DNA of 64,000 nt from Deltaproteobacteria bacterium CG11_big_fil_rev_8_21_14_0_20_47_16 (GTDB lineage Bacteria; UBA10199; GCA-002796325; 1-14-0-20-47-16): positions 1-64,000 of the forward strand of contig PCXA01000013.1 in the NCBI GenBank assembly GCA_002796325.1, given 5' to 3'. The number at the start of each line of letters is the position of its first letter. Positions within the stretch are counted from its first letter, which is position 1. The translations under genes and the position numbers were made by a program. Shown here in pieces: positions 1 to 64,000 of the stretch. Below the pieces are notes generated by a model. It made no database searches. It was not told where the DNA came from and was given only the letters and a program-made list of their open reading frames with translations.

Positions 1-659
1 AATTTTTCAATTGTGGAATCCGCACGCGGACCTTCATCGCGATCCACCATCTTGGTGGAACCATCGGCTTGCACAGCCGCCACCGAAATGATTTCATCTT
101 TGAACCATCCCTTTTCCTGTGCGGTAATGGCTTTTTGATGAGAGCTCAGAGCAAACGCATCTTGCTGCTCGCGTGTAATTTTATATTTGCGCGCCAGATT
201 CTCAGCCGTGATACCCATGCCGATGTACGCAGCTGCTTCGGGTTCCATTAATTTGGGATTGAGCGATGGATTAAATCCACCCATGGGCACATGGCTCATG
301 GATTCAATGCCAGCGGCCACAAAGCAGTCACCGCTGCCGGCCTTAATGGCATGCACCGCCATGTTGATGGTTTCAAGTGACGATCCGCAGAAGCGGTTAA
401 CCGTTGCAGCACCCGTTGAAAACGGAACGCCGGCGAGTAAGCCAATATTGCGCGCCACATTCAGGCCTTGTTCGCCTTCGGGCATCGCACAACCGACCAG
501 CAGGTCTTCCACATCAGCCCACTTGACCTGCGGCACACGTTCTAACGCCGCCTTCACAATCGCGGCCCCCAAATCATCAATGCGTGTGTGAATGAACTGA
601 CCCTTGCCCGCGCGACCCATAGGGCTGCGCACTGCCGATACGATTACGACGTCTGTCAT
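1..659 (-). CDS. Acetyl-CoA acetyltransferase (thiolase), N-terminal part
   Basis: The reading frame is open from an ATG at 659 to the window edge, so about 219 N-terminal residues are visible and the 3' part is missing. The start MTDVVIVSAVRSPMGR and the segment NRFCGSSLE, whose Cys is the acyl-accepting nucleophile, are typical of thiolase II family enzymes. These condense two acetyl-CoA or cleave 3-ketoacyl-CoA. The conserved GGFNPS and AENLARKY stretches also fit. A purine-rich ribosome site (AGGGAG) lies just upstream of the ATG. Whether it works in beta-oxidation (FadA-like) or in acetoacetyl-CoA synthesis cannot be decided from the N-terminus. The methylmalonyl-CoA pathway elsewhere in the window would fit fatty acid or branched-chain degradation. 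Confidence 0.93.
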   Translation of the reverse strand, partial: MTDVVIVSAVRSPMGRAGKGQFIHTRIDDLGAAIVKAALERVPQVKWADVEDLLVGCAMPEGEQGLNVARNIGLLAGVPFSTGAATVNRFCGSSLETINMAVHAIKAGSGDCFVAAGIESMSHVPMGGFNPSLNPKLMEPEAAAYIGMGITAENLARKYKITREQQDAFALSSHQKAITAQEKGWFKDEIISVAAVQADGSTKMVDRDEGPRADSTIEK

Positions 660-687
660 TGGAATCTCCCTGTTTTTGATGAGAATG

Positions 688-1105
688 TGCTCTTTGAATC
701 ACTGCAGGTCTGTAAGCCGAATTCTGTAATGTGCTACTTGCGCAACACATCCACAATCATTCCTCTGGGATGGCGATTACTCGCCACCTCAAGCAGCCTA
801 CCCGTAATTGTTCGGTATGTGAATTCAGCATACCGAGTCGCGCGAACAGCGCTCAATCAATTACTTATTTGGCCTTGCTCCCCGTAGAGTTTACCTGGCC
901 ATGCCTGTCACCAGACATGCGGTGGGCTCTTACCCCACCATTTCACCCTTACCCGGTTGCCCAGGCGGTATATTTCTGTGGCACTATTCGTCACCGTTTG
1001 CACGGTGCCTGGACGTTATCCAGTACGGCGTTCTGTGGAGTTCGGACTTTCCTCGATCCCGCGAACGGGACCGCGATTGTGCGACCTGCAGTGGTTCAAA
1101 GAGCA
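688..1105 (-). ncRNA. rnpB: RNase P RNA (M1 RNA)
   Basis: Read on the minus strand, the region carries the universal RNase P signature GAGGAAAGTCCGAACTCCAC near its 5' end and ends with GGCTTACAGAC, the usual 3' portion. This RNA is the catalytic subunit that trims tRNA 5' leaders. The two ends (1083-1105 and 688-710) are complementary over 23 positions with one mismatch, forming an unusually long P1 helix. Open frames drawn across this stretch are not genes. End positions are inferred from the P1 helix and the promoter, so they may be off by a few bases. Confidence 0.95.
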
Positions 1106-1114
1106 CTATGGATC

Positions 1115-1143
1115 TATATTATCGGGGTACGGAGAGATGACAA
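1115..1143 (-). promoter_or_regulatory. Probable sigma-70 promoter of rnpB
   Basis: On the minus strand TTGTCA (1143-1138) is followed after about 16-17 bases by an AT-rich TAATATA block (1121-1115). This places a start near 1105, exactly where the RNase P RNA P1 helix begins. The match to consensus is moderate and the call rests largely on position. Confidence 0.5.
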
Positions 1144-1162
1144 GGAATATTCTGTATGTGGC

Positions 1163-1957
1163 TTAAACCTTCTGCAGGACACTTAAAACCTGATCCATGT
1201 AATACGAAAATGGGTTATAAGTTGCCCAGACTTGCTCATTAAGCCACGACTTCATATTGGCCCATGACTGAGCAGCAGCTTCTTCGTCATAGAAAGGCGA
1301 ATGCTCAAAAGGCATTGGTGGCAAATCTCCCAGCATAAACATGTATTCAACACCCTTCACAATATCGACTTTCAAATTGCGATTACCCATCGCCGCTTCA
1401 GCAATCCAAGCTTTACTCTCGGTAACAGGGACAGTTTGCACTCCCTCTTCACCAAAAACAAGATACGTTGGGCTGGAAACCAACTGAATATTTGTCGCAT
1501 GTATTTTCTTTTGCGTGATACTTTCTGGAAATTCTGCATGTGGATTTGCACCTGCAATGGCACGCAGCGCATCTGAATGCTTGAGCTTGGGAAACCAGCC
1601 GCCCTCTTCTTTGAGTTGATTGGTTATACGGCCATCACGAAACAGTAAGAGATAATTTGCACCAACGCCAATACCAAGCCCCATAATGGATTGGCAGCCC
1701 TGCGATTGGAACTCTCCTACAGCGCGATCAACTTTTTCAAGCTGAGCAGCCCAGTCTAAACTAGCGGCAACCTCATCTGGGCTACCGGTAGCTGGGAAGA
1801 AATCCCAAAAACTAGGAAACGGACGCTTCTCATCAAAGATATCAATATGCGTTACAGAATAACCGTCTTGGCGCAGATTATCTTCATAGCCTTTCCAGCT
1901 CTTGCTATTACCCGCCAATGAATCAATGCTCACCACACACTTTTTAATTGTTACCAT
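1163..1957 (-). CDS. Dienelactone-hydrolase-like alpha/beta hydrolase, apparently without catalytic nucleophile
   Basis: A 264-residue protein with the overall order of the dienelactone hydrolase (DLH) family: strand-rich N-terminus, nucleophile-elbow region around residues 90-100, then a PTYLVFGEEGVQTVP segment matching the strand that normally carries the catalytic Asp. The elbow reads GLGIGVGAN, with Ile where DLH enzymes have Cys or Ser (GxCxGG). The C-terminal region that usually supplies His reads GVEYMFM, with no His. It is probably cytoplasmic, as no signal peptide is seen. The start has an AGGAGAG ribosome site. The fold assignment is by pattern only, and a binding or pseudoenzyme role is inference. 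Confidence 0.6.
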   Translation of the reverse strand: MVTIKKCVVSIDSLAGNSKSWKGYEDNLRQDGYSVTHIDIFDEKRPFPSFWDFFPATGSPDEVAASLDWAAQLEKVDRAVGEFQSQGCQSIMGLGIGVGANYLLLFRDGRITNQLKEEGGWFPKLKHSDALRAIAGANPHAEFPESITQKKIHATNIQLVSSPTYLVFGEEGVQTVPVTESKAWIAEAAMGNRNLKVDIVKGVEYMFMLGDLPPMPFEHSPFYDEEAAAQSWANMKSWLNEQVWATYNPFSYYMDQVLSVLQKV

Positions 1958-2033
1958 TTTACTCTCCTAATATTCATTTAACATGCGTAATATCTATCGA
2001 CACATTTTATAAAAAGTTGCTCGAATTTAGGCA

Positions 2034-2064
2034 GCTATATTGTGAAATTAAAGTGACATAACAA
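2034..2064 (-). promoter_or_regulatory. Possible sigma-70 promoter of the DLH-like gene
   Basis: On the minus strand TTGTTA (2064-2059) is followed by an AATATAGC block (2041-2034) at 17-19 bp spacing, directly after the end of the RNase H gene. It would give the downstream DLH-like gene its own transcript with a leader of about 70 bases. Confidence 0.4.
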
Positions 2065-2066
2065 GG

Positions 2067-2471
2067 TTAAATATGCGCATCAATCGCTTGATTGACCAGC
2101 AAATCAGCGTCACTATTGAATTCTCGGCGGATGTGCGTAAAATTGATGACATCGAATTTAGCAACCAGCACTTTGGCCTCTTGGTATAGCTCCTTCATGC
2201 CCGGGTTCTTCACTTTATATTCGCCCTTCATTTGCTTCACAATCAACTCAGAATCCATGCAAACTTCAAGCTCCCGCACGTCGTTATCGATTGCCGCTTG
2301 CAGACCCAAAAGCAGTGCCCGATATTCGGCCTGATTGTTGGTCATCTCACCTAAATAAGCGGAAATGGCTTCCAACTCTGTGCCATCGGGCGCACGCAAA
2401 ATCGCCCCCGCCCCTGCAGGGCCGGGATTGCCACGCGCACCACCATCGGTAAAAAGTTGATGCGGCTTCAT
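2067..2471 (-). CDS. Ribonuclease HI family protein
   Basis: A 134-residue protein that should cleave RNA in RNA-DNA hybrids. The first acidic metal ligand sits in FTDGGARGNPG near residue 9, the Glu in NNQAEYRAL near residue 49 and the next Asp in CMDSELIV near residue 73. The C-terminal motif FNSDADLLVNQAID supplies the last Asp, as in the short Rv2228c/YpdQ-type RNases H. It begins one base after the preceding helical ORF ends, so the two are probably co-translated. Classical E. coli rnhA is longer with a basic protrusion, so I leave the symbol empty. Confidence 0.88.
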   Translation of the reverse strand: MKPHQLFTDGGARGNPGPAGAGAILRAPDGTELEAISAYLGEMTNNQAEYRALLLGLQAAIDNDVRELEVCMDSELIVKQMKGEYKVKNPGMKELYQEAKVLVAKFDVINFTHIRREFNSDADLLVNQAIDAHI

Positions 2472-2765
2472 CTATTCGTTGAAATCGAAGGCCTTAATGA
2501 GCGCCTTTTCTTCGGTAACGGAAAGTACAGATAAAAGCTGCTTTGACTTGCGACTTAAATGTGGATTTTTGGCAAGCGCGCCGGCTTCATCTTCGGCCAA
2601 TGCCAACTGTTGCAATTGCACAGACATTTCACGGAAGAGTGCCTTCACTTCATTAACTGTCATACTTCCATCCAACTGTTCTTTCACACTCTCAAATGCT
2701 TCGTTCTCAGCCAAAAAGGCCAACAACTCGGCAGCTGCGCGCTTGGGCATCGTTTTCAAATCCAT
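2472..2765 (-). CDS. Small helical hypothetical protein
   Basis: A 97-residue, acidic, all-helix-looking protein with no signal peptide, membrane segment or known motif. It lies directly between the zinc-ribbon/coiled-coil gene and the RNase H gene on the same strand, abutting the latter. This suggests one transcript and a link to nucleic-acid metabolism. The function is not recognised. Confidence 0.75.
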   Translation of the reverse strand: MDLKTMPKRAAAELLAFLAENEAFESVKEQLDGSMTVNEVKALFREMSVQLQQLALAEDEAGALAKNPHLSRKSKQLLSVLSVTEEKALIKAFDFNE

Positions 2766-2830
2766 AAGTCACCTCTCAGAATTAAAGTTTCACGTATTAT
2801 AATGAAGTTGCGGAGGAGCACCAACCAAAA

Positions 2831-3562
2831 TCAGGCTGGCTCGGCTGTTTTTTCCACCGGACATAACACGCGGTGACAGCTTGGGCATTGGCAGACGGTA
2901 TTTGCTCGCTGAATTTCAATATGCAGTTGGGGCGTAATCTTCATTCGACACCCACCGCAAATTCCAGCTTCCACATGAGCCAGTGCATCAACATATCGGC
3001 TACGCACCTTGCGGTATACCGCCATAATTTGAGGTGCTACATGGGCCTCTGCCGCCTTCAACTCTGCTTCACATGCCTGACGTTCGGCTTCCCATTGGGC
3101 CGCCTCTGCTGTCAGCTTGGCAACGCTCTCGGCAACTTGTGATTCCTTATCGGCGAGATCTGTAGAAAGTTGCGTTAATTTTTGCGTGGCCGCGTCAATG
3201 AGCTCCATTAATTGAAGATCACGGTCATCCTTTTCCCTATTGGATTTCTTGATTTCCGAGATTTCCTTGAGTGCGGCTTGGTATTCTTTGTTGGTTTTAA
3301 TGGAGTAAAGCTTGGATTCAAAGGTTTTGAGGTGCTCTGTGGCGTCCGCCACAACAGCTTCAATATCACGCTTTTCTTTTTCGTTGGCTTCCTTCTCGGC
3401 GGTCAAGGCCACCATTTCATCTTTGACGATATTAACTTCAGAGAGAATTTCAGCCTTTTGATTAGGGACTGCATCAATCTTTTCGATAAGCTTGTGGAGG
3501 CGAAGGTCAAGTTCCTGCAATACACTTAGATGAACCAATTGGGATTTGACGTCGATAGCCAT
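2831..3562 (-). CDS. Coiled-coil protein with C4 zinc ribbon (DUF164/CT398 family)
   Basis: A 243-residue protein: residues about 10-180 form a long coiled coil rich in Glu, Lys and Ala. The C-terminus carries a four-Cys zinc ribbon, CGGCRMKI followed about 20 residues later by CPSCHRVLCP. This is the organisation of the bacterial C4-type zinc-ribbon family (DUF164), thought to bind nucleic acids or protein partners. I start at the ATG at 3562, where a GGAG lies 12 bases upstream. A TTG at 3586 would add eight residues but has no ribosome site. It leads a likely three-gene unit with the helical protein and RNase H. Confidence 0.8.
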   Translation of the reverse strand: MAIDVKSQLVHLSVLQELDLRLHKLIEKIDAVPNQKAEILSEVNIVKDEMVALTAEKEANEKEKRDIEAVVADATEHLKTFESKLYSIKTNKEYQAALKEISEIKKSNREKDDRDLQLMELIDAATQKLTQLSTDLADKESQVAESVAKLTAEAAQWEAERQACEAELKAAEAHVAPQIMAVYRKVRSRYVDALAHVEAGICGGCRMKITPQLHIEIQRANTVCQCPSCHRVLCPVEKTAEPA

Positions 3563-3622
3563 ATTGTCAACACGCTCCATACTCAAGTAGGAGCGACGTC
3601 TTAGAAACTCAACTCCCCATTG

Positions 3623-4330
3623 TCAATTATTATCCTTCAAGAGTTTATGCAGTTCGTTCAAAGCGCTGCCATATCGCTCTCCGAGCGCCACAGCGTCTGT
3701 CAGTTCGGGCTCGTTTTGTATGGTCACAAAGGGCAACTCAATATCTCTCACCCGAAGACGGCCCAAAGGTTTGCTGTCGGTCAGCTCCAACCAATCAATC
3801 TCTTTAGCAAAGCGAACCATGTCTGCTTCGGGAACCTTGTGCGCCAGTACCGAATGCTTCAATTTCTCTTGATAGCGCGCTTCATTGCGACGGCAAGCCT
3901 CTTCGTAGGATGTATAAATGAACACCACTACTGAATTATTCAAAATTTCATTAGAAAGTCGGGATAATGCGTGCCGATAGCCGCCATCTTGTTTTCCACG
4001 CGCAAACTCAATGAAGATTGTACCATCTTGAGGCTGTTTTGGATGCTCGACATTAAAACGTGCCAAACAAAAGTCCAGCAGCGTGTAGTCGGTAATGGTA
4101 TAGTCATGCCCATTGCTGATTGAATATCGCCGTTTATGCCCCGACCTCTCCCAAATATCATCTTCAACAAACTTTTCCCAAAGCCACAAAAAATCATCGA
4201 GCTCGTAAATCTTCCCCACGTGATAGGCGTCCTTGCGTTCGAATTCAGATCGCCTTTTAAGGAAATCAATAAACTCCGACTTACCGCTAGCAGGACGACC
4301 CAACAGGATGATGTTTTTAAAAGTAGTCAC
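3623..4330 (-). CDS. P-loop NTPase of unknown role
   Basis: A 235-residue soluble protein with a clear Walker A motif LLGRPASGKSEF close to the N-terminus, followed by a mixed alpha/beta sequence and VVVFIYTSYEEACRRNEARY, reminiscent of small-molecule or nucleotide kinases. The substrate is not recognised. I choose the GTG at 4330 because AGGAG lies five bases upstream; the longer GTG at 4357 lacks a ribosome site. It stands alone between the zinc-ribbon gene and the divergent carotenoid gene. Confidence 0.7.
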   Translation of the reverse strand: MTTFKNIILLGRPASGKSEFIDFLKRRSEFERKDAYHVGKIYELDDFLWLWEKFVEDDIWERSGHKRRYSISNGHDYTITDYTLLDFCLARFNVEHPKQPQDGTIFIEFARGKQDGGYRHALSRLSNEILNNSVVVFIYTSYEEACRRNEARYQEKLKHSVLAHKVPEADMVRFAKEIDWLELTDSKPLGRLRVRDIELPFVTIQNEPELTDAVALGERYGSALNELHKLLKDNN

Positions 4331-4444
4331 ACTGTCTCCTATATCGTGTGGAGGCACTTAAACGGAGAGAGCAAAGTTTGTACACAAAAATCCTGTCTGA
4401 TCTCGAATTGACAATTTATACAATTCAACCGATATACACACGTC

Positions 4445-5131
4445 ATGAATGCCATTTTTACTATGTTGTTGCTGCGCCCCTATGTCTTTGGATTTCTCAT
4501 TGCCTTTCTATTTTTAGCCAGTCGCCTCTGGGGTTGGCGGCGCACGCTCCTTTGGCTGATCTTAGGCTACGCCATTTCCTGGGGTAGTGAAGCTTTAAGT
4601 ATCCGTACCGGCTTTCCGTATGGCTGGTATTTTTACAAATATGAAAATCTCACACGCGATATTTTGGTGGCGGGTGTCCCCTTCTGGGACTCCCTCTCTT
4701 ACACCTTCTTAATCTTCTCAGGTTACACGGCCACACAATACGCGTTTCCAAATCTGGCATTTCGCTGGCACGCACTCATCGGCGCCACCGCTACTATGTT
4801 ACTCGATATCATGATTGACCCTGTTTCCAACCTCGGCGACCGCTGGTTTTTAGGAAGCATCTATTACTACCCCAGCGGTGGTGCCCACTTTGGCGTGCCA
4901 ATTAGTAATTATCTCGGATGGTTCTTTGTCGCATGGATCGTCATATTGGCAGCAGCACCCACTTCTTCAAAGATCAAAAACCTGAACTGGTTCTATCCTG
5001 CATTTTATCTGGCAATTGGCATTTTTAATTCAGCTATCGCACTTTGGATCGGTGCGTTTAATATTGTGGCCGCAAACAGTGCAATACTCGCAGTCTGCAC
5101 ACTGCTCTTTTTAAGGAGAGGTCTTAAATGA
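4445..5131 (+). CDS. CruF-like carotenoid biosynthesis membrane protein (DUF422)
   Basis: A 228-residue integral membrane protein with about six or seven hydrophobic segments. The family-typical stretches SWGSEALSIRTGFPYGWY, VPFWDSLSYTFL and the DP...GDRWFLGSIYYYP region identify the Caroten_synth/DUF422 family. It includes the carotenoid 1,2-hydratase CruF and bisanhydrobacterioruberin hydratase, which add water to acyclic carotenoid ends. No other carotenoid gene is visible here, so the substrate is open. The stop overlaps the next gene by four bases (ATGA), implying translational coupling. Confidence 0.85.
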   Translation: MNAIFTMLLLRPYVFGFLIAFLFLASRLWGWRRTLLWLILGYAISWGSEALSIRTGFPYGWYFYKYENLTRDILVAGVPFWDSLSYTFLIFSGYTATQYAFPNLAFRWHALIGATATMLLDIMIDPVSNLGDRWFLGSIYYYPSGGAHFGVPISNYLGWFFVAWIVILAAAPTSSKIKNLNWFYPAFYLAIGIFNSAIALWIGAFNIVAANSAILAVCTLLFLRRGLK

Positions 5132-5664
5132 AACTATTACTTTCAGCATTGGTAGTTATTTTCACGTCACATACTGCATCCGCAGAAGTTTCTAAGTATA
5201 CTTCAAAATATACACGACTTACGAAATGCCAAGCCATTAACACAGGTGAAGAGGATGGCCAAAACGATAGCTATCTGGAAAAATGTGAAGGTTTAAATGG
5301 ATATAATGTCTATATCGAATCCGGAGACACGCGTAGCTGGCTAGTACTCAAGAACAACACAACTGAAATTGACTTGCAAGGCACAGGCGAAGGAGACGTT
5401 TACTTCCCAATTGTTGGTGGTGACAAGCTAGAGTGGCGCTATCGCACACTGAACGGCAGAGAAGAATTGGTCGCACTCATTTTGCGTATTGCAGGAAATG
5501 AACGCGAGGCCTACGAAAAGGGTATCAGCAAATCAACATCCTTTCTTTATGTGTTTCGCATTCATGGTGATAAATATTGCTTGCTGGATAAAGCCAAGAC
5601 AAATGACTTAGCCCATAGATTCTCCGACAATCCGAATCTAAAGTGCAAAGCCTATTACAAATGA
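5128..5664 (+). CDS. Secreted hypothetical protein
   Basis: A 178-residue protein with a clean signal peptide (MKLLLSALVVIFTSHTASA, cleavage after ASA) and four or five Cys residues in the mature part, probably disulfide-bonded in the periplasm. It overlaps the carotenoid gene by ATGA, so the pair is one transcript. No family is recognised. Confidence 0.75.
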   Translation: MKLLLSALVVIFTSHTASAEVSKYTSKYTRLTKCQAINTGEEDGQNDSYLEKCEGLNGYNVYIESGDTRSWLVLKNNTTEIDLQGTGEGDVYFPIVGGDKLEWRYRTLNGREELVALILRIAGNEREAYEKGISKSTSFLYVFRIHGDKYCLLDKAKTNDLAHRFSDNPNLKCKAYYK

Positions 5665-5667
5665 AAT

Positions 5668-7158
5668 TTATGGACGAAATTCCTTATGTTCTGTCCCATC
5701 AAACGATAAGATCTTAGATGTTCCTGATAGCACGGTTTGAATATTCACAGGCCGTTTCCAAATGCGGTACACTTGTCTAAGAACCTCTCGCGCACGATCC
5801 ATCTGGATTTCCACGCCCTCAAATTGGTGTTCCAACAGCAGCTCCCCACGATTACTAAAGTTGGCATCCACCACCGAAATGACAGGATGACCAAAGTTGG
5901 TGAGTTGCTGTAATAATTGTTGTTTAATCTTTGCAAAGGCCCGATCTGCCACTTCATATTGCTCATTAGTTAGGTTGTATGAATAGACAAACAACTTCTG
6001 CTCCTTACAAAACTCTGGCGTTAGGTACTCATCAATGAACATCACGTCATTATACAGCTTGCGTACTTCATAAATCTTCTTTCGCCCTAAACCCAACTCA
6101 CGATCCCACTTGGCCTTCTCCACCATATTGGTGCACTCCGTATATTCCTTACCAAAGCGGCCCTTATTCCAACGATCCTCAATATCACGGAACAACTCAA
6201 TACCGATTTTATATGGGTTCAATTTTTGCGGTCCCATCGCCATTGTACCTGAGTGATGATCCGCATAGTCAATCAACTCATTATCTCGAAGAGCGCGCGT
6301 GGTCATAATTTTACTGTGCCAATATGATGCCCACCCCTCATTCATAATCTTGGTCTGCGCTTGCGGTGCAAAGTAATAAGCCTCTTCCCGAACAATATCC
6401 AGAATGTCACGTTCCCACCCTTCAAGCGGCGCGTATTCTAGCAAAAAACCCATCACGTCCCGCTCTGGATTTTGGGGATGCTTATGTCCATGCACCATTT
6501 CTTGTCGGAGCTTTTCCTGCTCTGCAGCAATAAACTCCGGTGGATTCACATATTTATCCATGTATGGCTGAGATGTTGGCAACTTTTGCACTGTTGGAAC
6601 AATTTCATCACCATGCTCATTAACTAGTATTTCACGCGGACGGTTACGCGTAATTGCTGGCGCATGATAATCAATCAGCGTATCAATTGAAATACAGGCA
6701 TCTAAAAAATCTTCCACACGCTCAATGCCATAGCGATCAATATAGCGCTGAACACGCGTTTTATGATTCGCCATTTCATCCATCATTTTTCGATTGGTAT
6801 GAGAAAAGAAGTAGTTATTCTTAAAGAAATCACAGTGACCGTACACATGCGCCATCACCAATTTTTGATCAACAAAGTGATTACTATGTAGCAAATAAGC
6901 ATAACAAGGATCGTTATTGATCACCATTTCATAAATCTTGGACAACCCATATTCGTAGCTCTTGGAAAGGTGTTCGTACTCCATTCCAAATCGCCAGTGA
7001 CGATATCGATTAGGGAATCCACCGTAGGCTGCTACTTCATTAATCTGCTTCCAGTCCAAGACTTCAAAAATAGTCTCAAAGAAATCCAAACCATACTCGC
7101 GTGCATAGCCCTCAATTTCTTCCTGGAGCGCTGCAAGCTCTGGCGTTAAATTGGCCAT
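5668..7158 (-). CDS. SpoVR family protein (YcgB-like)
   Basis: A 496-residue cytoplasmic protein with hallmark SpoVR segments, including MAHVYGHCDFFKNN, NEGWASYWHSKIM and MAMGPQKLNPYKIGIELF. The family is linked to sporulation cortex formation in Bacillus and to stress and nutrient responses elsewhere; its biochemical activity is unknown. It is the last gene of the prkA-yeaH-spoVR unit, its start overlapping the stop of the yeaH-like gene. The full length and intact motifs suggest function. Confidence 0.94.
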   Translation of the reverse strand: MANLTPELAALQEEIEGYAREYGLDFFETIFEVLDWKQINEVAAYGGFPNRYRHWRFGMEYEHLSKSYEYGLSKIYEMVINNDPCYAYLLHSNHFVDQKLVMAHVYGHCDFFKNNYFFSHTNRKMMDEMANHKTRVQRYIDRYGIERVEDFLDACISIDTLIDYHAPAITRNRPREILVNEHGDEIVPTVQKLPTSQPYMDKYVNPPEFIAAEQEKLRQEMVHGHKHPQNPERDVMGFLLEYAPLEGWERDILDIVREEAYYFAPQAQTKIMNEGWASYWHSKIMTTRALRDNELIDYADHHSGTMAMGPQKLNPYKIGIELFRDIEDRWNKGRFGKEYTECTNMVEKAKWDRELGLGRKKIYEVRKLYNDVMFIDEYLTPEFCKEQKLFVYSYNLTNEQYEVADRAFAKIKQQLLQQLTNFGHPVISVVDANFSNRGELLLEHQFEGVEIQMDRAREVLRQVYRIWKRPVNIQTVLSGTSKILSFDGTEHKEFRP

Positions 7159-8258
7159 TATTTTCCCTTCCCCAGAAAATCTTTGATCGAACTGGGAATT
7201 GCGTCTTTATTGGGGATACGCGACGTAATCAGCTGTTCATCGTCCTTTAACTTTTCATTCAGATCCTTCAAAAACTGACCACTTCCATACTCACTTTCCA
7301 CCTGCCCATAGCAAAACACATTACTCGCCGGCAGAATTTCGTTTTTGAGCAGTGTCAGACATTCTTCGGTGTCATTTGCTGACCAGTTATCGCCGTCAGA
7401 AAAATGAAACGGGTAAATATTCCAATCCGCCGGATTATACTTCTCATGGATCATCTGCACACACATCTTATATGCAGAGCTAATAATGGTCCCACCACTT
7501 TCCCGCGTATGAAAAAAAGTCTCTCGATCCACTTCACGCGCGACTGCATCATGGATAATGTAGCGCATTTCGATACTACTGTATTGTGATCGCAACCAGG
7601 TATCGATCCAAAATGCTTCGAGTCGAACAATTTCCTTTTGCTCGTTACCCATGGAGCCCGACACATCCATCATATAGATAATGACCGCTTTACACTCTTG
7701 CTTAGGCTGTTGTTTCCACATGCGATAGCGTCGATCTTCACGCACCGGAATAATAATGGGATTTTTGGGGTCATATGTACCAGATGCAATTTGGCGACGT
7801 AGTGCCTGACGATATGTACGCTTAAAGTGACGCAATGACTCTGGGCCCGCCATACCAATGCCGGTGTACTTGGGGCGCTCCGTCGACAACTCATTCTCAC
7901 CCTTGGGCTGAATTTTGGGAAGCTCCAACGTTTCACCCAAGATCTGGGCCAGCTCCTCAAACGACAACTCTACTTCCATCATGTGCTGACCTTCGGCATC
8001 CCCTGCCTTGGCGCCCGCGCCACCTTCTTGCCCCACTCCCTCACCCGCTTCGCCTTCACCTTGGCCAACACCATTCTTTTGATTATCACCAAAGATAAAG
8101 CGCGGAATTTCAATTTGGGGAATCGGAATACTCACCAAATCTTTACCCTTCTTACCGATCAATTCAGTTTTAGTAATAAATTTCTGCAGGTCTTTCTTGA
8201 TTCGTCCTCGGACGATCTCTTTGAAACGACTCAAATCCTGTTCAATTTTCAGGATCAT
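7158..8258 (-). CDS. YeaH/YhbH family VWA-domain protein (DUF444)
   Basis: A 366-residue protein of the DUF444 family. The N-terminal third includes a Gly/Glu-rich linker (about residues 60-90). A von Willebrand A domain follows with the metal-site motif DVSGSMG at about residues 198-204. The family is always found with PrkA kinase and SpoVR and is thought to work with the kinase as an AAA+/VWA-like pair. It sits nine bases after the prkA stop and overlaps spoVR. Confidence 0.93.
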
Positions 8259-8267
8259 AGGACTCCA

Positions 8268-10364
8268 TTACGGCTGTTGTTGAGGTGGCGTGCGATCTTT
8301 AATATCACCGCGCGCAAAAATGGATGCCACATAGTTTAGGACATCGGTTGCGCTCTGCTCGTTATAACCATAGTTCTTAATGAGCCGTGCCTTCACCACA
8401 TCGATTTTCTCTTGGGTCTCACGATCCACCACACTCGACACTAAACTGGTGAGCTTAATGGAATCCTTTTGATCTTCGAACAACTTGAGCTCCAACGCCT
8501 TATTGAGGCGCTCATTCGTCCGATAATTGAATTGCTTCCCTTCGAGTGAAAGTGCACCAATGTAATTCATAATTTCGCGACGAAAATCATCTTTACGGCT
8601 CTCCGGAATATCAATTTTATCCTCAATTGACCGCATCAGGCGTTCATCTGGTTCTTCATCACGTCCTGTGAACTTATTACGCACGCGTTCCTTTTGCGTA
8701 TAAGCCTTTACATTATCAATGTAGTTGGAACACAACCGTGTAATCGCTTCTTCGTCCGCACAAATGGCACGCTGCACTTCGTTCTTTACAATATCTTCGT
8801 ACTCCTCTTTAACTATCGTGAGCAACTCAATGAATCGCTTGCGCTGCTCTTCATTCTTAATCAATGGATGATGTTTCAATCCACTTTCCAATTCATTTAG
8901 CACCATGAATGGATTGATCGATCCGGCATTACCTGCGTTTACCAATGCATTTGAAATCTTATCCTGAATATAACGCGGCGAAATCCCATCCATACCTTCG
9001 CGGCGCGCTTCCTTGCGAAGTTCCTTCACATTATCTTCAGTAAATCCCGGCAATGTCTTGCCATCATAGAGTTTTAATTTTTGTAGCAGCGTCAGCTGTG
9101 CCTTTTTGGGTTCTTCCAAGCGAGTAAGGATTGCCCACATGGCCGCCATTTCAAGTGTGTGGGGAGCAATATGTTTGCCACGCACGCGATCCCCACCGTA
9201 GTCCTTCTCATAAATCTTCACTTCTTCGCCCAGTTTGGTGATGTAGGGCATATCCACCTTGACCGTACGATCGCGTAAGGCTTCCATGTAATCATTGCTT
9301 TGCAATTTGCGATATTCAGGCTCGTTGGTGTGACCAATAATCACTTCATCAATATCGGTCTGCGCAAATTTTTTGGGTTTAATGCGATGCTCTTGCGATG
9401 CACCGAGAAGATCATACAAGAAGGCAACGTCCAACTTCAGCACTTCAACAAATTCAATCAGGCCGCGATTGGCAATATTGAATTCACCATCAAAGTTGAA
9501 TGCGCGTGGATCAGAATCCGATCCATATTCTGCAATCTTGCGATAGTTAATATCACCCGTTAACTCAGTTGAATCTTGGTTTTTCTCATCTTTAGGTTGG
9601 AAGGTACCAATACCAATACGATCTTGTTCAGACAGCACAATGCGTTCAACACTTACGTGATTCAAAACTTTTTCCCACTCACCATTGTAATGTGCAAGCA
9701 GTTCCCGATAAATGAAACGTGATGCAGGACACAAGTCCCCTTCAATCACAATCCATTCATCTTCTGGCAATTTCTTATTAATCTCTTTGAGTAATTCTTT
9801 TCGAGCTGCGGTAGGCACTAAGAGCAAAGGTTCTTCGTGCATGGGGCTTGGAATTTCGAGTGCCGTACCAAAAATATTACGCGTATCATTTAAATCCTTT
9901 TTGACCCAGCGGAAGCTATAGAGCGCACCTTCGGGTTGGCGAGAATAGTACTCCACACCTTTTTTTAACATGCGTACAACAGTACTTTTTGCGCTACCCA
10001 CTGGTCCGTGGAGCAACAAAATACGTTTTTCAGTACCGTAACGACGCGCAGCAGATTGAAATGCGTTCACCAATTTCATCAAGTGAATGTCAGAACCAAA
10101 AACAGCATCCTTACCCTTGTCGATAGGATCATCAAAAAATTTGTAACGGGTAATTTTCTTCTTATATTCGGTGTACTCACTTGAACCGAATGACATGATC
10201 ATGTTGTAGATACGCTGGAAGGCGGTCTGACACACACGGGGGTTGCGATCCACAACGGCCAGGTAGTCCGCAAAACTACCACGCCATTGAAGGTCGTGGT
10301 AATTCTTCATAAATTCCGTAGACTTAACTATGGATAACAAGTCCTTACCGGTCGCAGATTCCAT
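8268..10364 (-). CDS. prkA: PrkA family serine protein kinase/AAA+ protein (YeaG-like)
   Basis: A 698-residue protein with an AAA+ module carrying Walker A GPVGSAKS at residues 120-127 and a C-terminal kinase-like region. The family is studied as a Ser protein kinase (Bacillus PrkA, E. coli YeaG) in starvation and stress responses, and some members are also reported to have Lon-like protease activity. I start at the ATG at 10364, which has a strong GAGGGGG ribosome site. An upstream TTG at 10391 would add nine residues. It heads the prkA-yeaH-spoVR operon and is divergent from yggS with a gap of about 100 bases. Confidence 0.94.
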
Positions 10365-10461
10365 TGGAGTCCCCCTCACACTGGCTGACAACTTTTTGAC
10401 ACTATTATTTTAACTGTTGCAGCATGGTATTTCAATCATTCTTTCTGTATAGATACGAAAT

Positions 10462-11121
10462 ATGTCACTTGATGATTCTTACGCGCACGTTTGTGATCAA
10501 ATTACTCAAACAGGTCACCCCGTTCACCTAATTGCCATTTCAAAGCGGCAGCCTCTTGAGGCCATTCGTCACATTGCTGAATTGGGACAGAAGCGTTTTG
10601 GTGAAAATTATGTGCAAGAATTGGTCACAAAAGCAGAGGCATTGAGTGAACTGAATTTAGACTGGCACTTTGTGGGACATCTGCAACGCAATAAGGTCAA
10701 CCAACTTCTCACTCACATTTCGACAATTCATTCGATTGATTCCATTAAACTTGCAGAGACCATCGCCAGCCGCGCCCAGCGTCCCATTAATGGATTTATT
10801 GAAATCAATATCGGCGGCGAAACGAGCAAGACAGGACTTTTACCCAATGCTATTAAAGACACACTCCATGCATGTTCAGACATGAGTAGTCTAAATATTA
10901 AAGGGCTCATGTGTATTCCACCACCAACTAATGATATTACTGAACAAAAGAAGCACTTTATGGCAGTTGCTGACCTACAACACCGCGCCAACGCTGAAAA
11001 TTGGTATAGACAACCACTAGCCGACTTGTCGATGGGGATGAGTCATGACTTTCTAGTTGCGATTGCGTGCGGCGCCACGTATGTCCGCATTGGAACATCC
11101 ATTTTTGGGGAGAGAATCTAA
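10462..11121 (+). CDS. yggS: YggS/PROSC family pyridoxal-phosphate-binding protein
   Basis: A 219-residue fold-III PLP protein. The PLP Lys is in LIAISKRQP (residue 28), and the family-defining FGENYVQEL, WHFVGHLQRNK, KTGL and DLSMGMSHDF segments are all present. It acts in PLP homeostasis and amino/keto acid balance rather than as a dedicated enzyme. The stop overlaps the ATG of yggT (TAATG), the usual yggS-yggT arrangement. Confidence 0.95.
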   Translation: MSLDDSYAHVCDQITQTGHPVHLIAISKRQPLEAIRHIAELGQKRFGENYVQELVTKAEALSELNLDWHFVGHLQRNKVNQLLTHISTIHSIDSIKLAETIASRAQRPINGFIEINIGGETSKTGLLPNAIKDTLHACSDMSSLNIKGLMCIPPPTNDITEQKKHFMAVADLQHRANAENWYRQPLADLSMGMSHDFLVAIACGATYVRIGTSIFGERI

Positions 11122-11432
11122 TGAGTGCACTTGGCTACACTATTATTGCGCTAGCGCGAATGATCTCGCTGGTTTTGAACTTATACATGATTGTCATTGC
11201 TGCTGCGGTAATCCTGTCATGGATTCGGCCAGACCCATACAATCCCATTGTCCGATTTATTTACCAGCTCACCACACCCGTTTTAAATTGGGCACGCCGC
11301 TTTATGCCGCGCTTCTTGTGGAAGACGGGCATCGACTTTTCTCCCATCATTGTCTTTTTTGTGATTATTTTGATCGACACCGTTCTGGTCAATCTCTTAC
11401 GCGACTGGGGCACGCGCCTACTGCTTCCCTAG
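11121..11432 (+). CDS. yggT: YggT family membrane protein
   Basis: A 103-residue protein with two hydrophobic blocks (about 8-35 and 70-95) and the intervening SWIRPDPYNPIVRFIYQLTTPVL motif of the YggT/CcmB3 family. It is involved in osmotic or ion homeostasis or division-site placement depending on organism. It is translationally coupled to yggS. The ATG at 11121 is chosen because it overlaps the yggS stop; an in-frame codon further upstream would lie inside yggS. Confidence 0.92.
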   Translation: MSALGYTIIALARMISLVLNLYMIVIAAAVILSWIRPDPYNPIVRFIYQLTTPVLNWARRFMPRFLWKTGIDFSPIIVFFVIILIDTVLVNLLRDWGTRLLLP

Positions 11433-11845
11433 ACCCGTTTTTGAAATACAGCACGATATTTGAAAAGGGCCCAAACGACAAAAACTGAATAGGCTGTATC
11501 GATCCCCAGTTTTGTCCAATCCGCAGAAATTTGTGATAAATCGCCACCTGCTTGCATAACAACCTGAACAAAACCAAACACCCAAAAGTTAAGAAATGAA
11601 AAAATAAACAGGACAATTGTCCCAATACGCGCCCATTCCTGCAGGCGCAGCAACCCAAACACAAAAATGAGTTGTATGACCAAAAAGGCCAACCAAGCAA
11701 GCTGCCCTGCTTGACCGGTAATTATAATGCCAAACAAGACATACGGTTGTGGCGTCGTCACTGCTGCTGGAAGGAGTAAAATCGCCTTGAGCGCCATTAA
11801 AACTGCAATGATACTGATCAAAACTGGACGTTTCTGAAATCCCAT
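11429..11845 (-). CDS. Four-helix membrane protein, paralogue of the next gene
   Basis: A 138-residue protein with about four hydrophobic segments, no catalytic motif, and a strong GGGGGG ribosome site before the ATG. It shares LRLQEWARIG in the middle and AxFxKRV at the C-terminus with the C-terminal half of the larger upstream membrane protein. The two are tandem paralogues. The function is unknown. Confidence 0.75.
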   Translation of the reverse strand: MGFQKRPVLISIIAVLMALKAILLLPAAVTTPQPYVLFGIIITGQAGQLAWLAFLVIQLIFVFGLLRLQEWARIGTIVLFIFSFLNFWVFGFVQVVMQAGGDLSQISADWTKLGIDTAYSVFVVWALFKYRAVFQKRV

Positions 11846-11865
11846 AGCTCCCCCCTTTTATTTTC

Positions 11866-12714
11866 CTAGACCCGTTTTTTAAATGCGGCACGACGCGTGA
11901 TCAAGAAATAGCAAAATATGCCCAGTATAACAACTCCCATTCCAAGACCCCATATGGGATGGCTAACTTGAGTTGCAGGAAGTCCCATTTGCGACCTGAC
12001 TGTAGATACGTATACATTCAACGCCTCTGGACGGACATAAAATAGCACGCTATTGAGAAAGCCATACCCATATAATATGAGCGATCCAATACGCGCCCAC
12101 TCTTGTAGACGCCATAACCCAACTCCCAACACAAAACTCACTATAAGAAGTACGCCCACATACAATTGAGACGCCAATCCTTCTAGCAAAAGCCCCATAG
12201 CGGGAAAGACTGCGACATAGACTATAAGCGGCAAAAATAGGATGTTTGAAATTTTGATTATCGCAATAGCAGAAATGCTTGTCGGCCTTAAACTAGTGGA
12301 GGGCGGAATAAGCGCCGCCATTTTGGCAGCACGAAAAGCCCAAGTCCACCACGCACCAATTCCTAAAAAAGGCAGCAACATGGCCCACATCATAGCAATG
12401 GCCGGCGCAGTCCAATATGCAGTCCCATAGGACGTTACTGTTGTGATAATTCCAACAAGAAAAGCATATGCAAAAATACAAATGCCTGTCAGAAGCGTAA
12501 TGATTCGCGCCCATTTTTTACGACAAAACAACCCAATTGCAGTGATAATATAACCGAGACCCAAGACAATATAGGCAATGCCTGAAACTTTGAGTATCTG
12601 CGGATTTAGTTGTGAAGATTGAGAAGGGCCTTGTATTAAGAAATTGCCCCCCAGTAATAACAGCACTGCAGCAATTAATTCGAGAATGCCTGCAAGGATA
12701 AGAGTCGCCTTCAT
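11866..12714 (-). CDS. Membrane protein with two internal copies of a four-helix unit
   Basis: A 282-residue protein with about eight hydrophobic segments. An N-terminal unit holds LFCRKKWARIITLL and a C-terminal unit holds WRLQEWARIGSLI; the second ends in AAFKKRV exactly like the smaller downstream paralogue. It therefore looks like a fused duplication of the 138-residue protein. The ATG at 12714 follows a GGGGGA ribosome site; longer starts lack one. The function is unknown; no transport or enzyme motif is seen. Confidence 0.75.
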   Translation of the reverse strand: MKATLILAGILELIAAVLLLLGGNFLIQGPSQSSQLNPQILKVSGIAYIVLGLGYIITAIGLFCRKKWARIITLLTGICIFAYAFLVGIITTVTSYGTAYWTAPAIAMMWAMLLPFLGIGAWWTWAFRAAKMAALIPPSTSLRPTSISAIAIIKISNILFLPLIVYVAVFPAMGLLLEGLASQLYVGVLLIVSFVLGVGLWRLQEWARIGSLILYGYGFLNSVLFYVRPEALNVYVSTVRSQMGLPATQVSHPIWGLGMGVVILGIFCYFLITRRAAFKKRV

Positions 12715-12739
12715 GTTTCCCCCACATGAGATATGGATT

Positions 12740-13747
12740 TTAAACTTGTGCAGTCGCGTCTTTGGTATTTGCCTTGGATTTGTTGGCAATTTCGAGCAAT
12801 TCACGTGGCAGACCAAACTTCACATCTTCTTCAATCACGTTAAAGTCTTGAATGTCTGTGATGCCCAACTTTTTAAAATAGTCGACAACATCTTGTACCA
12901 GGTTTTCAGGGGCAGAGGCACCAGCAGTAATCGCCACCTTCTTCTTACCCATCAACCACTCTGGCTTAATGTGTGACACATCGTCGATCAAGTATGCATC
13001 GGTGCCTAAGTCACGTGACACTTCAGCCAAACGCGCTGAATTGGATGAATTCTTGGAGCCGATCACCAAAATCAAATCCACCACTTTAGCGATTTTCTTG
13101 ACTGCGGTTTGGCGATTTTGCGTGGCATAGCAAATATCACTCTTGGGTGGAAATTTAACATTGGTAAACTTAGTCTTGATGGCATCAATCACCTTTTGGC
13201 AGTCATCCAAAGATAAGGTGGTCTGAGTAATCACCGCGACCTTGGCGTCGTTGGCGAGTGGCAAATTTTGGACGTCTTCCACTGTTTCAACCAATACAAT
13301 TTTATCGGGGGCTTCACCCATTGTACCGATCACTTCATCGTGATTGGCGTGACCTACAAGCAAGATGGTGTAGCCATCTTTGGCAAAGCGAATGGCTTCT
13401 AAGTGCACCTTGGTCACCAAAGGACAGGTCGCATCAATGACGGCCAGACGTTTGGCCTTGGCCTGAGCCCGCACTTCGGGGGAAATACCATGGGCCGAAA
13501 AAATCAAAACGCCGCCATCGGGAGTTTCAGCGACTTCGTTTACAAAAACAGCACCCTTTTGGCTCAAATCTTTCACCACATGGGTATTATGGACGATTTC
13601 ATGAAACACATAGATAGGAGCTGGGAAATACTTGAGCGTTTCTTCAACGACGTCAATCGCCCGCTCCACGCCAGCACAAAAGCCACGGGGTTTGGCGAGA
13701 TACAGGGTCTCAATTGAGGTAGTCGGATTGGCCGTTGCAGCAGTCAT
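12740..13747 (-). CDS. ispH: 4-hydroxy-3-methylbut-2-enyl diphosphate reductase
   Basis: A 335-residue LytB/IspH enzyme, the last step of the MEP isoprenoid pathway, making IPP and DMAPP. The three iron-sulfur-ligating Cys are visible in PRGFCAGVERA, DATCPLVTKVH and SDICYATQNRQ, together with the EVIGTMGEA and GSKNSSNS motifs. The start at 13747 has AAGGAG at good spacing; the in-frame codon five residues upstream does not. It supplies precursors for the carotenoid pathway implied by the CruF-like gene. Confidence 0.96.
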   Translation of the reverse strand: MTAATANPTTSIETLYLAKPRGFCAGVERAIDVVEETLKYFPAPIYVFHEIVHNTHVVKDLSQKGAVFVNEVAETPDGGVLIFSAHGISPEVRAQAKAKRLAVIDATCPLVTKVHLEAIRFAKDGYTILLVGHANHDEVIGTMGEAPDKIVLVETVEDVQNLPLANDAKVAVITQTTLSLDDCQKVIDAIKTKFTNVKFPPKSDICYATQNRQTAVKKIAKVVDLILVIGSKNSSNSARLAEVSRDLGTDAYLIDDVSHIKPEWLMGKKKVAITAGASAPENLVQDVVDYFKKLGITDIQDFNVIEEDVKFGLPRELLEIANKSKANTKDATAQV

Positions 13748-13833
13748 GGGGTACTCCTTCATTATTTTCGTTTGGAGAGCCTGTATACGGGCATTTTTCT
13801 TGACGCGTCAACGTCTATCGACAAAAAAGGGGT

Positions 13834-14553
13834 ATGGACCCTCAACGCGTATTGATTACTGGTGTCAGCTCAGGACTTGGCTATGCTTTAGCCACAACCT
13901 ACCTTAATATGGGATGGAAGGTCTATGGAACCTCCCGCCGCTATCCCGATGGCCTACAAGGGAATCCCAATCTTTATTTCAATGCCCTGGATTTAGAAGA
14001 TTTACGCTATATCCCCAATGCACTGGCTTCCCTACTTTCCCATGTTTCAAAATTGGATTTGGTCATTTTGAATGCGGCTGTCATTTGCCCCATTGCCGAT
14101 ATGAAAGATACACGTGTTGAAGAGTTACAGCACGCCATGAAGGTCAATGTCTGGGCCAACAAAGTGATTCTCGACACCCTCTTCCAACGTGAAATCGAAG
14201 TACCGCAAGTGGTTGGAATTTCATCGGGGGCTTCTATCACGGGTTTGCGGGGATGGAATGGGTACGCACTATCTAAATCAAGTCTCAATATGCTCATGCA
14301 ACTCTACTCGCAAGAAGCGCCCCACACCCACTTTACTGCACTGGCCCCAGGAATCGTAGATACCCCACTCCAAGACTACATTAGCTCAGTTCCTGACACC
14401 GAAAAATTTCCAACCATCACGCGCTTGCAACGCATGAAGGCCAATGCCGAAATGCCCAGCGCCGATGGCGTTGCCCAAAAACTGGCTCATATTTTTCCAA
14501 GACTTTTAAATCTACCGAGTGGCAGTTATACCGATGTTCGCAAGATGGCCTAA
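13834..14553 (+). CDS. Short-chain dehydrogenase/reductase
   Basis: A 239-residue classical SDR: nucleotide-binding TGVSSGLG near residue 10, the NAA motif in VILNAAVI, catalytic Ser in GISSGAS and YALSK with the catalytic Tyr and Lys. The Arg-rich GTSRRYP after the second strand favours NADP(H). The substrate cannot be told. It is divergent from ispH and convergent with the tRNA gene. Confidence 0.9.
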   Translation: MDPQRVLITGVSSGLGYALATTYLNMGWKVYGTSRRYPDGLQGNPNLYFNALDLEDLRYIPNALASLLSHVSKLDLVILNAAVICPIADMKDTRVEELQHAMKVNVWANKVILDTLFQREIEVPQVVGISSGASITGLRGWNGYALSKSSLNMLMQLYSQEAPHTHFTALAPGIVDTPLQDYISSVPDTEKFPTITRLQRMKANAEMPSADGVAQKLAHIFPRLLNLPSGSYTDVRKMA

Positions 14554-14558
14554 CATTG

Positions 14559-14630
14559 TGGACCCGCCTGGACTCGAACCAGGAACCAATCGGTTATGAG
14601 CCGACAGCTCTGCCATTGAGCTACGGGTCC
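14559..14630 (-). tRNA. tRNA with CAU anticodon (Ile2 or elongator Met)
   Basis: A 72-nt cloverleaf on the minus strand: acceptor GGACCCG pairs with CGGGTCC, D arm with AGCTCAATGGCAGAGC, anticodon loop CTCATAA, and T arm CCTGG-TTCGAGT-CCAGG. The 3' CCA is not encoded. Anticodon CAU fits elongator tRNA-Met or tRNA-Ile2 with lysidine at C34. The GGACC acceptor start and the CTCATAA loop resemble Ile2, but I cannot separate the two without alignment. Confidence 0.95.
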
Positions 14631-14650
14631 ATTCTAAAGTCCCTCTAGTT

Positions 14651-15898
14651 TTATCCACTCACTTCGGCAATATTTTTATCGGAGCTACCCCACGGGGCAA
14701 ACTTATGTAGGAGCGCCAAGCCAGGAATGGCTAGAATGATACTAATAACAAAGAATGTTGGCCAGCCGTAGGCCTTCACGACAAACCCCGCAGGCGCACC
14801 GACAAACACGCGTGCAATTGCCATTACACTTGAAAGCAACGCATATTGGGTTGCCGTGTAGCGCACATTACAAGATGCCATCAGGAATGCTAAAAATGCA
14901 GCCGTTCCCAAACCACCGCACACATTGTCCACCGCCATCACACTGAGTAATGCTGAAAACTGCGGACCAACATACGTTAGAATAATAAATCCGAAATTAG
15001 ACAAAGCCTGCAGGACACCAAAGACCCATAAACTGCGCACCAAACCGATGCGCGCAATAATGGCACCACCGGCGAGTGCACCCACGATGGTGGACGCCAT
15101 ACCAACACCTTTGAATGCAATTCCAATTTGGGTTTTCGTAAACCCAACATTTAATAAGAATGGTGTGGCCAATGAAACAGAAAATGCATCACTGAATTTG
15201 TACAACACCACAAAGAACAACATTGCCCAGGCATCTTTGCGTTTAAAGAATTCCAGAAATGGATCAATAACGGCATCTTTTAAAGATGTGGGATGAATAA
15301 TGGCTTTTTCAGGTTCTGGCGCAATTAATGTTCCCAAAACCCCAACACCCAACAAGCACGCCATAACAAAGTAAACGGTGTTCCATGGCAAATGGTCCGA
15401 CATGATGAGCGCACCCGCACCAGAGAGTAACAACGCTAAGCGCGCGCCCAAGTTGGTCACACCTGCACCCGAACCGCGTTCATCGGGCCGCAAAACTTCT
15501 GCACGGTAGGCATCAATCACAATGTCTTGGCTGGCGCTGAAGAAAGCAACTATAACTGCTGCTAATGCAAGCATCTTAGTTTGGCTCACTGCATTGATCG
15601 TCCCCATTCCTACAAGCGCTGCAAACAAAGTCAGCTGTAGAATCAGAATCCAACCGCGACGTGGACCCAAAAACTTCTTGGTGGTGAAGCGATCAAAGAA
15701 CGGTGACCATAAAAATTTCCATGTATAGGGGAGCCCTACGAGAGAAAATAAACCGATTGTGGCGATATCCACTTTTTCAGTGGCCAGCCATGCTTGGAGC
15801 GTACCAGCAACCATGGCCAGTGGTAGTGCTGATGAGAATGATAAAAGAAGGACTGCGAGAATTCGGCGATTAAAATAGGATTTGATAATTGAGGTCAT
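14651..15898 (-). CDS. AmpG-like MFS muropeptide permease
   Basis: A 415-residue major facilitator with about 12 hydrophobic segments. LPYTWKFLWSPFFDRF near residues 56-71 and SQDIVIDAYRAEVLRPDERG near 123-142 are signatures of AmpG, the inner-membrane importer of GlcNAc-anhydro-muropeptides in cell-wall recycling. The ATG at 15898 directly abuts a 10-bp inverted repeat, and no ribosome site lies outside that hairpin. Identification is by motif only. Confidence 0.85.
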   Translation of the reverse strand: MTSIIKSYFNRRILAVLLLSFSSALPLAMVAGTLQAWLATEKVDIATIGLFSLVGLPYTWKFLWSPFFDRFTTKKFLGPRRGWILILQLTLFAALVGMGTINAVSQTKMLALAAVIVAFFSASQDIVIDAYRAEVLRPDERGSGAGVTNLGARLALLLSGAGALIMSDHLPWNTVYFVMACLLGVGVLGTLIAPEPEKAIIHPTSLKDAVIDPFLEFFKRKDAWAMLFFVVLYKFSDAFSVSLATPFLLNVGFTKTQIGIAFKGVGMASTIVGALAGGAIIARIGLVRSLWVFGVLQALSNFGFIILTYVGPQFSALLSVMAVDNVCGGLGTAAFLAFLMASCNVRYTATQYALLSSVMAIARVFVGAPAGFVVKAYGWPTFFVISIILAIPGLALLHKFAPWGSSDKNIAEVSG

Positions 15899-15933
15899 GC
15901 CAAGGGCGCTTACATAAAGCCAACGCCCTTGGC
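15899..15933 (-). promoter_or_regulatory. Hairpin directly before the ampG-like start
   Basis: A perfect 10-bp inverted repeat (GCCAAGGGCG at 15899-15908 and its complement at 15924-15933) with a 15-base loop fills most of the gap between the upstream lipoprotein gene and the ampG-like ATG. It has no T-run, so it is a poor intrinsic terminator. It could control translation or protect the 3' end of the upstream mRNA. Confidence 0.5.
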
Positions 15934-15946
15934 AATTCCAAACTGA

Positions 15947-17506
15947 TTATTGGGTAGCACAGCAACCGCTATTACAGACTGCATTTGAACTGGTTAAACC
16001 CGCATTGTTGTTTGGATTGTTATCTGCCCATTTCTGACAAGCCAAATTATCACCCTCTTTGCAAAAACTGGTTGGACACGAACCATAAAGCGACTGCTGA
16101 CTTGCAAAAACAGTATTACGAACATTGTTCACAGCTGTGCTATTGCAGAATTGCATATTACTAAAATCATTTTCACATCTTGTCTGCACAGCCGCTAGAA
16201 GTGGCTTCGAAAAATCCATACTCACAACGTAATCCGGCGTGGTACTGCAACTAAAGTCGCTCTTTGCCGCAATAATAGTATTGTATTCCGTTTTAGTACC
16301 GCTATAGAGGTCCTCACTAAAGTCCTCCGCTTGAGCCAAAGTCAGCAGTGCGCTGCTCCCTACAGGAACATAGTAACTGGCCTGGAACTCAGATGCCCCC
16401 GTGATAGTCATAGTGTTTTCAAACTGAGAATCCACAGCAAAACCTGCTTCAGTGAATGCTAGATTATCCATTGAAGAACTATCACTTGTGAGGTTAGCAA
16501 AGACTGCCGATTTAAATACTTGGCTTGAAGCATCCGGTCCCCACCGTCCTGCCTGATAATTACGCGCAGTTAGCAACCCATTACCGTCAAGACTGACGGA
16601 CCCTATGAATACAAATGAATCATTCGAAGGCCCGTAAAACACGCGGCCACTGCGTGTCTTGCTTGTATCATAAATAAAATTGCTCCCAGATCTGGTCACG
16701 CTGCCCGTCATAATACCTACGAAATCATCAACCTGCCCAGGAGTGAGTCCAAAGGGTGCAGGGTAAGAATGGGTACTCGTAATCGTCAATTCACCCGCGC
16801 TCGAATTCAAACGAACCTTCTCATATCCGTTCACAGAATTTGTGTCGTCGCAAAACCAAAGATCAGCGGCATAACCACTGCTACCTGTATCTGTTGCTGT
16901 TCCATAGACTTTTACAAAGATCGTCTGGCTTTCCCCGCTTTGTACCACATTTATCTTCGTAATCTGGTTAGCCACAGCTTGCGTCAACGCCTGCTCAACA
17001 GTAGCAGACCCACTCACGATAGTTATATCACTCGCTGCACTGGGCACATTCTGTAAATAGCACAGACTGCCGCCAGCTTGCATAATCTGTTCAAAGGAGT
17101 AACCCACTGTTTCAGCCATTCGGCATGACCCTTCGCCTTCCCAAAATGCGTCCACCTGACTGGCCGTTGCACTACCAGCACCTGCAATTGTAGAAAGCAA
17201 ACCATTCCAAAAATAGGTATCTATATTGCTACTCGAGATAGTGCTCAATTTAGGTGGCGTACCCGACACTGCCTTTGCCAGCGATTTTGACGCCGATAGT
17301 GAGCCGCTAGCGGAAGCCACGCTTGTCAGCGTTGATGTCTCGGGCAACTGTGTAATCGAACTTGCATTAGTTGTGGTACTTGACGATCCCGAAGACCCAC
17401 CACTACTCCCGCAATGCGGAAGGCACATCATTAGTACCAATGTCACAACCCCAACAAGCGCACCACCAACACAGCCCCTTGGAATATTTGGAATATATGG
17501 TCTCAT
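15947..17506 (-). CDS. Large lipoprotein with Cys-rich C-terminus
   Basis: A 519-residue protein with an N-terminal membrane segment and lipobox-like LPHC followed by a Gly/Ser-rich linker (GSSGGSSGSSS), which marks an outer-membrane or surface lipoprotein. The body is Ser/Thr-rich with likely beta structure. The last about 70 residues hold ten or so Cys ending SGCCATQ, suggesting a disulfide-stapled tail. The start at 17506 has a strong AAGGGGG ribosome site. No family is recognised. Confidence 0.75.
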   Translation of the reverse strand: MRPYIPNIPRGCVGGALVGVVTLVLMMCLPHCGSSGGSSGSSSTTTNASSITQLPETSTLTSVASASGSLSASKSLAKAVSGTPPKLSTISSSNIDTYFWNGLLSTIAGAGSATASQVDAFWEGEGSCRMAETVGYSFEQIMQAGGSLCYLQNVPSAASDITIVSGSATVEQALTQAVANQITKINVVQSGESQTIFVKVYGTATDTGSSGYAADLWFCDDTNSVNGYEKVRLNSSAGELTITSTHSYPAPFGLTPGQVDDFVGIMTGSVTRSGSNFIYDTSKTRSGRVFYGPSNDSFVFIGSVSLDGNGLLTARNYQAGRWGPDASSQVFKSAVFANLTSDSSSMDNLAFTEAGFAVDSQFENTMTITGASEFQASYYVPVGSSALLTLAQAEDFSEDLYSGTKTEYNTIIAAKSDFSCSTTPDYVVSMDFSKPLLAAVQTRCENDFSNMQFCNSTAVNNVRNTVFASQQSLYGSCPTSFCKEGDNLACQKWADNNPNNNAGLTSSNAVCNSGCCATQ

Positions 17507-17646
17507 TATTCCCCCTTTGGAAATTTGTATAATATTGTGAACCCCCAATAGACACGACGCAAGGCCAATGATTTGACAATGCCATTACCAAAACCGAACC
17601 TCTATTTACCTAAAATATCTAGAAAAAATCCCCCGCCCCTTTTGCC

Positions 17647-17675
17647 TTGACTCAAAGCCCTTATATTTGAGATAC
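17647..17675 (+). promoter_or_regulatory. Possible sigma-70 promoter of the histone gene
   Basis: TTGACT (17647-17652) and AGATAC (17670-17675) are separated by 17 bp and lie about 30 bases before the AGGAGG ribosome site of the histone-fold gene. The -35 matches consensus at five of six positions; the -10 is weak. Confidence 0.4.
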
Positions 17676-17703
17676 CGCCCCCTCAACCCAAGAGGAGGAT
17701 TTC

Positions 17704-17898
17704 ATGAGTGAAGTACTCGTTGTGGCTTCAAAGGTAAAAAAATACATCAAGGACAAAGCTGGTTTTAACACCTCAGCAAGTGCTGTTGATGCCCTGTCAT
17801 TGGCTGTTCAACACTTGTTGGATCATGCCATCACCAGCGCTGGTCAAGAAGGTCGCAAAACCGTTATGGACCGCGACGTCACAAAAGAAGCATTATAA
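17704..17898 (+). CDS. Bdellovibrio-type bacterial histone (single histone fold)
   Basis: A 64-residue protein that is one histone fold: helix 1 with VASKVKKYIK, the KAGFNTSASAVDALS loop and long central helix, LLDHAITSAGQEG, then the C-terminal RKTVMDRDVTKEAL. That ending matches the RKTxMxxDV end found in archaeal and bacterial histones. The length and layout resemble Bdellovibrio bacteriovorus Bd0055 (HBb), which forms dimers, bends or coats DNA and is abundant in the nucleoid. A perfect AGGAGG ribosome site precedes the ATG, consistent with high expression. It has few basic residues outside the helix starts. A DNA-packaging role is inferred from the family. Confidence 0.9.
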   Translation: MSEVLVVASKVKKYIKDKAGFNTSASAVDALSLAVQHLLDHAITSAGQEGRKTVMDRDVTKEAL

Positions 17899-17903
17899 AT
17901 TAT

Positions 17904-18599
17904 ATGAAACGGCCACGCATTGCCATCACGTGCGGGCCCAACATTGACAAACTCCCTCCCTACTTAAAAGCCCTTGAGGCTGCCGGTGCGGAGGGAGTTG
18001 TGTTTCAGGTGGGCTCTTGTACCGCAGAAGAAATTTTGAGTCAGGTTGACGGTATCTTACTCCCCGGCGGTGGCGATATTGACCCAACGCTCTGCGCCAC
18101 GTATCATCATCCAAAGGTATATGGCATTGATCGCGACCGTGATCTGTTGGAAAAGGACATTATACTTCTCGCACACGCCCAAATGAAGCCGCTTTTGGGA
18201 ATCTGTAGAGGTGAACAAGTCATGGCATGGGCCATGGGTGGGGAAATTTATCAAGATGTAGATGATGAAGCACCACCCAAAAACACCGCCAAAGGTCACA
18301 AGTATTTTCCAAATGAAGATTTTTCAATTATTGTGCATACGGTGTCCATTGCACCACAGTCGCATTTGGCTCGGATTTTGGGCACAACAGAAGTAGACGT
18401 TAACAGTATTCATCACCAATGCGTCGCTTCCGTTAAGCCGCCACTCTCTGTCGTTGGGACATCGCCCGATGGGCTGATTGAAGCAATAGAAGATCCACAC
18501 CATCCATGGTTTATTGGCGTACAATGGCACCCAGAATGGTTAGACTGGCGATCTCCCTGGAAAATGCTATTCGAAGATTTTGTAAAAGCCTGCAGTTAA
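17904..18599 (+). CDS. Class I glutamine amidotransferase-like peptidase C26 (PuuD-like)
   Basis: A 231-residue enzyme with nucleophile Cys in LGICRGEQ (residue 101) and the His-Glu pair in QWHPEW near the C-terminus, plus [12 protein letters not shown] near residue 50. This is the gamma-glutamyl-gamma-aminobutyrate hydrolase/folate hydrolase-like C26 group, which cleaves gamma-glutamyl amides. It starts five bases after the histone stop without a clear ribosome site of its own, so it probably shares the histone transcript. The substrate is open. Confidence 0.88.
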
Positions 18600-19786
18600 A
18601 TAACACCAAACTTCTTGCCCACCTTTTTAAATGCCTCGACAGCGCGCTCAATCTGATCACGAGTATGTGCTGCTGAAATCTGGACACGAATGCGGGCTTT
18701 ATCTTTTGGAACCACGGGGTAACAGAATCCAATGACGTAAATCCCTTCAGTTAACAACTCTTTGGCCACCCCCACCGCCAACTTTGCATCACCCAACATA
18801 ATGGGACAAATGGGATGTACGCCCTGCGGAATTTTAAATCCAGCAGAGGTCATGGATTCACGGAAAAATTGTGTGTTTTGTTCTAAAGTGTCGTGAAGTT
18901 GCGTGGACTCTTCAAGCAACTCCAGCACCTTGAGTGATGCAGCGGCAACAGCAGGTGCAATACTATTCGAAAACAAATAAGGACGTGAGCGCTGGCGCAG
19001 TAACTCAACAATTTCTTTACGCCCTGTCACAAAGCCACCTGATGCACCACCCAACGCTTTACCCAATGTACTGGTCATGACATCCACACGATCTTGCACA
19101 CCATGCAACTCCGGAGTCCCTCGCCCGGTTTTCCCCACAAAACCGCTGGCATGAGAATCATCCACCATAACGAGTGCATGATAACGATCCGCGATGTCGC
19201 AAATCTCTTTCAAGTTGGCAATCACGCCATCCATCGAAAAGACACCATCAGTTGCAATCATAATGTTACGCGCACCACTGGCTTTGGCAGTGTGGCATTG
19301 GATTTCAAGATCAGCCATGTCGTTATTTTTGTAACGATAGCGCTTGGCCTTACATAACCGTACTCCATCAATGATGCTGGCATGATTGAGCTCATCACTA
19401 ATGATGGCATCTTCTGCAGACAAAAGGGTTTCAAACAATCCGCCATTGGCATCAAAGCAGGATGAGTACAAAATGGTGTCGTCTGTTTTGAAAAATTCGG
19501 CGATTCTTGTTTCTAATTCTTTATGCAAGTCTTGCGTGCCACAAATAAAACGAACCGAGGCCATACCATAACCATGTGTGTTCAAGGCATCAATCCCTGC
19601 CTTAACAATTGCAGGGTGATTTGCTAAACCCAAATAATTATTGGCGCAGAAGTTCACAACTTCATGACCATTCACCAAAATTTGAGGTTGTTGAGGCGAC
19701 GTAATAACACGCTCTTCTTTATACAAACCTGCTTCACGAATAGCCTTTAATTCTTGCTCAATATTCTTTTTAAATCGATCAAACAT
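18596..19786 (-). CDS. kbl: 2-amino-3-ketobutyrate CoA ligase (glycine C-acetyltransferase)
   Basis: A 396-residue PLP alpha-oxoamine synthase. The substrate-binding [16 protein letters not shown] and the PLP Lys in [15 protein letters not shown] are diagnostic. It converts 2-amino-3-ketobutyrate plus CoA to glycine and acetyl-CoA. It lies 11 bases after tdh on the same strand, the standard threonine-degradation pair. The stop overlaps the convergent C26 gene by four bases. Confidence 0.96.
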
Positions 19787-19797
19787 GAGAAACTCCT

Positions 19798-20841
19798 TTA
19801 CGGCTTCAGAACAATTTTCCCAGCTCGGATATTGCCAGGGGTAAGAAGTTCAAATGCCTCTTCTATTTTAGATAACGGCAATGTGTGCGTAATAACCTGT
19901 TTTAGATCTACACGCCCAGAAAGCAACAAATTGGCCACCTGATCCCAAGTTTCAAACATTTTTCGGCCATTGATCCCATTGATGCGAATGCCTTTAAAAA
20001 TAATCTCCTCTGAAAAATTAATACCAATTGGCTTGGATGGAATTCCAAATGCAGTAAAAACTCCACCTTTTTTAACAACCCGAAAACCCGCATGGATCGC
20101 AGGTTCTGCGCCACTCATTTCTAAAACCGCATCAACCCCTTCACCCTTTGTTGCATCCAGAATAATATCAGTGGGGTTGGTTTCTGAGGCATTGATCACA
20201 ACATCAGGAGCAAATTTGCGAATCAAATTGAGACGGTAATCTTGCATACCTACTGCAAAAATTTTGGTGGCCCCAAATGCACGTGCTACGGCTACGGCAA
20301 AAACACCAGTGGGACCATCACCAAATACCGCAACAGATTTGCCCACCACATTGGCTTCTGAAACCGCATAGACTGCATTACCAAATGGCTCCTGAATAGA
20401 TGCAATTTCCCAAGGGATGCTGGCATCGGTCTTAACACAGCACACTTCTGGCAACATCACATAGTCTGCAAACGCGCCATCACGATCCACACCCAAAATC
20501 TGAAGATTATTACAAATATGCATCTGGCCCGTACGACACTGATAACAATTCAAACAAGGAATATGGGTTTCACCTGCAATATGATCTCCCGGTTTGACAC
20601 TTTCAACTTGCGGCCCCACTTCAACCACTTCACCCGCAAATTCATGACCAAAAGTCATGGGCGTTTTAATGCGGCTTGCGGCCCAGTCATCCCAATGAAA
20701 GATATGCAAATCCGTTCCGCAGAGAGAGGCCGCTTTCACACGGACCAATACGCCATGACTGGTCACATCCGGAATGGGAATGGTCTCAAATGAAACCCCT
20801 GATGCAGGCTTCATTTTGCGAACGGCGGTCATTGTAGCCAT
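19798..20841 (-). CDS. tdh: L-threonine 3-dehydrogenase
   Basis: A 347-residue zinc medium-chain dehydrogenase. The catalytic zinc site is in [11 protein letters not shown] and [12 protein letters not shown], and the structural zinc Cys cluster in [15 protein letters not shown]. CGTDxHIxxWD is characteristic of Tdh. It oxidises threonine to 2-amino-3-ketobutyrate for kbl, giving glycine and acetyl-CoA. The ribosome site AAAGGA precedes the ATG. It is first in the tdh-kbl operon. Confidence 0.96.
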
Positions 20842-21227
20842 AATATAGTCCTTTTGTATGGGAACCCCTACGGGATGGGTGGAATTCGCTCAGAATCTCG
20901 CCGCCGTCAAGACAAAGATAAATTGCCTATTTATTAGGCACTTTAATTGGCAGAGTAATTTAGCCACGACTTTAGGCGACTAGATCACTGCGTTGAAGCA
21001 TCACTTACTCAGTTACGATTCAACCTGTGGATTAACTGTGATTTTTCAAGCAATATCAATCACCTACCAACGTTATCCACAGGGGGTATTAAAAAGTGTG
21101 AAAAAAAATTGTGCACGCACCACCTACATTTGCCACGATACCAGCAATCTACCCGTTTGCACACATGACTGGAGCGTGGTCTAAGGCGATCATTGAAAAC
21201 GCGGTTGCAAGACGAAGTTGCTCTTTG
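20842..21227. other. Intergenic stretch with two DnaA-box-like sites
   Basis: No protein gene is credible here. It holds the tdh leader at its left. A perfect DnaA box TTATCCACA lies at 21073-21081 and an inverted one-mismatch copy TGTGGATTA at 21026-21034. An A-rich tract (21091-21109) follows, then the upstream part of the structured RNA region. No clear promoter for that RNA was found. Two boxes are too few to call an origin. Confidence 0.45.
20905..20940 (-). promoter_or_regulatory. Possible tdh promoter with upstream palindrome
   Basis: Reading toward tdh, TTGACG (20910-20905) could be a -35 box, but no good -10 follows at 17 bp. Fourteen bases upstream lies the palindrome TGCCTA-5-TAGGCA (20924-20940), in the right place for an activator or operator. 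The promoter call is weak; the palindrome itself is exact. Confidence 0.3.
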
Positions 21228-21806
21228 AAATGGGAATCACAGGAGTCATCGTTTAGGGATCTCCGACCTGATCACTCTCTCAGCGAAAGCCAAGGAGGCG
21301 GGACAATTCTGAACGGTATGTGCAACGGTTAGCAGTGATGCGAATCGCCATACTGGGAACCGGAACCAAGAATTGCCAGTCTTCTGAAGGAGAAAGGACA
21401 CAGCGGAAAAAACACTAAAATGGAGGCAGATGTGCCGAATAGGCCGCTTCTATCGGGTGTGGCGCGATACCTCAGGAGGGCGAATCCAGCATCGAAAGAG
21501 GCTGGCTCTTTAACCTTGTAGGGGAAACAGTTCTGGAAGCAGGACTGTCGCCATAATCGAAAAAACCATAGAGGTGCAGGAAAATCCCAAGAAAGCACAG
21601 GAGAGAAAAGCTCGTGTTCCGCGAGCAAAAGTCTCCGGCAGCGAGATAAAGTAAAACACCCTGAAACAGACGCCCCTTCCTGGAATGGAGGCGGGCCAAC
21701 TGCAAGAGGGAATGAGGCCTTGAAAAAGGTTCTGCTTTATAACGATGCTTGAACGCTCTGGAGGGACAAACTATCCCCAAGCGATGACACAAGTGATTCC
21801 CATTTT
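21228..21806 (+). ncRNA. Candidate large structured non-coding RNA, about 580 nt
   Basis: The ends are exactly complementary over 13 bp (21228-21240 with 21793-21805). Inside them a second helix pairs GTCATCG (21245-21251) with CGATGAC (21782-21788), and a third pairs GGGAT with ATCCC (21256-21260/21773-21777), so the whole region closes as one domain. Internal helices include CAATTCT/AGAATTG (21304-21310/21369-21375), GGTATG/CATACT (21315-21320/21349-21354) and CCAGC/GCTGG (21487-21491/21501-21505). A 9-bp hairpin with GAAG loop lies at 21527-21548. A two-step hairpin near 21600-21636 has AAAA-type internal loops. A strong terminator follows at once. All open frames here are short, on both strands, and lack good starts. 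No known RNA family is recognised. The 5' end is set by the closing helix and transcription may begin earlier. Confidence 0.75.
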
Positions 21807-21841
21807 AAAACCCCTCTGGGTTCGCCCAGAGGGGTTTTTTT
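21807..21841 (+). terminator. Strong intrinsic terminator of the structured RNA
   Basis: CCCCTCTGGG, a TTCG tetraloop and the exact complement form a 10-bp stem (21811-21834) followed by seven T, and preceded by four A so it can extend further. It ends the plus-strand RNA. On the minus strand it follows the stop of the converging gene and may serve both. Confidence 0.93.
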
Positions 21842-22589
21842 ATTGGGATTGTTTTCGATTGGCTGCCTTAATTTCAGCAATGCCTTCAACGGTGGCACTA
21901 CCTGATAAAATTTCTTGCTCATCAAAGCGAACCATCCAAGGGTAGTGGTCTTTGGTCACAAGGCGCCACCAGGGGTCACCATTGCCACGCCAGGCATCAT
22001 ACACAATACCCGTTTTTAATGGCTGGCCACGCACGGTCCACACCAGCCCATTGTTCTCCAATATTTTATGCAAATGTGCCCCACCCCACCACCGTTCATA
22101 GACGTGATACGGTTTCTGAGGCAGGCCCGCCAACAACCCACGCACCCATTGATAGCACTGACCACCCTTTTTAACCCCAAAATTAACAAGCATATTGTTA
22201 ATGAGGGAAGAATGAACCATCTGAAATTCATCGGAAAGTTTACGTGTGATTTCCACCATCTGGATTGCAATATCTTGTGATTCTTCTTGGGCAATTGTCA
22301 GTTGATCTGATGGTAGATGAGCGGTCTTGGCAAGTTGATACAGGGCCTTCTGATAACGCTGCATATCACGCGCATCATCACGTAGCAATTTTTCGCGTTT
22401 GCATGATTCCGGAAATGTGCCACGCCCACGTGAGTCTTGCCATGCAATTGATTCCCTCGCAGGAAGATGTGCCATGCACTCATTGAGTTGCGCATTGCGC
22501 CCTTGCAGAAGTGTCTCGATGCGATCTGCAGAGAAGGCAGCCGATGATATGAAAAGCACTATCAAAACTAAAGGCCATTTCCAATTCAT
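21840..22589 (-). CDS. Secreted protein with possible Cys-His-Asp catalytic set
   Basis: A 249-residue exported protein (signal peptide MNWKWPLVLIVLFISSAAFSA). The mature part has a helical region, then KKGGQCYQWVRGLL, later HLHKILENNGLVW and YDAWRGNGDPWWR. This Cys, His and Asp order resembles papain- or transglutaminase-like folds in bacterial secreted cysteine hydrolases. The family is not recognised and catalysis is inference. An in-frame ATG at 22619 would add ten residues; I prefer 22589 because it gives a standard signal peptide. It is downstream of and possibly co-transcribed with the large repeat protein. Confidence 0.7.
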   Translation of the reverse strand: MNWKWPLVLIVLFISSAAFSADRIETLLQGRNAQLNECMAHLPARESIAWQDSRGRGTFPESCKREKLLRDDARDMQRYQKALYQLAKTAHLPSDQLTIAQEESQDIAIQMVEITRKLSDEFQMVHSSLINNMLVNFGVKKGGQCYQWVRGLLAGLPQKPYHVYERWWGGAHLHKILENNGLVWTVRGQPLKTGIVYDAWRGNGDPWWRLVTKDHYPWMVRFDEQEILSGSATVEGIAEIKAANRKQSQ

Positions 22590-22630
22590 GGAAATGGCCT
22601 TTAAAGAATCTATGTTCATATATCAATTGT

Positions 22631-25600
22631 TTACTGACGGATTAAAGTACAACCACCCCGCATGCTACTACCATAAGTGGCACCCGTTGGCGATACAGTT
22701 GGGTCACTCAATGTAACACCACCTATACCCGGCAATTCACCCGATTTACCGACTGCGCCCGTCAATGCTGAGCCTGAACCTCCAGAATCTGTACCAAACC
22801 CCACAACTTTAACACCGCCACCCACTGATTTACTCAAATTCACTTCAGCAGTAGCCGTTGCACCTGCAGGATCAGTGACAACCAGGCGAGCAGTATAGTT
22901 TTGATCTGTTGCTGCATTATCTCCAGCTGACTTCGCTCCCATAGATTTGGCAATAGGTGCATTGGCATTGATCTCGACATTTACAGCACCAGCTGGCACT
23001 GCCGCCGCTTCAGTTGGCCAATTGACAAATGGCGTCTCGCTGGTCACATCGCTTAAATAATCAGTGTGGTCCACTGGCTTGCCATCCACAATTTGCTCAA
23101 GCGTCCATTTATAGGTCAGATCTTCGCCTTCTTGTGTCTGAACCGTAGGCTTTAGCTCTGACTGTACATTTGAATCAGCATTTACCACATCAATCACATC
23201 AATGACTGGATTCAAATTTTGCTTGGGTAAGAAGTAAATACCCCCACTCATCAAGCAAAACTGATCAGGTCCGCCGTAATTATCTACATCCACCACAACG
23301 CATTGGCGCGCGCCTGGATAGGTCTCTTGTGGATCTACGGCTACACTGCCATCAACTTGCTCGCGTAACAACACGTTCTTATCACCATAAACGACCACAG
23401 CATCAGGCACTTTCCCAAAACCTTCAAACTTGTAAACAGTCGCATCCGCTTTGACATCATCTGTCATTAGTTTTGTAGCAACTTTCACACCAAATGACTC
23501 ATTCTTGATGTCATGCTTGGATTTGAGAATGATTTTTTTGGCGATTGTATCCTTTACGAGTTCCTTCGTATTATTAACATCCTTTTTCTCACACTCTGCC
23601 TGCGTTTTATCTGCGTACAAATGACAACTAACAACCATTCCTCCATCAGCCTTATTGTCAAATGGAACATTCATATCCACAACCACATGACCATCTTCTG
23701 CCGTTGTCACAATAAAGTCGTGAACCAATTGCTTCATCTTAAAGTTATCTGGGAATGTCCAAATTTTGGCATGAGATTTATCGGTTGATTCAGCAACATC
23801 AATGACTTCAATTCCCTTGAGATGGGTTTCGTTACTTCCATCACCATTTTGCTTCCCATCTCTGAAAAGCATTACTATCTTATTGTCTACAATTCCAAAT
23901 TCGTCACCGTACTTTGCATCTTCAACCTCAGGAATGGTATACATCATTCCTTCAACGCCCGTTCCCGCAAAATATTTATCAAAATCACACTCCACAGGAT
24001 CACCTTTGACAAGCTCTTCAACAGGCTTACCGTTATCAATGATTATTTTTTTGAACAACTTAAGCCCATCGCCTGTGAGTGCTTGAATCTTTTTATCCTT
24101 TTCGAATACCGTAGCCATCGTATAGCCATTTTTATCTTTACCAACAGGAAACATCAACCCTTCACCCTTACATAACAACCCCACTTTAGTCATCGGATCG
24201 ATTGGTGCAAAGAAGTCTTTTCCCATCATCCAAATCAGATGATTATTTTTCGCAATCTTAATCACTCCAATATAAACCTCATCTTCCTTTTCCTTGCCCG
24301 GATTTTGAGGTTTATTATTACTAGAGTAGATTTTCAATTTACTACAATCAAATATAGTAGATTGACAACCATTCGCATCAATACCAACAGGCTTTTCTTC
24401 TCCTGAAGTTGCATTATTTTCACCTACTGGCTTATCAGTTCCAGCAGCTGCAACCCCCAACTGGTTTTCCATACCAGCCGCAACAATGTCATTGCCACTG
24501 GCCACAGTACCAATATCCCGATTTAATTTTGCACTATATTCAACACCAGCAAGCTGATCATCACCTGAAGCAGCCGCACTATTAGCAGCAGTTGTTGCTT
24601 CAGCAGCAGTCCGTGCAGCAACTTCTGCTGCCAATCGTTCCGCTTCTGTTTGCTCCAAAGCATCTCGTATCCAACTATCTGGATTAACAGCACCATCCAC
24701 ATAACGTTCAGTGGCTGCCGCAGCAGCAGTCCGTGCAGCGACTTCAGCTGCCAACCGTTCTGCATCTGTTTGTGTTGCAGTTGTTGTATCCTGACGTGCA
24801 GCAGTTTCTGTTGCAAGGCGTTCACGCTCTGCAGCGGCTAAGCGATCTGCTTCTGTTTGTCGCGCAGCAACTTCTGCCGCCAATCGTTCTGCATCCGTCT
24901 GAGTTGCGGCTGTTTGTCGGGCAGCAGCTTCAGCTGCCAAACGTGCCCGTTCCGCCAAAGCCAGACGTTCACGCTCTGCGGCAGCTAAGCGATCTGCTTC
25001 TGTTGGGGTTGTTGTAGTGTTTGTTGTCGTAACACGTGTTGTCGGTGTATCTTGTCGGATAGCAGTTGTTTGGGTCGTTGAAGCAGAGGTTGATGTTGTA
25101 CCAACAGACAAGCGCGTTCCTTGCGCTGCGATTGTCGATGGGGTTGATATGCTCAACCCAGAATTCGATGCCACTTGATTCTCTGCAACAATTTGACTTC
25201 CACCTGAAGATGGTTCTGTTGCAATTTGCCGATCTGCAACGCTACCCACACTTGATGACTGAATGCTGGATGATTGAGTTACTGATTTTGCAGCTATCTG
25301 AGTAGATGGAGCTACTGTTGCTGTAGCTGCTGCCTCAACCTGGGGTGCTTCAACTGGAGCACTTGCTTCCTTGGCAGCCTCTAGCGCTGCTGGTTTTGCA
25401 AGCTCTGTATCCGGTGCCGGTGTGGGTGCAACTTGAACCTTATCATAGTTGAGAATATCTTTTGAAGCGACCGTTGCAGGTGGTGCCACAACAGTGGCGG
25501 GCACCATTGCATTGAGCGGTTTCGCTTCCTGTATACCATACATTTCCGGCTCAGGAGCCATTTGTTGAGGTGCAGCCTGTGGTGCCGAAGCAACAGGGGT

Positions 25601-26116
25601 TGGCGTACTTGGTACGGCTGGTGCCGTCTCAAACCCAAATGATGTCTTGCCTGTATCCGACCCTGTATTCACGGGCGACGAGGGTGCTGTCTTGGGAACA
25701 CCGGGAACAGTGGGCACAGGTGCTGTCACAAATCCAAACGATGTCTTTCCTGTATCCGACCCAACAGGTACTGGTGCTTGTGGGACTGATTTTGGAATAT
25801 CCGGAACGGCAGGTGCAGGTTCTGTCACAAACCCAAATGATGTTGCCACCGTAGTCACTGCTTTTGAAATTGCACCTTTGATTGCAGAAACAACAGATGA
25901 TGCGGCATTTGCAATTGACTCAAAAAGATTAGAGAGAACACCTGAGCCACCAGACGTCTGTTGAACTACTACCGGTCGATCAACCGTAGAACTGCCACTT
26001 GCTGATATTTGCGAAGATGGTGCATTGCGCACTTGAGTCTGTGCTTGTCCGGCCATCGATACCGTGGACATCACTAAACTCACACTCATAATTCCAACCA
26101 AAATATGCAGCCGCAT
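22631..26116 (-). CDS. Large secreted repeat protein ending in GCTLIRQ
   Basis: A 1161-residue protein with a signal peptide (cleavage near SMAGQA). Residues about 85-200 hold three copies of a Pro-rich unit with TSFGFxT. Next comes a Thr/Ala-rich stretch, then about residues 370-540 with repeats of (T/E)A(D/E)RLAAEVAAR that read as coiled coil. The C-terminal half is globular and beta-rich, including a PKD/cadherin-like segment around TYKWTLEQ near residue 1020. The protein ends GCTLIRQ. The GGGGAGG ribosome site supports the ATG at 26116 over the longer frame. It is probably a surface or envelope-spanning protein; no enzymatic motif was seen. Confidence 0.8.
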   Translation of the reverse strand: MRLHILVGIMSVSLVMSTVSMAGQAQTQVRNAPSSQISASGSSTVDRPVVVQQTSGGSGVLSNLFESIANAASSVVSAIKGAISKAVTTVATSFGFVTEPAPAVPDIPKSVPQAPVPVGSDTGKTSFGFVTAPVPTVPGVPKTAPSSPVNTGSDTGKTSFGFETAPAVPSTPTPVASAPQAAPQQMAPEPEMYGIQEAKPLNAMVPATVVAPPATVASKDILNYDKVQVAPTPAPDTELAKPAALEAAKEASAPVEAPQVEAAATATVAPSTQIAAKSVTQSSSIQSSSVGSVADRQIATEPSSGGSQIVAENQVASNSGLSISTPSTIAAQGTRLSVGTTSTSASTTQTTAIRQDTPTTRVTTTNTTTTPTEADRLAAAERERLALAERARLAAEAAARQTAATQTDAERLAAEVAARQTEADRLAAAERERLATETAARQDTTTATQTDAERLAAEVAARTAAAAATERYVDGAVNPDSWIRDALEQTEAERLAAEVAARTAAEATTAANSAAASGDDQLAGVEYSAKLNRDIGTVASGNDIVAAGMENQLGVAAAGTDKPVGENNATSGEEKPVGIDANGCQSTIFDCSKLKIYSSNNKPQNPGKEKEDEVYIGVIKIAKNNHLIWMMGKDFFAPIDPMTKVGLLCKGEGLMFPVGKDKNGYTMATVFEKDKKIQALTGDGLKLFKKIIIDNGKPVEELVKGDPVECDFDKYFAGTGVEGMMYTIPEVEDAKYGDEFGIVDNKIVMLFRDGKQNGDGSNETHLKGIEVIDVAESTDKSHAKIWTFPDNFKMKQLVHDFIVTTAEDGHVVVDMNVPFDNKADGGMVVSCHLYADKTQAECEKKDVNNTKELVKDTIAKKIILKSKHDIKNESFGVKVATKLMTDDVKADATVYKFEGFGKVPDAVVVYGDKNVLLREQVDGSVAVDPQETYPGARQCVVVDVDNYGGPDQFCLMSGGIYFLPKQNLNPVIDVIDVVNADSNVQSELKPTVQTQEGEDLTYKWTLEQIVDGKPVDHTDYLSDVTSETPFVNWPTEAAAVPAGAVNVEINANAPIAKSMGAKSAGDNAATDQNYTARLVVTDPAGATATAEVNLSKSVGGGVKVVGFGTDSGGSGSALTGAVGKSGELPGIGGVTLSDPTVSPTGATYGSSMRGGCTLIRQ

Positions 26117-26273
26117 GCGTACCTCCCCGTTGTCTTGATAATAACCTAGAGCAAGACGCGTGCCAGGGAGGTTGCCTTGCAACATATTGATATATATTTG
26201 TTTTTTTATTATTAAACTACGAAAATGGGTGAAGGATTACCAAGAGCGTCAGTATTTTCTCACCTTGAGAAGG

Positions 26274-27605
26274 CTATTTGATCTTCTTTTTGAATGCCTT
26301 ATTAAACTTTGCAGCATTCAGAGATTCTTTAGGATGCTTTTGTATCCACTGTATCAAAACCTCCTGAGCCTTGGATTTCTGATAATCGAGTGTGCTCGAT
26401 GCAACAGGCTCTTCCTCCTCTGATAACATGACTGGCTCTACTGGCTCTGATGATGACTTTTCATTCTTGGACTCTAAGTGGTGCCGTAAAGCCGATTCGC
26501 GAAAATTCCGACGTACTGGCGCTTTGCCAGGCGTATCACCAACCAAAACATCAGGCGTAATGCCTTGTGCCTGGATAGATCGTCCACTGGGTGTAAAGTA
26601 ACGTGCAATGGTTAATTTCAGTGCAGAGCCATCATCCAACTCCATGACGGACTGAACAGATCCTTTTCCAAAACTTTGCGTCCCCATAAGCAGCGCGCGA
26701 CCATTGTCTTGTAGGGCACCAGCAACAATTTCAGATGCAGACGCTGACCCACCATTAATGAGAATAATGATAGGATAACCGGGCTCTGTCCCCTCACCAG
26801 TTGCAATGCGGCGATCGATTTCTTGACGACGGCTTTCGGTGGTTACGATAGTACCTGCCGATAAAAACAGGTCCGACACATCAACAGCCTGATCTAAAAG
26901 ACCACCTGGATTGTTACGTAAATCCAAAATCAAACCATTGAGCGAACCATTCTTTTCCATATCGTGCAACGCATCGGCAAGATCTGCACCGGTACGTTCC
27001 TGAAAACTGGTAATGCGCGCATAACCAATGCGATCCGGCAACAATTCGGCGCGAATGCTCGGCACCTGAATTACCTTGCGACGTAGTGTCACATCAAATG
27101 GATGTTTATTCTCATCCCTCTGTAATGTGAGCGTCACTTGAGATCCGGAACGCCCACGCATCATCCCAATGGCTTCACCCAAATCAACATCCCGCGTTGA
27201 TTTACCATTAATTTTAATGATGCGATCACCTGCTTTAATACCCGCGTGATCTGCCGGAGACCCTTCAATAGGGCTCACAATAGTAATTAATCCCTTTTTA
27301 ATTGTCACTTCAAGTCCAACACCGGCAAAACGGCCGCCAGTTTCCATACGCAATTCTTTATAAACCGCCGGTGACATAAATACCGAATGAGGATCCAAAA
27401 CATCCATCATACCGCGAATAGCACCTCGTAACAGGATTTGATCGTTCACGGGCTCCACATAGTTGGTTTCAACTTGCTGCAAGACACGACTAAAGGTGTG
27501 AAGAGTTTGATATCCCTTGTCCGACAAGGCCCAGGCGGGAGTAGTCATGGCGCTACATAAAACAACAATGAGAATTTTTCGCATCATGGCTGCGGCGCTT
27601 AACAT
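26274..27605 (-). CDS. C-terminal processing peptidase (S41 family)
   Basis: A 443-residue periplasmic protease with a signal peptide (cleavage near PAWA). The PDZ domain has GVGLEVTIKKGLITIVSPIEGSPA, and the S41 catalytic domain carries NGGSASASEIVAG with the nucleophile Ser and SFGKGSVQ with the general-base Lys. It is a CtpA/Prc-like protease acting on envelope proteins or peptidoglycan regulators. It starts three bases after the murI stop. Two later Met codons (residues 7 and 8) are alternative starts. Confidence 0.93.
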   Translation of the reverse strand: MLSAAAMMRKILIVVLCSAMTTPAWALSDKGYQTLHTFSRVLQQVETNYVEPVNDQILLRGAIRGMMDVLDPHSVFMSPAVYKELRMETGGRFAGVGLEVTIKKGLITIVSPIEGSPADHAGIKAGDRIIKINGKSTRDVDLGEAIGMMRGRSGSQVTLTLQRDENKHPFDVTLRRKVIQVPSIRAELLPDRIGYARITSFQERTGADLADALHDMEKNGSLNGLILDLRNNPGGLLDQAVDVSDLFLSAGTIVTTESRRQEIDRRIATGEGTEPGYPIIILINGGSASASEIVAGALQDNGRALLMGTQSFGKGSVQSVMELDDGSALKLTIARYFTPSGRSIQAQGITPDVLVGDTPGKAPVRRNFRESALRHHLESKNEKSSSEPVEPVMLSEEEEPVASSTLDYQKSKAQEVLIQWIQKHPKESLNAAKFNKAFKKKIK

Positions 27606-27608
27606 AGA

Positions 27609-28412
27609 TTATTCAAGGTGTACATGACGAATCTGTGGCAAGGGACTATCCAAAAAGCGATGGGCTATTTCTGCAAATGGGGCAGGCATGTCCGTTACAC
27701 CACACTGCCACTGGGGCTTGTGAGCAGGTGATGCCAATAAATTTTGTGACACCAACGTTTCTGCAACCACTTCAGCAGCCGCCTCACCCGAATCAATGAG
27801 CGTCACAGAGGAGCCTAAGCAATCCTGAATTACCGGAGCCAATAATGGATAGTGCGTGCATCCCAAAATCACCGTATCCACGTTACTCTTTTGCAGGGGC
27901 TCCAGATACCGACGCACGACTGATTCTGCGATCGGCCCACTTAACCACCCCTCTTCTACCAAGGAAACCAACAGCGGGCAGGCCTGTGATGCCACAACCG
28001 CTTTGGCTGCCAAACCCTGAATAGCATTATCATATGCGGCACTTGCAATTGTCCGCGCCGTTCCAATAACACCAATGCGCTGTGTATGACTTGATCGAAC
28101 TGCTGCACGCGCACCAGGGCCAATCATACCAATGACAGGCACTTTGAGCGATTGCTGAAGCGCAGGTAATGCCACCGCAGACGAGGTATTGCAGGCAACT
28201 ACCACAATTTTTGCACCATGATTCACCAACCACTGTGCAATCTGTAATGAATACCCTGTAACTGTTTCTGCAGTCTTATTTCCGTATGGTACGCGAGCGG
28301 TGTCACCGACATACAAGATTGATTCCTGCGGTAATAACCGACGAATTGTACGAAAGACGGTGAGACCGCCAATTCCAGAATCAAAAATACCAATGGGTGC
28401 ATCAGTTGTCAT
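27609..28412 (-). CDS. murI: Glutamate racemase
   Basis: A 267-residue cofactor-independent racemase making D-glutamate for peptidoglycan. The N-terminal Cys-containing VVACNTSSAVALPALQ and the second Cys in VILGCTHYPLL are the catalytic pair, and IGIFDSGIGGLTV and GDTARVPYG are typical. It is co-transcribed with the CtpA-like protease, linking cell-wall synthesis and turnover. Confidence 0.96.
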   Translation of the reverse strand: MTTDAPIGIFDSGIGGLTVFRTIRRLLPQESILYVGDTARVPYGNKTAETVTGYSLQIAQWLVNHGAKIVVVACNTSSAVALPALQQSLKVPVIGMIGPGARAAVRSSHTQRIGVIGTARTIASAAYDNAIQGLAAKAVVASQACPLLVSLVEEGWLSGPIAESVVRRYLEPLQKSNVDTVILGCTHYPLLAPVIQDCLGSSVTLIDSGEAAAEVVAETLVSQNLLASPAHKPQWQCGVTDMPAPFAEIAHRFLDSPLPQIRHVHLE

Positions 28413-28463
28413 GGTGCCCCCCCTATACCAAACGCTGAACGGGTTAAATAGTTCAATTTTTCC

Positions 28464-28492
28464 GTGACAGAGCTACTCTAAACGACTAAATA
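28464..28492 (+). promoter_or_regulatory. Possible promoter of the tol operon
   Basis: GTGACA (28464-28469; five of six with TTGACA) and TAAATA (28487-28492) are 17 bp apart in the gap between the divergent murI and tolQ genes. The -10 match is weak. Confidence 0.35.
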
Positions 28493-28531
28493 ATCTTCGA
28501 AATTTGCAAAATTCCACAGAAAGGGATCCTT

Positions 28532-29260
28532 ATGTTGGGTGTACTTCTTCAAGCCACTACCGCCGCTACTGATGCTGCAACAGCTGTTGCAGATACCACT
28601 TCTTCTGGAGATGAAGGCGGCCATATTTTAAGTCTTATCTGGCATGCCGATATTGTCGTGCAACTGACATTATTTATTCTCTTTGCATTCTCGGTTGTCT
28701 GCTGGGCAATCATTATCATGAAACATCGCCAACTTAAAACCGCCAAACAGCGTATGAACCAATTCCTCACCACGTTTTGGCAAGCCAAAACATTGGAAAG
28801 CCTCATGACACGAGGGTCATTTCCCAAGAGTCCCATGCTGAATATTTTTAAAACAGGTATTGCATCACTGCGCGAACAAAATGGCGCTAAAAACAACGTT
28901 GAATTTATTCAACGCGACATTGACCGCACCGCTTCAGATGAAGTGGAACAATTGGAATATTCCATTCCATTTTTAGCAACCACTGCCAGCGCCGCACCAT
29001 TCATTGGACTATTTGGTACCGTTTGGGGAATTCTGACGGCATTCTTTAAAATTGGTCAGGCTGGCTCATCAAGCTTAGCAATTGTAGGACCCCATATCGC
29101 AGAGGCCTTGATCGCAACTGCCGTTGGTTTGGCGGCAGCTATCCCAGCCGTTATTTTTTACAACTTGTACGTTAATAAGATTCGCCTCTTGTCCCGTGAA
29201 ATCCACCAATTTTCAACCGATTTGGATCAACGTATCCAAAAGGAATATTTCGCGAGGTAA
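28532..29260 (+). CDS. tolQ: TolQ/ExbB-like proton channel subunit
   Basis: A 242-residue inner-membrane protein with the MotA/TolQ/ExbB channel domain. One membrane segment lies near residues 45-65. FLATTASAAPFIGLFGTVWGI and LIATAVGLAAAIPAVIFYN form the other two. With TolR it converts proton flow into work on TolA to keep the outer membrane attached during division. It has a polar Ala/Thr N-terminus before the first helix. It is first of tolQ-tolR-tolA-tolB. Confidence 0.95.
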   Translation: MLGVLLQATTAATDAATAVADTTSSGDEGGHILSLIWHADIVVQLTLFILFAFSVVCWAIIIMKHRQLKTAKQRMNQFLTTFWQAKTLESLMTRGSFPKSPMLNIFKTGIASLREQNGAKNNVEFIQRDIDRTASDEVEQLEYSIPFLATTASAAPFIGLFGTVWGILTAFFKIGQAGSSSLAIVGPHIAEALIATAVGLAAAIPAVIFYNLYVNKIRLLSREIHQFSTDLDQRIQKEYFAR

Positions 29261-29263
29261 GTT

Positions 29264-29692
29264 ATGGCATTTTCAACGGACCATCCACGTAATGCGGCAC
29301 TTGCTGAGATTAACATCACACCATTCTGTGACGTGCTCTTGGTGCTACTGATTATTTTCATGGTGACAGCACCATTGTTGCAACAAGGCCTGGATGTAAA
29401 TCTTCCACAGACCAAGTCCCCCGAAATTCACCAAAAGAAGGATGATTTCATTCTGACCATTCGTAAAGATGGCAACATCTATCTTGGTGATAGTTCAGCA
29501 GCGGTGGGTGTTGATAATTTAGAAACCAAACTACAGGACATCTATACCAGTCGTGACGACAAGGATATGTTCATTCGTGCCGACAAAGACATTCTCTATG
29601 GGGAAGTGGCGCGCGTCATGGCCATTGCAAAGGCCGCTGGTGTGCAGCGTATTGGTATGATGACACAACCTGAAAAAGCGCGCGTCCAGTAA
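29264..29692 (+). CDS. tolR: TolR/ExbD-like protein
   Basis: A 142-residue single-pass inner-membrane protein; the helix near residues 20-42 carries the proton-path Asp in NITPFCDVLLVLLIIFMV. The periplasmic domain follows, with IRKDGNIYLG and the terminal VQRIGMMTQP. It partners TolQ. It begins three bases after tolQ. Confidence 0.95.
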   Translation: MAFSTDHPRNAALAEINITPFCDVLLVLLIIFMVTAPLLQQGLDVNLPQTKSPEIHQKKDDFILTIRKDGNIYLGDSSAAVGVDNLETKLQDIYTSRDDKDMFIRADKDILYGEVARVMAIAKAAGVQRIGMMTQPEKARVQ

Positions 29693-29697
29693 ACCGA

Positions 29698-30486
29698 ATG
29701 CGAAAAGCAAAATCGTACTCTCAAGCTTTTAAAAAGGCACTGACGCAATCAATTACTGCGCATATCATTCTGCTGTTGATTGCGCTTATTGCTTTTCGCA
29801 ATCAAACAATACCAACTGAACAGGAACCCATCGACATTGTCATGGTTGAAATTACCCGTGGTAATAGCGATGAGTTGGGTGACACCCCCCCTGAAGTACA
29901 GCACCTTCCTGAAAATACAATTGAAGAACAAAAGAATCCCATGCCGGATGCTAAGGATGCCATCACAACGGCACCCACTCGCGTTGAAACTGCGACAACA
30001 CCACCTGCTGTAGACTCAAAGACCATGAAGGAACCTGAGAAGGCCGTTAAAAAGCCCCAACCCAGTGGCGTCAATGCCCAAATGGCGGCAGCGTTGGCCA
30101 AAATTAATAATCAGTTACGCCAGCATAAAATCACCCCTCAATCATCGCAAACCAATGGCGTCGAGGGATATAAGTACGGCAACACTAGCAAACCAACCAA
30201 TATTTTACATATGCCAGCATTTATTCAATATCGTGCAATGGTAAAGGCAAAGATCACACGTGAACGATTAAACATGGGCAGTGATCCCAACATTAAGCCA
30301 CCAGTAATCAATATCAACATCAGTGGAAGTGGCACAATCACATCCAAGTCCTTTGCGCGCCGCTCTGGGAACGCATCGGTTGATGCGGCCGCCATGCGCG
30401 CAGTGGATAGAGCTTCACCATTGCCAGTACCGCCGGAATCAATTAGAGCGTTTGTCGCATCACACGGTTTTTCAATTGGATTTTAG
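29698..30486 (+). CDS. tolA: TolA/TonB-like protein with C-terminal TonB domain
   Basis: A 262-residue protein with one N-terminal membrane helix (about residues 18-36). A Pro/Thr/Lys-rich periplasm-spanning region covers about 45-130. The TonB-like C-terminal domain has SGSGTITSKSFARRSGN, VDAAAMRAVDRASPLPVPP. It transmits force from TolQ-TolR to the outer membrane. It is shorter than the E. coli protein and lacks its long Ala/Lys helix. The position between tolR and tolB decides TolA over TonB. Confidence 0.88.
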   Translation: MRKAKSYSQAFKKALTQSITAHIILLLIALIAFRNQTIPTEQEPIDIVMVEITRGNSDELGDTPPEVQHLPENTIEEQKNPMPDAKDAITTAPTRVETATTPPAVDSKTMKEPEKAVKKPQPSGVNAQMAAALAKINNQLRQHKITPQSSQTNGVEGYKYGNTSKPTNILHMPAFIQYRAMVKAKITRERLNMGSDPNIKPPVININISGSGTITSKSFARRSGNASVDAAAMRAVDRASPLPVPPESIRAFVASHGFSIGF

Positions 30487-30495
30487 GAGGCAATT

Positions 30496-31854
30496 ATGAA
30501 ATGGATTAAAGGCACCATCACCTTACTACTTTGCTTAAGCTGTCTACCATTAATGGCAGAAGATACTGCAACACCGCAGGGATCGACTGACACAGGTCTT
30601 GTGGGTGGCCGTATTTTTATCCAGCTTGATCAACCGGTAGATCAGAAATTCCCCATTGCGATTCCTGATTTGGTCAAGGCAGAGGGCTTTTCTGATCATG
30701 ACAAACTTTCCAAAAAGCTTCCCGAAATTATTCGCAACGATTTGGATCTATCCAGCTATTTCAAAATTGTCTCCAAACGCTTGTATCCCCACAAGAATGA
30801 AAACATGACCACTGAGACCATCGATTTTGCCAAATGGCGTGAAATTGGTGCAAATGCACTGATTAAGGGCATTGTCTACAAAGATGGTGGACGCGTTACT
30901 GTACAACTCAAATTGTTTAATGCTCAAAATGGCGAAATGCAGTTGGGTAAAGAATATACTGCCGATCGTAAAGATATACGAACCATCGCACACCGCTTTT
31001 CCGACGATGTATTGTTTGCAGTGACTGGTCTGCGCGGCGTGTTTAACACCAAACTTGCCTACACATCACAGGTCAAACGCAAGGGCGGAAAATCCATCTA
31101 TGTAATGGATATGGATGGTTTTAATAATCAACGTGTCACCAAGGATTCATCCATGAATATTGGTGCGTCGTGGTCACCCGATGGCAAGCAGTTGGCATAT
31201 TCCTCTTACGTGAATGGTTTCCCAGATATCTATACGGTTAATTTGTCGAACGGACATGTGAGACAACTCACCGATAATCGCAGCACCAACATCACACCCG
31301 CATGGTCACCTGATGGCGATATCATCATGTATAGCTCAGCCAAAAATCGCGACTCTGATTTATTTATTATCAACCCCCGCACAGGCGCTGAACGTGTATT
31401 TTCAGCCGCCTTCGGCATTGACCTGGGGGCCCGCTTCTCACCCGATGGCAGTGAAGTTGTTTATGCATCTGAGCGCGGTGGACACCTCAACATCTTTAAA
31501 CAAAGTTTACATGGAGGCATGCCAAAGAAGCTGACTTTTCACGGCTATCAAAACGACTCTCCTGATTGGTCGCCCGATAGCACAAAGATTGTATTCCATG
31601 GTCGTTCTGGTGGTACCTATGACATCTTCACAATGAATTCAGATGGTACGAACGTGCAACGTCTCACGGTCGGTAACGGCAGCAATGAACATCCACGTTG
31701 GTCACCTGATAGTCGATACATTGTGTTTAGTTCCACACGCGATGGCACATCGGCGATCTACATCATGCGCTTTGATGGTGCCAATCCCGTACGCATCTCC
31801 AAAGGCAATGGTGAATTGCCGTCATGGGGACCGTGGGATAAACGCGAAGATTAA
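30496..31854 (+). CDS. tolB: Periplasmic translocation protein TolB
   Basis: A 452-residue secreted protein (signal peptide ending LPLMAE): an N-terminal domain to about residue 180, then a six-bladed beta-propeller with repeated SPDG motifs (WSPDGKQLAYSS, WSPDGDIIMYSS, FSPDGSEVVYAS, WSPDSTKIVFHG, WSPDSRYIVFSS). It links Pal and the Tol inner complex. Normally pal follows; here the next 547 bp are the nested-repeat element and no pal is present beside it. Confidence 0.96.
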   Translation: MKWIKGTITLLLCLSCLPLMAEDTATPQGSTDTGLVGGRIFIQLDQPVDQKFPIAIPDLVKAEGFSDHDKLSKKLPEIIRNDLDLSSYFKIVSKRLYPHKNENMTTETIDFAKWREIGANALIKGIVYKDGGRVTVQLKLFNAQNGEMQLGKEYTADRKDIRTIAHRFSDDVLFAVTGLRGVFNTKLAYTSQVKRKGGKSIYVMDMDGFNNQRVTKDSSMNIGASWSPDGKQLAYSSYVNGFPDIYTVNLSNGHVRQLTDNRSTNITPAWSPDGDIIMYSSAKNRDSDLFIINPRTGAERVFSAAFGIDLGARFSPDGSEVVYASERGGHLNIFKQSLHGGMPKKLTFHGYQNDSPDWSPDSTKIVFHGRSGGTYDIFTMNSDGTNVQRLTVGNGSNEHPRWSPDSRYIVFSSTRDGTSAIYIMRFDGANPVRISKGNGELPSWGPWDKRED

Positions 31855-31872
31855 TTGACCACCCCACAACAT

Positions 31873-32419
31873 AATGTCGCTTATACGGCGATATTCTAAG
31901 GGAACGGCATGCTGCTACCCTCGTCAACAAGGCTCAATAGGCGTATGGCGCAGGAGCTCCGTCATGACTTGACAAAAAGGCCTTGGCTACAAAACGGCGG
32001 TAGCGATCCTTCCTTTGTCGGCTGCTACCGCCGGTAGCCAATGGCCTTTTTGCCTTCGTCATACGACTACGCTCCTAAGCGCGCCTTGGGGGAACGCCTA
32101 CCGAACCTTGTTGCCTCGCGCAGCATGCCGTTCCAACTTTTCACACTGTGGCCGCCGTATGAGTGAAGGATACCTATGCGAACTTGACGATGGCGTCTCG
32201 CGGAGGAGGGACTCTCGGAACCGTGCGCATCTATGGATATTTGCAGCGCACGGCGAGAGTGAGACGCGGTTTTTCGCCGTAACGAAAAACCGACGTCGTG
32301 CCCGACGAGCGAGGCGGCGAGGCAAATTCGCGTATGACCTGAATAAATCCACCGGCGCCCGAAGGGACCACATCGGCGAAGTCAGGCGGCTAATGAGAAA
32401 AATTCGTATAAGCGACATT
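31873..32419. ncRNA. 547-bp element of nested inverted repeats (structured RNA or fold-back element)
   Basis: Perfect 15-bp inverted ends (31873-31887 and 32405-32419) enclose two arms. Arm A (31901-32134) is nearly one long hairpin with successive exact helices of 15, 8, 7, 5, 6, 10, 8 and 10 bp. It is closed by GGAACGGCATGCTGC and capped by a 19-nt loop near 32005-32023. Arm B (32151-32390) is closed by GCCGCC/GGCGGC. It holds a 7+7+8-bp hairpin (32193-32267), a 9-bp hairpin GGTTTTTCG/CGAAAAACC (32268-32291) and a smaller CGTCG/CGACG hairpin. Open frames inside are by-products of the symmetry. No terminator fixes the strand and no target-site duplication is evident. A structured RNA is my preferred reading; a fold-back or MITE-like element is the alternative. 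Confidence 0.7.
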
Positions 32420-32442
32420 CTGGTATTGGCGATATGACCCAG

Positions 32443-32865
32443 TTATTTAACTGTGATCGTAATCTTTTCGGATTGAACAGATGGACTGAAAGTCATGTGA
32501 CCTTGATCACCCATGACCAATTGCAAGGTATGTTCACCTGGTGACAAATCGATCGTCGCTTGGGTTTGACCACCACCGTAGTGAATGTGATTTTTATCTG
32601 CTGGGATAATCGTGCCAACCTTAGGCGACTTCTTAACATCAATCAATAAATGAAAATGACCGGTATTATCATGAACCACACCGGCAGGTGCAACTCCCAT
32701 ACCACTCAAACCAAAGAGCACTGTTACAGGGTTGGTAACAGTCTCGCCATTTTTGGGGCTAATAATATACGCCTTGGCGCCTACAGGTGCTTTTTGAACG
32801 GCAAACGTCAGTGGTGATACAGCAACGGCACAACAGATAACAAATGCAGCAGCTATCTTCTTCAT
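32443..32865 (-). CDS. DUF4399 family periplasmic protein
   Basis: A 140-residue exported protein (signal peptide to about residue 22). The His-rich family signature is visible in NTGHFHLLIDV, the IPADKNHIHYGGGQTQ segment and LSPGEHTLQLVMGDQGH, matching DUF4399. The His pattern suggests metal binding, but the role is unknown. The ATG at 32865 has AAGGGGG upstream; the longer frame is less likely. It is last in the minus-strand run that begins near 40.3 kb. Confidence 0.85.
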   Translation of the reverse strand: MKKIAAAFVICCAVAVSPLTFAVQKAPVGAKAYIISPKNGETVTNPVTVLFGLSGMGVAPAGVVHDNTGHFHLLIDVKKSPKVGTIIPADKNHIHYGGGQTQATIDLSPGEHTLQLVMGDQGHMTFSPSVQSEKITITVK

Positions 32866-32909
32866 AAATCCCCCTTGGTTGATAGCATCACTCATATGAA
32901 CTCAGATCA

Positions 32910-34343
32910 TTATTTGCAAGAAATCTTCGGTTGGCTTCCAAAGCTAGCAAAACAATTGGTCTGTACTCCCGGCTTTACTGTCGTGCGTGCACTCACCCAA
33001 GTGTGACTTGGTTCGTAGAACACTTTGACTTGATAGTTACCTTCATTGAGCGCCACACCTAACGGCGACTCCCTGTGGTTCACAACACCCGGAACCGTCA
33101 CGTAACCCCATGGGCGCACCTTTACTGACAACTTCCCCTTCTCCTTAGTCGCCACAGGCACGGCCTTTGGGGTCTTGGCTTCCAGCATTGTAGGTTCTGG
33201 AAGCTTTTGGGATATCTCTGGTAACGGTGGTAAAACTGCTGCTACCGCTGCATGTTGAGCTACCGAGGCACGTGGTGAATGCATGCCGCTCATGAGTGCC
33301 AATACCATACCTGCTGAGAGTGTCGGCCACACATATCGTTTTTTAATGGTAACCCGCATTGAATCGACAGAGGTTTCTTCCGACATCTTCTGGTGATGGT
33401 GCTCACAAGGTACGGTCTGTTGTTGAGGAAATAACTCTCTTAGGTACGGTGCCAATTCCATTCCAAAAATTTGGCATCCTTGCTTCTGACTGTAATGTGT
33501 AATCGCCAGCAACATCTCTTCAGCAGTCTGATAGCGTTCGTCTGGATTTTTCTTAAGTGCCTTTCGAAGGATCGACCGTATTTCTGGTACCACCTCTCGT
33601 TCCCACCCCTTGGGTAACGCCACATCTTGAACCCGTCTTAACACATCCAAATCACTATCCCCTTCAAACAGTCGCGTACCTGTCAGAAGTTCAAACATCA
33701 CTACACCGACCGCAAACAAATCTGATCGGGAGTCAATTGACTCACCGCGTGCCTGTTCAGGCGACATATAAGCAAATTTACCCTTGAGCTGACCTGTTTG
33801 CGTTTCATCAGAACGATGACGACCCTTGGCAATCCCAAAGTCGACCACCTTGACCTCGCCATGCCAAGCAAGCAAAATATTTTGTGGGGAAATATCTCGG
33901 TGTACAATCCCCAATGAAAACCCATCATCGCTTGTACGACTATGGGCAAATGCAAGCGCGTTCAGAACTTCGGAGACGATCCAATAAACAAATTTAGGAG
34001 GAATCCGATCCTTATTTTGGATGGAGGCAGACAAAATCTGCCTAAGATCGACACCATCCACATATTCCATTGAAATACAAAATGCGCCATCATCATCAAA
34101 CAGGTCAAATACTTGCACAATATTGCGATGCTGAAGTTGAACTAGAAGCTTGGCTTCGTCTTGAATCATCTTCACAAATTGAGAATCTTGAAGCCACTGG
34201 GGTAGAATTTTCTTCACTGCAAGCACGCGCACAAAATTGGCATCGCCACGATATTCCGCCAAATAAATTTCTGCCATACCACCCTGAGCGATTCGTTTAA
34301 TCATGCGATATCGCCCTTGGCTCTGAGGAATTAATGTAGTCAT
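32910..34343 (-). CDS. Hanks-type Ser/Thr protein kinase
   Basis: A 477-residue kinase. The catalytic domain covers about residues 10-280: GGMAEIYLAE P-loop, Lys in LAVKKIL, catalytic HRDISPQN, DFGIAKG and MSPEQARG. A membrane segment follows near 335-355 and then a periplasmic Pro/Ala-rich tail ending in a PEGA-like beta region (KVRPWGYVTVPGVV). The HRDISPQN form and layout are common in myxobacteria-like kinases. It lies in an envelope-protein gene run, so it probably senses or controls that compartment; targets are unknown. Confidence 0.92.
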   Translation of the reverse strand: MTTLIPQSQGRYRMIKRIAQGGMAEIYLAEYRGDANFVRVLAVKKILPQWLQDSQFVKMIQDEAKLLVQLQHRNIVQVFDLFDDDGAFCISMEYVDGVDLRQILSASIQNKDRIPPKFVYWIVSEVLNALAFAHSRTSDDGFSLGIVHRDISPQNILLAWHGEVKVVDFGIAKGRHRSDETQTGQLKGKFAYMSPEQARGESIDSRSDLFAVGVVMFELLTGTRLFEGDSDLDVLRRVQDVALPKGWEREVVPEIRSILRKALKKNPDERYQTAEEMLLAITHYSQKQGCQIFGMELAPYLRELFPQQQTVPCEHHHQKMSEETSVDSMRVTIKKRYVWPTLSAGMVLALMSGMHSPRASVAQHAAVAAVLPPLPEISQKLPEPTMLEAKTPKAVPVATKEKGKLSVKVRPWGYVTVPGVVNHRESPLGVALNEGNYQVKVFYEPSHTWVSARTTVKPGVQTNCFASFGSQPKISCK

Positions 34344-34346
34344 GAT

Positions 34347-35744
34347 TTATCGGATAAGACTGCAACCTGCTGTTGGTGTTGCTGAAGGTGCTGGCGCCGA
34401 AGATGAGGATGAGGAATCAACTAATGAGCTATTACCCACTGCTAAAAACTCACTATAATTTACAGGATCTAGATGACATTCCGATTGGCTTGCTCTCATG
34501 AAAATCGACATATCGATTCCCGTTTGATGCTCTTCAACTGCGGGTGTTAATTTAAAATTAAGTTCGCGCACTTCTGATCCGGCAATACGAATGGGACTTG
34601 GTATAATTTGCGGCTCGCCAGGCAGGTCTTGTCCAAGCCCCTTGGGGAACATATTGCTGCGGCCACCGCCAGCTTCTACAATTTCATTAACTTCAACCGT
34701 ATAGTCACCCTCTGAGAGTCCTCGGATTTTATAATTACCAAATTGATCTTTACTACTACACTTTTCGGACAACACATTTGGATTATTAAATGAGTCAATC
34801 ATGGGGGTGCACTCACGACCGGAAACCGTGGATATAGCCTGACATAAGGGATCATCACTACGGCGCGCAACAACATTGGCACCCAGAGTTGGTTCATTGT
34901 CTGTACCAACAATTGTTCCTGATGCAACGCCTTGCGGCGCTTGATCTGATGTTGGATATAAGGTTTGCAGGATAGATGTATCATCTGGCTTCAACACTGT
35001 AGATGCAATTGAGTTGGGTAAAATCAATGGATACATAACAGGGATATATTTGGAATCTTCAGATGGACGTTTACCTTCCAATACATCTTCATAGATATCA
35101 CTGTTCACCATCGAATGATGAAGCCCCAAATAATGACCCAACTCATGCAATACCACGCCGGCATATACGTTGACGGGTAAATCAATGGGATCAGGCAGGC
35201 CATCTATAAAGCGGCCATTCAAAATCAGAAATGCTTGTGTTGCCCCTTCTGGATTACCAAGCGTTCCCTTAAAGCAACGAAATGCTGCCTTACCGACAAT
35301 ACGTCGAGAGGATCCTTCGCCTGACATGGCATCAATAATAGATCCATCGTTGTCAAAAATAATAGGGCTCTGTCCCTTAATCATGGATGCAATTTTAGGA
35401 GGGATATTACTGGCACACACACTACCGTTCACAAAGTCTTTCATGTTGTTGCTATCGACATCTATACCCAGAGACCCCTGATTAACAAAGTGTATGGCGC
35501 CACCACCTTCGTTTTCCCAAACTGCCATCATAGCTTCCACTAAATCTTGTGCCTGTTGGGCATTTAATTGCCCCAGTGTACCATCATCAAGGTTGTATGG
35601 AATTGCTTGTGGGTTCATCCAACGCACTGGGGCGGCTGTAACGGGGTTAATACTTTCAAAAACACCCGCCTGAGACGTGGTGGCAATGCCTGCTAAGAGC
35701 AGAGTGCAGAGGATAAACTTGTACCTTGCGCGCAGAAATGCCAC
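34347..35744 (-). CDS. Secreted metzincin-like metalloprotease ending in GCSLIR
   Basis: A 465-residue exported protein with the zinc motif HELGHYLGLHH (HExxHxxGxxH), a matrixin-like zinc protease. The Met-turn candidate is IPVMYP about 30 residues later. A C-terminal beta region (carboxypeptidase-regulatory-like, GNYKIRGLSEGDYTVEV) and a Ser/Pro linker precede the final GCSLIR. The GTG at 35744 is chosen because AAGGAG lies eight bases before it and a signal peptide then begins properly. It starts about 100 bases from the OmpA gene end. Confidence 0.85.
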   Translation of the reverse strand: MAFLRARYKFILCTLLLAGIATTSQAGVFESINPVTAAPVRWMNPQAIPYNLDDGTLGQLNAQQAQDLVEAMMAVWENEGGGAIHFVNQGSLGIDVDSNNMKDFVNGSVCASNIPPKIASMIKGQSPIIFDNDGSIIDAMSGEGSSRRIVGKAAFRCFKGTLGNPEGATQAFLILNGRFIDGLPDPIDLPVNVYAGVVLHELGHYLGLHHSMVNSDIYEDVLEGKRPSEDSKYIPVMYPLILPNSIASTVLKPDDTSILQTLYPTSDQAPQGVASGTIVGTDNEPTLGANVVARRSDDPLCQAISTVSGRECTPMIDSFNNPNVLSEKCSSKDQFGNYKIRGLSEGDYTVEVNEIVEAGGGRSNMFPKGLGQDLPGEPQIIPSPIRIAGSEVRELNFKLTPAVEEHQTGIDMSIFMRASQSECHLDPVNYSEFLAVGNSSLVDSSSSSSAPAPSATPTAGCSLIR

Positions 35745-35845
35745 GTCGCTTTCTCCTTGAAAAACAATGATCTGTATAATGTGTCCTTCATAAGGATTAT
35801 CGGCACAAATAAGCAAAAGTTGCGTCAGATTGCACATTTTTTTCC

Positions 35846-36253
35846 TCATCGTAAAATGAATTCCACACGCCTGTTTTTCTGCAGAGAATTACGGCTTACA
35901 CCGGAATCCACAGGCCGGTTCTCCCCAAAACTAACCACCATAATGACGCGCTCTGGCAAAATGCCCTTCGTAATCATATAGGACTTGATCTCACGGGCCC
36001 TCCTGTCCCCCAGCTCCATGTTATATTCAGATTTCCCGGTTTTATCACAGTGACCCTCCAGAATAACGACCGCCTGGGGATGAGATTTTAACCAGGCCAC
36101 ATCTTCATCCAGGTGATCTAGCTCCTGCGCCAACACTTGGGTGCTATCGCTTTCAAAGTGGATGGCTGGATATGTAATGTTAGCTAACGCGGCCATACTC
36201 GCCATCGGTGCCAGTAAAATCGCTGCAGTAATGAATGAGAGGCGTTTCATCAT
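35846..36253 (-). CDS. OmpA/Pal-like peptidoglycan-binding protein
   Basis: A 135-residue exported protein made almost only of an OmpA C-terminal domain: the FESDSTQVL start, ILEGHCDKTGKSEYNMELGDRRAREIKSYM (cut here for length; the GHxDxxGxxxYNxxLxxRRA pattern is complete) and the final NRRVEF. It is Pal-sized but has Ala where a lipobox Cys would be, so it should be soluble in the periplasm. The start overlaps the upstream stop (ATGA). Confidence 0.85.
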   Translation of the reverse strand: MMKRLSFITAAILLAPMASMAALANITYPAIHFESDSTQVLAQELDHLDEDVAWLKSHPQAVVILEGHCDKTGKSEYNMELGDRRAREIKSYMITKGILPERVIMVVSFGENRPVDSGVSRNSLQKNRRVEFILR

Positions 36254-38178
36254 GGGCTCACCATCACATTACCACCGGTATTGGCAGCGCCAATCAGTGA
36301 TGAAAACAATTGCGTTATGCCACCGCCAAAATTCGCCTGAAGGTCTCCATTACTCATTGTTGTGTAGGGTACCCCATTCCAATCACGAAGTAATGGATTG
36401 GGTGCTCCCCCTACCGAAAATGTAGTTGTTTTAATGACGGTACCACTGGGTGGCGCGACATCCTTTTCAAAGTAGATGCCTTCAACTTGCGATCCACTAA
36501 CCGTAATTGTTGATTCTGTAATCTGTGGTGCCGTTGCAACCAACCATACACCCGTTGCACGTTGCTGCGTCTTCACATCGGTTTGCGACAAAATCGTACT
36601 GTGATTAATGACTGCAGTTGTGGAATCCAGATACATGCCTGTTGCGTGAGGCGCAGCCCCAGCAGAAATAGTTGTGTGATCCATGTCAATGGTCGACCCT
36701 TGCACCCACACAGCTGTGCTATCAATACCCAACGCCTTTCCACCTGCAGTCAGTGTATTTTCTGACAATGTTGCAAATCCATTATTTTGGATACGCACCG
36801 CAGCGTCGTCGCTACTTGCAGAATTTCCGGTGACGATACTGTTGGCAAGTGTCACCACACTGTTATCGATCACCACTGCGGCACTGGTAGCGCTGGTCAC
36901 AGCATCCGCAATAATATGAAAGCCATCAAAGCGCGTGTCGGTTGCCAAGTTTTGCAAGAGCAGCACGGTCGCTTTCCCCGGTGCCAAGAGACGTGTTGCT
37001 GTAGGACTATTGGCTGCGTAATTGCGCGTTGCAGAATCAAAGGTACTGGCATAGCCACCATATAACTGTGCCCCCTTAAGCCATGTCACCTGCGCCACAT
37101 TATAATCCCCAGTCGCCACCCACACACTGGCCTTACGCGCGTTGGCCAGCAACATACCCTGGGTCAGTGTTTTAACGGGAGATTTAAAATAACCTATTGC
37201 AGCGTCACTGCCACTGGTGGCATCCACGTAAACGACATTGCGGCCGTCCCCATCGGGATCATCGTCACAGGCGTCACCGAAGCCATCTTCTTTAATTTGT
37301 TGTGACCCGGTTACCAATACACCGGCCTTCTTAAGCACTTGATCGGTGTTGCTTTGGTCAGAATTAGCCACATCGGGGCAATTATCCTTATTGTCACCCA
37401 CGGCATCGCCATCAGAATCCGCGGTCTCACTCGGATCATTTGGAAACGCGTCCAGTTTATCAATGACGCCATCCCCATCAGTATCCAACGTATTGTTATT
37501 CACTAAATCACATAGGTCACCAATGGCATCTTGATCTGTATCCGTCTGCGTAGCATTGACAACCTGAGGACAATTATCGTGATTATCTCCAATACCATCC
37601 ACATCACTGTCTTTGCTCTCTTTGGCATCTAGCGGAAAGGTGTCAGACGCATCATTAACGCCATCCCCATCAGTATCCACTTTGGCAGGGTCAGTTCCCC
37701 TGATGATTTCTGCAAGATTACTGAGGCCATCCCCATCCAAATCACCACCACCCACTTCTGAAAAACTGGCTGCGGTAATTTCAAATTCTGCAGTCCCTTT
37801 GTTTAATGTCGATGCCACATGCGCTGTTGCGACAGGAATTTCGCTGACAAGATACGTCAGCTGTACCGTATATGAACCATTGGGAACATTACCAACCGTC
37901 CACTCCCACTTGTCCGCCACCGCATTTCCCTGAACCGCTACCGTTACCGGATGCAAAGTTGATTTGTTATCGGACGATGCCGTATCTTCCAATAACTGCA
38001 TGCTCACATGCACCGTGCTCGGATCCACTCCTGTCATTTCTGATGGGAAAAACGCCTTGGCGCTCAATACAGCGACCGGTGATGATTCATTGGTCGACGC
38101 ATCCGAACTATCACTACCACCGCAATGACAAAGCAGCATCAAACTCAAGACAGCCACCATCAATTGAATGTGTTTCAT
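36250..38178 (-). CDS. Lipoprotein with thrombospondin type 3 repeats and beta-helix domain
   Basis: A 642-residue lipoprotein (lipobox near MLLCHC followed by GGSDSSD). Residues about 145-300 contain a series of calcium-binding TSP3 repeats (DTDGDGVNDASD, DSDVDGIGDNHDNCP, DTDQDAIGDLCD, DTDGDGVIDKLD). The C-terminal half begins VVYVDATSGSDAAIGYFKSPVKTL, the opening of DUF1565/right-handed beta-helix proteins. It is probably on the outer surface, with calcium stiffening the stalk. The ATG at 38178 has AAGGAG upstream. It is coupled to the OmpA-like gene. Confidence 0.85.
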   Translation of the reverse strand: MKHIQLMVAVLSLMLLCHCGGSDSSDASTNESSPVAVLSAKAFFPSEMTGVDPSTVHVSMQLLEDTASSDNKSTLHPVTVAVQGNAVADKWEWTVGNVPNGSYTVQLTYLVSEIPVATAHVASTLNKGTAEFEITAASFSEVGGGDLDGDGLSNLAEIIRGTDPAKVDTDGDGVNDASDTFPLDAKESKDSDVDGIGDNHDNCPQVVNATQTDTDQDAIGDLCDLVNNNTLDTDGDGVIDKLDAFPNDPSETADSDGDAVGDNKDNCPDVANSDQSNTDQVLKKAGVLVTGSQQIKEDGFGDACDDDPDGDGRNVVYVDATSGSDAAIGYFKSPVKTLTQGMLLANARKASVWVATGDYNVAQVTWLKGAQLYGGYASTFDSATRNYAANSPTATRLLAPGKATVLLLQNLATDTRFDGFHIIADAVTSATSAAVVIDNSVVTLANSIVTGNSASSDDAAVRIQNNGFATLSENTLTAGGKALGIDSTAVWVQGSTIDMDHTTISAGAAPHATGMYLDSTTAVINHSTILSQTDVKTQQRATGVWLVATAPQITESTITVSGSQVEGIYFEKDVAPPSGTVIKTTTFSVGGAPNPLLRDWNGVPYTTMSNGDLQANFGGGITQLFSSLIGAANTGGNVMVSP

Positions 38179-38188
38179 ATGCACTCCT

Positions 38189-38971
38189 TTATTCTGTACG
38201 TGTTATAAACTGGACTGGTGTTATTCCAACGGAGCCAACACTCGCGGCAGTTAAAGCACCGCTCACTAGCGGTGCTCCACGTTCCTTGTGACCGTCAGTA
38301 ATAGTGATATGCGTTTGACTATGACGGCCTGTAGCGGCGTCATTTACAGTCAGGGTGTAATCACCTGGGCTCAGCACACCCGGGTTGAATAATGCCAATC
38401 CGGTATCTGCATGAGTCGCCACCTGAGAGCGATTTTCTGTAACGTCTGTTAACGCAATTGCATCACCACCATGATCTGATTTCAGCTCCACAACCGTTGC
38501 AGGATCTGAATAAATGGAGAACCGCAGGCGTGTGTTGGGCACATATGCCCCGTCTGCAACGTTACTAATCACAGGAACAGCCTGCATGGTCACTGCAGCA
38601 TCTGCAACCGCATCCGGAGGCACCATGACGTCTGACGCCTCTCCTTCGCGGATCATCTGATTGTTGGGATTGTAGGCCGCCACATGCACACTGCGATGTT
38701 CACCCACCGGCACACCTGTAATAGTTGCGTGGCTGGCATCACCATCCACAACTGTTTGAATCGGATCAAATCCATCCCCACTGACCGTGATGACATATTG
38801 ATTAATTTTTCCTGGCGTAATGGATGGATTGAAACTTTTGGCGCCAGAAATTTTCAGTGCCACTTGGCCGTTCCCAGTACCTGGAGCCGATGGCGTCATC
38901 ATGGATGTATTGCTGCCACCCCCACATGCCGACAGTAACACTGCACCAATATAGAGACTGTATCGTTTCAT
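38189..38971 (-). CDS. Lipoprotein with beta-sandwich domain
   Basis: A 260-residue lipoprotein with lipobox LLSAC and a GGGSN linker. The mature part looks all-beta (Ig-like or fibronectin-like) with repeated short strands ending near FITRTE. It starts seven bases after the PEGA gene stop, and the TSP3 lipoprotein follows 10 bases later, so they are one transcript. No family is named. Confidence 0.75.
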   Translation of the reverse strand: MKRYSLYIGAVLLSACGGGSNTSMMTPSAPGTGNGQVALKISGAKSFNPSITPGKINQYVITVSGDGFDPIQTVVDGDASHATITGVPVGEHRSVHVAAYNPNNQMIREGEASDVMVPPDAVADAAVTMQAVPVISNVADGAYVPNTRLRFSIYSDPATVVELKSDHGGDAIALTDVTENRSQVATHADTGLALFNPGVLSPGDYTLTVNDAATGRHSQTHITITDGHKERGAPLVSGALTAASVGSVGITPVQFITRTE

Positions 38972-38978
38972 TATCACC

Positions 38979-40310
38979 TCACTTACTTAAGAGAACATTC
39001 ACACTACCAGTGCCGGAAGTAGAGCCACCACCGCTGCTACCGCCCGACAGCACTGCCGCCAAAATCCCAGCGAGCGCACCACTGCCCACAACCCCTCCAA
39101 TGACACCCCATGCCAATGGCGACATGCGGCGATGTTTGCGGCGTCCCAACACAATGGGATCGCCCACACCTGCGGGATCTAGCTGTGCAATGGGATTATC
39201 GATGCGCTTCATCACGGCTTGGGCCGTGAGCAGTCGCACCATTTCCGTCATGTCTTTGGGAAGATTGGATTTGTCCAACTTGAATTGCACCACCACAGGA
39301 CGATGACTGGCCTTCGTTGTGGCATCAATCATGCGGGCACGAATCAATCCCCCCGTTGATTCTTCATCCACATCGAGCAGCACAACTTTTTGCAAGCGCA
39401 GCAAATCAATCAGTCGCACACCTTCACGAATCAGCGCAGAGACTTCAACGCTATCCACCGCAGTGGGTGCTGGTTTGTTTTGTCCTTGCTTCCATTTCAA
39501 ATGGGTATGCAGGGTTTCAGTTTTTCCAGAGGCAATTTTGATGTGCTGATCAATCGTACGATAGCGATTCCCCGAAATACGAATGCTGTAATCACCTGCA
39601 GGCAACCCCTCCAACTGCAATGGCGTCACACCTTTATAGATGCCATTCACACTCACATCGGCCACTTTAGGATCGCTCTCAACAATCACCCCACCCGTTG
39701 GCGTGGATTGCAACTGGTGGCGAACACGATCGCAGACCGAGCGTAGCTTGGGTGGAAACTGCGGAGCCGCACAAGAATAGGTGGGATCTAACGCCAGTGT
39801 TTCCTTCAAATAGGGTGTCGCGGCATCACTTTGCCCACTGCCATATATATAGGATGCGGTAATCAGTGCATCTCGCAACACAGATCCCTTATCCTGTAAG
39901 GACAATGTGGATTGGCGAATTTCAGTGAGGGCCGCATTGATTTCTGCCTGGGCTTCATTGGCTGCAAAGTCCAGATAATGGACCTTGGCCTGCTCCATCA
40001 GGCTCAGGGCATGCGCTAATGCGCTGGCGGTCATTGCATCATCTGTCGAGGCCTCGTGATAGGCCATGACCTCTGCCACGTGATCCTGAGATACCACGTG
40101 AATACCGTTTTGATGGGCAAGGGCCGTTGCAAGCGCACCACGTAACTCATCCGTTGTCACATCGCTTTGCTGATCATGAACCGAGACAACGGCCAGTGGA
40201 ATTCCGGCAATACCGGCCGTCACATCATCACGCCGACTGGCTGCCAGTAGTGGTGACAGTGTCAATGTGATGCAGGCATAGATGCAAAGCGTCATGGCAC
40301 GAGTGTTCAT
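38979..40310 (-). CDS. PEGA-domain envelope protein
   Basis: A 443-residue exported protein. The N-terminal domain (about 30-210) ends in a helical TPR-like stretch. A PEGA domain follows (GGVIVESDPKVADVSVNG through GLPAGDYSIRI), then a second alpha/beta domain, and a C-terminal hydrophobic segment rich in Gly/Ala (GVIGGVVGSGALAGILAAVL) before a Gly/Ser tail. PEGA domains occur in surface-layer and kinase-linked proteins of deltaproteobacteria. Start 40310 gives a normal signal peptide but no strong ribosome site is visible; a GTG at 40340 is the alternative. Confidence 0.8.
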   Translation of the reverse strand: MNTRAMTLCIYACITLTLSPLLAASRRDDVTAGIAGIPLAVVSVHDQQSDVTTDELRGALATALAHQNGIHVVSQDHVAEVMAYHEASTDDAMTASALAHALSLMEQAKVHYLDFAANEAQAEINAALTEIRQSTLSLQDKGSVLRDALITASYIYGSGQSDAATPYLKETLALDPTYSCAAPQFPPKLRSVCDRVRHQLQSTPTGGVIVESDPKVADVSVNGIYKGVTPLQLEGLPAGDYSIRISGNRYRTIDQHIKIASGKTETLHTHLKWKQGQNKPAPTAVDSVEVSALIREGVRLIDLLRLQKVVLLDVDEESTGGLIRARMIDATTKASHRPVVVQFKLDKSNLPKDMTEMVRLLTAQAVMKRIDNPIAQLDPAGVGDPIVLGRRKHRRMSPLAWGVIGGVVGSGALAGILAAVLSGGSSGGGSTSGTGSVNVLLSK

Positions 40311-40555
40311 AGCGAGTGCATTCAGCAAGCCCCATGCCACGACATTCCAACGACATTAGAAAATATTTAACCCAATGAATCTTATGATTTTTTTAGGTCA
40401 GACACTTGGAACAACAGCGTTGCCCTACAGCACAAAATTGTTCGGCTTTCTGCAATTGCGCTCAGAACGCGGGACAGCATTTGTGACTTTTTTGTAAATT
40501 CCACGCAACTTTTAGGTGAACTTGCCGAAGCCTAAACTGAATGAGATTGCAGCAC

Positions 40556-40604
40556 TGTTCGGAATTCGGTACAGGGACCTGGTCAGAATCCCGGATTCCG
40601 AACA
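40556..40604 (+). promoter_or_regulatory. Inverted repeat, possible activator-binding site
   Basis: TGTTCGGAAT (40556-40565) is repeated exactly in inverse at 40595-40604, about 55 bp upstream of the sigma-54 promoter. That position is usual for enhancer-binding sites. The rest of the stretch between 40311 and 40718 shows no gene. Confidence 0.5.
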
Positions 40605-40657
40605 AACTTGGAGGAGAGAGAAACACTAAGCTATTGGAAAACCTGGGGTCAACCGTT

Positions 40658-40673
40658 TGGCATGGAGCTTGCT
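40658..40673 (+). promoter_or_regulatory. Sigma-54 (RpoN) promoter
   Basis: TGGCATGGAGCTTGCT fits the -24/-12 consensus TGGCAYR-N4-TTGCW at every defined position. It predicts a start near 40685, about 35 bases before the regulator ATG. Confidence 0.7.
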
Positions 40674-40718
40674 GTGAAACCGCAGACGCCGCAACCACTG
40701 AAGACCAAGGAGAGCTGT

Positions 40719-42107
40719 ATGGCTTATCATATCCTCTGTATTGATGACGACCCTGTCTTACTCAGTACGTTACAAACGATCTTGAAAAAGGAAAACCAGG
40801 TATCGACCGCCCTTTCATTACAAGACGCACTCCCTTTAATCTCAGAACAACTCATTGATCTGGCCATTCTGGATATGAATCTGGGGAGTGAAACCGGGAT
40901 CGCTGCCATTAAAGAAATCCGCCGCATCTCCCCTGCCACCGACGTTGTCATGCTCACAGGTGAACGCAACCCAAAAGACATTGTTATGGCCATACAAAAT
41001 GGCGCCTCTGATTATTTGTGCAAACCTTTTGAAGTCACCGAATTTATGGCTGTGGTTCAAAAGATGAAGGACCGCGGGGCCATTAAAGATAAAAATGCCA
41101 CGTTGATGTCGGATCTCAATCCCCCACATGCCAGCAGCCGCTTTATTGGTGTAAGCAAACCGTTCCGTGATCTATTAGAGCAAGCCTCACGCGTTGTGGG
41201 CTACCCCGCAAACATTCTTGTTCAAGGGGAATCGGGAACAGGCAAAGAATTAATGGCGCGCCACATTCATAGCTTGGAGGGCAAGCCCAGCCGCCCCTTT
41301 ATCGCAATCAATTGTGCCGCAATTCCTGAGGGATTAATTGAGGCCGAGCTCTTTGGTTACGAAAAGGGGGCGTTCACGGGGGCCACACAACGCAAAGTCG
41401 GCAAATTTGAATTGGCCAATGGCGGCGACATCTTCCTAGATGAAATTTCCTGCCTGCGTCTGGATCTGCAATCCAAGATTTTGCGCGTATTGCAAGAGCA
41501 GGAAATCGTACGCGTTGGTGGCAACACACCAATCAAGGTGAGTTTCCGTGTGATTGCGGCTACCAATGACAATTTAGATGCCAAAGTAGAAGCCGGCGAA
41601 TTTCGCATGGATCTGTATCATCGCCTGCGTGTTATTTTGCTGCAGATGCCACCGCTGCGCAATCGCGTTGAAGATATCAACCTGTTGGTGTCCCACTTTT
41701 TGGATAAATTTTCTAAAACCGGTCACAAAAAACGCATCACGGCCGAAGCGCTGCGCCGATTGCAAAATTATTCTTGGCCTGGAAATGTGCGCGAATTGGA
41801 AAACGTCATTCAGTCGCTTATTATTTTAACAGCTGATGATGTCATTGATGTTCACCACATTCCCCAATGGACGGGGAATCGCTCGGCAGTATCACCCACA
41901 GCACAAGGCATTCAATTGCCCGACATTAAACCCGAGAGCAACACCATCCCATCACTTAAGGACTTTGTACGCCACATGGAGCGCCAGTATATTGAATTCG
42001 TCATGCGCACTTATGGTGGCGACAAAACCCGTACGTGCAACATGCTCAATTTGGGCCGCACAACTTTATATGGCAAGCTTCGTGAACTGGGAATTGAGGG
42101 AGAGTAA
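40719..42107 (+). CDS. NtrC-family sigma-54-dependent response regulator
   Basis: A 462-residue regulator. The receiver domain (1-120) has acidic pocket DDD at 9-11, phospho-Asp 52 in LAILDMNL and Lys in LCKPFE. The AAA+ domain has Walker A GESGTGKE at about 170-177 and GAFTGA at 217-222, the sigma-54 contact. A Fis-type helix-turn-helix at the end has TCNMLNLGRTTLYGKLRELG. The ATG at 40719 follows AAGGAG; the longer frame runs through the promoter. No cognate histidine kinase is adjacent. The own-gene sigma-54 promoter suggests autoregulation. Confidence 0.94.
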   Translation: MAYHILCIDDDPVLLSTLQTILKKENQVSTALSLQDALPLISEQLIDLAILDMNLGSETGIAAIKEIRRISPATDVVMLTGERNPKDIVMAIQNGASDYLCKPFEVTEFMAVVQKMKDRGAIKDKNATLMSDLNPPHASSRFIGVSKPFRDLLEQASRVVGYPANILVQGESGTGKELMARHIHSLEGKPSRPFIAINCAAIPEGLIEAELFGYEKGAFTGATQRKVGKFELANGGDIFLDEISCLRLDLQSKILRVLQEQEIVRVGGNTPIKVSFRVIAATNDNLDAKVEAGEFRMDLYHRLRVILLQMPPLRNRVEDINLLVSHFLDKFSKTGHKKRITAEALRRLQNYSWPGNVRELENVIQSLIILTADDVIDVHHIPQWTGNRSAVSPTAQGIQLPDIKPESNTIPSLKDFVRHMERQYIEFVMRTYGGDKTRTCNMLNLGRTTLYGKLRELGIEGE

Positions 42108-42161
42108 TTGCGACCTCGTTTTTAGATTGTATTTTCCCGGCACTTCGGCTTTTAAGCCCTT

Positions 42162-43658
42162 GTGACCGACCTTCCTGGACAATTTCCATATTTGCGCGGG
42201 GTTTACCCAGGCATGTACCGCGACCGTTTGTGGACCATGCGGCAGTACGCCGGTTTTGGCACCGCCGAAGAATCCAATAAACGCTATCGGTATCTGATCG
42301 ATCATGGCAGCACGGGTTTATCGGTTGCATTCGATCTGCCCACACAGATGGGAATCGACGCGGATTCTCCTCTTGCCGCAGGTGAAGTTGGAAAATCCGG
42401 CGTCGCTATTTCGACACTGGCGGACATGGAAACCCTATTCGATGGCATACCGCTCGATAAAGTCTCCACCAGTATGACGATCAATGCGACGGCTGCCATT
42501 TTACTGGCCATGTATATTGTTGTTGCGGAAAAGCAAGGCGTCACCCCAGACAAAATTAGCGGCACGGTGCAAAACGATTTACTCAAAGAATTTGCGGCGC
42601 GCGGCACCTATATTTACCCGCCCACCCCATCGCTACGGTTGGCAACGGACATTATTGAATACTGCGAAAAGCATGTGCCCAAGTGGAATACGATTTCCAT
42701 TTCAGGCTATCACATGCGCGAAGCGGGCTGCACAGCCGTTCAAGAAGTGGCATTCACGTTGGCGAATGGGCTTACGTATGTACAGTCAGCTATTGATCGC
42801 GGTATGGACGTCAATGCATTCGGGCCACGACTGTCGTTCTTTTTTAATTCTCACAACAACTTCCTGGAAGAAATTGCCAAGTTCCGCGCTGCACGACGAC
42901 TATGGGCACGACTTATGCGCGAACGCTTTAAAGCCAACGATAAAGCGTGCATGTTGCGCTTTCACACCCAAACGGGTGGATCCACATTGACGGCGCAGCA
43001 AATTAAAAATAATTTGGTGCGCGTAGCGTTCCAGGCATTGGCCGCAGTCCTTGGCGGTACACAAAGTTTGCACACGAACGGTATGGATGAAGCGCTTGCC
43101 CTCCCCACAGAAGACGCCGCACGCTTAGCGCTTCGCACACAGCAAATCATTGGATTTGAATCCGGCGTCACCAACACTGTTGATCCTGTAGGTGGTTCTA
43201 TCGAAATTGAAAAGATGACAGATGATATTGAAGCTCAGGCACGTGACTATATTACTAAAATTGATGACATGGGTGGATCCGTCGCTGCGATTGAAGCGGG
43301 TTATATTCAAAATGAAATTCAAACGGCCGCCTACCAGTACCAACAGGCCATTGAATCCGGCGAGCAGTCGATTGTGGGTGTCAACAAACACATAAGTGGT
43401 GGCACCGAAGAAAATGTCATTCTCAAGGTCGATGCATCATTGGGTGATAAACAGCGCCAGCGTTTAGACGACATTCGTAAGAAGCGGGATAACACGGCTG
43501 TTAAGAAAACACTTTCAGCACTGGAAACTGCAGCCAAAGGATCCGAGAACTTAATGCCTTATATAATAGATGCGGTTCGCAGCTACGCCAGCCTCGGGGA
43601 AATTGCAGGAACAATGCGCAACGTCTTTGGCGAATATCACGAAGCCTCATCAATTTAA
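42162..43658 (+). CDS. Methylmalonyl-CoA mutase catalytic subunit without B12 domain
   Basis: A 498-residue catalytic TIM-barrel subunit. [32 protein letters not shown] is the family's opening (only part quoted in one run elsewhere), with [19 protein letters not shown] and [11 protein letters not shown] following. No cobalamin-binding DxHxxG domain is present, so a separate B12 subunit must be encoded elsewhere, as in archaeal-type mutases. The GTG start is forced by an in-frame TAA 12 bases upstream. The protein lacks the roughly 40-residue N-terminal segment usual in the family. It isomerises methylmalonyl-CoA to succinyl-CoA. Confidence 0.92.
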
Positions 43659-43780
43659 TTTCCTATTATTTTTCAACAACTTCAAAACACGTTTTCCCTA
43701 AAAATCGTCAAACGATTGGCTCACACCTTTTGAAATGAGCGGCGTATCCTGATGCTTCAACACAACAGGAGAGAATACAT

Positions 43781-45532
43781 ATGACACGCCATACACGTTG
43801 GTGGTGGATTGTTCTTATATTACTCAGTCTTGTCGGTGTATCGTCCAACTCAGCTGCGGAATTTAAACGGTTTGCCTATATTAATAGTCCCGTCGATGTT
43901 TGGGATTGGGGTCAGTACAATCAACTCTTCAATGGCAGCTATACCCACATCGTCCTAACGTTTGCCCTTCCCGATGCAAGTGGCAATATTGCACCATGGG
44001 ATGCATTGAATGGATTCGATGCCACACTCATTAATCGTGCTCATCAAAACAATGTGAAGGTGTTGGCGTCAATTGGTGGTGCCACAATTCCCTACTCCAC
44101 TTACGTCAGTATCACAAAGAATGCGTCTTCTCGGCAGGCATTTATTAACAATGCTGTCTCACTCGCAGTTAGCCGTGGTTACGATGGCTTGGATTTGAAT
44201 TTTGAAGGATGGTACGATGGCATAAGCACGCAAGACAAAAGTGCTGTTGATACACTCGCACGCGATATTGCCCAGGCCCTCAAATCACAATCTCCTGAAA
44301 TGTTGATAACCCTTGCAGTTGCACCCAGCTATTATTTGCCCTATTCATTCAGCTGCGATCTCATCAATTCCACTTTGATTGACATGGCCCATCATGAAAG
44401 TTACGATTTCTTTTGGGGAACGCAAACCAGTGCCAATGGCCCATGGCGCGCGCCTGGCGAAATTATTTGGCCATCAGGTGCTAGCCAAAGCATTGAGCGA
44501 TCTGTGTATGGATCATTGCAGTATTTAGCCAACAAGGGTTGTCAGATGTCTAAAATTGCTGGTGGCATCCCTTTTTATTCCACACATGTTGAAGCGTGGA
44601 ATAGCATCCGCAATAAAACCAATTGGTCTACGATTCCACTGGATCCAAACTATTTGGAAAAGCGCGAAAACGATCAACAGCCATACAATTATGTGAATGA
44701 TACCGAAGCAATTACTGCAAAGATTGCTGCATATAAAGCTTATGGGCTGGGTGGTGTTACTGTTTGGCAAGTGGGTCATGAAGGCACAACAGGCGATCTA
44801 AGTGCTGCACTTTACGCCGCAGTAACGGGAAATGCTCCTGCGCCAAGTCCGTCACCAGAACCCGCACCTGCACCAGAACCTGAACCAACACCCGAACCAC
44901 CACCTTCATCTGCGTCATTTACAACGGCCTCAACAATCACATCTGATTGGGGAAGTGGTTACTGCAGCGATGTGACAGTCAAAAACACAGGCGGCAATGC
45001 AGGAACATGGAATATCTTTTTACCACTCAACGATAGCGTCGGTAGTTTATGGAATGGCACTCACAGCAAAGTAGATGGCGGTATTCAAGTGGTCGGGCAA
45101 TCTTGGAATGCATCGCTCAATGCTGGCGCTACCGCCACATTCGGATTCTGCGCAGCGCGCGCGTCGCTCCCAACTCCGGCACCTCAACCTGAACCCGCGC
45201 CAAGTCCGTCTCCAGAACCCGCACCTGCACCAGAACCTGAACCTGAACCCACACCAGAGCCAGGCCCACCACCATCATCAGGGAATGTGGCCACCACTCA
45301 AACAATTACCACCGATTGGGGTGCCGGTTATTGTGCAGACATTGTCATTAAAAATACTAGCGCAGCACCGCTCATCTGGACTGCAACGGTCCCGATTGAG
45401 GGCAGCATCTCGTCATTATGGAACGGTAGTTACAGCGTTACAGATGACATGGTGACCATTGTGGGAGCCAATTGGAACAATCAATTAGCGGGTCTCAGTA
45501 GCACCACTGTAGGATATTGTGCGAAGCGGTAA
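43781..45532 (+). CDS. Secreted GH18-type glycosidase with two CBM2 modules
   Basis: A 583-residue exported protein. After the signal peptide (to about residue 26) a GH18 TIM barrel spans about 28-350. The active-site motif reads DGLDLNFE at 135-142, with the catalytic Glu142 kept but Asn at the usual middle Asp (140). Two C-terminal beta domains follow, each with W..G.YC, a central SLWNG and W N.xLxxG, matching family 2 carbohydrate-binding modules. They are separated and preceded by PAPSPSPEPAPAPEPEP linkers. It probably acts on chitin, peptidoglycan or another polymer outside the cell. Confidence 0.88.
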   Translation: MTRHTRWWWIVLILLSLVGVSSNSAAEFKRFAYINSPVDVWDWGQYNQLFNGSYTHIVLTFALPDASGNIAPWDALNGFDATLINRAHQNNVKVLASIGGATIPYSTYVSITKNASSRQAFINNAVSLAVSRGYDGLDLNFEGWYDGISTQDKSAVDTLARDIAQALKSQSPEMLITLAVAPSYYLPYSFSCDLINSTLIDMAHHESYDFFWGTQTSANGPWRAPGEIIWPSGASQSIERSVYGSLQYLANKGCQMSKIAGGIPFYSTHVEAWNSIRNKTNWSTIPLDPNYLEKRENDQQPYNYVNDTEAITAKIAAYKAYGLGGVTVWQVGHEGTTGDLSAALYAAVTGNAPAPSPSPEPAPAPEPEPTPEPPPSSASFTTASTITSDWGSGYCSDVTVKNTGGNAGTWNIFLPLNDSVGSLWNGTHSKVDGGIQVVGQSWNASLNAGATATFGFCAARASLPTPAPQPEPAPSPSPEPAPAPEPEPEPTPEPGPPPSSGNVATTQTITTDWGAGYCADIVIKNTSAAPLIWTATVPIEGSISSLWNGSYSVTDDMVTIVGANWNNQLAGLSSTTVGYCAKR

Positions 45533-45550
45533 TCATAATCTGCACAAAAC

Positions 45551-45581
45551 AAAAAAGCCCCCGCAATTGCGGGGGCTTTTT
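45551..45581. terminator. Bidirectional intrinsic terminator
   Basis: GCCCCCGC-AATT-GCGGGGGC with A-run on the left and T-run on the right lies between the convergent glycosidase and superoxide dismutase genes, so it can stop transcription from both sides. Confidence 0.92.
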
Positions 45582-45603
45582 ATATGAATGAAAATAAATT
45601 TAA

Positions 45604-46224
45604 TTAACTGCACTTCCAGGTAGCACCATCGAACAATTCGCCGACGCGTTTCCAGTCGACAACGTTCCACCATGCGGCCAAATAATCGGGACGACGGTTT
45701 TGATAGTTCAGATAGTAAGCGTGTTCCCAGACATCGTTCCCCAAAATAGCTGTTTTGCCTTCCATTAATGGGTTGTCTTGATTGGGTGTGCTCATGATGC
45801 TCAGCTTGCCGCTGGCATCTTTGACCAACCAGACCCAGCCGCTACCGAAGCGACCAGCGCCAGCTGTTTGGAATTGGGTTTTGAAATCGGCGAAGCTACC
45901 AAACGAGGCCTTGATCGCATCGGCCAATTTGCCTGTCGGCTCACCGCCGCAATTGGGACCCATCACCTGCCAATACAAACTATGGTTCCAGTGGCCACCA
46001 CCATTGTTACGAACGGCGGTACGGATTTTTTCCGGGACATCGCCCAAGTGGGTCAAAATATCTTCGAGGGCCTTACCGTTCCAAGTGGCATCGCCTTCCA
46101 ACGCCTTATTCAAATTGGCGACATATGCAGCATGATGCTTGTCGTGATGAATTTCCATGGTGCGCGCATCAATGGTAGGCTCCAGGGCATCAAAATCATA
46201 AGTCAGTTTGGGTAATGTAAACAT
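45604..46224 (-). CDS. Superoxide dismutase, Mn/Fe family
   Basis: A 206-residue SOD. Metal ligands are His26 (MEIHHDKHH), His81 ([11 protein letters not shown]), Asp164 and His168 (DVWEHAYYL). Gln in STPNQDNPL (about 149) and the GGGH loop are features of Mn-type enzymes, though cambialistic use is possible. No signal peptide, so cytoplasmic. It protects, among others, Fe-S and radical enzymes encoded nearby (IspH, B12 mutase). Confidence 0.96.
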
Positions 46225-46304
46225 AGCGGCCTCCTTAAAGGGGTAGGTTGATAATTAAGGGGTGGCTATAGACGGGTGCATATGGTGTGTCAAGTGCCCT
46301 CAAA

Positions 46305-46709
46305 CTATTGTGACAACTGAACCAGCTCAATGAGCGTTCCATGAGTGGTCTTGGGATGTAAAAATACAACCTGCGTATCGTGCGCACCGGGGCGTGGGGC
46401 GTCCCCAATTACTGTGAATCCGTCCTTTTGATATTGAACGATTGCTGTACGAATATCGGTCACGCGGAAGGCCATGTGGTGCACACCCTCCCCATTTTTG
46501 GCAATGAATTTGGCAATGGGGCTGTCGTCACTGGTCGCTGCAAGCAACTCTACCTGCGTTTCCCCCACTTTGAAGAATGCAGTACGCACACGCTCTGTGG
46601 GGACGTCTTCTACGCTAGTGGGCGCCGCACCCAGCAACTGCGTATACGTCGCAATCGCCGCATCCATATCAGCGACGGCAATACCAATGTGATCGAGCTG
46701 TGTGATCAT
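46305..46709 (-). CDS. mce: Methylmalonyl-CoA epimerase
   Basis: A 134-residue VOC-fold enzyme: LDHIGIAVADMDAAI with the first metal His, GVHHMAFRV with another His and a terminal TLIELVQL with the Glu ligand. It interconverts (R)- and (S)-methylmalonyl-CoA between the carboxylase and the mutase. It is divergent from pccB with about 55 bases between. The ATG at 46709 begins exactly at the conserved core; the longer frame would run into pccB. Confidence 0.93.
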   Translation of the reverse strand: MITQLDHIGIAVADMDAAIATYTQLLGAAPTSVEDVPTERVRTAFFKVGETQVELLAATSDDSPIAKFIAKNGEGVHHMAFRVTDIRTAIVQYQKDGFTVIGDAPRPGAHDTQVVFLHPKTTHGTLIELVQLSQ

Positions 46710-46763
46710 AAGATTGACTATACGCAATCGGCATATTAGGTCAACAGCTCCACGGAGAATTCT

Positions 46764-48314
46764 ATGACCATTCAAAAAAGTTTTGAGCAATTGGAAACCA
46801 AGCGCAACCAGTCCCGCCAAGGCGGTGGCGAAGAGCGCATTGCCAAGCAACACGCTGCCGGCAAGCTAACCGCCCATGAGCGACTGGATTATTTGCTCGA
46901 CCCGGGCAGCTTCGTGGAACTGGATGCCCTCAAGACTCACCGCTGCACCGACTTTGGCATGGATACCCAAAAAATTCCGGGTGATGGCGTAGTTACCGGT
47001 CACGGTCGCATTCATGGGCGCCCCGTTTGCGTATTCGCTCAGGACTTTACTGTATTTGGTGGTGCACTAGGTGAAGCGCACGCTGACAAAATTTGCAAGG
47101 TCATGGACTTGGCTGTTAAAACCGGCTGTCCGGTCATTGGATTGAACGACTCCGGTGGCGCGCGCATTCAAGAAGGTGTGCAATCACTGGGCGGTTACGC
47201 CGAAATTTTCTGGCGTAACGCACAGGCCTCCGGTGTCATCCCCCAAATTTCAGTCATTATGGGTCCCTGTGCCGGCGGTGCGGTGTACTCCCCTGCCCTT
47301 ACCGATTTTGTTGTGATGGTCGACAAAACAGCACATATGTTTATTACGGGACCCGATGTCATCAAGACCGTCACCCATGAAACCGTGGATAAAGAATCAC
47401 TCGGTGGCTCAGTGACACACGCTGGAAAAAGTGGTGTTGCCCATTTTCGTGCACAAGACGACAAATCATCACTCGATTTGGTACGTCACCTGTTCCAATT
47501 TATTCCATCCAACAATTTGGATGCAGCACCTGTTAAACCCACGAGCGATTCCGTGGATCGTGAAGATCCCGCGCTCGACAAATTGATTCCAGACAGCCCA
47601 AATCAACCATACAACATCACTGACATAATTCGCAGTACTGTCGACGACAGCCATTTTATGGAAGTCCATGCCGATTACGCCAAAAATATCGTCGTCGGAT
47701 TTGCACGCTATGGCGGCATGCCAGTGGGTATTGTGGCCAATCAGCCCATGGTACTCGCAGGCTGCCTGGACATTGATGCCTCGCTTAAAGCCGCGCGATT
47801 CGTACGTTTCTGCGATGCGTTCAACATTCCATTGGTTACATTTGTGGACGTCCCAGGATTTTTGCCCGGCACCGCGCAAGAGTTTGGTGGCATCATCAAG
47901 CACGGCGCCAAATTATTGTATGCATATTGTGAAGCGACTGTTCCCAAGATCACCGTTGTCACACGCAAGGCGTATGGCGGCGCCTATGATGTGATGAGCA
48001 GCAAGCATATTCGTGGCGACATGAACTTTGCGTACCCATTTGCAGAACTCGCCGTCATGGGTGCAGATGGTGCGGTAAACATTATTCATCGCAAAGAAAT
48101 TGCTGCATCAAAAGACGCTACTGCCACACAGAAGCAGTTGACCGATAAGTACCGTGAGACATTTGCCAACCCCTACAAAGCAGCAGAATTGGGTTATATC
48201 GATGCAGTGATCTACCCACGTGAAACACGCAAGCACATCTGTGCGGCGTTACAACTACTACGAAGCAAACGAGAAAAGGGTCTGCCCAAAAAGCATGACA
48301 ATCTACCACTATGA
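46764..48314 (+). CDS. pccB: Propionyl-CoA carboxylase beta (carboxyltransferase) subunit
   Basis: A 516-residue biotin-dependent carboxyltransferase with two crotonase-like halves: [19 protein letters not shown] and [13 protein letters not shown] in the first, [27 protein letters not shown] and [13 protein letters not shown] in the second. It transfers CO2 from biotin to propionyl-CoA. It is first of a four-gene run with the EamA transporter, biotin carboxylase and biotin carrier. Confidence 0.95.
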
Positions 48315-49243
48315 AATATCTTATTTTACTCACGCTCATGCAATTCTTTTGGGCATCATCATACACCGCTATGAAGCTCGCCATGACCGAAATGCCCATG
48401 GGTCTTGTTATGATTTTGCGATATGGAATTGCTGGCATTATTTTATTGGTTACTTCATGCATCGTTACTGGTCGAAGAAGTTGGAGAATCTCCACCCAAG
48501 ACTTCATGATCATGCTTTTGGTGGGTGTTCTCAACTTTACATTATCACCCTTTCTACAACTAATGAGTCTAAAGTTAACATATGCCACTGACACCTCTGT
48601 CCTAGTCGCATTTGAGCCAATGATTACAGCACTACTTGCAGTGTTTATTCTAAAAGAACGTTTTAGCAAACGCACACTACTTTCCTTTATAGTGGCAACT
48701 ATTGGCGTCCTTATCATGTCTGATATAAAACCTGGTCAGGATAATGTCGGCCTCACCTCTCGACTCATGGGTAACTTCCTCTTCTTAGCGTCTGTATTCT
48801 GTGAAGCACTTTACTCCATCACCAGCAGATATACTACGCAACGCACATCCCCTTTACGTGTCATCGCACTCATGACCATTGCGGGTGCCGTTACCAACAC
48901 CATTATTTATTCCTCAACACTCACAGCTGAGAACTTTTCCCGAATTGGGTCAATTGGTTGGGGTAGCATTTTATTTTTAGCTATCTGCTGTTCAGTACTC
49001 GGCTATGGCGCATGGACATTCCTGGCCAAAATCACTCCCGTAAACAGACTTACCCTATCACTATTTCTACAACCACTGTTTGGCAGTATCGTTGCCTATT
49101 TCACACTTAATGAAATCCCAACTAAGCATACCTTTATTGGTGCATGCATTGTTATCTCGTCGCTGCTCTTCTGGGTTGTTACGCATTTAAACAAACTGAT
49201 GCAGGGTCATATTCAGGAACGGAGACGCGCACGTGGAGCGTAA
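48311..49243 (+). CDS. EamA/DMT family transporter
   Basis: A 310-residue membrane protein with about ten hydrophobic segments and an EamA-type repeat ([13 protein letters not shown] in the first half, [17 protein letters not shown] in the second). It overlaps pccB by four bases and the biotin carboxylase by 11, so it is firmly inside the carboxylase operon. The substrate is unknown; export of a pathway intermediate or metabolite by-product is only a guess. Confidence 0.88.
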
Positions 49244-50732
49244 GACTATTAAACGTGTTCTAATCGCTAATCGCGGCGAAATTGCCATTCGTATTATCCG
49301 TGCCTGCAAACAACTGGGGATAACATCTATTGCTGTTTATTCAGACGCCGATTGTAAATCCCTCCATGTTCAATTGGCAGACGAGGCCTATTGCATTGGT
49401 CCCGCAGCACCATCTGAAAGTTATCTTAATATTCCTCGTATTATTGAATGCGCAAAGACCGTGAAAGCAGATGCCATTCACCCCGGCTATGGTTTTTTAT
49501 CGGAACGAGCTACATTTTCAGAAGCGGTTGCCAAGGCTGGACTTATTTTTGTGGGGCCAAACGCAGATATTATTACCACCATGGGTTCAAAAGTGGCTGC
49601 CCGACAGCTAGCAGAATCCCTTCACATATCAGTACTCCCAGGTACAGAGAATCCCTTAACTGATTGGAAGGATGTTCAGACTTTTGCCAAAAAAATTGGA
49701 TACCCATTATTATTGAAGGCATCTGCTGGCGGTGGTGGCAAGGGGATGCGCTTGGTACGAAAGGAATGCGATCTAAAATCCGCATTCGACATGGCGCAAA
49801 GCGAGGCCCAGAACGCATTTGGAGACCCCTCCATTCTGATCGAAAAATATTTGGAAGAACCTCATCACGTGGAAGTGCAAGTATTGGGTGACTCGCATGG
49901 TAACGTCATCCATCTCTTTGAACGTGAATGTTCACTGCAACGACGCCATCAAAAGGTCATTGAAGAAGCCCCATCCCCATTCATTTCTGAAAAGACGCGC
50001 AAGGAACTGTGTGCTGCTGCGGTCAAACTTGCCAAAGCCGTTAATTATGTCAGCGCAGGTACCATTGAATGTTTGGTAGACAAACATGGAAATTGGTATT
50101 TTTTAGAGATGAATACCCGCATTCAAGTGGAACATCCCGTCACTGAAATGACAACCGGGATTGACTTGGTAGCATGGCAATTGCGCATTGCAGCGGGCGA
50201 AAAAATTCCATGGAAGCAATCTGACATTCATTGCACAGGCGTTGCCATGGAATGTCGCATCTATGCTGAAAATCCAATGACCAACTTTATGCCATCACCC
50301 GGAACCATTCATGTGTATCGTGAGCCTTCTGGACCCGGCGTACGCGTGGATAGTGGTGTCACCAGCAAAAGCGTCGTCCCCATGAACTACGACCCCATTC
50401 TCTCCAAACTCATCACATGGGGTGAAACACGCGACATTGCACGTAAGCGCATGCAACAAGCCATTAGTGAATATGTTATTTCAGGTGTTCACACATCACT
50501 CCCACTTCACAAACTGATGATGCAAGAACCGACATTCACTAAAGGTGCCATTCATACACAATGGCTGGACCAACACCTTGCATCCGTTTTGGAAAGGCAA
50601 CCTGCAATATCACCTGCACTCATGGCAATTGCCGTATTTCACCAGGTACAACGCGCAGCCCCCCCCACCACCACAGTGACTGAAACAACTGCATGGGAGT
50701 CAGCTGGGCGCCTAGAAGGATTGCGCCAATGA
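49233..50732 (+). CDS. pccA: Biotin carboxylase subunit of propionyl/acyl-CoA carboxylase
   Basis: A 499-residue ATP-grasp biotin carboxylase: ANRGEIAIRIIRA, Gly-rich KASAGGGGKGMRLV, RECSLQRRHQKVIEE, and EMNTRIQVEHPVTE. It starts at GTG 49233 inside the transporter gene. It lacks the C-terminal biotin domain of typical pccA, which is the next separate gene. The adjoining pccB supports acyl-CoA use. Confidence 0.95.
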   Translation: MERKTIKRVLIANRGEIAIRIIRACKQLGITSIAVYSDADCKSLHVQLADEAYCIGPAAPSESYLNIPRIIECAKTVKADAIHPGYGFLSERATFSEAVAKAGLIFVGPNADIITTMGSKVAARQLAESLHISVLPGTENPLTDWKDVQTFAKKIGYPLLLKASAGGGGKGMRLVRKECDLKSAFDMAQSEAQNAFGDPSILIEKYLEEPHHVEVQVLGDSHGNVIHLFERECSLQRRHQKVIEEAPSPFISEKTRKELCAAAVKLAKAVNYVSAGTIECLVDKHGNWYFLEMNTRIQVEHPVTEMTTGIDLVAWQLRIAAGEKIPWKQSDIHCTGVAMECRIYAENPMTNFMPSPGTIHVYREPSGPGVRVDSGVTSKSVVPMNYDPILSKLITWGETRDIARKRMQQAISEYVISGVHTSLPLHKLMMQEPTFTKGAIHTQWLDQHLASVLERQPAISPALMAIAVFHQVQRAAPPTTTVTETTAWESAGRLEGLRQ

Positions 50733-51223
50733 GCCGCTATCGTATTATTATTGGCGGAGATACTCACACCGCTGAAGTGGCTGCCAAAGGGAAACATCTC
50801 CATTGCACAATTGGCGATCATCAGTTCACTCTCGAAATCCTCGACGTCTCTTCACATTGCTATACTGTCCGCAGCGACACTGGTGACATACTCAACTGTC
50901 AGATCAGCTCCCAAGACAAGACGACATTCATCACATCTGATGCATGGTGCTGGACGGGAGCAGTTTCCGAATTTTATGGGCAATCAGATACTGGGGATAG
51001 TGACCATGGTCACGGCGACATCAAGGCACCCATGCCAGGCCGCATCGTGGCACTCCCTGTTGCGGCTGGTAACACAGTCAAAAAGGGTGACGCTGTTGTG
51101 GTCATTGAGGCCATGAAGATGCAAAATGCGCTATCCACGCCCATCGAGGGAACAATTCAAACGATTCATGTGAAGATTGGTGATGCAGTTGAATCCGGGC
51201 AAACGCTTGTCACAATTGCCTAA
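50729..51223 (+). CDS. Biotin carboxyl carrier subunit
   Basis: A 164-residue protein with a C-terminal biotinyl domain: APMPGRI, VVVIEAMKMQN with the biotin Lys, and the closing GQTLVTIA. The N-terminal about 80 residues resemble the BT domain that joins carrier and carboxylase in PccA. Its ATG overlaps the biotin carboxylase stop, confirming the split subunit arrangement. Confidence 0.93.
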   Translation: MSRYRIIIGGDTHTAEVAAKGKHLHCTIGDHQFTLEILDVSSHCYTVRSDTGDILNCQISSQDKTTFITSDAWCWTGAVSEFYGQSDTGDSDHGHGDIKAPMPGRIVALPVAAGNTVKKGDAVVVIEAMKMQNALSTPIEGTIQTIHVKIGDAVESGQTLVTIA

Positions 51224-52087
51224 TCACTTCCAACGGATATCGTAGACCTTGTCCTGAACAAAAATGATTTCGTGGTCATTGTAATCAAAGACAACCTGTC
51301 CCGAACGCGTATAAGTACGCAAAGGCACACCCTTAATTTTTTTGACCTCGTCATAACTCATACCTGCATGCACCATTTTGGCATTGTGTGGAATTGCCTG
51401 TGGCAGTTGGTCAATAGGCACTTCCTTCGCCTTAGGAGACACAACAGGTGATGATGAAACACTCTCAGTCGACTTAGTCGCCGCAGCTTTGGACGCCACT
51501 GGAACAATGCCCGACTGCAGTGCTTGCGCAATTTGATTGGCCTGCGCCAGTGAACTGGCCGGCATGATGTATTGTTGGATCTTATCAAGTACAACTGGAA
51601 TATCTGCCGCAGACATATTCAGATTAGGAAACTTAAAAGTCAATGCAACAGCTGCACGCGTATCACCACTAGACGGCGTCCCACCACGTTCAGAAATGAC
51701 ATCAACTGATAGTAATTTGATTTGCACCGTCTTGCGAAAGATCTCGGTAGACGCCACTACCATTACTGTCCCAGCTTCCAAAACGACATCTGGCTTGCCA
51801 AAAAATGTATGAGCACGATCGTCTTCGATAAGGAATGGACGAAAGTCGTACTGCTGTTTGGTAATAAACCAGAACGCCGTTCCAGCGGGAATACCACCTT
51901 TACGTGTTACTGCAAAGCTATGCACCTTTGACATTTCAAGCGGGTGCTGGGAATTCTTAACACCATGATGTTCTTCCGCCGACGGAAACATATTATTTAC
52001 AGCATCCACTAATTCTTGTGCAGGCTTTGCTTGAGCAACCCCCGCCATTATTAATAGCGCTAGGATAAAAACGATATTCTTCTTCAC
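51224..52087 (-). CDS. Periplasmic protein with SmpA/OmlA-like C-terminus
   Basis: A 287-residue exported protein (signal peptide to about residue 20). A central beta-rich region is followed by a Ser/Ala/Val-rich linker (about 195-225). The C-terminal about 60 residues follow the BamE/SmpA pattern, with GMSYDEVKKIKGVPL and VFDYNDHEIIFVQDKVYDIRW. It is last in the cyclase-SH3-M48 operon. The family is uncertain; the C-terminal resemblance is visual. Confidence 0.7.
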   Translation of the reverse strand: MKKNIVFILALLIMAGVAQAKPAQELVDAVNNMFPSAEEHHGVKNSQHPLEMSKVHSFAVTRKGGIPAGTAFWFITKQQYDFRPFLIEDDRAHTFFGKPDVVLEAGTVMVVASTEIFRKTVQIKLLSVDVISERGGTPSSGDTRAAVALTFKFPNLNMSAADIPVVLDKIQQYIMPASSLAQANQIAQALQSGIVPVASKAAATKSTESVSSSPVVSPKAKEVPIDQLPQAIPHNAKMVHAGMSYDEVKKIKGVPLRTYTRSGQVVFDYNDHEIIFVQDKVYDIRWK

Positions 52088-52096
52088 AATAAACTC

Positions 52097-52951
52097 CTAC
52101 TTCGCTGCCACCTTAAACCGCTGGGTGCGAACAGCTGCTGTATCCCCCGATAGTCCCTTATTCTTGATATAGGCCTCTGCTACACGAATCCGCGTATCGG
52201 TTGCGGCGTGTGTCGCAAACAGACTTTTGGAGCCGGCAGCCCCCTGATTCAACATGGTGTTAAAAAAGTCAACCAATGCTTGTGGGTTGTAACCCGCATG
52301 GGTCATGTATTCCAGGCCTTTTTCATCTGCTTGTTTTTCATCTCCCCGCGAAAAACCACTCTTTAAAACCATGTCAGTCACGTCCAAGACAGCGCTGCCG
52401 AATGAAGCATTTATCTGTTGCACCACATCACTGCCATAAGTGGATGCTACATCTTCAACGGTCGACAGTGCCACACCCGTCCAAGCTGCTTTCTTCATAG
52501 CCTTTAAAGCATGTTTGTTGGCAACATGGGCCACTTCGTGTGCAATGACGCCAGCCAGCTGATCTTCATTTTGCGCTGCCTTAATTGCACCTGTTGTCAC
52601 AAAAATAAAACCTCCTGGGCATGCAAACGCGTTGATATCAGGGCTATTCACTACAGCAAAATGGTATCCTCCAAATGTTTCCGGCCGATCCGATGCCTGA
52701 ACAATTGTCTGCCCAATTTTATTTACATATGTGTTGAGCGCCACGTCACTGCTCAAGGGATACTCTTGAAGCGCCTGCGCCGCCACGGCACGGCCCAAGT
52801 AGTATTCTTGCACGGGTGTCAAATTTTTACTGGCCTTCACTGCACCCGCTGTAAAATTAACAGCGCTATTGATCACATTTGACAAATCAAGTGCATTTGC
52901 TGAAACTGGAACTAGCACCGCAACAGCCATAATTAATAAAAATCGCTTCAT
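52097..52951 (-). CDS. M48 family metalloprotease
   Basis: A 284-residue exported protease (signal peptide ending SANA) with the zinc motif VIAHEVAHVANKHA and the downstream Glu ligand in FSRGDEKQADEKGLEYM. It is BepA/LoiP-like, acting on envelope proteins in the periplasm. It sits 11 bases after the SH3 gene. Confidence 0.92.
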   Translation of the reverse strand: MKRFLLIMAVAVLVPVSANALDLSNVINSAVNFTAGAVKASKNLTPVQEYYLGRAVAAQALQEYPLSSDVALNTYVNKIGQTIVQASDRPETFGGYHFAVVNSPDINAFACPGGFIFVTTGAIKAAQNEDQLAGVIAHEVAHVANKHALKAMKKAAWTGVALSTVEDVASTYGSDVVQQINASFGSAVLDVTDMVLKSGFSRGDEKQADEKGLEYMTHAGYNPQALVDFFNTMLNQGAAGSKSLFATHAATDTRIRVAEAYIKNKGLSGDTAAVRTQRFKVAAK

Positions 52952-52961
52952 GGTTGCTCCT

Positions 52962-53444
52962 CTATTTTAATTGTCCTTGTTTAATGAATGCTGACAATTC
53001 CGCCAATGGCACACGGAACGATTCCATTTTATCGACCTGCTTATATGCCTCTGCAATAGATGGATTGGCAGACACGTAGGATTGTTCCACCTGCTTATTA
53101 AATCCCTTACCTGCAAGCGCTACTTCTTCGTGTGTCACGGTCTTTTCTGAAACCGTTGCATCTTTTTTGATATTAATTTTTTTGGTAGTCACGGAACTGA
53201 TATGCACCCAACCAGTATTACCACCATCTGTCGTCACCAAATACCAATCGTCTTGTTTGGTAGTTACTTTAAGCTTGTCGCCATATAGTGCCTTGGCAAC
53301 CGCCTTGGACAAATGATCTTTATCTTTTTTGATGGTGATTTCTTTTGAGGTAACCGTCACCTCAGCCGGAAACGGCGCCTTTGATTTAGCGAACGCCCCA
53401 ACCGCAACGAACAGAACAACTGCCGCAATGATAAACTGTTTCAT
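52962..53444 (-). CDS. Periplasmic SH3-domain protein
   Basis: A 160-residue exported protein (signal peptide to about AFA) with a bacterial SH3-like domain at about 30-90 (VTSKEITIKK, LKVTTKQDDWYLVTTD, GNTGWVHISSV). A helical tail follows. Bacterial SH3 domains often bind peptidoglycan. The start at 53444 has a GGGAGG ribosome site. It lies 36 bases downstream of the cyclase gene. Confidence 0.82.
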   Translation of the reverse strand: MKQFIIAAVVLFVAVGAFAKSKAPFPAEVTVTSKEITIKKDKDHLSKAVAKALYGDKLKVTTKQDDWYLVTTDGGNTGWVHISSVTTKKINIKKDATVSEKTVTHEEVALAGKGFNKQVEQSYVSANPSIAEAYKQVDKMESFRVPLAELSAFIKQGQLK

Positions 53445-53480
53445 AAATCCTCCCATTGACGGGAGGCTATGCCACAGCTT

Positions 53481-55613
53481 CTACTTGCTGTCAAAGGTCA
53501 CAACGCCATCCCAGTCACTTCCCATGGGAGCACGCGCTGCAGCTTTGATCCACTGCACATACCGCTTGGAAGGCACATCATTATAGTCCCGCGCAAGCAC
53601 TTCAAACACAGACTGCGCTTCGTCCAATCGGCCATCACGATAAGCAGCAAGACCCTTTTCAAATTCCTGGACCAAATGGTGATCTTGTTCCGTGACATCC
53701 GACATCTCACCACGGAGCTCGTAAATTTCAATCACACCATGTCGCCCCTTAACACGCACAGCGGCCAAGTGCCGGCACAAGACTTTCTCTTTCACTGTTG
53801 CAACAGCCGCACTGCTTGCAATCGTCTGCGTTCCAAAGAATTTGTTAATCCCTTCCAGACGCGATGCCAAATTAACCGTGTCGCCCATTGCCGTATAGTT
53901 CATACGCTGTACTGATCCCATATTCCCAACAACAGCCTTCCCCGAATGAATGCCAATACGCGTGGGCATGGGTGGTAAATTTAACTTTTCGCGCTCTGCA
54001 TTCCACGCCGCTAACATTTTTTGCACCTTCACTGCCGTCACACAGGCCGCTTCAGCATGATCGGGCATCGCTAACGGCGCCCCCCAAAATGCCATCACCG
54101 CATCCCCAATATATTTATCAATCGTACCATGCGCATCCATAATGATCTGGCTGCACCGGGTAAGATAATCGTTGAGTGCTGCCACTAACGCATCCGCCGT
54201 CATATTTTCGGCCATGTCTGTAAACCCAGCGATGTCTGAAAAATAAACAGTCACATCTTGTTCCGCACCACCCAATGTGACGGCATCGGTATGCTTCAAC
54301 AATTCCTTCACCACGGTCGGTGCTAAGTATTTTTGAAAGGTATCGCGAATTGCGCGCTTCTTGCGACCTTCAGATAAATAGTTCACCACAATTGTTGCTG
54401 CAAATGTTGCCACCACTGCCAACACCGGTGCCACCATCGGTGCCCACCAGCCAAAGCGAATTGCAATTGTTGGAATACCTGCGGCAACTAAAAGTCCAAC
54501 GCTGCCCATGACAATACTTGCCCACTGCGGCAGATCGAGACGAAGAATCATTCCCAACAGCATGGCCAACACCAACATGCCGGCAAGCCCCATCGCCATT
54601 GGCACCAATCGAATATGATCATTCGTTAAAATATTTTGAAAAGCGGTCGCATGAATTTCGGCACCAGGGTAGCGAGACGCCAGCGGTTGCGGACGCAAGT
54701 CGTACAAACCGGGAGCGGACACCCCGATAATCACAATCTTATCTTTTACAATCGACGGATCCACGCTGGGCGTCTCACCATCTTTCATTGCACGCGCCGC
54801 CATCACCACCTGCGCCAACCCCACCGTTGGAAACGTATCCACACCACCGTAATATTTCAAAATCATGTTGCCTTGCGCATCGAGTGGCACATCCAAATCC
54901 TTGACCTGCATTCGCCCCGGCATGAGCGACACCACATCACCCGGATTTTCAGCATGGAATACCGCCATATATAATGAAGGAATGATCGTACCGTTGTAAT
55001 TAAAGAGTAGCGGCATGCGACGATAGATACCATCGGGGTCTGGCGCCAATTGCACATTTCCAAAACCGCGCGCTGCCTGCATGAGGGGCGAAATGGGTAA
55101 GGCCAAAAACCCGGGATATACGGGCTCGGGTGATTGTGTGTCTGTAATTGAAATCGCGCTCTTTTCTAATAGAGGTGCGACTTCATTCAACGGCGTTTCA
55201 ATTTTTTGACTTAAGAAAACCGACAAAAATCCATTACCCGTCTCCGCTAAGCCATTTGCAAAGGCATCATCATCAGCCACGCCAAAGATTGAATCTTCGG
55301 AATAGATGATATCGAAGATCACCGCACGCGCCCCACCGGTTTTACAAAACTGCAGCACGTCTGCATACAATGCCCGTGGCCAAGGCCACCCCAAATCACT
55401 CTTTTCCATCATATCCAGACTGGCCTGATCGACGTACATCATCAGAATTTTGGAGTCTTGGGGGTCCAAATGAGCAACCGTGGACAACCGCCAATCATAG
55501 GTGGAGGCCTCCCAATCGCTTAAAATGCCGCGCCAGGCCAAGCCGGCCACCAAAGCGCTTACCAGAACGCCCACCAAGATTCCGCTTATTATTCGCTTAG
55601 TTGCATCTCCCAT
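53481..55613 (-). CDS. CHASE2-domain adenylate cyclase
   Basis: A 710-residue membrane receptor. After one N-terminal helix a periplasmic CHASE2 sensor domain spans about residues 35-320, then three close membrane helices (about 335-410). The class III cyclase domain has metal Asp residues in VYFSDIAGFT and GDAVMAFWGAP. Lys in DKYIGD and Asp in TAMGDTVNLASRLE are the adenine-selecting pair, so cAMP is the likely product. A C-terminal helical TPR-like tail follows. It heads a four-gene envelope operon. Confidence 0.93.
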   Translation of the reverse strand: MGDATKRIISGILVGVLVSALVAGLAWRGILSDWEASTYDWRLSTVAHLDPQDSKILMMYVDQASLDMMEKSDLGWPWPRALYADVLQFCKTGGARAVIFDIIYSEDSIFGVADDDAFANGLAETGNGFLSVFLSQKIETPLNEVAPLLEKSAISITDTQSPEPVYPGFLALPISPLMQAARGFGNVQLAPDPDGIYRRMPLLFNYNGTIIPSLYMAVFHAENPGDVVSLMPGRMQVKDLDVPLDAQGNMILKYYGGVDTFPTVGLAQVVMAARAMKDGETPSVDPSIVKDKIVIIGVSAPGLYDLRPQPLASRYPGAEIHATAFQNILTNDHIRLVPMAMGLAGMLVLAMLLGMILRLDLPQWASIVMGSVGLLVAAGIPTIAIRFGWWAPMVAPVLAVVATFAATIVVNYLSEGRKKRAIRDTFQKYLAPTVVKELLKHTDAVTLGGAEQDVTVYFSDIAGFTDMAENMTADALVAALNDYLTRCSQIIMDAHGTIDKYIGDAVMAFWGAPLAMPDHAEAACVTAVKVQKMLAAWNAEREKLNLPPMPTRIGIHSGKAVVGNMGSVQRMNYTAMGDTVNLASRLEGINKFFGTQTIASSAAVATVKEKVLCRHLAAVRVKGRHGVIEIYELRGEMSDVTEQDHHLVQEFEKGLAAYRDGRLDEAQSVFEVLARDYNDVPSKRYVQWIKAAARAPMGSDWDGVVTFDSK

Positions 55614-55838
55614 ATTCCCGCCATACCATAGGTTTTCGACTCTTTGCTACGCCTTATTTCCATTAAATACCAAATACTTAATGCCCAAGCGAATATGTCA
55701 CTTTTCTATTGTATGTGGATTGGGTTAGTATATAAGGCGTGACCTGATGTATCGGTTGGGCAAGTAGCAGTTCGAGCGGTCGTAATAGTTACGCAACGCA
55801 AGGCGCATTTAGCTCAGTCGAAGAAAAGGAAGAGCAAC
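55614..55838 (+). promoter_or_regulatory. Long leader/promoter region of the cold-shock gene
   Basis: A gap with no gene. A TATATAAGG block lies near 55730 and could be a -10. The rest would be a leader of about 100 bases of the kind that gives cold-shock mRNAs thermosensing structure. This is position and family knowledge only. Confidence 0.35.
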
Positions 55839-56048
55839 ATGGCAGCAAAAACAGGCAAGGTAAAGTGGTTCAATGATAGCAAGGGCTTCGGATTTATTGC
55901 CCCTGACGATGGTGGCGAAGATGTATTCGTTCACTACAGTGCTATCACCGGTGACGGCTACAAGAGCCTTGCAGAAAATCAGTCGGTTCAGTTCGACGTT
56001 GTGGAAGGCCCAAAAGGCAAGCAAGCTTCCAACGTCTCAAAAGTCTAA
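55839..56048 (+). CDS. Cold-shock domain protein
   Basis: A 69-residue CspA-type protein with RNP1 KGFGFIAP and RNP2 VFVHYSAI. It binds single-stranded RNA as a chaperone. The gene has a 225-base upstream gap, consistent with the long structured leaders usual for csp genes, though I did not resolve a promoter. The AAGGAAGAG ribosome site and the terminator just after support a single-gene transcript. Confidence 0.96.
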
Positions 56049-56072
56049 TATAAGACATTGAAGCCAGACATT

Positions 56073-56107
56073 ATCCCCCGATGGGCAACCATCGGGGGAT
56101 TTTTTTT
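56073..56107 (+). terminator. Intrinsic terminator after the cold-shock gene
   Basis: CCCCCGATGG with a GCAA loop and exact complement (56075-56098) is followed by ATTTTTTTT. Clear rho-independent terminator. Confidence 0.95.
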
Positions 56108-56113
56108 GACGTT

Positions 56114-56136
56114 CCCTCTCCCCTTGTGGGAGAGGG
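56114..56136 (+). repeat. 9-bp palindrome overlapping the Rieske gene ribosome site
   Basis: CCCTCTCCC-5-GGGAGAGGG (56114-56136). The right arm merges into the GAGGGGG ribosome site of the following Rieske gene. CTCTCCC/GGGAGAG hairpins are dispersed repeats in many bacterial genomes. It may therefore be a REP-like copy as well as a translation-blocking hairpin. Confidence 0.6.
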
Positions 56137-56146
56137 GGTAGCACAA

Positions 56147-56527
56147 GTGAGTAACGATAATCCTAAACCATTCGGCGTCGAACACGTCAAACACCAGAAG
56201 CTGGAATATTCAGCTGATGGTGAATGGGTCTGCGCAGGTGCGCCCGATAGTATTCCACAGGGCAAGGCTATCACGCTTCACCTTCCCCGCTTTCGTGTAG
56301 CCGTTTTCCACATTGCTGAGGAGTTTTTTGCGATCAAGGATGCGTGCCCCCATGCAGAGTATCCACTTTCAAAAAGTATTGTGTGTGGCGAATCCGTCAC
56401 CTGCTCATCGCACGGATGGAAATTCAATTTACGAACCGGCTGTGGAGAACGTGGAGAACCTGCAACAGATATTCGTACTTTTCCGATCGAAATCAGAAAT
56501 AATAAGATTTGGGTGAAAATCTTGTAG
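56147..56527 (+). CDS. Rieske [2Fe-2S] ferredoxin-like protein
   Basis: A 126-residue soluble protein with both Rieske cluster boxes: CPHAEYPLS and CSSHGWKFNL. It is of the ferredoxin/NirD-like type, an electron carrier for oxygenases or reductases. No partner is beside it. The GTG at 56147 is chosen after GAGGGGG at eight bases; the longer frame runs through the terminator and hairpin. Confidence 0.88.
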   Translation: MSNDNPKPFGVEHVKHQKLEYSADGEWVCAGAPDSIPQGKAITLHLPRFRVAVFHIAEEFFAIKDACPHAEYPLSKSIVCGESVTCSSHGWKFNLRTGCGERGEPATDIRTFPIEIRNNKIWVKIL

Positions 56528-56578
56528 ACGTTGCACATGTGCTTTGCTACCTCGCAATAATCCAAGGGGAGAAAATTC

Positions 56579-57727
56579 ATGCGCACAATCGCGATTGCCA
56601 ATCATAAAGGTGGATCTGGAAAAACCACAACCGCTGTAAACCTGTCAGCATGTCTGGCTGAAATGAAATACCAAGTTTTGCTCATTGACTTGGATCCACA
56701 ATCTCACGCCACATTGTCATTTGGAATTGAACTGGCCGACGATGAACCATCTATTTTTTGGGCTATGCAGCAACCCGCCAGCGAACGTGCTTATCTTGCA
56801 GAGCTGGCACGCCCTGTAGCTAAAAACTTGTCTCTCATTCCATCGGCACGTCTGCCACTAAGTCACGAAGAGTCATTGTTATCGCGCGATAATCGCCTGA
56901 CGCGCTTGCGTGAATTAATTGGCCAAGTCGCCACCAAATTTGATTTTGTCATCATCGACTGCCCACCGGCATTGGGTATTTTGACACAGAACGCCTTCAT
57001 GGCCAGCCAGTCGGTGGTCTTGCCAGTTGAAACCAGCTTTTATGCCATGAACGGTGTGAGTCGTGTGCTCGATACATTCGAAGAACTCGCGCGCTTCCAT
57101 CACCACAAAGTCGAATACTGGGCCGTTGCCACACTATTTGATAAACGCACCGCACTCTCTCGCGATATTTTGGAAGAACTACGTCGATTCTTCCGCAATA
57201 ACATGATGGAAACCGTCATTCGACTTTCCATTCATTTGCGTGAAGCGTCAAGCCACGGTGAACCCATCACAGTTTACGCCAACACGTCACGCGGCTGTCA
57301 GGATTACTGTGATCTTGCCGAAGAGTTTTTAGTCAAAGTGGCCCATCGCGGTGAAGAGCCAGTTGAATGCTCTGAAGAAGTCATCTTGCTTGCGCAAATT
57401 TATGGCAATGGACGTGAGACACTCGAAGCACTTCGTCAGCGTGGAATTTTATCACTAGCCAAGCTGCGTATGGCGGAGCCATCTAAGCTGGCGCATCATT
57501 TGGGTCTTACTGTTCATGCCACACGCCAGATGATTGCACATGCCACACGCCTACATACGTTCCCACAACAAATCATGCCGATGGTCACAACAGGATCTGG
57601 GCACGGTATATCCCAAGAGGCTGAAGGACCAGCACCAGCCAACCAACTGGTTTTGGAATCCAACACTTCATCCATCGAAACGGCAACTGCTGAAGCCGAT
57701 GATTTCCCTCACCCCAACCATCATTAA
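56579..57727 (+). CDS. ParA/Soj-family ATPase with extra C-terminal helical domain
   Basis: A 382-residue protein. The deviant Walker A HKGGSGKTTT near residue 9 and IDLDPQSHATLS near 38, plus the VIIDCPPALGILTQNA Walker B region, are those of ParA/MinD-type ATPases for DNA or cargo positioning. After about residue 265 there is an extra segment (YGNGRETLEALRQRGILSLAKL and TVHATRQMIAHATRL) that reads like helix-hairpin-helix repeats, and then a low-complexity tail. No parB follows, so it is an orphan. Confidence 0.85.
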   Translation: MRTIAIANHKGGSGKTTTAVNLSACLAEMKYQVLLIDLDPQSHATLSFGIELADDEPSIFWAMQQPASERAYLAELARPVAKNLSLIPSARLPLSHEESLLSRDNRLTRLRELIGQVATKFDFVIIDCPPALGILTQNAFMASQSVVLPVETSFYAMNGVSRVLDTFEELARFHHHKVEYWAVATLFDKRTALSRDILEELRRFFRNNMMETVIRLSIHLREASSHGEPITVYANTSRGCQDYCDLAEEFLVKVAHRGEEPVECSEEVILLAQIYGNGRETLEALRQRGILSLAKLRMAEPSKLAHHLGLTVHATRQMIAHATRLHTFPQQIMPMVTTGSGHGISQEAEGPAPANQLVLESNTSSIETATAEADDFPHPNHH

Positions 57728-57732
57728 TCGTT

Positions 57733-58500
57733 GTGAAACTGATTAGCTGGAACGTCAATGGAATCCGATCCTGCACCGAAAAGGGATTTTTGGAGTGGTT
57801 TCGTCAGGAACAACCCGACATTTTATGCGTGCAAGAAACAAAGGCCTGGCCAGAGCAATTGTCAGAAGAATTGACTGCGCCTGATGGTTATACCACCTAT
57901 TGGGCCAGCGCTGAAAAAAAGGGATACAGCGGTGTTGCAACATTTGCACGACGCGCACCCAAGTCCACCGAAGTGGGATTGGGGGTTGCTGATCTCGATG
58001 GTCATGGCAGAACCCTTATTCATGACTTTGGCGATTTTATTCTATTTAACTGTTATTTTCCTAACTCACAAGATGATCTGAATCGATTGCCACTCAAGTT
58101 GGCGTATGATCAGGAAATTCTCAACCGCTGCGAAGCATTCAAAGCACAAGGTCGCAACGTCATTGTCTGTGGAGATTTTAACGTCGCACATCAGCCCATC
58201 GACATTAAAAACGCCAAGGCCAACGAAGGCAAATCGGGCTTTACTGCTGAAGAACGGGCCTGGATGACTGAATTTTTAAGCTTGGGCTACATTGACGCCT
58301 TCCGCCACATGCACCCTGATGAACCTGACCACTATACTTGGTGGTCATTTCGCACAGCAGCCCGCAAACGCAATGTGGGGTGGAGAATTGATTATTTTGT
58401 CATCTCACCAGAGCTCGCCCCCAACCTCAAACGTAGCTGGCATCTGCCCGATGTTTTGGGTTCCGACCACTGTCCCGTGGGTATTGAAATCCACTTGTAA
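57733..58500 (+). CDS. Exodeoxyribonuclease III
   Basis: A 255-residue AP endonuclease/3' exonuclease: WNVNGIRSC, CVQETKA with the metal Glu, CGDFNVAHQPIDI and the terminal GSDHCPVGIE with the Asp-His pair. It works in base-excision repair. It starts at GTG, five bases after the ParA-like gene stop. Confidence 0.95.
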   Translation: MKLISWNVNGIRSCTEKGFLEWFRQEQPDILCVQETKAWPEQLSEELTAPDGYTTYWASAEKKGYSGVATFARRAPKSTEVGLGVADLDGHGRTLIHDFGDFILFNCYFPNSQDDLNRLPLKLAYDQEILNRCEAFKAQGRNVIVCGDFNVAHQPIDIKNAKANEGKSGFTAEERAWMTEFLSLGYIDAFRHMHPDEPDHYTWWSFRTAARKRNVGWRIDYFVISPELAPNLKRSWHLPDVLGSDHCPVGIEIHL

Positions 58501-58554
58501 TCCTTGGCCATCGCGACTATCCCTGCCGCCACTTCACCAACCAAAGGAGCGTTC

Positions 58555-58977
58555 ATGATTCGTAAGTTATTTGCAGTCGCAATTTTACTTATTACTGTTT
58601 CGGCATGTTCTAACTGTCAAGAACCTGCAAAGATGGATTTAGCACCTGGAATGAAAGTAGTTGCTTCATGGCAAGGCAACTCATGGTGGGTAGCTACTAT
58701 CGACAGTATCTCTGGCGATGATGTCAGCCTCACCTATGCCGACGGCGAAAAGGGAGTAAAAAATAAATCTCTCGTCATTCCACATCCCGAAGTTCAATAC
58801 ACCAGTGGCAAACCCTGCTGCTTTAAAGCAGGCGACAAAGTAGTTGCCAAATGGAAGAATAATAATTGGTGGGTCGCCACAATTGACTCCGTCCAAAAGG
58901 ATACAGCCAACGTCACCTATTCTGACGGTGAAAAAGGCATTCAGAGCACCAAAGATATCGTTCGTTATAACCAATAA
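58555..58977 (+). CDS. Lipoprotein with two Tudor/SH3-like repeats
   Basis: A 140-residue lipoprotein (lipobox VSAC, Cys18). Two repeats of about 37 residues (32-68 and 92-130) share G(M/D)KVVAxW, WWVATIDS and TY(A/S)DGEKG. The pattern matches Tudor/Agenet-like small beta-barrels usually seen in eukaryotic readers, here in a periplasm-facing lipoprotein. The ATG at 58555 follows AAGGAG. Ligand unknown. tpx follows 14 bases later. Confidence 0.8.
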
Positions 58978-58991
58978 AAAGGAGAACTATT

Positions 58992-59489
58992 ATGGCAAGC
59001 ATTACACTAAAAGGAAATCCAATCCAAACTTCTGGCGATTTGCCTAAAGTAGGCAGCGTGGCCCCAGCATTTAAATTAACCGGACAAGATTTGAAAGATG
59101 TGTCCCTCGAAAATTTCAGCGGCAAGTGGAAGGTTTTAAACATTTTCCCCAGTATTGACACACCGGTTTGTGCCCTGTCTCAAAAGGCATTTGTCAGTAA
59201 GGCTGCGGGCAAAGACAACACCGTTGTTCTTAATATTTCTGCTGACTTGCCATTTGCCCAAAAACGCTTCTGTGTGGCTGAAGGTATTGAAAATGCAATC
59301 ACACTTTCTTGCTTTCGCAGCACTTTTGCGAATGATTGGGGTGTACAAATTATTGATTCTGGATTGGCCGGACTGTGCAGCCGTGCGGTTGTGGTATTAG
59401 ATCTGAATGGCGTTGTTGTGTATGCCGAACAAGTGCCAGAGATTGCACAAGAGCCGAATTATGACAAGGCACTCGCTGCATTGAAATAG
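58992..59489 (+). CDS. tpx: Thiol peroxidase
   Basis: A 165-residue peroxiredoxin of the Tpx type with peroxidatic Cys60 ([10 protein letters not shown]) and resolving Cys94 (KRFCVAEG). A third Cys at 107 (ITLSCFRS) replaces the usual Thr. It reduces lipid and hydrogen peroxides with thioredoxin. It lies just upstream of tRNA-Glu. Confidence 0.95.
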
Positions 59490-59496
59490 TTTAACT

Positions 59497-59572
59497 GCTC
59501 CCATCGTCTAGCGGTTAGGACGTCGCCCTCTCAAGGCGAAGATCACGGGTTCGAATCCCGTTGGGAGCGCCA
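59497..59572 (+). tRNA. tRNA-Glu (CUC) with encoded CCA
   Basis: Acceptor GCTCCCA/TGGGAGC, anticodon stem CGCC-CTCTCAA-GGCG with CTC at 34-36, T arm CGGGTTCGAATCCCG, discriminator G and genomic CCA at 59570-59572. The last 17 bases before the CCA end recur 176 bp downstream. Confidence 0.96.
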
Positions 59573-59746
59573 ACAAATTACTAACCAACGAAGTTGGTTG
59601 GCAATTTGTTTCATGTTCAACGGGATGAGGAACGACCGCAAGCCGAAGCAAATGCGGAGGCCGTTAGAATAATGGCGAAGCCGTACCCTAGCGGAAACCG
59701 GCACCGCCTAGCGAAGCTGGGTGGTGGTTAATCCCGTTGGGAGCGC
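59571..59746 (+). mobile_element. 176-bp segment flanked by a duplicated tRNA-Glu 3' end
   Basis: AATCCCGTTGGGAGCGC, the tRNA 3' end (59554-59570), is repeated exactly at 59730-59746. This is the footprint of site-specific insertion into a tRNA. The segment has a strong hairpin near 59580-59615 (CCAAC-GAA-GTTGG core), and CAACGGGAT (59618-59626) pairs with the repeat itself, so the RNA can fold as a closed domain. No integrase or ORF is present. It could also be a tRNA-linked small RNA rather than a mobile remnant. Confidence 0.55.
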
Positions 59747-59791
59747 AAAATATTACCCCATTGCCGCATAGACCGCGGCCAGGAGTTACAA

Positions 59792-61342
59792 ATGAAACGT
59801 ATTCAAGACTTACGAATCCCCTATCAAAAAGACCCCGATCTCTTGCAAATTGTGTCACAGCACTTGGGCATACCTGCAGACGACATCGGCGATATTCGTA
59901 TCATCAAGCGCAGCCTCGATGCACGTTCCAAACACAAAAAACTCTGGGTCTATGCCATTGATGTTTTCATGCGCGGCGAGAGCGCCGAAAAATCGTTCGC
60001 GCCGTTTCCGCAACACAAATGGGATGGCCCGCCGCCACTCGTGATTGGCGCGGGACCTGCGGGTCTCTTTGCGGCATGGACATTTTTACAACACGGCATT
60101 CGTCCCATTCTCATTGAACGCGGCGAACGCGCCGCAAAACGTATGCAAAAGATCAGCCGCTACTGGCGCTATGGCGAACTCGACCCCGATAGCAACGTCT
60201 GCAATGGCGAAGGCGGTGCCGGCACGTTTAGTGATGGCAAACTCATCACACGCATCAAAAGTCCGCTCATCGAACGCGTCATGCAGGCCTTTGTGGAATA
60301 CGGTGCGCCTTCAGAAATTACATACGTCAATAATCCACACGTCGGCAGCAATTTGATTCGCGAAGTGATCCGACGCATGAGTGATGACTTGATTGCACGT
60401 GGGGGCGACCTGCGATTCAACACGCGTGTCGCCGCACTGGATTTGGCCAATCGCGACGTACAAGGTGTTACGTTGCAAGATGGCACCACCATTTCTAGCA
60501 CCGGTGTGGTGCTGGCCTGCGGGCACAGCGCGCGCGACTTCTTTCACACGCTGCGCGATCAAGGGGTGAATATCGAACCCAAACCCTTCGCGCTGGGGCT
60601 GCGCATTGAACATCCACAAGACTATATCAATCACTGGCAGTATGGCAGCGACGCTGACATCGATGACCTTGGGGCGGCGCAATATAAAGTGGCGCATCAT
60701 TGGGATTCTGAAAACATGGGCGTCTATTCCTTTTGCATGTGTCCCGGTGGCTATGTGATTTCAAGCAGCACCGAAGCCAATGCCATTGTGGTCAATGGCA
60801 TGAGCAACTACCAACGCAACTCAAAGTGGGCAAATGCCGCGATTGTGTGCACAGTTCCCACCGATCGCATCCCTGGGACTGACAGCTTCAAGCTCATGCA
60901 GTTTCAAGAAGCCATTGAAACACAAGTGTATGAAGCCAGCCGCGCATTGGGGGATGGCAAACAAATCCCCGCACAACGTCTGGATGATTTTTTTGCGCGT
61001 AAACAAGGTGTGCTGAATGCCACCTCCAGTTGTCCTTCGGGCGTTGTGGCAGCAAACGTCGCTGAATTGCTTCCGGACTGGATCTACACCCATTTATCTG
61101 AGGGCATTCAGGCCATTAACAAACGCCGCCGCGGCTTTTCGCACCCCGATGCAATTTTGCATGCGGTAGAATCACGCACCTCGTCCCCCATTCGCATGAC
61201 CCGCAACGCCGATACGTTTGAAAGTATCAACACAAATGGACTCTTCCCATGTGGGGAAGGTCCGGGCTATGCAGGCGGCATTACCAGCGCAGCAGTTGAT
61301 GGCATTAACGCCGCACTCGCGTGGATCAGAAAGTTTATATGA
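59792..61342 (+). CDS. FAD-dependent dehydrogenase (COG2509 family)
   Basis: A 516-residue flavoprotein. An N-terminal basic region precedes the dinucleotide-binding GAGPAGLFAAW motif near residue 86. The NGEGGAGTFSDGKL region near 140 is typical of the NAD(P)/FAD dehydrogenases grouped as COG2509. The physiological substrate is not known. It is coupled to the ABC-F gene by a four-base ATGA overlap. Confidence 0.88.
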   Translation: MKRIQDLRIPYQKDPDLLQIVSQHLGIPADDIGDIRIIKRSLDARSKHKKLWVYAIDVFMRGESAEKSFAPFPQHKWDGPPPLVIGAGPAGLFAAWTFLQHGIRPILIERGERAAKRMQKISRYWRYGELDPDSNVCNGEGGAGTFSDGKLITRIKSPLIERVMQAFVEYGAPSEITYVNNPHVGSNLIREVIRRMSDDLIARGGDLRFNTRVAALDLANRDVQGVTLQDGTTISSTGVVLACGHSARDFFHTLRDQGVNIEPKPFALGLRIEHPQDYINHWQYGSDADIDDLGAAQYKVAHHWDSENMGVYSFCMCPGGYVISSSTEANAIVVNGMSNYQRNSKWANAAIVCTVPTDRIPGTDSFKLMQFQEAIETQVYEASRALGDGKQIPAQRLDDFFARKQGVLNATSSCPSGVVAANVAELLPDWIYTHLSEGIQAINKRRRGFSHPDAILHAVESRTSSPIRMTRNADTFESINTNGLFPCGEGPGYAGGITSAAVDGINAALAWIRKFI

Positions 61343-63162
61343 CCGTACTTTTAAGTGGCACCAACGTTCGCAAGGCATTCGGCGCGCGCCCTCTTTTTGA
61401 TGGCATCAACTTTGCGATTGAAGACAACGACCGCATTGGATTGATTGGCCCCAATGGTGCGGGGAAATCCACATTGCTTAAAATCCTGGCAGGACGCGAC
61501 ACCGCAGATGACGGCACAATTTCACGTCAGCGTGGACTGCGCGTGGGCTTACTCGATCAAGTCCCTTTATTTACCGAAGGCGCCACCGTGGAATCCACCA
61601 TTATGGAAGGTGCTCACGATCCCCACGAATGGGAATGCATCGCCGCTGCACAAGAATTTATGTCGCGTCTCTCCCTCGATGGCAGCGAAGGCATCGATGG
61701 CGAAACACTTGTTTCCAAACTGTCGGGTGGATGGAAAAAGCGCGTGGCACTCGCCAGAGAACTCATGCGCACCCCAGACATTTTATTTTTGGATGAACCC
61801 ACCAACCACTTGGATGTTGAAAGTATTTTATGGCTCGAAGATTTTTTAAATGATGCCCAATTTGCAACGGTTACCATCACCCACGATCGTCTTTTTCTAC
61901 AACGCATCTCCAATCGCATTTGGGAATTAGACCGCCGCAACCCTGGTGGATTGTTAAGCATTCAAGGGGACTATGCCCATTACTTGGAAAGCAAAGACTT
62001 GCTCATGGCCGCGCAGGAACGCCGCGAAACGGTTTTGAAAAACACGTTGCGTCGCGAAACCGAGTGGCTTCGCCAGGGCGTTAAGGCGCGCGGCACAAAA
62101 TCATACTCCCGCATCAAGGCGGCTGGTGAGCTCAAAAGGGACGTCGAAGAATTGGAATATCGAAACACCGTGCGCACTGCGAAATTTGATTTCCACGCGA
62201 GTGAAAAAAATCCCAAGCGACTCGTTGAGGCCACAAACATTTCAAAGACCTATGGCGACCGCGTTCTTTTCAAAGATGTGAATTTGTTGCTTTCACCAGG
62301 CTTGCGACTGGGTCTTCTTGGGCCCAACGGCTGTGGTAAATCAACACTCATTCGCATTTTGCTGGGACAAGAAACATCTGACACCGGTGAGATTGAACGC
62401 GCCGATCAATTGCAAATTGCCTACTTTGAACAAAACCGTGAAACGCTAGACCCGAACACCACCGTTTTGAAAACACTCTGCCCCATGGGCGACCAAGTCA
62501 AATATCGCGGCAGCTATATCCACGTCCGCGGCTACTTGGATCGATTCCTTTTCAGCCCAACACAAATGGATATGGAAGTCCGTAAACTATCCGGTGGCGA
62601 GCAAAGCCGCCTCTTGATCGCACGCCTAATGCTGCAAGAAGCAAATGTGTTGGTGCTCGACGAGCCCACCAACGACTTGGACATGGCCACGCTTTCTGTT
62701 TTGGAAAATTGCTTGATGGATTTCCCGGGTGCTATTTTGCTCGTCACTCACGATCGTTACTTTTTAGACCAAGTGGCCAATCGCCTGCTCGCCTTTGGTG
62801 AACCGGGAACTGATAGCGCCGGTAAAATCATTCCATTTGCCAGCATGTCGCAGTGGGAAAACTGGTTTACAGAGGAACAAGCCAGCAAACGCAAGTCCGG
62901 CACCAAGAATGACACCGCATCATCAGAACCATCAGCCCCTGCACCCAAGCGCAAACTGAGTTTTAAAGAACAATTTGAACTCGATCACATGGAAGAAACC
63001 ATTCACAAGGCCGAAGAAACACTTGAAAAGTTGACCGCTGAAAGCATGTTGTCAGAGGTCGCCAGCAATGCCCATCGCTTGACCGAAATCACTGCCGAAA
63101 TGAGCGCACTCCAATCTGAAATTGATCGCCTCTATGCGCGATGGGCTGAACTCACGAATTAA
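61339..63162 (+). CDS. ABC-F ATPase, Uup-like
   Basis: A 607-residue soluble tandem ABC protein: GPNGAGKS, KLSGGWKKR and LDEPTNHLD in the first cassette, GPNGCGKS, LSGGEQSR and LDEPTNDLD in the second. No transmembrane part. The C-terminal about 65 residues are a charged coiled coil (EETIHKAEETLEKL), as in Uup rather than EttA. It is expected to act at the ribosome or on recombination intermediates. The ATG at 61339 overlaps the preceding stop. Confidence 0.93.
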   Translation: MTVLLSGTNVRKAFGARPLFDGINFAIEDNDRIGLIGPNGAGKSTLLKILAGRDTADDGTISRQRGLRVGLLDQVPLFTEGATVESTIMEGAHDPHEWECIAAAQEFMSRLSLDGSEGIDGETLVSKLSGGWKKRVALARELMRTPDILFLDEPTNHLDVESILWLEDFLNDAQFATVTITHDRLFLQRISNRIWELDRRNPGGLLSIQGDYAHYLESKDLLMAAQERRETVLKNTLRRETEWLRQGVKARGTKSYSRIKAAGELKRDVEELEYRNTVRTAKFDFHASEKNPKRLVEATNISKTYGDRVLFKDVNLLLSPGLRLGLLGPNGCGKSTLIRILLGQETSDTGEIERADQLQIAYFEQNRETLDPNTTVLKTLCPMGDQVKYRGSYIHVRGYLDRFLFSPTQMDMEVRKLSGGEQSRLLIARLMLQEANVLVLDEPTNDLDMATLSVLENCLMDFPGAILLVTHDRYFLDQVANRLLAFGEPGTDSAGKIIPFASMSQWENWFTEEQASKRKSGTKNDTASSEPSAPAPKRKLSFKEQFELDHMEETIHKAEETLEKLTAESMLSEVASNAHRLTEITAEMSALQSEIDRLYARWAELTN

Positions 63163-63223
63163 TTGGAATTCCATTAGACTAAGTCATATGACCTCGTGTA
63201 GAAAGGCGCGACACGGGGGGATT

Positions 63224-64000
63224 ATGACATATATCAAAGCTATTTTTCTAACTTCATTTCTTTTGTTATCGGCTACAAGTTGTGATTCAGGTCCGAGTCC
63301 AGCCCTACCACCCCCGTTCACAGGTGGTTCATTTCCGCTTAATACTCAAATGACAACAGCTTATGGCCCTGCATGGGCTGATGTTACAACAAGCACCTCC
63401 GACTGGATTACTTGCTTCGGCCCCTATGCTCTTTGCTATTACGCAAATTGTACAGAAAAGCCAAATTCCTATGGTATGATTGCAAATTGCTCCTGCTACG
63501 AAACCTTTGGCACTAACTATGTAGACATCAACGCCATCCTCAACAACGATGTATACAATGAAACCAAGACATTTTGTGATGCAAACCCTGGCGAGTGCCA
63601 TAAACCCAATCAGGCCCCAGTATGCGCATCATTGAGCTCAGGGGATTTTATGTCTGGCGCTGATCGTTTCTCAACATTCAGTTTTTATCGAGCCGCGCAA
63701 GAACCTATTGGATCCACAGATTGCACCAGCCAACCCGCACTTTACGCAGGGTGTATGACCGCACCTTGTTATAACCCAACCACATCTGGTACTGATAATA
63801 CTACACTCATTGAGTGCCAATGTCCGACTTACAACGGTCCATTTCAGGTAGGATTGGACAACTTATCTTGTGATGATTCTCCAATGATTTATTCAGCAGC
63901 CTATGATGCCGCACCACCACCATCAGGCAATCCCTGCGACAAAATTGACGGATGCATCCCGGATGCACCTGAAGATAGCTGTGGTTGCCCATTGGAAACA
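63224..64000 (+). CDS. Cys-rich lipoprotein, 3' part beyond window
   Basis: An open frame of 259 codons running off the end. The N-terminus is a lipoprotein signal with lipobox ATSC and then a Pro/Gly linker. The mature part has over 20 Cys at irregular spacing, suggesting many disulfides on the cell surface. A GGGGGG ribosome site lies before the ATG. The family is not recognised. Confidence 0.8.
   Translation, partial: MTYIKAIFLTSFLLLSATSCDSGPSPALPPPFTGGSFPLNTQMTTAYGPAWADVTTSTSDWITCFGPYALCYYANCTEKPNSYGMIANCSCYETFGTNYVDINAILNNDVYNETKTFCDANPGECHKPNQAPVCASLSSGDFMSGADRFSTFSFYRAAQEPIGSTDCTSQPALYAGCMTAPCYNPTTSGTDNTTLIECQCPTYNGPFQVGLDNLSCDDSPMIYSAAYDAAPPPSGNPCDKIDGCIPDAPEDSCGCPLET

Follow-up and report, generated by a model that had tools for sequence, protein, structure and literature searches.

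An HBb-type histone predicted in a genome of the UBA10199 lineage that also carries a second histone

Histones are carried by 1.86% of bacterial genomes (PMC10627809). DNA bending by HBb (Bd0055) of Bdellovibrio bacteriovorus is independent of sequence, and N22, R57, S9, T53, T8, S24, K10, K12, K52 and K16 have been named as its important DNA-contact residues (Hu et al., PMC11317129). HLp of Leptospira perolatii, a face-to-face (FtF) histone, forms a tetramer that is held by a network of R49, N53 and R55 and wraps about 60 bp of DNA (PMC12701072). According to Schwab et al. (PMC11390915), the main homes of the bacterial dimers are Bdellovibrionota, Elusimicrobiota, Spirochaetota, Planctomycetota, Myxococcota_A and Chlamydiota. 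Two histones are known in B. bacteriovorus, HBb and the less conserved Bd3044, so two histones per genome are not new in themselves. Our literature search found no paper that names UBA10199 together with histones.

The histone gene and its relationship to HBb

On the forward strand of the window, by which we mean the whole stretch of 64,000 nucleotides under analysis, a 64-codon frame can be read directly from ATG to TAA; its product is MSEVLVVASKVKKYIKDKAGFNTSASAVDALSLAVQHLLDHAITSAGQEGRKTVMDRDVTKEAL (Table 1). The start codon is preceded by AGGAGG and a 5-base spacer (AGGAGGATTTCATG). Both the frame and the ribosome-binding site lie where the preliminary description had placed them. Upstream of the gene, consensus scanning of the + strand gave no sigma-70-like site, and nothing resembling a terminator was seen within 17400–18700; this outcome is uninformative. 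A probable lipoprotein of about 521 aa, with a hydrophobic start followed by LPHCGSSGGSS and without a Pfam match, is encoded at 15947–17512 on the − strand.

Table 1. Positions in the window of the histone gene, its elements and the adjoining gene
Feature	Position	Strand	Basis
HBb-type (bacterial dimer, α3) histone gene, 64 aa (predicted)	17704..17898	+	phmmer, residue check, AlphaFold2 model, PDB match
Ribosome-binding site (AGGAGG) before the histone gene	17693..17698	+	seen directly in the sequence
N22-T23-S24 codons, loop 1 (N22 and S24 are DNA-contact residues)	17767..17775	+	ungapped comparison with HBb, PMC11317129
R51-K52-T53-V-M-D-R57-D58 codons, RD clamp and loop-2 DNA-contact motif	17854..17877	+	comparison with HBb, 21-sequence alignment
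Class-I amidotransferase / peptidase C26 (PuuD-like), probably unrelated in function	17904..18599	+	Pfam PF07722, E 1.6e-49

The product had been described from the sequence as a single histone of the Bdellovibrio type, and the comparisons bear this out. A phmmer search of the PDB returned HBb (8FVX, 8CMP) at the top, with an E-value of 3e-14 over residues 1–60, rather than any unrelated family. Without a gap, 34 of the 64 residues (~53%) are identical to HBb, whose residues 1–60 were taken from the PDB match. This homology, as judged from sequence, is far above chance. Profile searches were less favourable than phmmer: the Pfam model CBFD_NFYB_HMF gave 18.6 bits against a gathering cut-off of 21.4, and the NCBIfam model archaea_histone 25.5 bits against a cut-off of 50. 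Routine annotation could therefore overlook the protein. Orthologues with 50–69% identity are present in many genomes of the phylum. A tree of 59 rows divides broadly into an HBb and an FtF side, and the protein falls on the HBb side, among proteins with NTSA and RKTVMDRD; with no more than 63 columns and numerous open forks, the tree is too weak for a finer placement.

The residue pattern is likewise close to that of HBb. In the ungapped comparison nine of the ten DNA-contact residues named above are identical, the exception being T8, which is alanine here, and the R51–D58 clamp is kept. V11, L31 and L38 of the dimer core are unchanged and I35 and I59 become valine. Across 21 aligned sequences, S9, K10, K12, L31, R51, K52, T53, R57 and D58 are invariant. 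The contact residues are thus conserved by direct observation.

After HBb, the phmmer search of the PDB listed two histones of FtF type, HLp (9QT0) and HTkC (9F2C), and then the archaeal HmvA. That HLp and HTkC come directly behind HBb might suggest that the protein is itself an FtF histone of this kind, forming tetramers and wrapping DNA. In the alignment with 9QT0, however, R49, N53 and R55 of HLp correspond to S45, E49 and R51, that is, two of the three network residues are missing, namely R49 and N53, which hold the tetramer. The same two positions, R48 and N52 of the FtF logo, are the dimer–dimer residues (PMC11390915). All three network residues are instead kept by the second histone of this genome (see below), and the window histone is much more similar to HBb. 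We regard the FtF interpretation as very improbable. Since the FtF tetramer residues are absent, which is seen directly in the alignment, we placed the window histone with the 'bacterial dimer' α3 histones.

Predicted fold and proposed function

An AlphaFold2 model of the single chain was built from the 21 aligned sequences (mean pLDDT 90.6). The predicted helices comprise residues 2–19 and, for the long helix, 25–48, followed by three-residue helical turns only at 56–58 and 61–63. The model thus takes the α3 form of the histone fold, with a very short third helix. Foldseek against the PDB placed HBb chains at ranks 1–5 (E ~1e-4, probability 1.00), then HLp and HTkC, and below them archaeal and eukaryotic histones. 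VIA-align 2 gave Z-scores of 7.1–7.5 for HBb, 6.3–6.5 for HLp and HTkC and at most 5.7 for nucleosomal histones; such modest values are expected for a 64-residue chain, and it is the ranking, together with the sequence identity, that is informative. HBb is the best PDB match by both aligners. The histone fold proposed from the sequence is therefore the one that the single-chain model gives.

We used the criteria for bacterial dimer α3 histones of Schwab et al. 2024 (PMC11390915). The protein groups with HBb, contains the RKTxxxD motif of loop 2 (R51 K52 T53 … R57 D58, as in HBb), shares the helix-1 lysines K10, K12 and K16 with HBb, lacks the FtF dimer–dimer residues R48 and N52 of the logo and shows a shortened third helix in the model. 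By these criteria, sequence and model together classify it as a predicted bacterial dimer α3 histone. It is a genuine but expected addition to a described family.

Our main reading, to which we give a probability of roughly 0.85, is that the product belongs to the same kind of bacterial dimer histone as HBb/Bd0055 and would bend DNA without sequence specificity. The long second helix would join two chains in head-to-tail fashion, and the dimer would grip the DNA backbone by way of K10, K12 and K16 in helix 1, N22 and S24 in loop 1 and K52, T53 and R57 in loop 2. The DNA so held may then be bent irrespective of its sequence. Dimerisation, DNA bending and abundance are here carried over from HBb by analogy; the sequence relationship and the predicted single-chain fold come directly from the analysis. 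The histone would act as one among several nucleoid proteins, together with those of the HU family and the second histone of the genome, which is of FtF type. Four HU/IHF-family matches are present in the genome (C15:15579, C9:36978, C16:57111 and C16:1866), so the window histone is not necessarily the chief protein of the nucleoid, and the histones occur beside nucleoid proteins of the ordinary bacterial kind.

The adjoining C26 amidotransferase gene

The preliminary description also drew attention to a gene for a C26 amidotransferase directly downstream and called the pairing worth looking for in other bacteria with histones. The gene is real. It starts 5 bases past the histone stop codon on the same strand, and its product contains the GICRGE nucleophile and GVQWHPE motifs. 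PF07722, the Peptidase C26 family that includes the gamma-glutamyl-GABA hydrolase PuuD, spans most of the product; the score of 93 bits against the PuuD equivalog model is, however, far below the cut-off of 266. A gene pair for threonine degradation, kbl and tdh, which encode glycine C-acetyltransferase and threonine 3-dehydrogenase, lies at 18596–20841 on the − strand and converges on the C26 gene. At 22631–26185, also on the − strand, lies a gene for a probable secreted protein of 1184 aa, with AERLAAEVAAR/ADRLAAAERERLA repeat stretches and without a Pfam match.

From the 5-base gap, it is possible that the histone and C26 genes are co-transcribed. The short gap, the common strand and the lack of a terminator-like site between the genes make a shared transcript conceivable, and with it a functional pair in which, for example, the enzyme modifies the histone or a metabolite of the enzyme regulates it. 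The adjacency does not recur, however. In tblastn searches the C26 product had no significant match at more than 50 other distinct histone loci, covering all three histone types, more than 30 of which were compared with flanks of up to 5–6 kb. We therefore rejected the proposed pairing, as the C26 gene adjoins none of these other histones. Full relatives of the enzyme (35–38% identity) were found in only five of the 46 genomes of the phylum sample besides the window genome, most genomes being without it. In one of the five (G026) the relative and the histone share a contig but are 329 kb apart; in three (G027, G029 and G030) they lie on separate contigs; the fifth (G025) has the relative, and a histone match was not detected there. 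The remaining matches to the C26 profile were weak and mostly partial, as general amidotransferase domains give (controls were positive in 14/14 genomes).

A conserved histone neighbourhood of another kind was considered as well. A comparison of neighbour sets found no gene family common to most histone neighbourhoods. The largest common sets are limited to a few related genomes and none includes the window locus; examples are a PfkB-like kinase with a DnaJ-like protein (family f16) and an RtcB-like gene (family f20), the names being read from sequence. One cluster of nine loci turned out to consist of the histone's own reading frame, extended upstream. This candidate was rejected as well, because the common sets are confined to few related genomes. 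We consider a functional link between the histone and the C26 enzyme very improbable. Since the C26 relatives in the other genomes of the sample are not near a histone, the adjacency is very probably a local arrangement of the window genome, and the enzyme an accidental neighbour.

A second histone, the phylum and comparison with known systems

The window genome (1.95 Mb, 99.75% complete) encodes a second histone of 63 aa (G000:C16:45461-45649; L002:1483-1671), whose best PDB match is HLp (E 3e-16). The sequence AAAGGAGG lies upstream of this gene and a CcmE-domain gene comes after it. The alignment shows the HLp residues R49, N53 and R55 unchanged, so the second histone is classed, by its residue pattern, as an FtF/HLp-type histone.

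The presence of this second histone and of HU-family proteins could mean that the window histone no longer takes part in packaging DNA generally, but regulates locally or forms heterodimers with the second histone. In accordance with this, the HBb type was not found in part of the order, two genomes (G020 and G021) showing the FtF type only. Against this, the set of DNA-contact residues is nearly complete and the strong ribosome-binding site suggests good expression; we consider such a specialised role unlikely, and prefer a general DNA-bending histone of the HBb kind.

The sample comprised 46 genomes of the phylum (G000–G045, the window genome being G000), all of one class. A histone match was found in 39 of the 46. 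Sorting of about 50 histones by motif, with types assigned in this way and without a protein-by-protein check, gave the HBb type in 21 genomes, the FtF type in 23 and a ZZ-like type in 7. The ZZ-like type carries RKTVMGRD, in some cases visibly with a Cys/His-rich stretch before it. The rarity ascribed to bacterial histones in the preliminary description thus holds for bacteria overall, at the 1.86% cited above (PMC10627809), but not for this lineage. The single gene by itself leaves the existing picture unchanged. The HBb type is extended here to a lineage in which histones of three α3 types are almost universal.

HBb and FtF types occur together in nine genomes, the window genome included, and this co-occurrence is the sole mildly unexpected element of the analysis. 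We suggest, tentatively and with less than even confidence, that one bacterium of a nearly universally histone-bearing phylum may use a DNA-bending HBb-type dimer and a DNA-wrapping FtF-type tetramer together, perhaps in different growth phases or in mixed complexes. The analysis points to genomes that combine histones of the bending and the wrapping type, and the lineage should be useful for asking how types of bacterial chromatin split the work.

Of the described systems, HLp (PDB 9QT0, FtF) has the α3 histone fold in common with the window histone, as modelled, and ranks directly behind the two HBb sequences in the PDB search; its tetramer residues R49 and N53 are absent from the window histone and kept in the second histone of the genome. 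HBb/Bd0055 of B. bacteriovorus (PDB 8FVX, 8CMP, 9EZZ, 9F0E) is closer. The two proteins have the same length of 64 aa and agree in ungapped sequence, in DNA contacts, in the RD clamp and in the shortened third helix, predicted here. They differ in T8, which becomes alanine, in D49, which becomes glutamate, in the C-terminal residues and in lineage, and the window genome differs from the HBb system in carrying, beside its HBb-type histone, one of FtF type.

Follow-up and report, generated by a model that had tools for sequence, protein, structure and literature searches.

A boxA-led gene for a large structured RNA represents a new family of bacterial non-coding RNAs

The window (the whole 64,000-nt stretch of DNA that was analysed) carries, at positions 21219–21841 of the plus strand, a gene encoding an RNA of ~580 nt. 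It is best explained as a stand-alone gene of a new family of large structured non-coding RNAs that would serve as trans-acting structural scaffolds, most likely as part of an RNP; we put the probability of this reading at about two in three. The RNA family itself is well supported by the comparison of sequences, whereas its function as a trans-acting structural RNA is suggested by the behaviour of other large RNAs, and the scaffold role is an analogy.

The layout of the gene is given in Table 1. As originally predicted, the RNA is closed by a perfect 13-bp helix between its ends, P1, which pairs AAATGGGAATCAC with GTGATTCCCATTT. Further closing helices had been proposed inside it, and the next one, P2, indeed joins TCATCGTTTAGGG (21246–21258) to CCCCAAGCGATGA (21775–21787), with one A·C mismatch in the window that is absent from the unbroken helix of several relatives. 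The original prediction let the RNA begin at 21228; the helix does start there, but the transcript unit also takes in the boxA element, which overlaps P1. The terminator expected immediately behind the RNA, with its TTCG loop and T run, is in place as well, and an intrinsic terminator also follows the RNA in many relatives. The GAAG sequences described as internal loops were found in a different setting: GAAG is present, but as the GNRA-like loop of the hairpin at 21529–21546. The segment 21222–21845 folds at −241.1 kcal/mol versus a shuffled mean of −187.8 (sd 6.8), corresponding to a z of −7.9, and none of 20 shuffles was equally good; for the internal helices, the structure based on covariation was preferred over this single-sequence fold. 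Protein coding had been judged very unlikely, and no convincing open reading frame covers the RNA, the longest overlapping frames (99 and 106 aa) lying on the opposite strand.

Table 1. Features of the RNA gene in the window.
Feature	Position	Strand	Remarks
−35-like element TTGCAC	21157–21162	+	Read from sequence; 17-nt spacer to the −10-like element
−10-like element TCTAAG	21180–21185	+	Identical in G002 and G004, also in G021
boxA antitermination element TGCTCTTTGA	21219–21228	+	Same place in nearly all class homologues
P1 5′ strand, 13-bp terminal helix	21228–21240	+	Equivalent but different helices in relatives
P2 5′ strand, conserved closing helix UCAUCGUUUAGGGA	21246–21259	+	Helix 1 of the covariation consensus
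Domain 1	21275–21396	+	Helices 2–6 of the 11-sequence consensus structure
Domain 2, including the GAAG-capped hairpin	21413–21576	+	Looks like a diverged duplicate of the domain 3 module
Domain 3, best conserved module	21586–21765	+	Covariance models and covariation, 30 copies
P2 3′ strand	21775–21787	+	Pairs with P2 5′ strand
P1 3′ strand	21793–21805	+	Pairs with P1 5′ strand
Intrinsic terminator	21807–21841	+	14-pair stem 21807–21838, TTCG loop, T run

Covariation in the proposed helices proved very strong. In the whole-molecule alignment of 11 full-length sequences, for which RNAalifold gave a consensus of 102 pairs, two-sided change is seen in 72 of these pairs and 91.7% of cells pair. The covariation score is 0.562, compared with 0.244 (sd 0.013) for shuffled alignments and at most 0.166 when the partners are slid by 1–3 columns. 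All 18 helices have at least 81% of their cells paired; the closing helix P2, which is helix 1 of this alignment, reaches 94.8%, with two-sided change in 8 of 20 pairs. Domain 3 gave a similarly clear signal over 30 copies, in an alignment fitted to its own model: a score of 0.636 versus 0.216 shuffled and at most 0.160 slid, with two-sided change in 37 of 42 pairs. An earlier plain MAFFT alignment of 12 domain 3 copies showed the same picture (0.560 versus 0.225 shuffled). As far as aligned sequences can speak, the covariation is decisive that an elaborate secondary structure is kept under selection.

Homologues were found by several routes. Among relatives, blastn returned one 36-nt match in G002, which lies inside a collinear RNA of equal length, and a second homologue was found in G004. 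R1, a model built from the sequence of the promoter and 5′ end alone, detected eight more homologues in the class, and scanning named genomes with a pattern contributed one in a LakeFargette MAG. R2, a covariance model of domain 3 built from twelve copies, matched strongly in 24 of the 46 class genomes, representing 12 of 21 families, with E-values from 5e-23 to 3e-50; these values, like all those of R1, R2 and the refined models made in the analysis, are rough, and about half of the 24 genomes lay outside the training set. Over 338 genomes of other phyla, R2 yielded one strong match, in G223 (E 1e-17), and two marginal ones, and a search of the phylum of G223 added G385 with two copies, so that the second phylum is represented by two genomes; the genome collections searched are uneven. 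The 5′ pattern gave 33 matches in genome contigs, seven of which carry the whole RNA, most others being chance matches or coding sequence. All named records that contain the complete RNA are metagenome-assembled genomes labelled “Deltaproteobacteria bacterium”, which we take to be members of the GTDB group UBA10199. The other 22 of the 46 class genomes, several of them nearly complete, yielded no copy even to a refined model run with relaxed filters; hence the RNA is not essential throughout the class, and its patchy presence suggests that it is useful rather than essential. The marginal matches in G155 and G181 were not confirmed by the refined model, the match in G011 was rejected on reading as apparently coding, and the weak model matches L030–L039 were likewise read and rejected. 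One of the 24 genomes, G042, carries only a truncated copy (L124, 3984–4097), in which domain 3 lacks an internal part and follows unrelated sequence; it is either a remnant or an assembly break.

In nearly all class copies, the motif (G/T)CTCTTTGA or a close variant immediately precedes the terminal helix or coincides with its start. Elements of this kind, known to stand before rRNA and certain CRISPR arrays, assist the polymerase in completing long untranslated transcripts (PMC7862264). A 16S gene was searched for in the RNA’s own genome and not found, so the boxA was compared in the rrn leaders of relatives. Thirteen 16S leaders were readable from their beginning, from 11 class genomes with the RNA, from G001, which is without it, and from G385 of the second phylum; they carry the same boxA, typically CTCTTTGAAAACTA, 106–236 nt before the 16S gene, and by simple arithmetic the 7-letter core would occur by chance in a 350-nt leader about once in fifty. 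The element near the 5′ end of the RNA belongs to the same type as the boxA in the rrn leaders of these genomes, and since it precedes both the RNA and 16S, the RNA is probably expressed in the manner of rRNA; the second-phylum copies in G223 and G385 show no clear boxA. The resemblance to an rRNA operon concerns the mode of expression only: in both, a boxA comes shortly ahead of a long structured RNA whose ends form a long duplex; the RNA itself is not rRNA, occupies a separate locus and has no Rfam rRNA match. BoxA-led CRISPR arrays likewise resemble it only in that a boxA precedes a long untranslated transcript (PMC7862264), whereas the window RNA lacks a repeat-spacer structure. Among the 16S matches, that of G007 (G007:C55:37151-39691, L153) spans 2541 nt versus the usual about 1540, and those of G016, G017, G041 and G044 are broken or partial, which might point to introns or large insertions within rRNA or be an effect of assembly.

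Upstream of boxA, at a distance of about 35 nt, lies the promoter-like pair TTGCAC-17 nt-TCTAAG (21157–21185). Its −35 equivalents are TTGCAT in G004 and TTGAGC in G002, spaced 17–18 nt from the identical TCTAAG. A generic promoter scan did not flag 21157–21185, which is not a strong match to the sigma-70 consensus; it is the conservation of the elements in relatives that makes the segment a putative promoter.

The RNA also appears to contain an internal repeat, with domains 2 and 3 as its recognised members. The domain 3 model matches domain 2 of the window RNA as well (21408–21577, E 2e-4 over 386 nt), that of G028 (E 1e-9 over 482 nt) and, in a 265-kb search, that of several other homologues. 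In the module plan, a closing stem with a 3×3 A/G-rich loop leads into a two-part hairpin, followed by a second arm with another A-rich 3×3 loop and a GNRA-type tetraloop. The simplest explanation of these matches would be that domains 2 and 3 are diverged copies of one structural module, arisen by internal duplication. The RNA of G223, ~1.1 kb long and closed by a ~22-bp helix, has two additional modules (E 5e-9 and 3e-7) besides its main domain 3 match, so that recognisable module copies number two in the class and at least three in the second phylum.

Tandem repeats of the whole RNA gene occur in two genomes. In G041 (L114), four copies stand in tandem about 620–630 nt apart, each with its own boxA; the copies have diverged, and each closing helix differs from the others yet pairs with itself, as in copy 1 (CAATTGTTTGAGGAA with TTCCTTAAACAATTG) and copy 4 (CAATTATTTAAGGAA with TTCCTTAAATAGTTG). 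A clear terminator follows the last copy only. This layout, with a boxA before each unit as in an rRNA operon, a self-pairing helix per copy and a single terminator, argues that the functional gene is the unit from boxA to closing helix, and the units of the array would be cut from a common transcript. Two tandem copies are found in G044 (L113).

Searches of known families, like the covariation above, support the prediction of an undescribed large structured RNA resembling OLE, GOLLD and ROOL in style: of the conditions named beforehand as refuting it, neither a significant Rfam hit nor a lack of covariation was observed. The boxA, the module repeat, the tandem arrays and the distribution go beyond that prediction. 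At the gathering score, no family of Rfam 15 matched the window RNA, and a permissive threshold gave weak matches far below the cut-offs, mostly at the terminator; on the eleven homologous loci no match fell on the RNA, and the single match was a tRNA. In the open-access articles searched, no paper was found that joins UBA10199 with noncoding RNA, and neither boxA nor Deltaproteobacteria comes up in a survey from 2024 that describes new ncRNAs of 50 bacterial genomes. Judged against Rfam 15 and this literature, what is new is the RNA family, which is without detectable relative; “large ornate RNAs of unknown function” are already recognised as a loose group. Few bacterial ncRNAs reach such size and complexity (rRNA, RNase P, tmRNA, group I and II introns, OLE, ROOL, GOLLD and a few others), and the ones that are understood have turned out to be catalysts, to be central to the cell or to have a surprising architecture. 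Conservation of the present RNA extends over at least 12 families of one class and into a second phylum, and the RNA appears to borrow an rRNA expression signal. Duplication of a module inside an RNA, as apparently occurred here, is a rarely documented route of large-RNA growth.

Taken together as a trans-acting scaffold, the features suggest the following mode of action. RNA polymerase would start at the putative promoter, and boxA would bring in the NusB/S10 antitermination machinery, allowing the polymerase to reach the end of the long, structured transcript. P1 and P2 would then form a long duplex, probably to be trimmed by an RNase specific for double strands, much as happens to the stems of pre-rRNA. 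The core set free in this way, about 570 nt long, may fold into a compact and stable particle by means of its GNRA-type tetraloops and A-rich symmetric loops. This particle would serve as a trans-acting structural scaffold, most likely within an RNP and possibly as an RNA-only oligomer. For the role of the particle we infer the order RNP scaffold, RNA-only oligomer and ribozyme. A broader and more tentative idea, which we hold possible rather than probable, is that the family comprises modular, self-assembling RNA particles, chromosomally encoded and made like rRNA, whose module number varies by lineage and which work as RNA-only oligomers or RNA-centred RNPs.

Rather unlikely, in our estimate, is an assembly of RNA alone, in which the homo-oligomer itself is the functional object, as for GOLLD, ROOL and OLE. 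The window RNA falls into the same size class as an OLE example of 577 nt and a ROOL example of 659 nt, both of which oligomerise (PMC12286853), and its conserved GNRA-type loops, A-rich symmetric loops, repeated modules, tandem copies and rRNA-like expression signals would suit such an object. However, it has no detectable homology to any of the three: the OLE, ROOL and GOLLD covariance models found no match in the window or the eleven homologous loci, OLE being absent from the window list at E up to 10, and the covariation found is accounted for by intramolecular helices. With OLE it shares a length of about 600 nt, a chromosomal location, an elaborate conserved structure and an unknown biochemical function; it differs in having no Rfam match at a useful score and no fixed neighbour gene that could be seen, in its boxA start and internal module repeat, and in its phyla, OLE occurring mostly in Bacillota. 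It resembles ROOL in size, ornate structure and probably high expression, but ROOL genes belong to phages and prophages and frequently lie close to tRNA genes, whereas the window RNA is chromosomal, with no phage homologue found and the nearest tRNA in the window 6.6 kb away. GOLLD is likewise a large ornate RNA, and the second-phylum version of the present family (~1.1 kb) is also very large, but the family has no Rfam match and was phage-borne in no case seen.

A ribozyme with a catalytic core is a less probable reading than an RNA-only assembly. Large size, strongly conserved unpaired positions and complex junctions would be in keeping with catalysis, yet there is no known catalytic signature and no substrate in sight; the RNase P, group I intron and group II intron models of Rfam matched neither the window RNA nor the eleven homologous loci.

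The remaining explanations are all very improbable. An intrinsic terminator at the end would fit a cis-acting leader or attenuator of a neighbouring gene, but this is largely excluded by gene orientation: the downstream gene (21840–22619, without Pfam match) lies on the opposite strand and converges on the RNA gene, and the upstream tdh-kbl-like pair (zinc dehydrogenase and aminotransferase-fold) is divergent. Neighbours also differ between class families, with no flanking gene family common to the whole class and gene order kept within families only, and no competing antiterminator helix is evident. A diverged housekeeping RNA (tmRNA, RNase P, 6S, SRP RNA or an rRNA fragment) would likewise be chromosomal, inherited with the lineage and, like rRNA, led by boxA; against it, no Rfam family matches the window RNA, and the genome has its own tmRNA elsewhere (G000:C1:265334-265670; none in the window by ARAGORN), as do 42 of the 46 class genomes above the cut-off, and its own RNase P RNA, the sole match in the window, at 697–1092 on the minus strand. 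Rfam and ARAGORN thereby bear out the prediction that the RNA carries no tmRNA, RNase P or group I/II intron signature.

Two long proteins encoded in the window (533 and 1184 aa; 15947–17548 and 22631–26185, minus strand) have no Pfam match, the longer containing many low-complexity A/E/R and T/S repeats. A 64-aa protein encoded at 17704–17898 on the plus strand matches solved histone-fold proteins, best PDB 8fvx and 8cmp (CBFD_NFYB_HMF domain, E 3e-14), and represents a bacterial histone gene.

A mobile-element or phage RNA, be it a retron, an intron or a prophage-borne RNA like ROOL, is hardly credible either: other large ornate RNAs are often phage-borne (PMC12286853) and tandem copies occur (G041, G044), but the gene is single-copy in its own 1.95-Mb genome, gene order is kept within families, and no homologue was found in the phage and plasmid records or viral contigs searched. 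The nucleotide search of phage and plasmid records gave short chance matches only; in viral contigs, neither a 19-nt exact pattern nor the domain 3 pattern matched, and a degenerate 5′ pattern hit nine contigs, none with the 3′ parts of the RNA. Eight of these nine (L073–L077 and L079–L081) have TCTTTGATAAAGGATTGCTATCGTTTAGGAA in common, which is probably coding and unrelated to the RNA.

Follow-up and report, generated by a model that had tools for sequence, protein, structure and literature searches.

The 547-bp element that follows tolB in the genome of Deltaproteobacteria bacterium CG11_big_fil_rev_8_21_14_0_20_47_16 belongs to a family of scattered hairpin repeats that carry no genes; among the genomes searched, this family is confined to the phylum-level lineage of its host. 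The copy described here lies in a window of 64,000 nucleotides (contig PCXA01000013.1, positions 1 to 64,000). In our best reading, which we hold at a probability of roughly 0.6, the repeat is a new, lineage-restricted, non-autonomous and putatively mobile DNA hairpin whose arms are kept complementary at the DNA level. Its logic would best be described as REPIN-like, except that the core is the conserved part and the outer arms vary. Among the papers listed from the open-licence part of PubMed Central, none dealt with this hairpin family.

The inverted-repeat element and its strong fold are real. The perfect 15-bp inverted ends of the original prediction (31873-31887 and 32405-32419) were borne out, and a second perfect 15-bp inverted pair (31901-31915 and 32120-32134) bounds arm 1. 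The region 31860-32430 has a folding energy of -260.9 kcal/mol, against -194.7 +/- 6.1 kcal/mol in 100 dinucleotide shuffles (z -10.8), none of which folded as low. The extent of pairing had been overstated: 70% of the 547 bases, rather than almost every base, are paired in the minimum-energy fold, and arm 1 (31901-32134) holds 84 pairs in that fold rather than about 115 paired positions per strand. As first described, no direct flanking duplication is visible by eye at the 15-bp border of the element. Sequence common to sister copies extends about 15-18 bp past both ends; the element starts 18 bp past the tolB stop codon, and those 18 bp are mostly common to sister copies. The features of the region, with their basis, are these:

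30496..31854, plus strand: tolB, the upstream neighbour, outside the element (window frames)
31855..31872, no strand: outer flank TTGACCACCCCACAACAT, mostly common to sister copies, starting straight after the tolB stop codon (by eye)
31870..31887, minus strand: dif-like end CGTATAA-GCGACA-TTATG (pattern comparison with sister subfamilies)
31873..31887, plus strand: left terminal inverted repeat AATGTCGCTTATACG (own-genome pattern count)
31873..32419, no strand: the reported element of 547 bp, with perfect 15-bp inverted repeats at its two ends (ends and fold)
31901..32134, no strand: arm 1, a long hairpin of 84 pairs (minimum-energy fold)
31947..32085, minus strand: conserved 139-bp core hairpin M1, whose purine-rich strand, used for model R2, is the minus one (covariance models)
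32135..32404, no strand: arm 2, with several hairpins, for example 32210-32218 with 32246-32260, and 32267-32292 (fold)
32405..32419, minus strand: right terminal inverted repeat (inverted pair with the left end)
32405..32422, plus strand: dif-like end CGTATAA-GCGACA-TTCTG, with one mismatch (pattern comparison)
32420..32434, no strand: outer flank CTGGTATTGGCGATA, mostly common to sister copies (by eye)

A phage or plasmid origin of the element was rejected: the 547 bp gave no blastn match to phages or plasmids at E up to 0.01, and two element patterns had no exact match in viral contigs.

Downstream of the element lie genes for a DUF4399 protein, a protein kinase and a matrixin-like protease on the opposite strand. 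The original prediction held that the element sits where pal normally follows tolB. It does lie directly after tolB, but the remark on pal is misleading. In L029, the closest TolB relative found (56% identical), two small frames come after tolB, and beyond them lie relatives of the window's kinase (38% identical) and metalloprotease (49%), with no pal by eye and no match to R2, the model of the core described below. Since no pal is seen in this relative either, and R2 has no match there, the comparison suggests, from one relative only, that the absence of pal after tolB would be older than the element; the L029 region has diverged too far for a precise empty site to be recognised. MAGs labelled Deltaproteobacteria are the source of the two closest TolB relatives found, a label that we take to correspond here to the GTDB phylum UBA10199. 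The element had also been proposed to be a regulatory RNA of the tol operon, processed from the tol transcript and standing in place of pal. Its position directly after the tolB stop codon would suit such an RNA, but the core lies in many other gaps across the lineage, in mixed orientations, its pairs include few G-U compared with RNase P, and L029 has neither pal nor an R2 match after tolB. We find this proposal hardly credible, and a tol RNA unique to this locus was rejected because copies occur elsewhere in this and other genomes.

Two further observations concern this neighbourhood. An OmpA-domain protein is encoded a few genes away (window 35849-36253, minus strand); it shows no lipobox cysteine by eye and may or may not serve as Pal. 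In L029, the two small frames in the gap after tolB (L029:7309-8048) resemble, by eye, a nucleotidyltransferase/HEPN toxin-antitoxin pair; going by that resemblance, the gap after tolB takes up insertions in more than one genome.

The repeat is abundant in its own genome (1.95 Mb, 20 contigs). As had been proposed, the 547 bp were compared with the genome by blastn, which gave 32 matches including the window's own, and related sequence occurs at 19 stretches besides the window's own, some of them with other ends. Four complete copies with the same ends, of 547, 444, 238 and 259 bp, are mosaics of the same modules, three sister subfamilies carry different ends around related insides, and pieces of arm 2 turn up in other copies. 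The left end AATGTCGCTTATACG is found within two mismatches at 14 places, two of them the element's own ends, against 2 for a reversed control pattern. No target duplication is seen by eye at the four complete same-end copies or at the three sister-subfamily copies; a 2-bp TA duplication is possible. Eight contig ends (C2, C4, C5, C8, C9, C14, C15 and C16) lie inside or within 40 bp of element matches; the repeat thus seems to interrupt the assembly, and its true copy number may be higher. The same comparison with relatives found a match in one of 40 genomes, the organism's own; other genomes were reached by covariance models only.

Several copies are rearranged. The element at L026:1940-2220 (own genome, G000, contig C8) is chimeric, with an arm-2-type module abutting the right half of an M1 core. 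When L023 is set against L024 and L025, all in G000, the sister elements look by eye as though a whole M1 hairpin was lost between TGGCGC direct repeats, a pattern like slipped-strand deletion at a hairpin. In the GCGACA subfamily the elements have outer repeats, TAGCCCGTGTC, that end in CTA. The idea that TAGCCCGTGTC is an independent element was rejected, as a search with up to three mismatches found it at four places, all beside element ends.

To reach more distant copies we used two models of the core. Alignment A2, the inner part of arm 1 in eight copies, is the basis of covariance model R1, which at E up to 1 gave 11 matches at 10 places in the own genome; matches to R1 occur in 11 of the 46 phylum genomes, the own one included. 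Alignment A3 comprises 42 R1 matches, among them the eight A2 copies and some partial or chimeric ones. Model R2 was built from 30 copies on the opposite, purine-rich strand, and its 139-bp core has matches in at least 16 of 385 genomes, all 16 being among the 46 of the window's phylum; the survey scored eight candidates per genome and may have missed weak positives, both within the phylum and beyond it. Scoring 150 candidates in each of the 16 positives gave 169 R2 matches: 57 in G009, 25 in G014, 17 in G015, 15 in G029, 10 in G032, 9 in the own genome, 7 in G011, 6 in G027, 5 each in G019 and G020, 4 in G001 and one or two in each of five others. The remaining 30 phylum genomes had no R2 match. 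Pairs of oppositely oriented cores whose starts lie 228-266 bp from each other are found in G009, G014, G019 and the own genome, showing that several elements are two-armed, like the window's.

M1 is an imperfect hairpin of about 140 bp in which the apical loop, the internal loops and the base are conserved. The stems between the loops and the outer arms vary freely in sequence, and their pairing is almost perfectly Watson-Crick. The internal loops are purine-rich on one strand only and G.A-rich on that strand. The base is conserved on both sides, which are partly complementary and, by eye, are not copies of one short repeat.

Cores lie preferentially between genes. In G009, none of 47 cores falls inside a frame of at least 150 aa, against 378 of 940 random stretches; in A3 the figures are 6 of 42 against 568 of 840. 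Insertion followed by selection against harm would give this placement. Relative to the R1 strand, the genes upstream and downstream of the A3 cores run ++ in 14 cases, +- in 9, -+ in 7 and -- in 7 (37 of 42 classed, some frames being cut at the core border). With the purine strand as reference, the directions are ++ 5, -- 11, +- 14 and -+ 6 in A3 (36 of 42 with both genes), and ++ 8, -- 16, +- 10 and -+ 0 in G009 (34 of 47). Divergent gaps are thus under-represented (0 of 34 in G009, 6 of 36 in A3), and among co-directional gaps of both sets one strand is mildly favoured (27 -- against 13 ++). Orientation as a sign of a function in 3' UTRs was rejected.

Within M1, the two sides of a pair tend to change together. 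Across the 42 copies of A3, 89.4% of cells are paired and 28 of 35 pairs have changes on both sides. Doubly changed cells number 267, against 85.7 in shuffles, with none of 500 shuffles as high; fitting A3 to the model structure favours the pairing score, and the contrast with the shuffles is still large. The covariation collapses when partners are slid by one to three columns. Isolated mismatches inside helices, counted on the purine strand in 37 of the 42 A3 rows (five partial or rearranged rows left out) and in all 47 rows of alignment A5, comprise 44 G.T and 25 A.C beside 4937 Watson-Crick pairs, an excess of G.T with p 0.03. Over every cell of the main helix of A3 (helix 4), read on the R1 strand, we count 7 G.T, 10 A.C and 627 Watson-Crick pairs. 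Once internal loops are included, the 37 A3 copies show 42 G.T and 105 A.C on the R1 strand, which is 105 G.T and 42 A.C on the purine strand. For comparison, the RNase P encoded in this window shows 8 G-U, 1 A.C and 89 Watson-Crick pairs; it is a single RNA control, counted on the Rfam structure by a rule that differs from that of the isolated-mismatch count.

Comparison of G009 copies indicates how pairs change with divergence. Between copies less than 3% apart there are 0 compensated changes, 1 single change via G-U and 1 other single change. The corresponding counts are 21, 8 and 8 at 3-6%, 111, 7 and 11 at 6-10%, 886, 40 and 47 at 10-20%, and 5279, 130 and 426 beyond 20%, over 31 of 37 pairs and with sequence pairs that are non-independent. 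With 21 compensated against 16 single changes at 3-6%, and 0 against 2 below 3%, instantaneous copying between arms is not proven. Hairpin-primed template switching has been described as maintaining the pairing of stems (PMC8794818). Such switching would explain a rapid restoring of pairs, and strong selection would too. Because covariation is strong, G.T is nearly as rare as A.C, and compensated changes far exceed single ones beyond 6% divergence, these patterns suggest that the pairing of M1 is kept at the DNA level, though an RNA would likewise be in keeping with loops that are purine-rich on one strand.

The alternative would be an RNA, with M1 a multi-copy structured non-coding RNA on the purine strand and the DNA arms its long stem. 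Strong covariation in A3, the conserved apical loop, the G.A-rich internal loops on one strand only and the excess of G.T over A.C on the purine strand with either count agree with it, as does the more stable fold of that strand (-273 against -257 kcal/mol). Yet G-U pairs, which would be expected to be frequent if selection on an RNA maintained the pairing, make up only about 0.9% of pairs when isolated mismatches are counted and about 1-2% of the main helix; RNase P, the differently counted single control, has 8 in 98. Nor was there an Rfam match for 31600-32700 at E up to 1, or a sigma-70-like promoter in 31700-32600, the latter a weak test. Copy number also ranges from 1 to 57 among the positives, and nearly two-thirds of the phylum genomes (30 of 46) have no match. 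We consider an RNA of this kind unlikely. The G.A-rich internal loops would fit either an RNA or recognition of one DNA strand. Since these conserved loops are purine-rich on one strand only, the family is also compatible with a third suggestion of the original prediction, that the element is a putative substrate of a strand-specific nuclease or recombinase.

The arms and the core are partly uncoupled in G009. Within an element the arms match: for 40 of 47 matches (the seven with altered or partial bases dropped), they agree in 31-42 of 33-42 aligned bases. A left arm compared with the right arm of another copy agrees in a median of 10 bases, with a 95th percentile of 34, the tail coming from copies of one subfamily. 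In 115 copy pairs the cores are at least 88% alike. The arms of 50 of these pairs are also similar, at 80% or more, and those of another 13 are less than 50% alike; 8 of these 13 involve copy L133 and 3 involve L162. In L133 and L137, for example, the cores are 98% alike and the arms unrelated, each set being well paired. In a bolder scheme, which would amount to a novel type of mobile DNA, only the folded core would be inherited, recognised and moved as single-stranded DNA, and the long inverted arms would be formed or re-formed at every locus by snap-back copying of one flank, leaving them locus-specific but almost fully complementary. The uncoupling would also follow from gene conversion among cores at separate loci, and the arms need not then be made anew; we regard the bolder scheme as rather improbable. 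As a separate observation, the right flank of many G009 copies among L124-L161 is followed by another shared repeat (ATTTGCAGATGAATTGAAGAATGAAA..GGAAGATT..), which may be a REP-like family of its own, either travelling with the hairpin or targeted by it.

What might move such a repeat? The original prediction had considered a fold-back transposable element; multi-copy dispersal, inverted arms and the lack of genes agree with that description, but no target duplication is seen by eye and no enzyme is linked to the repeat. Bacterial MITEs and fold-back elements likewise have inverted ends, carry no genes and occur in many, mostly intergenic copies. An ordinary MITE, the short non-autonomous relic of a DDE transposon recognised via its terminal inverted repeats, would share these traits, and the CTA at the end of TAGCCCGTGTC would fit a transposon with TA targets. 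In MITEs, however, it is the ends that the enzyme needs, whereas here the terminal inverted repeats are conserved within a subfamily and differ between subfamilies and genomes, and the internal M1 is kept across part of the phylum; no target duplication is seen by eye at the candidate copies. We judge an ordinary MITE highly unlikely.

The ends in the own genome suggest another possibility, that they are XerC/XerD sites and that the element is moved or inverted by the chromosomal Xer recombinases, as in Xer-dependent elements or dif modules. Several subfamilies of the own genome have ends of the form CGYATAA-N6-TTATG, in which the 6-bp centre varies. This pattern has 14 exact matches in the genome, 13 at element ends and one at a near-palindromic dif candidate with which the ends share twelve defined positions (CGYATAA and TTATG); with one mismatch allowed there are 44 matches, against 19 for a reversed control. 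The genome also has two Phage_integrase genes, with frames of 304 and 316 aa, which we take as XerC and XerD, and the lack of visible target duplications agrees. But the 13 sites are not independent, their sequences being interrelated, and inverted Xer sites would yield inversion rather than integration. Ends in G009 (AAGTCTTTTC / GAAAAGACGTG), G011 and G029 are not dif-like by eye, so Xer cannot be general for the family. Unlike dif modules, moreover, the repeat has dif-like ends as an inverted pair and around no cargo, and they were noticed in the own genome only. The dif candidate itself, ATGTCGCATAA-TATATA-TTATGTAACAT (G000:C15:87354-87371; L036:555-572), is unconfirmed by its position and lies inside a mechanical 67-aa frame; it is not shown to be intergenic. 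Movement by Xer is, in our estimation, quite unlikely.

Integron attC sites are recombined as folded single strands, and M1 resembles them as an imperfect hairpin with conserved unpaired features, free stem sequence and strand asymmetry. It differs in that an informal look noticed no attC motifs and that the own genome has only the two Phage_integrase genes. Spread by a reverse transcriptase was rejected: RVT_1 is found in 15 of the 46 phylum genomes, but in only 6 of the 16 positives, and has no match in the own genome, G009, G014, G015, G029, G032 or G011.

On the precedent of REPINs, a Y1 enzyme acting in trans is the most plausible candidate mover and the one that we rank first. REPINs consist of REP sequences in pairs, and their movement is attributed to RAYT/Y1 transposases (PMC3116915). 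The family resembles them as intergenic, gene-free hairpins in many copies, with conserved parts and a variable part that carries compensatory changes, and with a RAYT-like gene in the own genome. It differs in size, the core measuring about 140 bp and the whole element as much as 547 bp, and in layout: conservation here lies in the core and variation in the outer arms, whereas REPINs have conserved outer REPs and a variable spacer. Nor does any hairpin adjoin the Y1 genes examined. Y1_Tnp has a single match in the own genome (C1:479384-479716), in a RAYT-like 209-aa ORF (L098:1621-2250), with no R2 match in the 4.1-kb stretch around it. Adjacency of hairpins to RAYT genes was rejected, as 22 of 24 Y1_Tnp loci (12 genomes, 25 stretches) had no R2 match at E up to 1. 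At the other two a copy lies about 2 and about 5 kb away, on stretches picked for a known copy. These loci include both Y1 matches of G009, the copy-richest genome, one of them a fragment with stops. Y1_Tnp is present in 14 of the 16 R2-positive genomes, the exceptions being G042 and G043 (83% and 80% complete), which had no match, and also in 24 of the 30 phylum genomes without an R2 match, so its presence is not diagnostic.

For a mobile DNA hairpin kept paired at the DNA level, we propose the following course. One strand of M1, single-stranded for example at a replication fork, would fold, and the folded core would be the structure recognised by an enzyme encoded elsewhere in the genome; the RAYT-like Y1 transposase of the own genome would be the most plausible mover, on precedent only. 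A new copy would then be placed in another gap between genes. The arms would be kept complementary by copying of one arm onto the other through hairpin template switching during replication, and such copying could let the arms drift fast and still match.

Compensatory changes are normally read as a sign of functional RNA. Here a large natural family combines very strong compensatory change with a scarcity of G-U pairs, and pairing at the DNA level is suggested instead. Its copies provide material on which hairpin template switching can be tested. Should the core prove to be the substrate of a recombinase or transposase, the repeat would represent a further route by which gene-free DNA is scattered through genomes, in a little-studied lineage.
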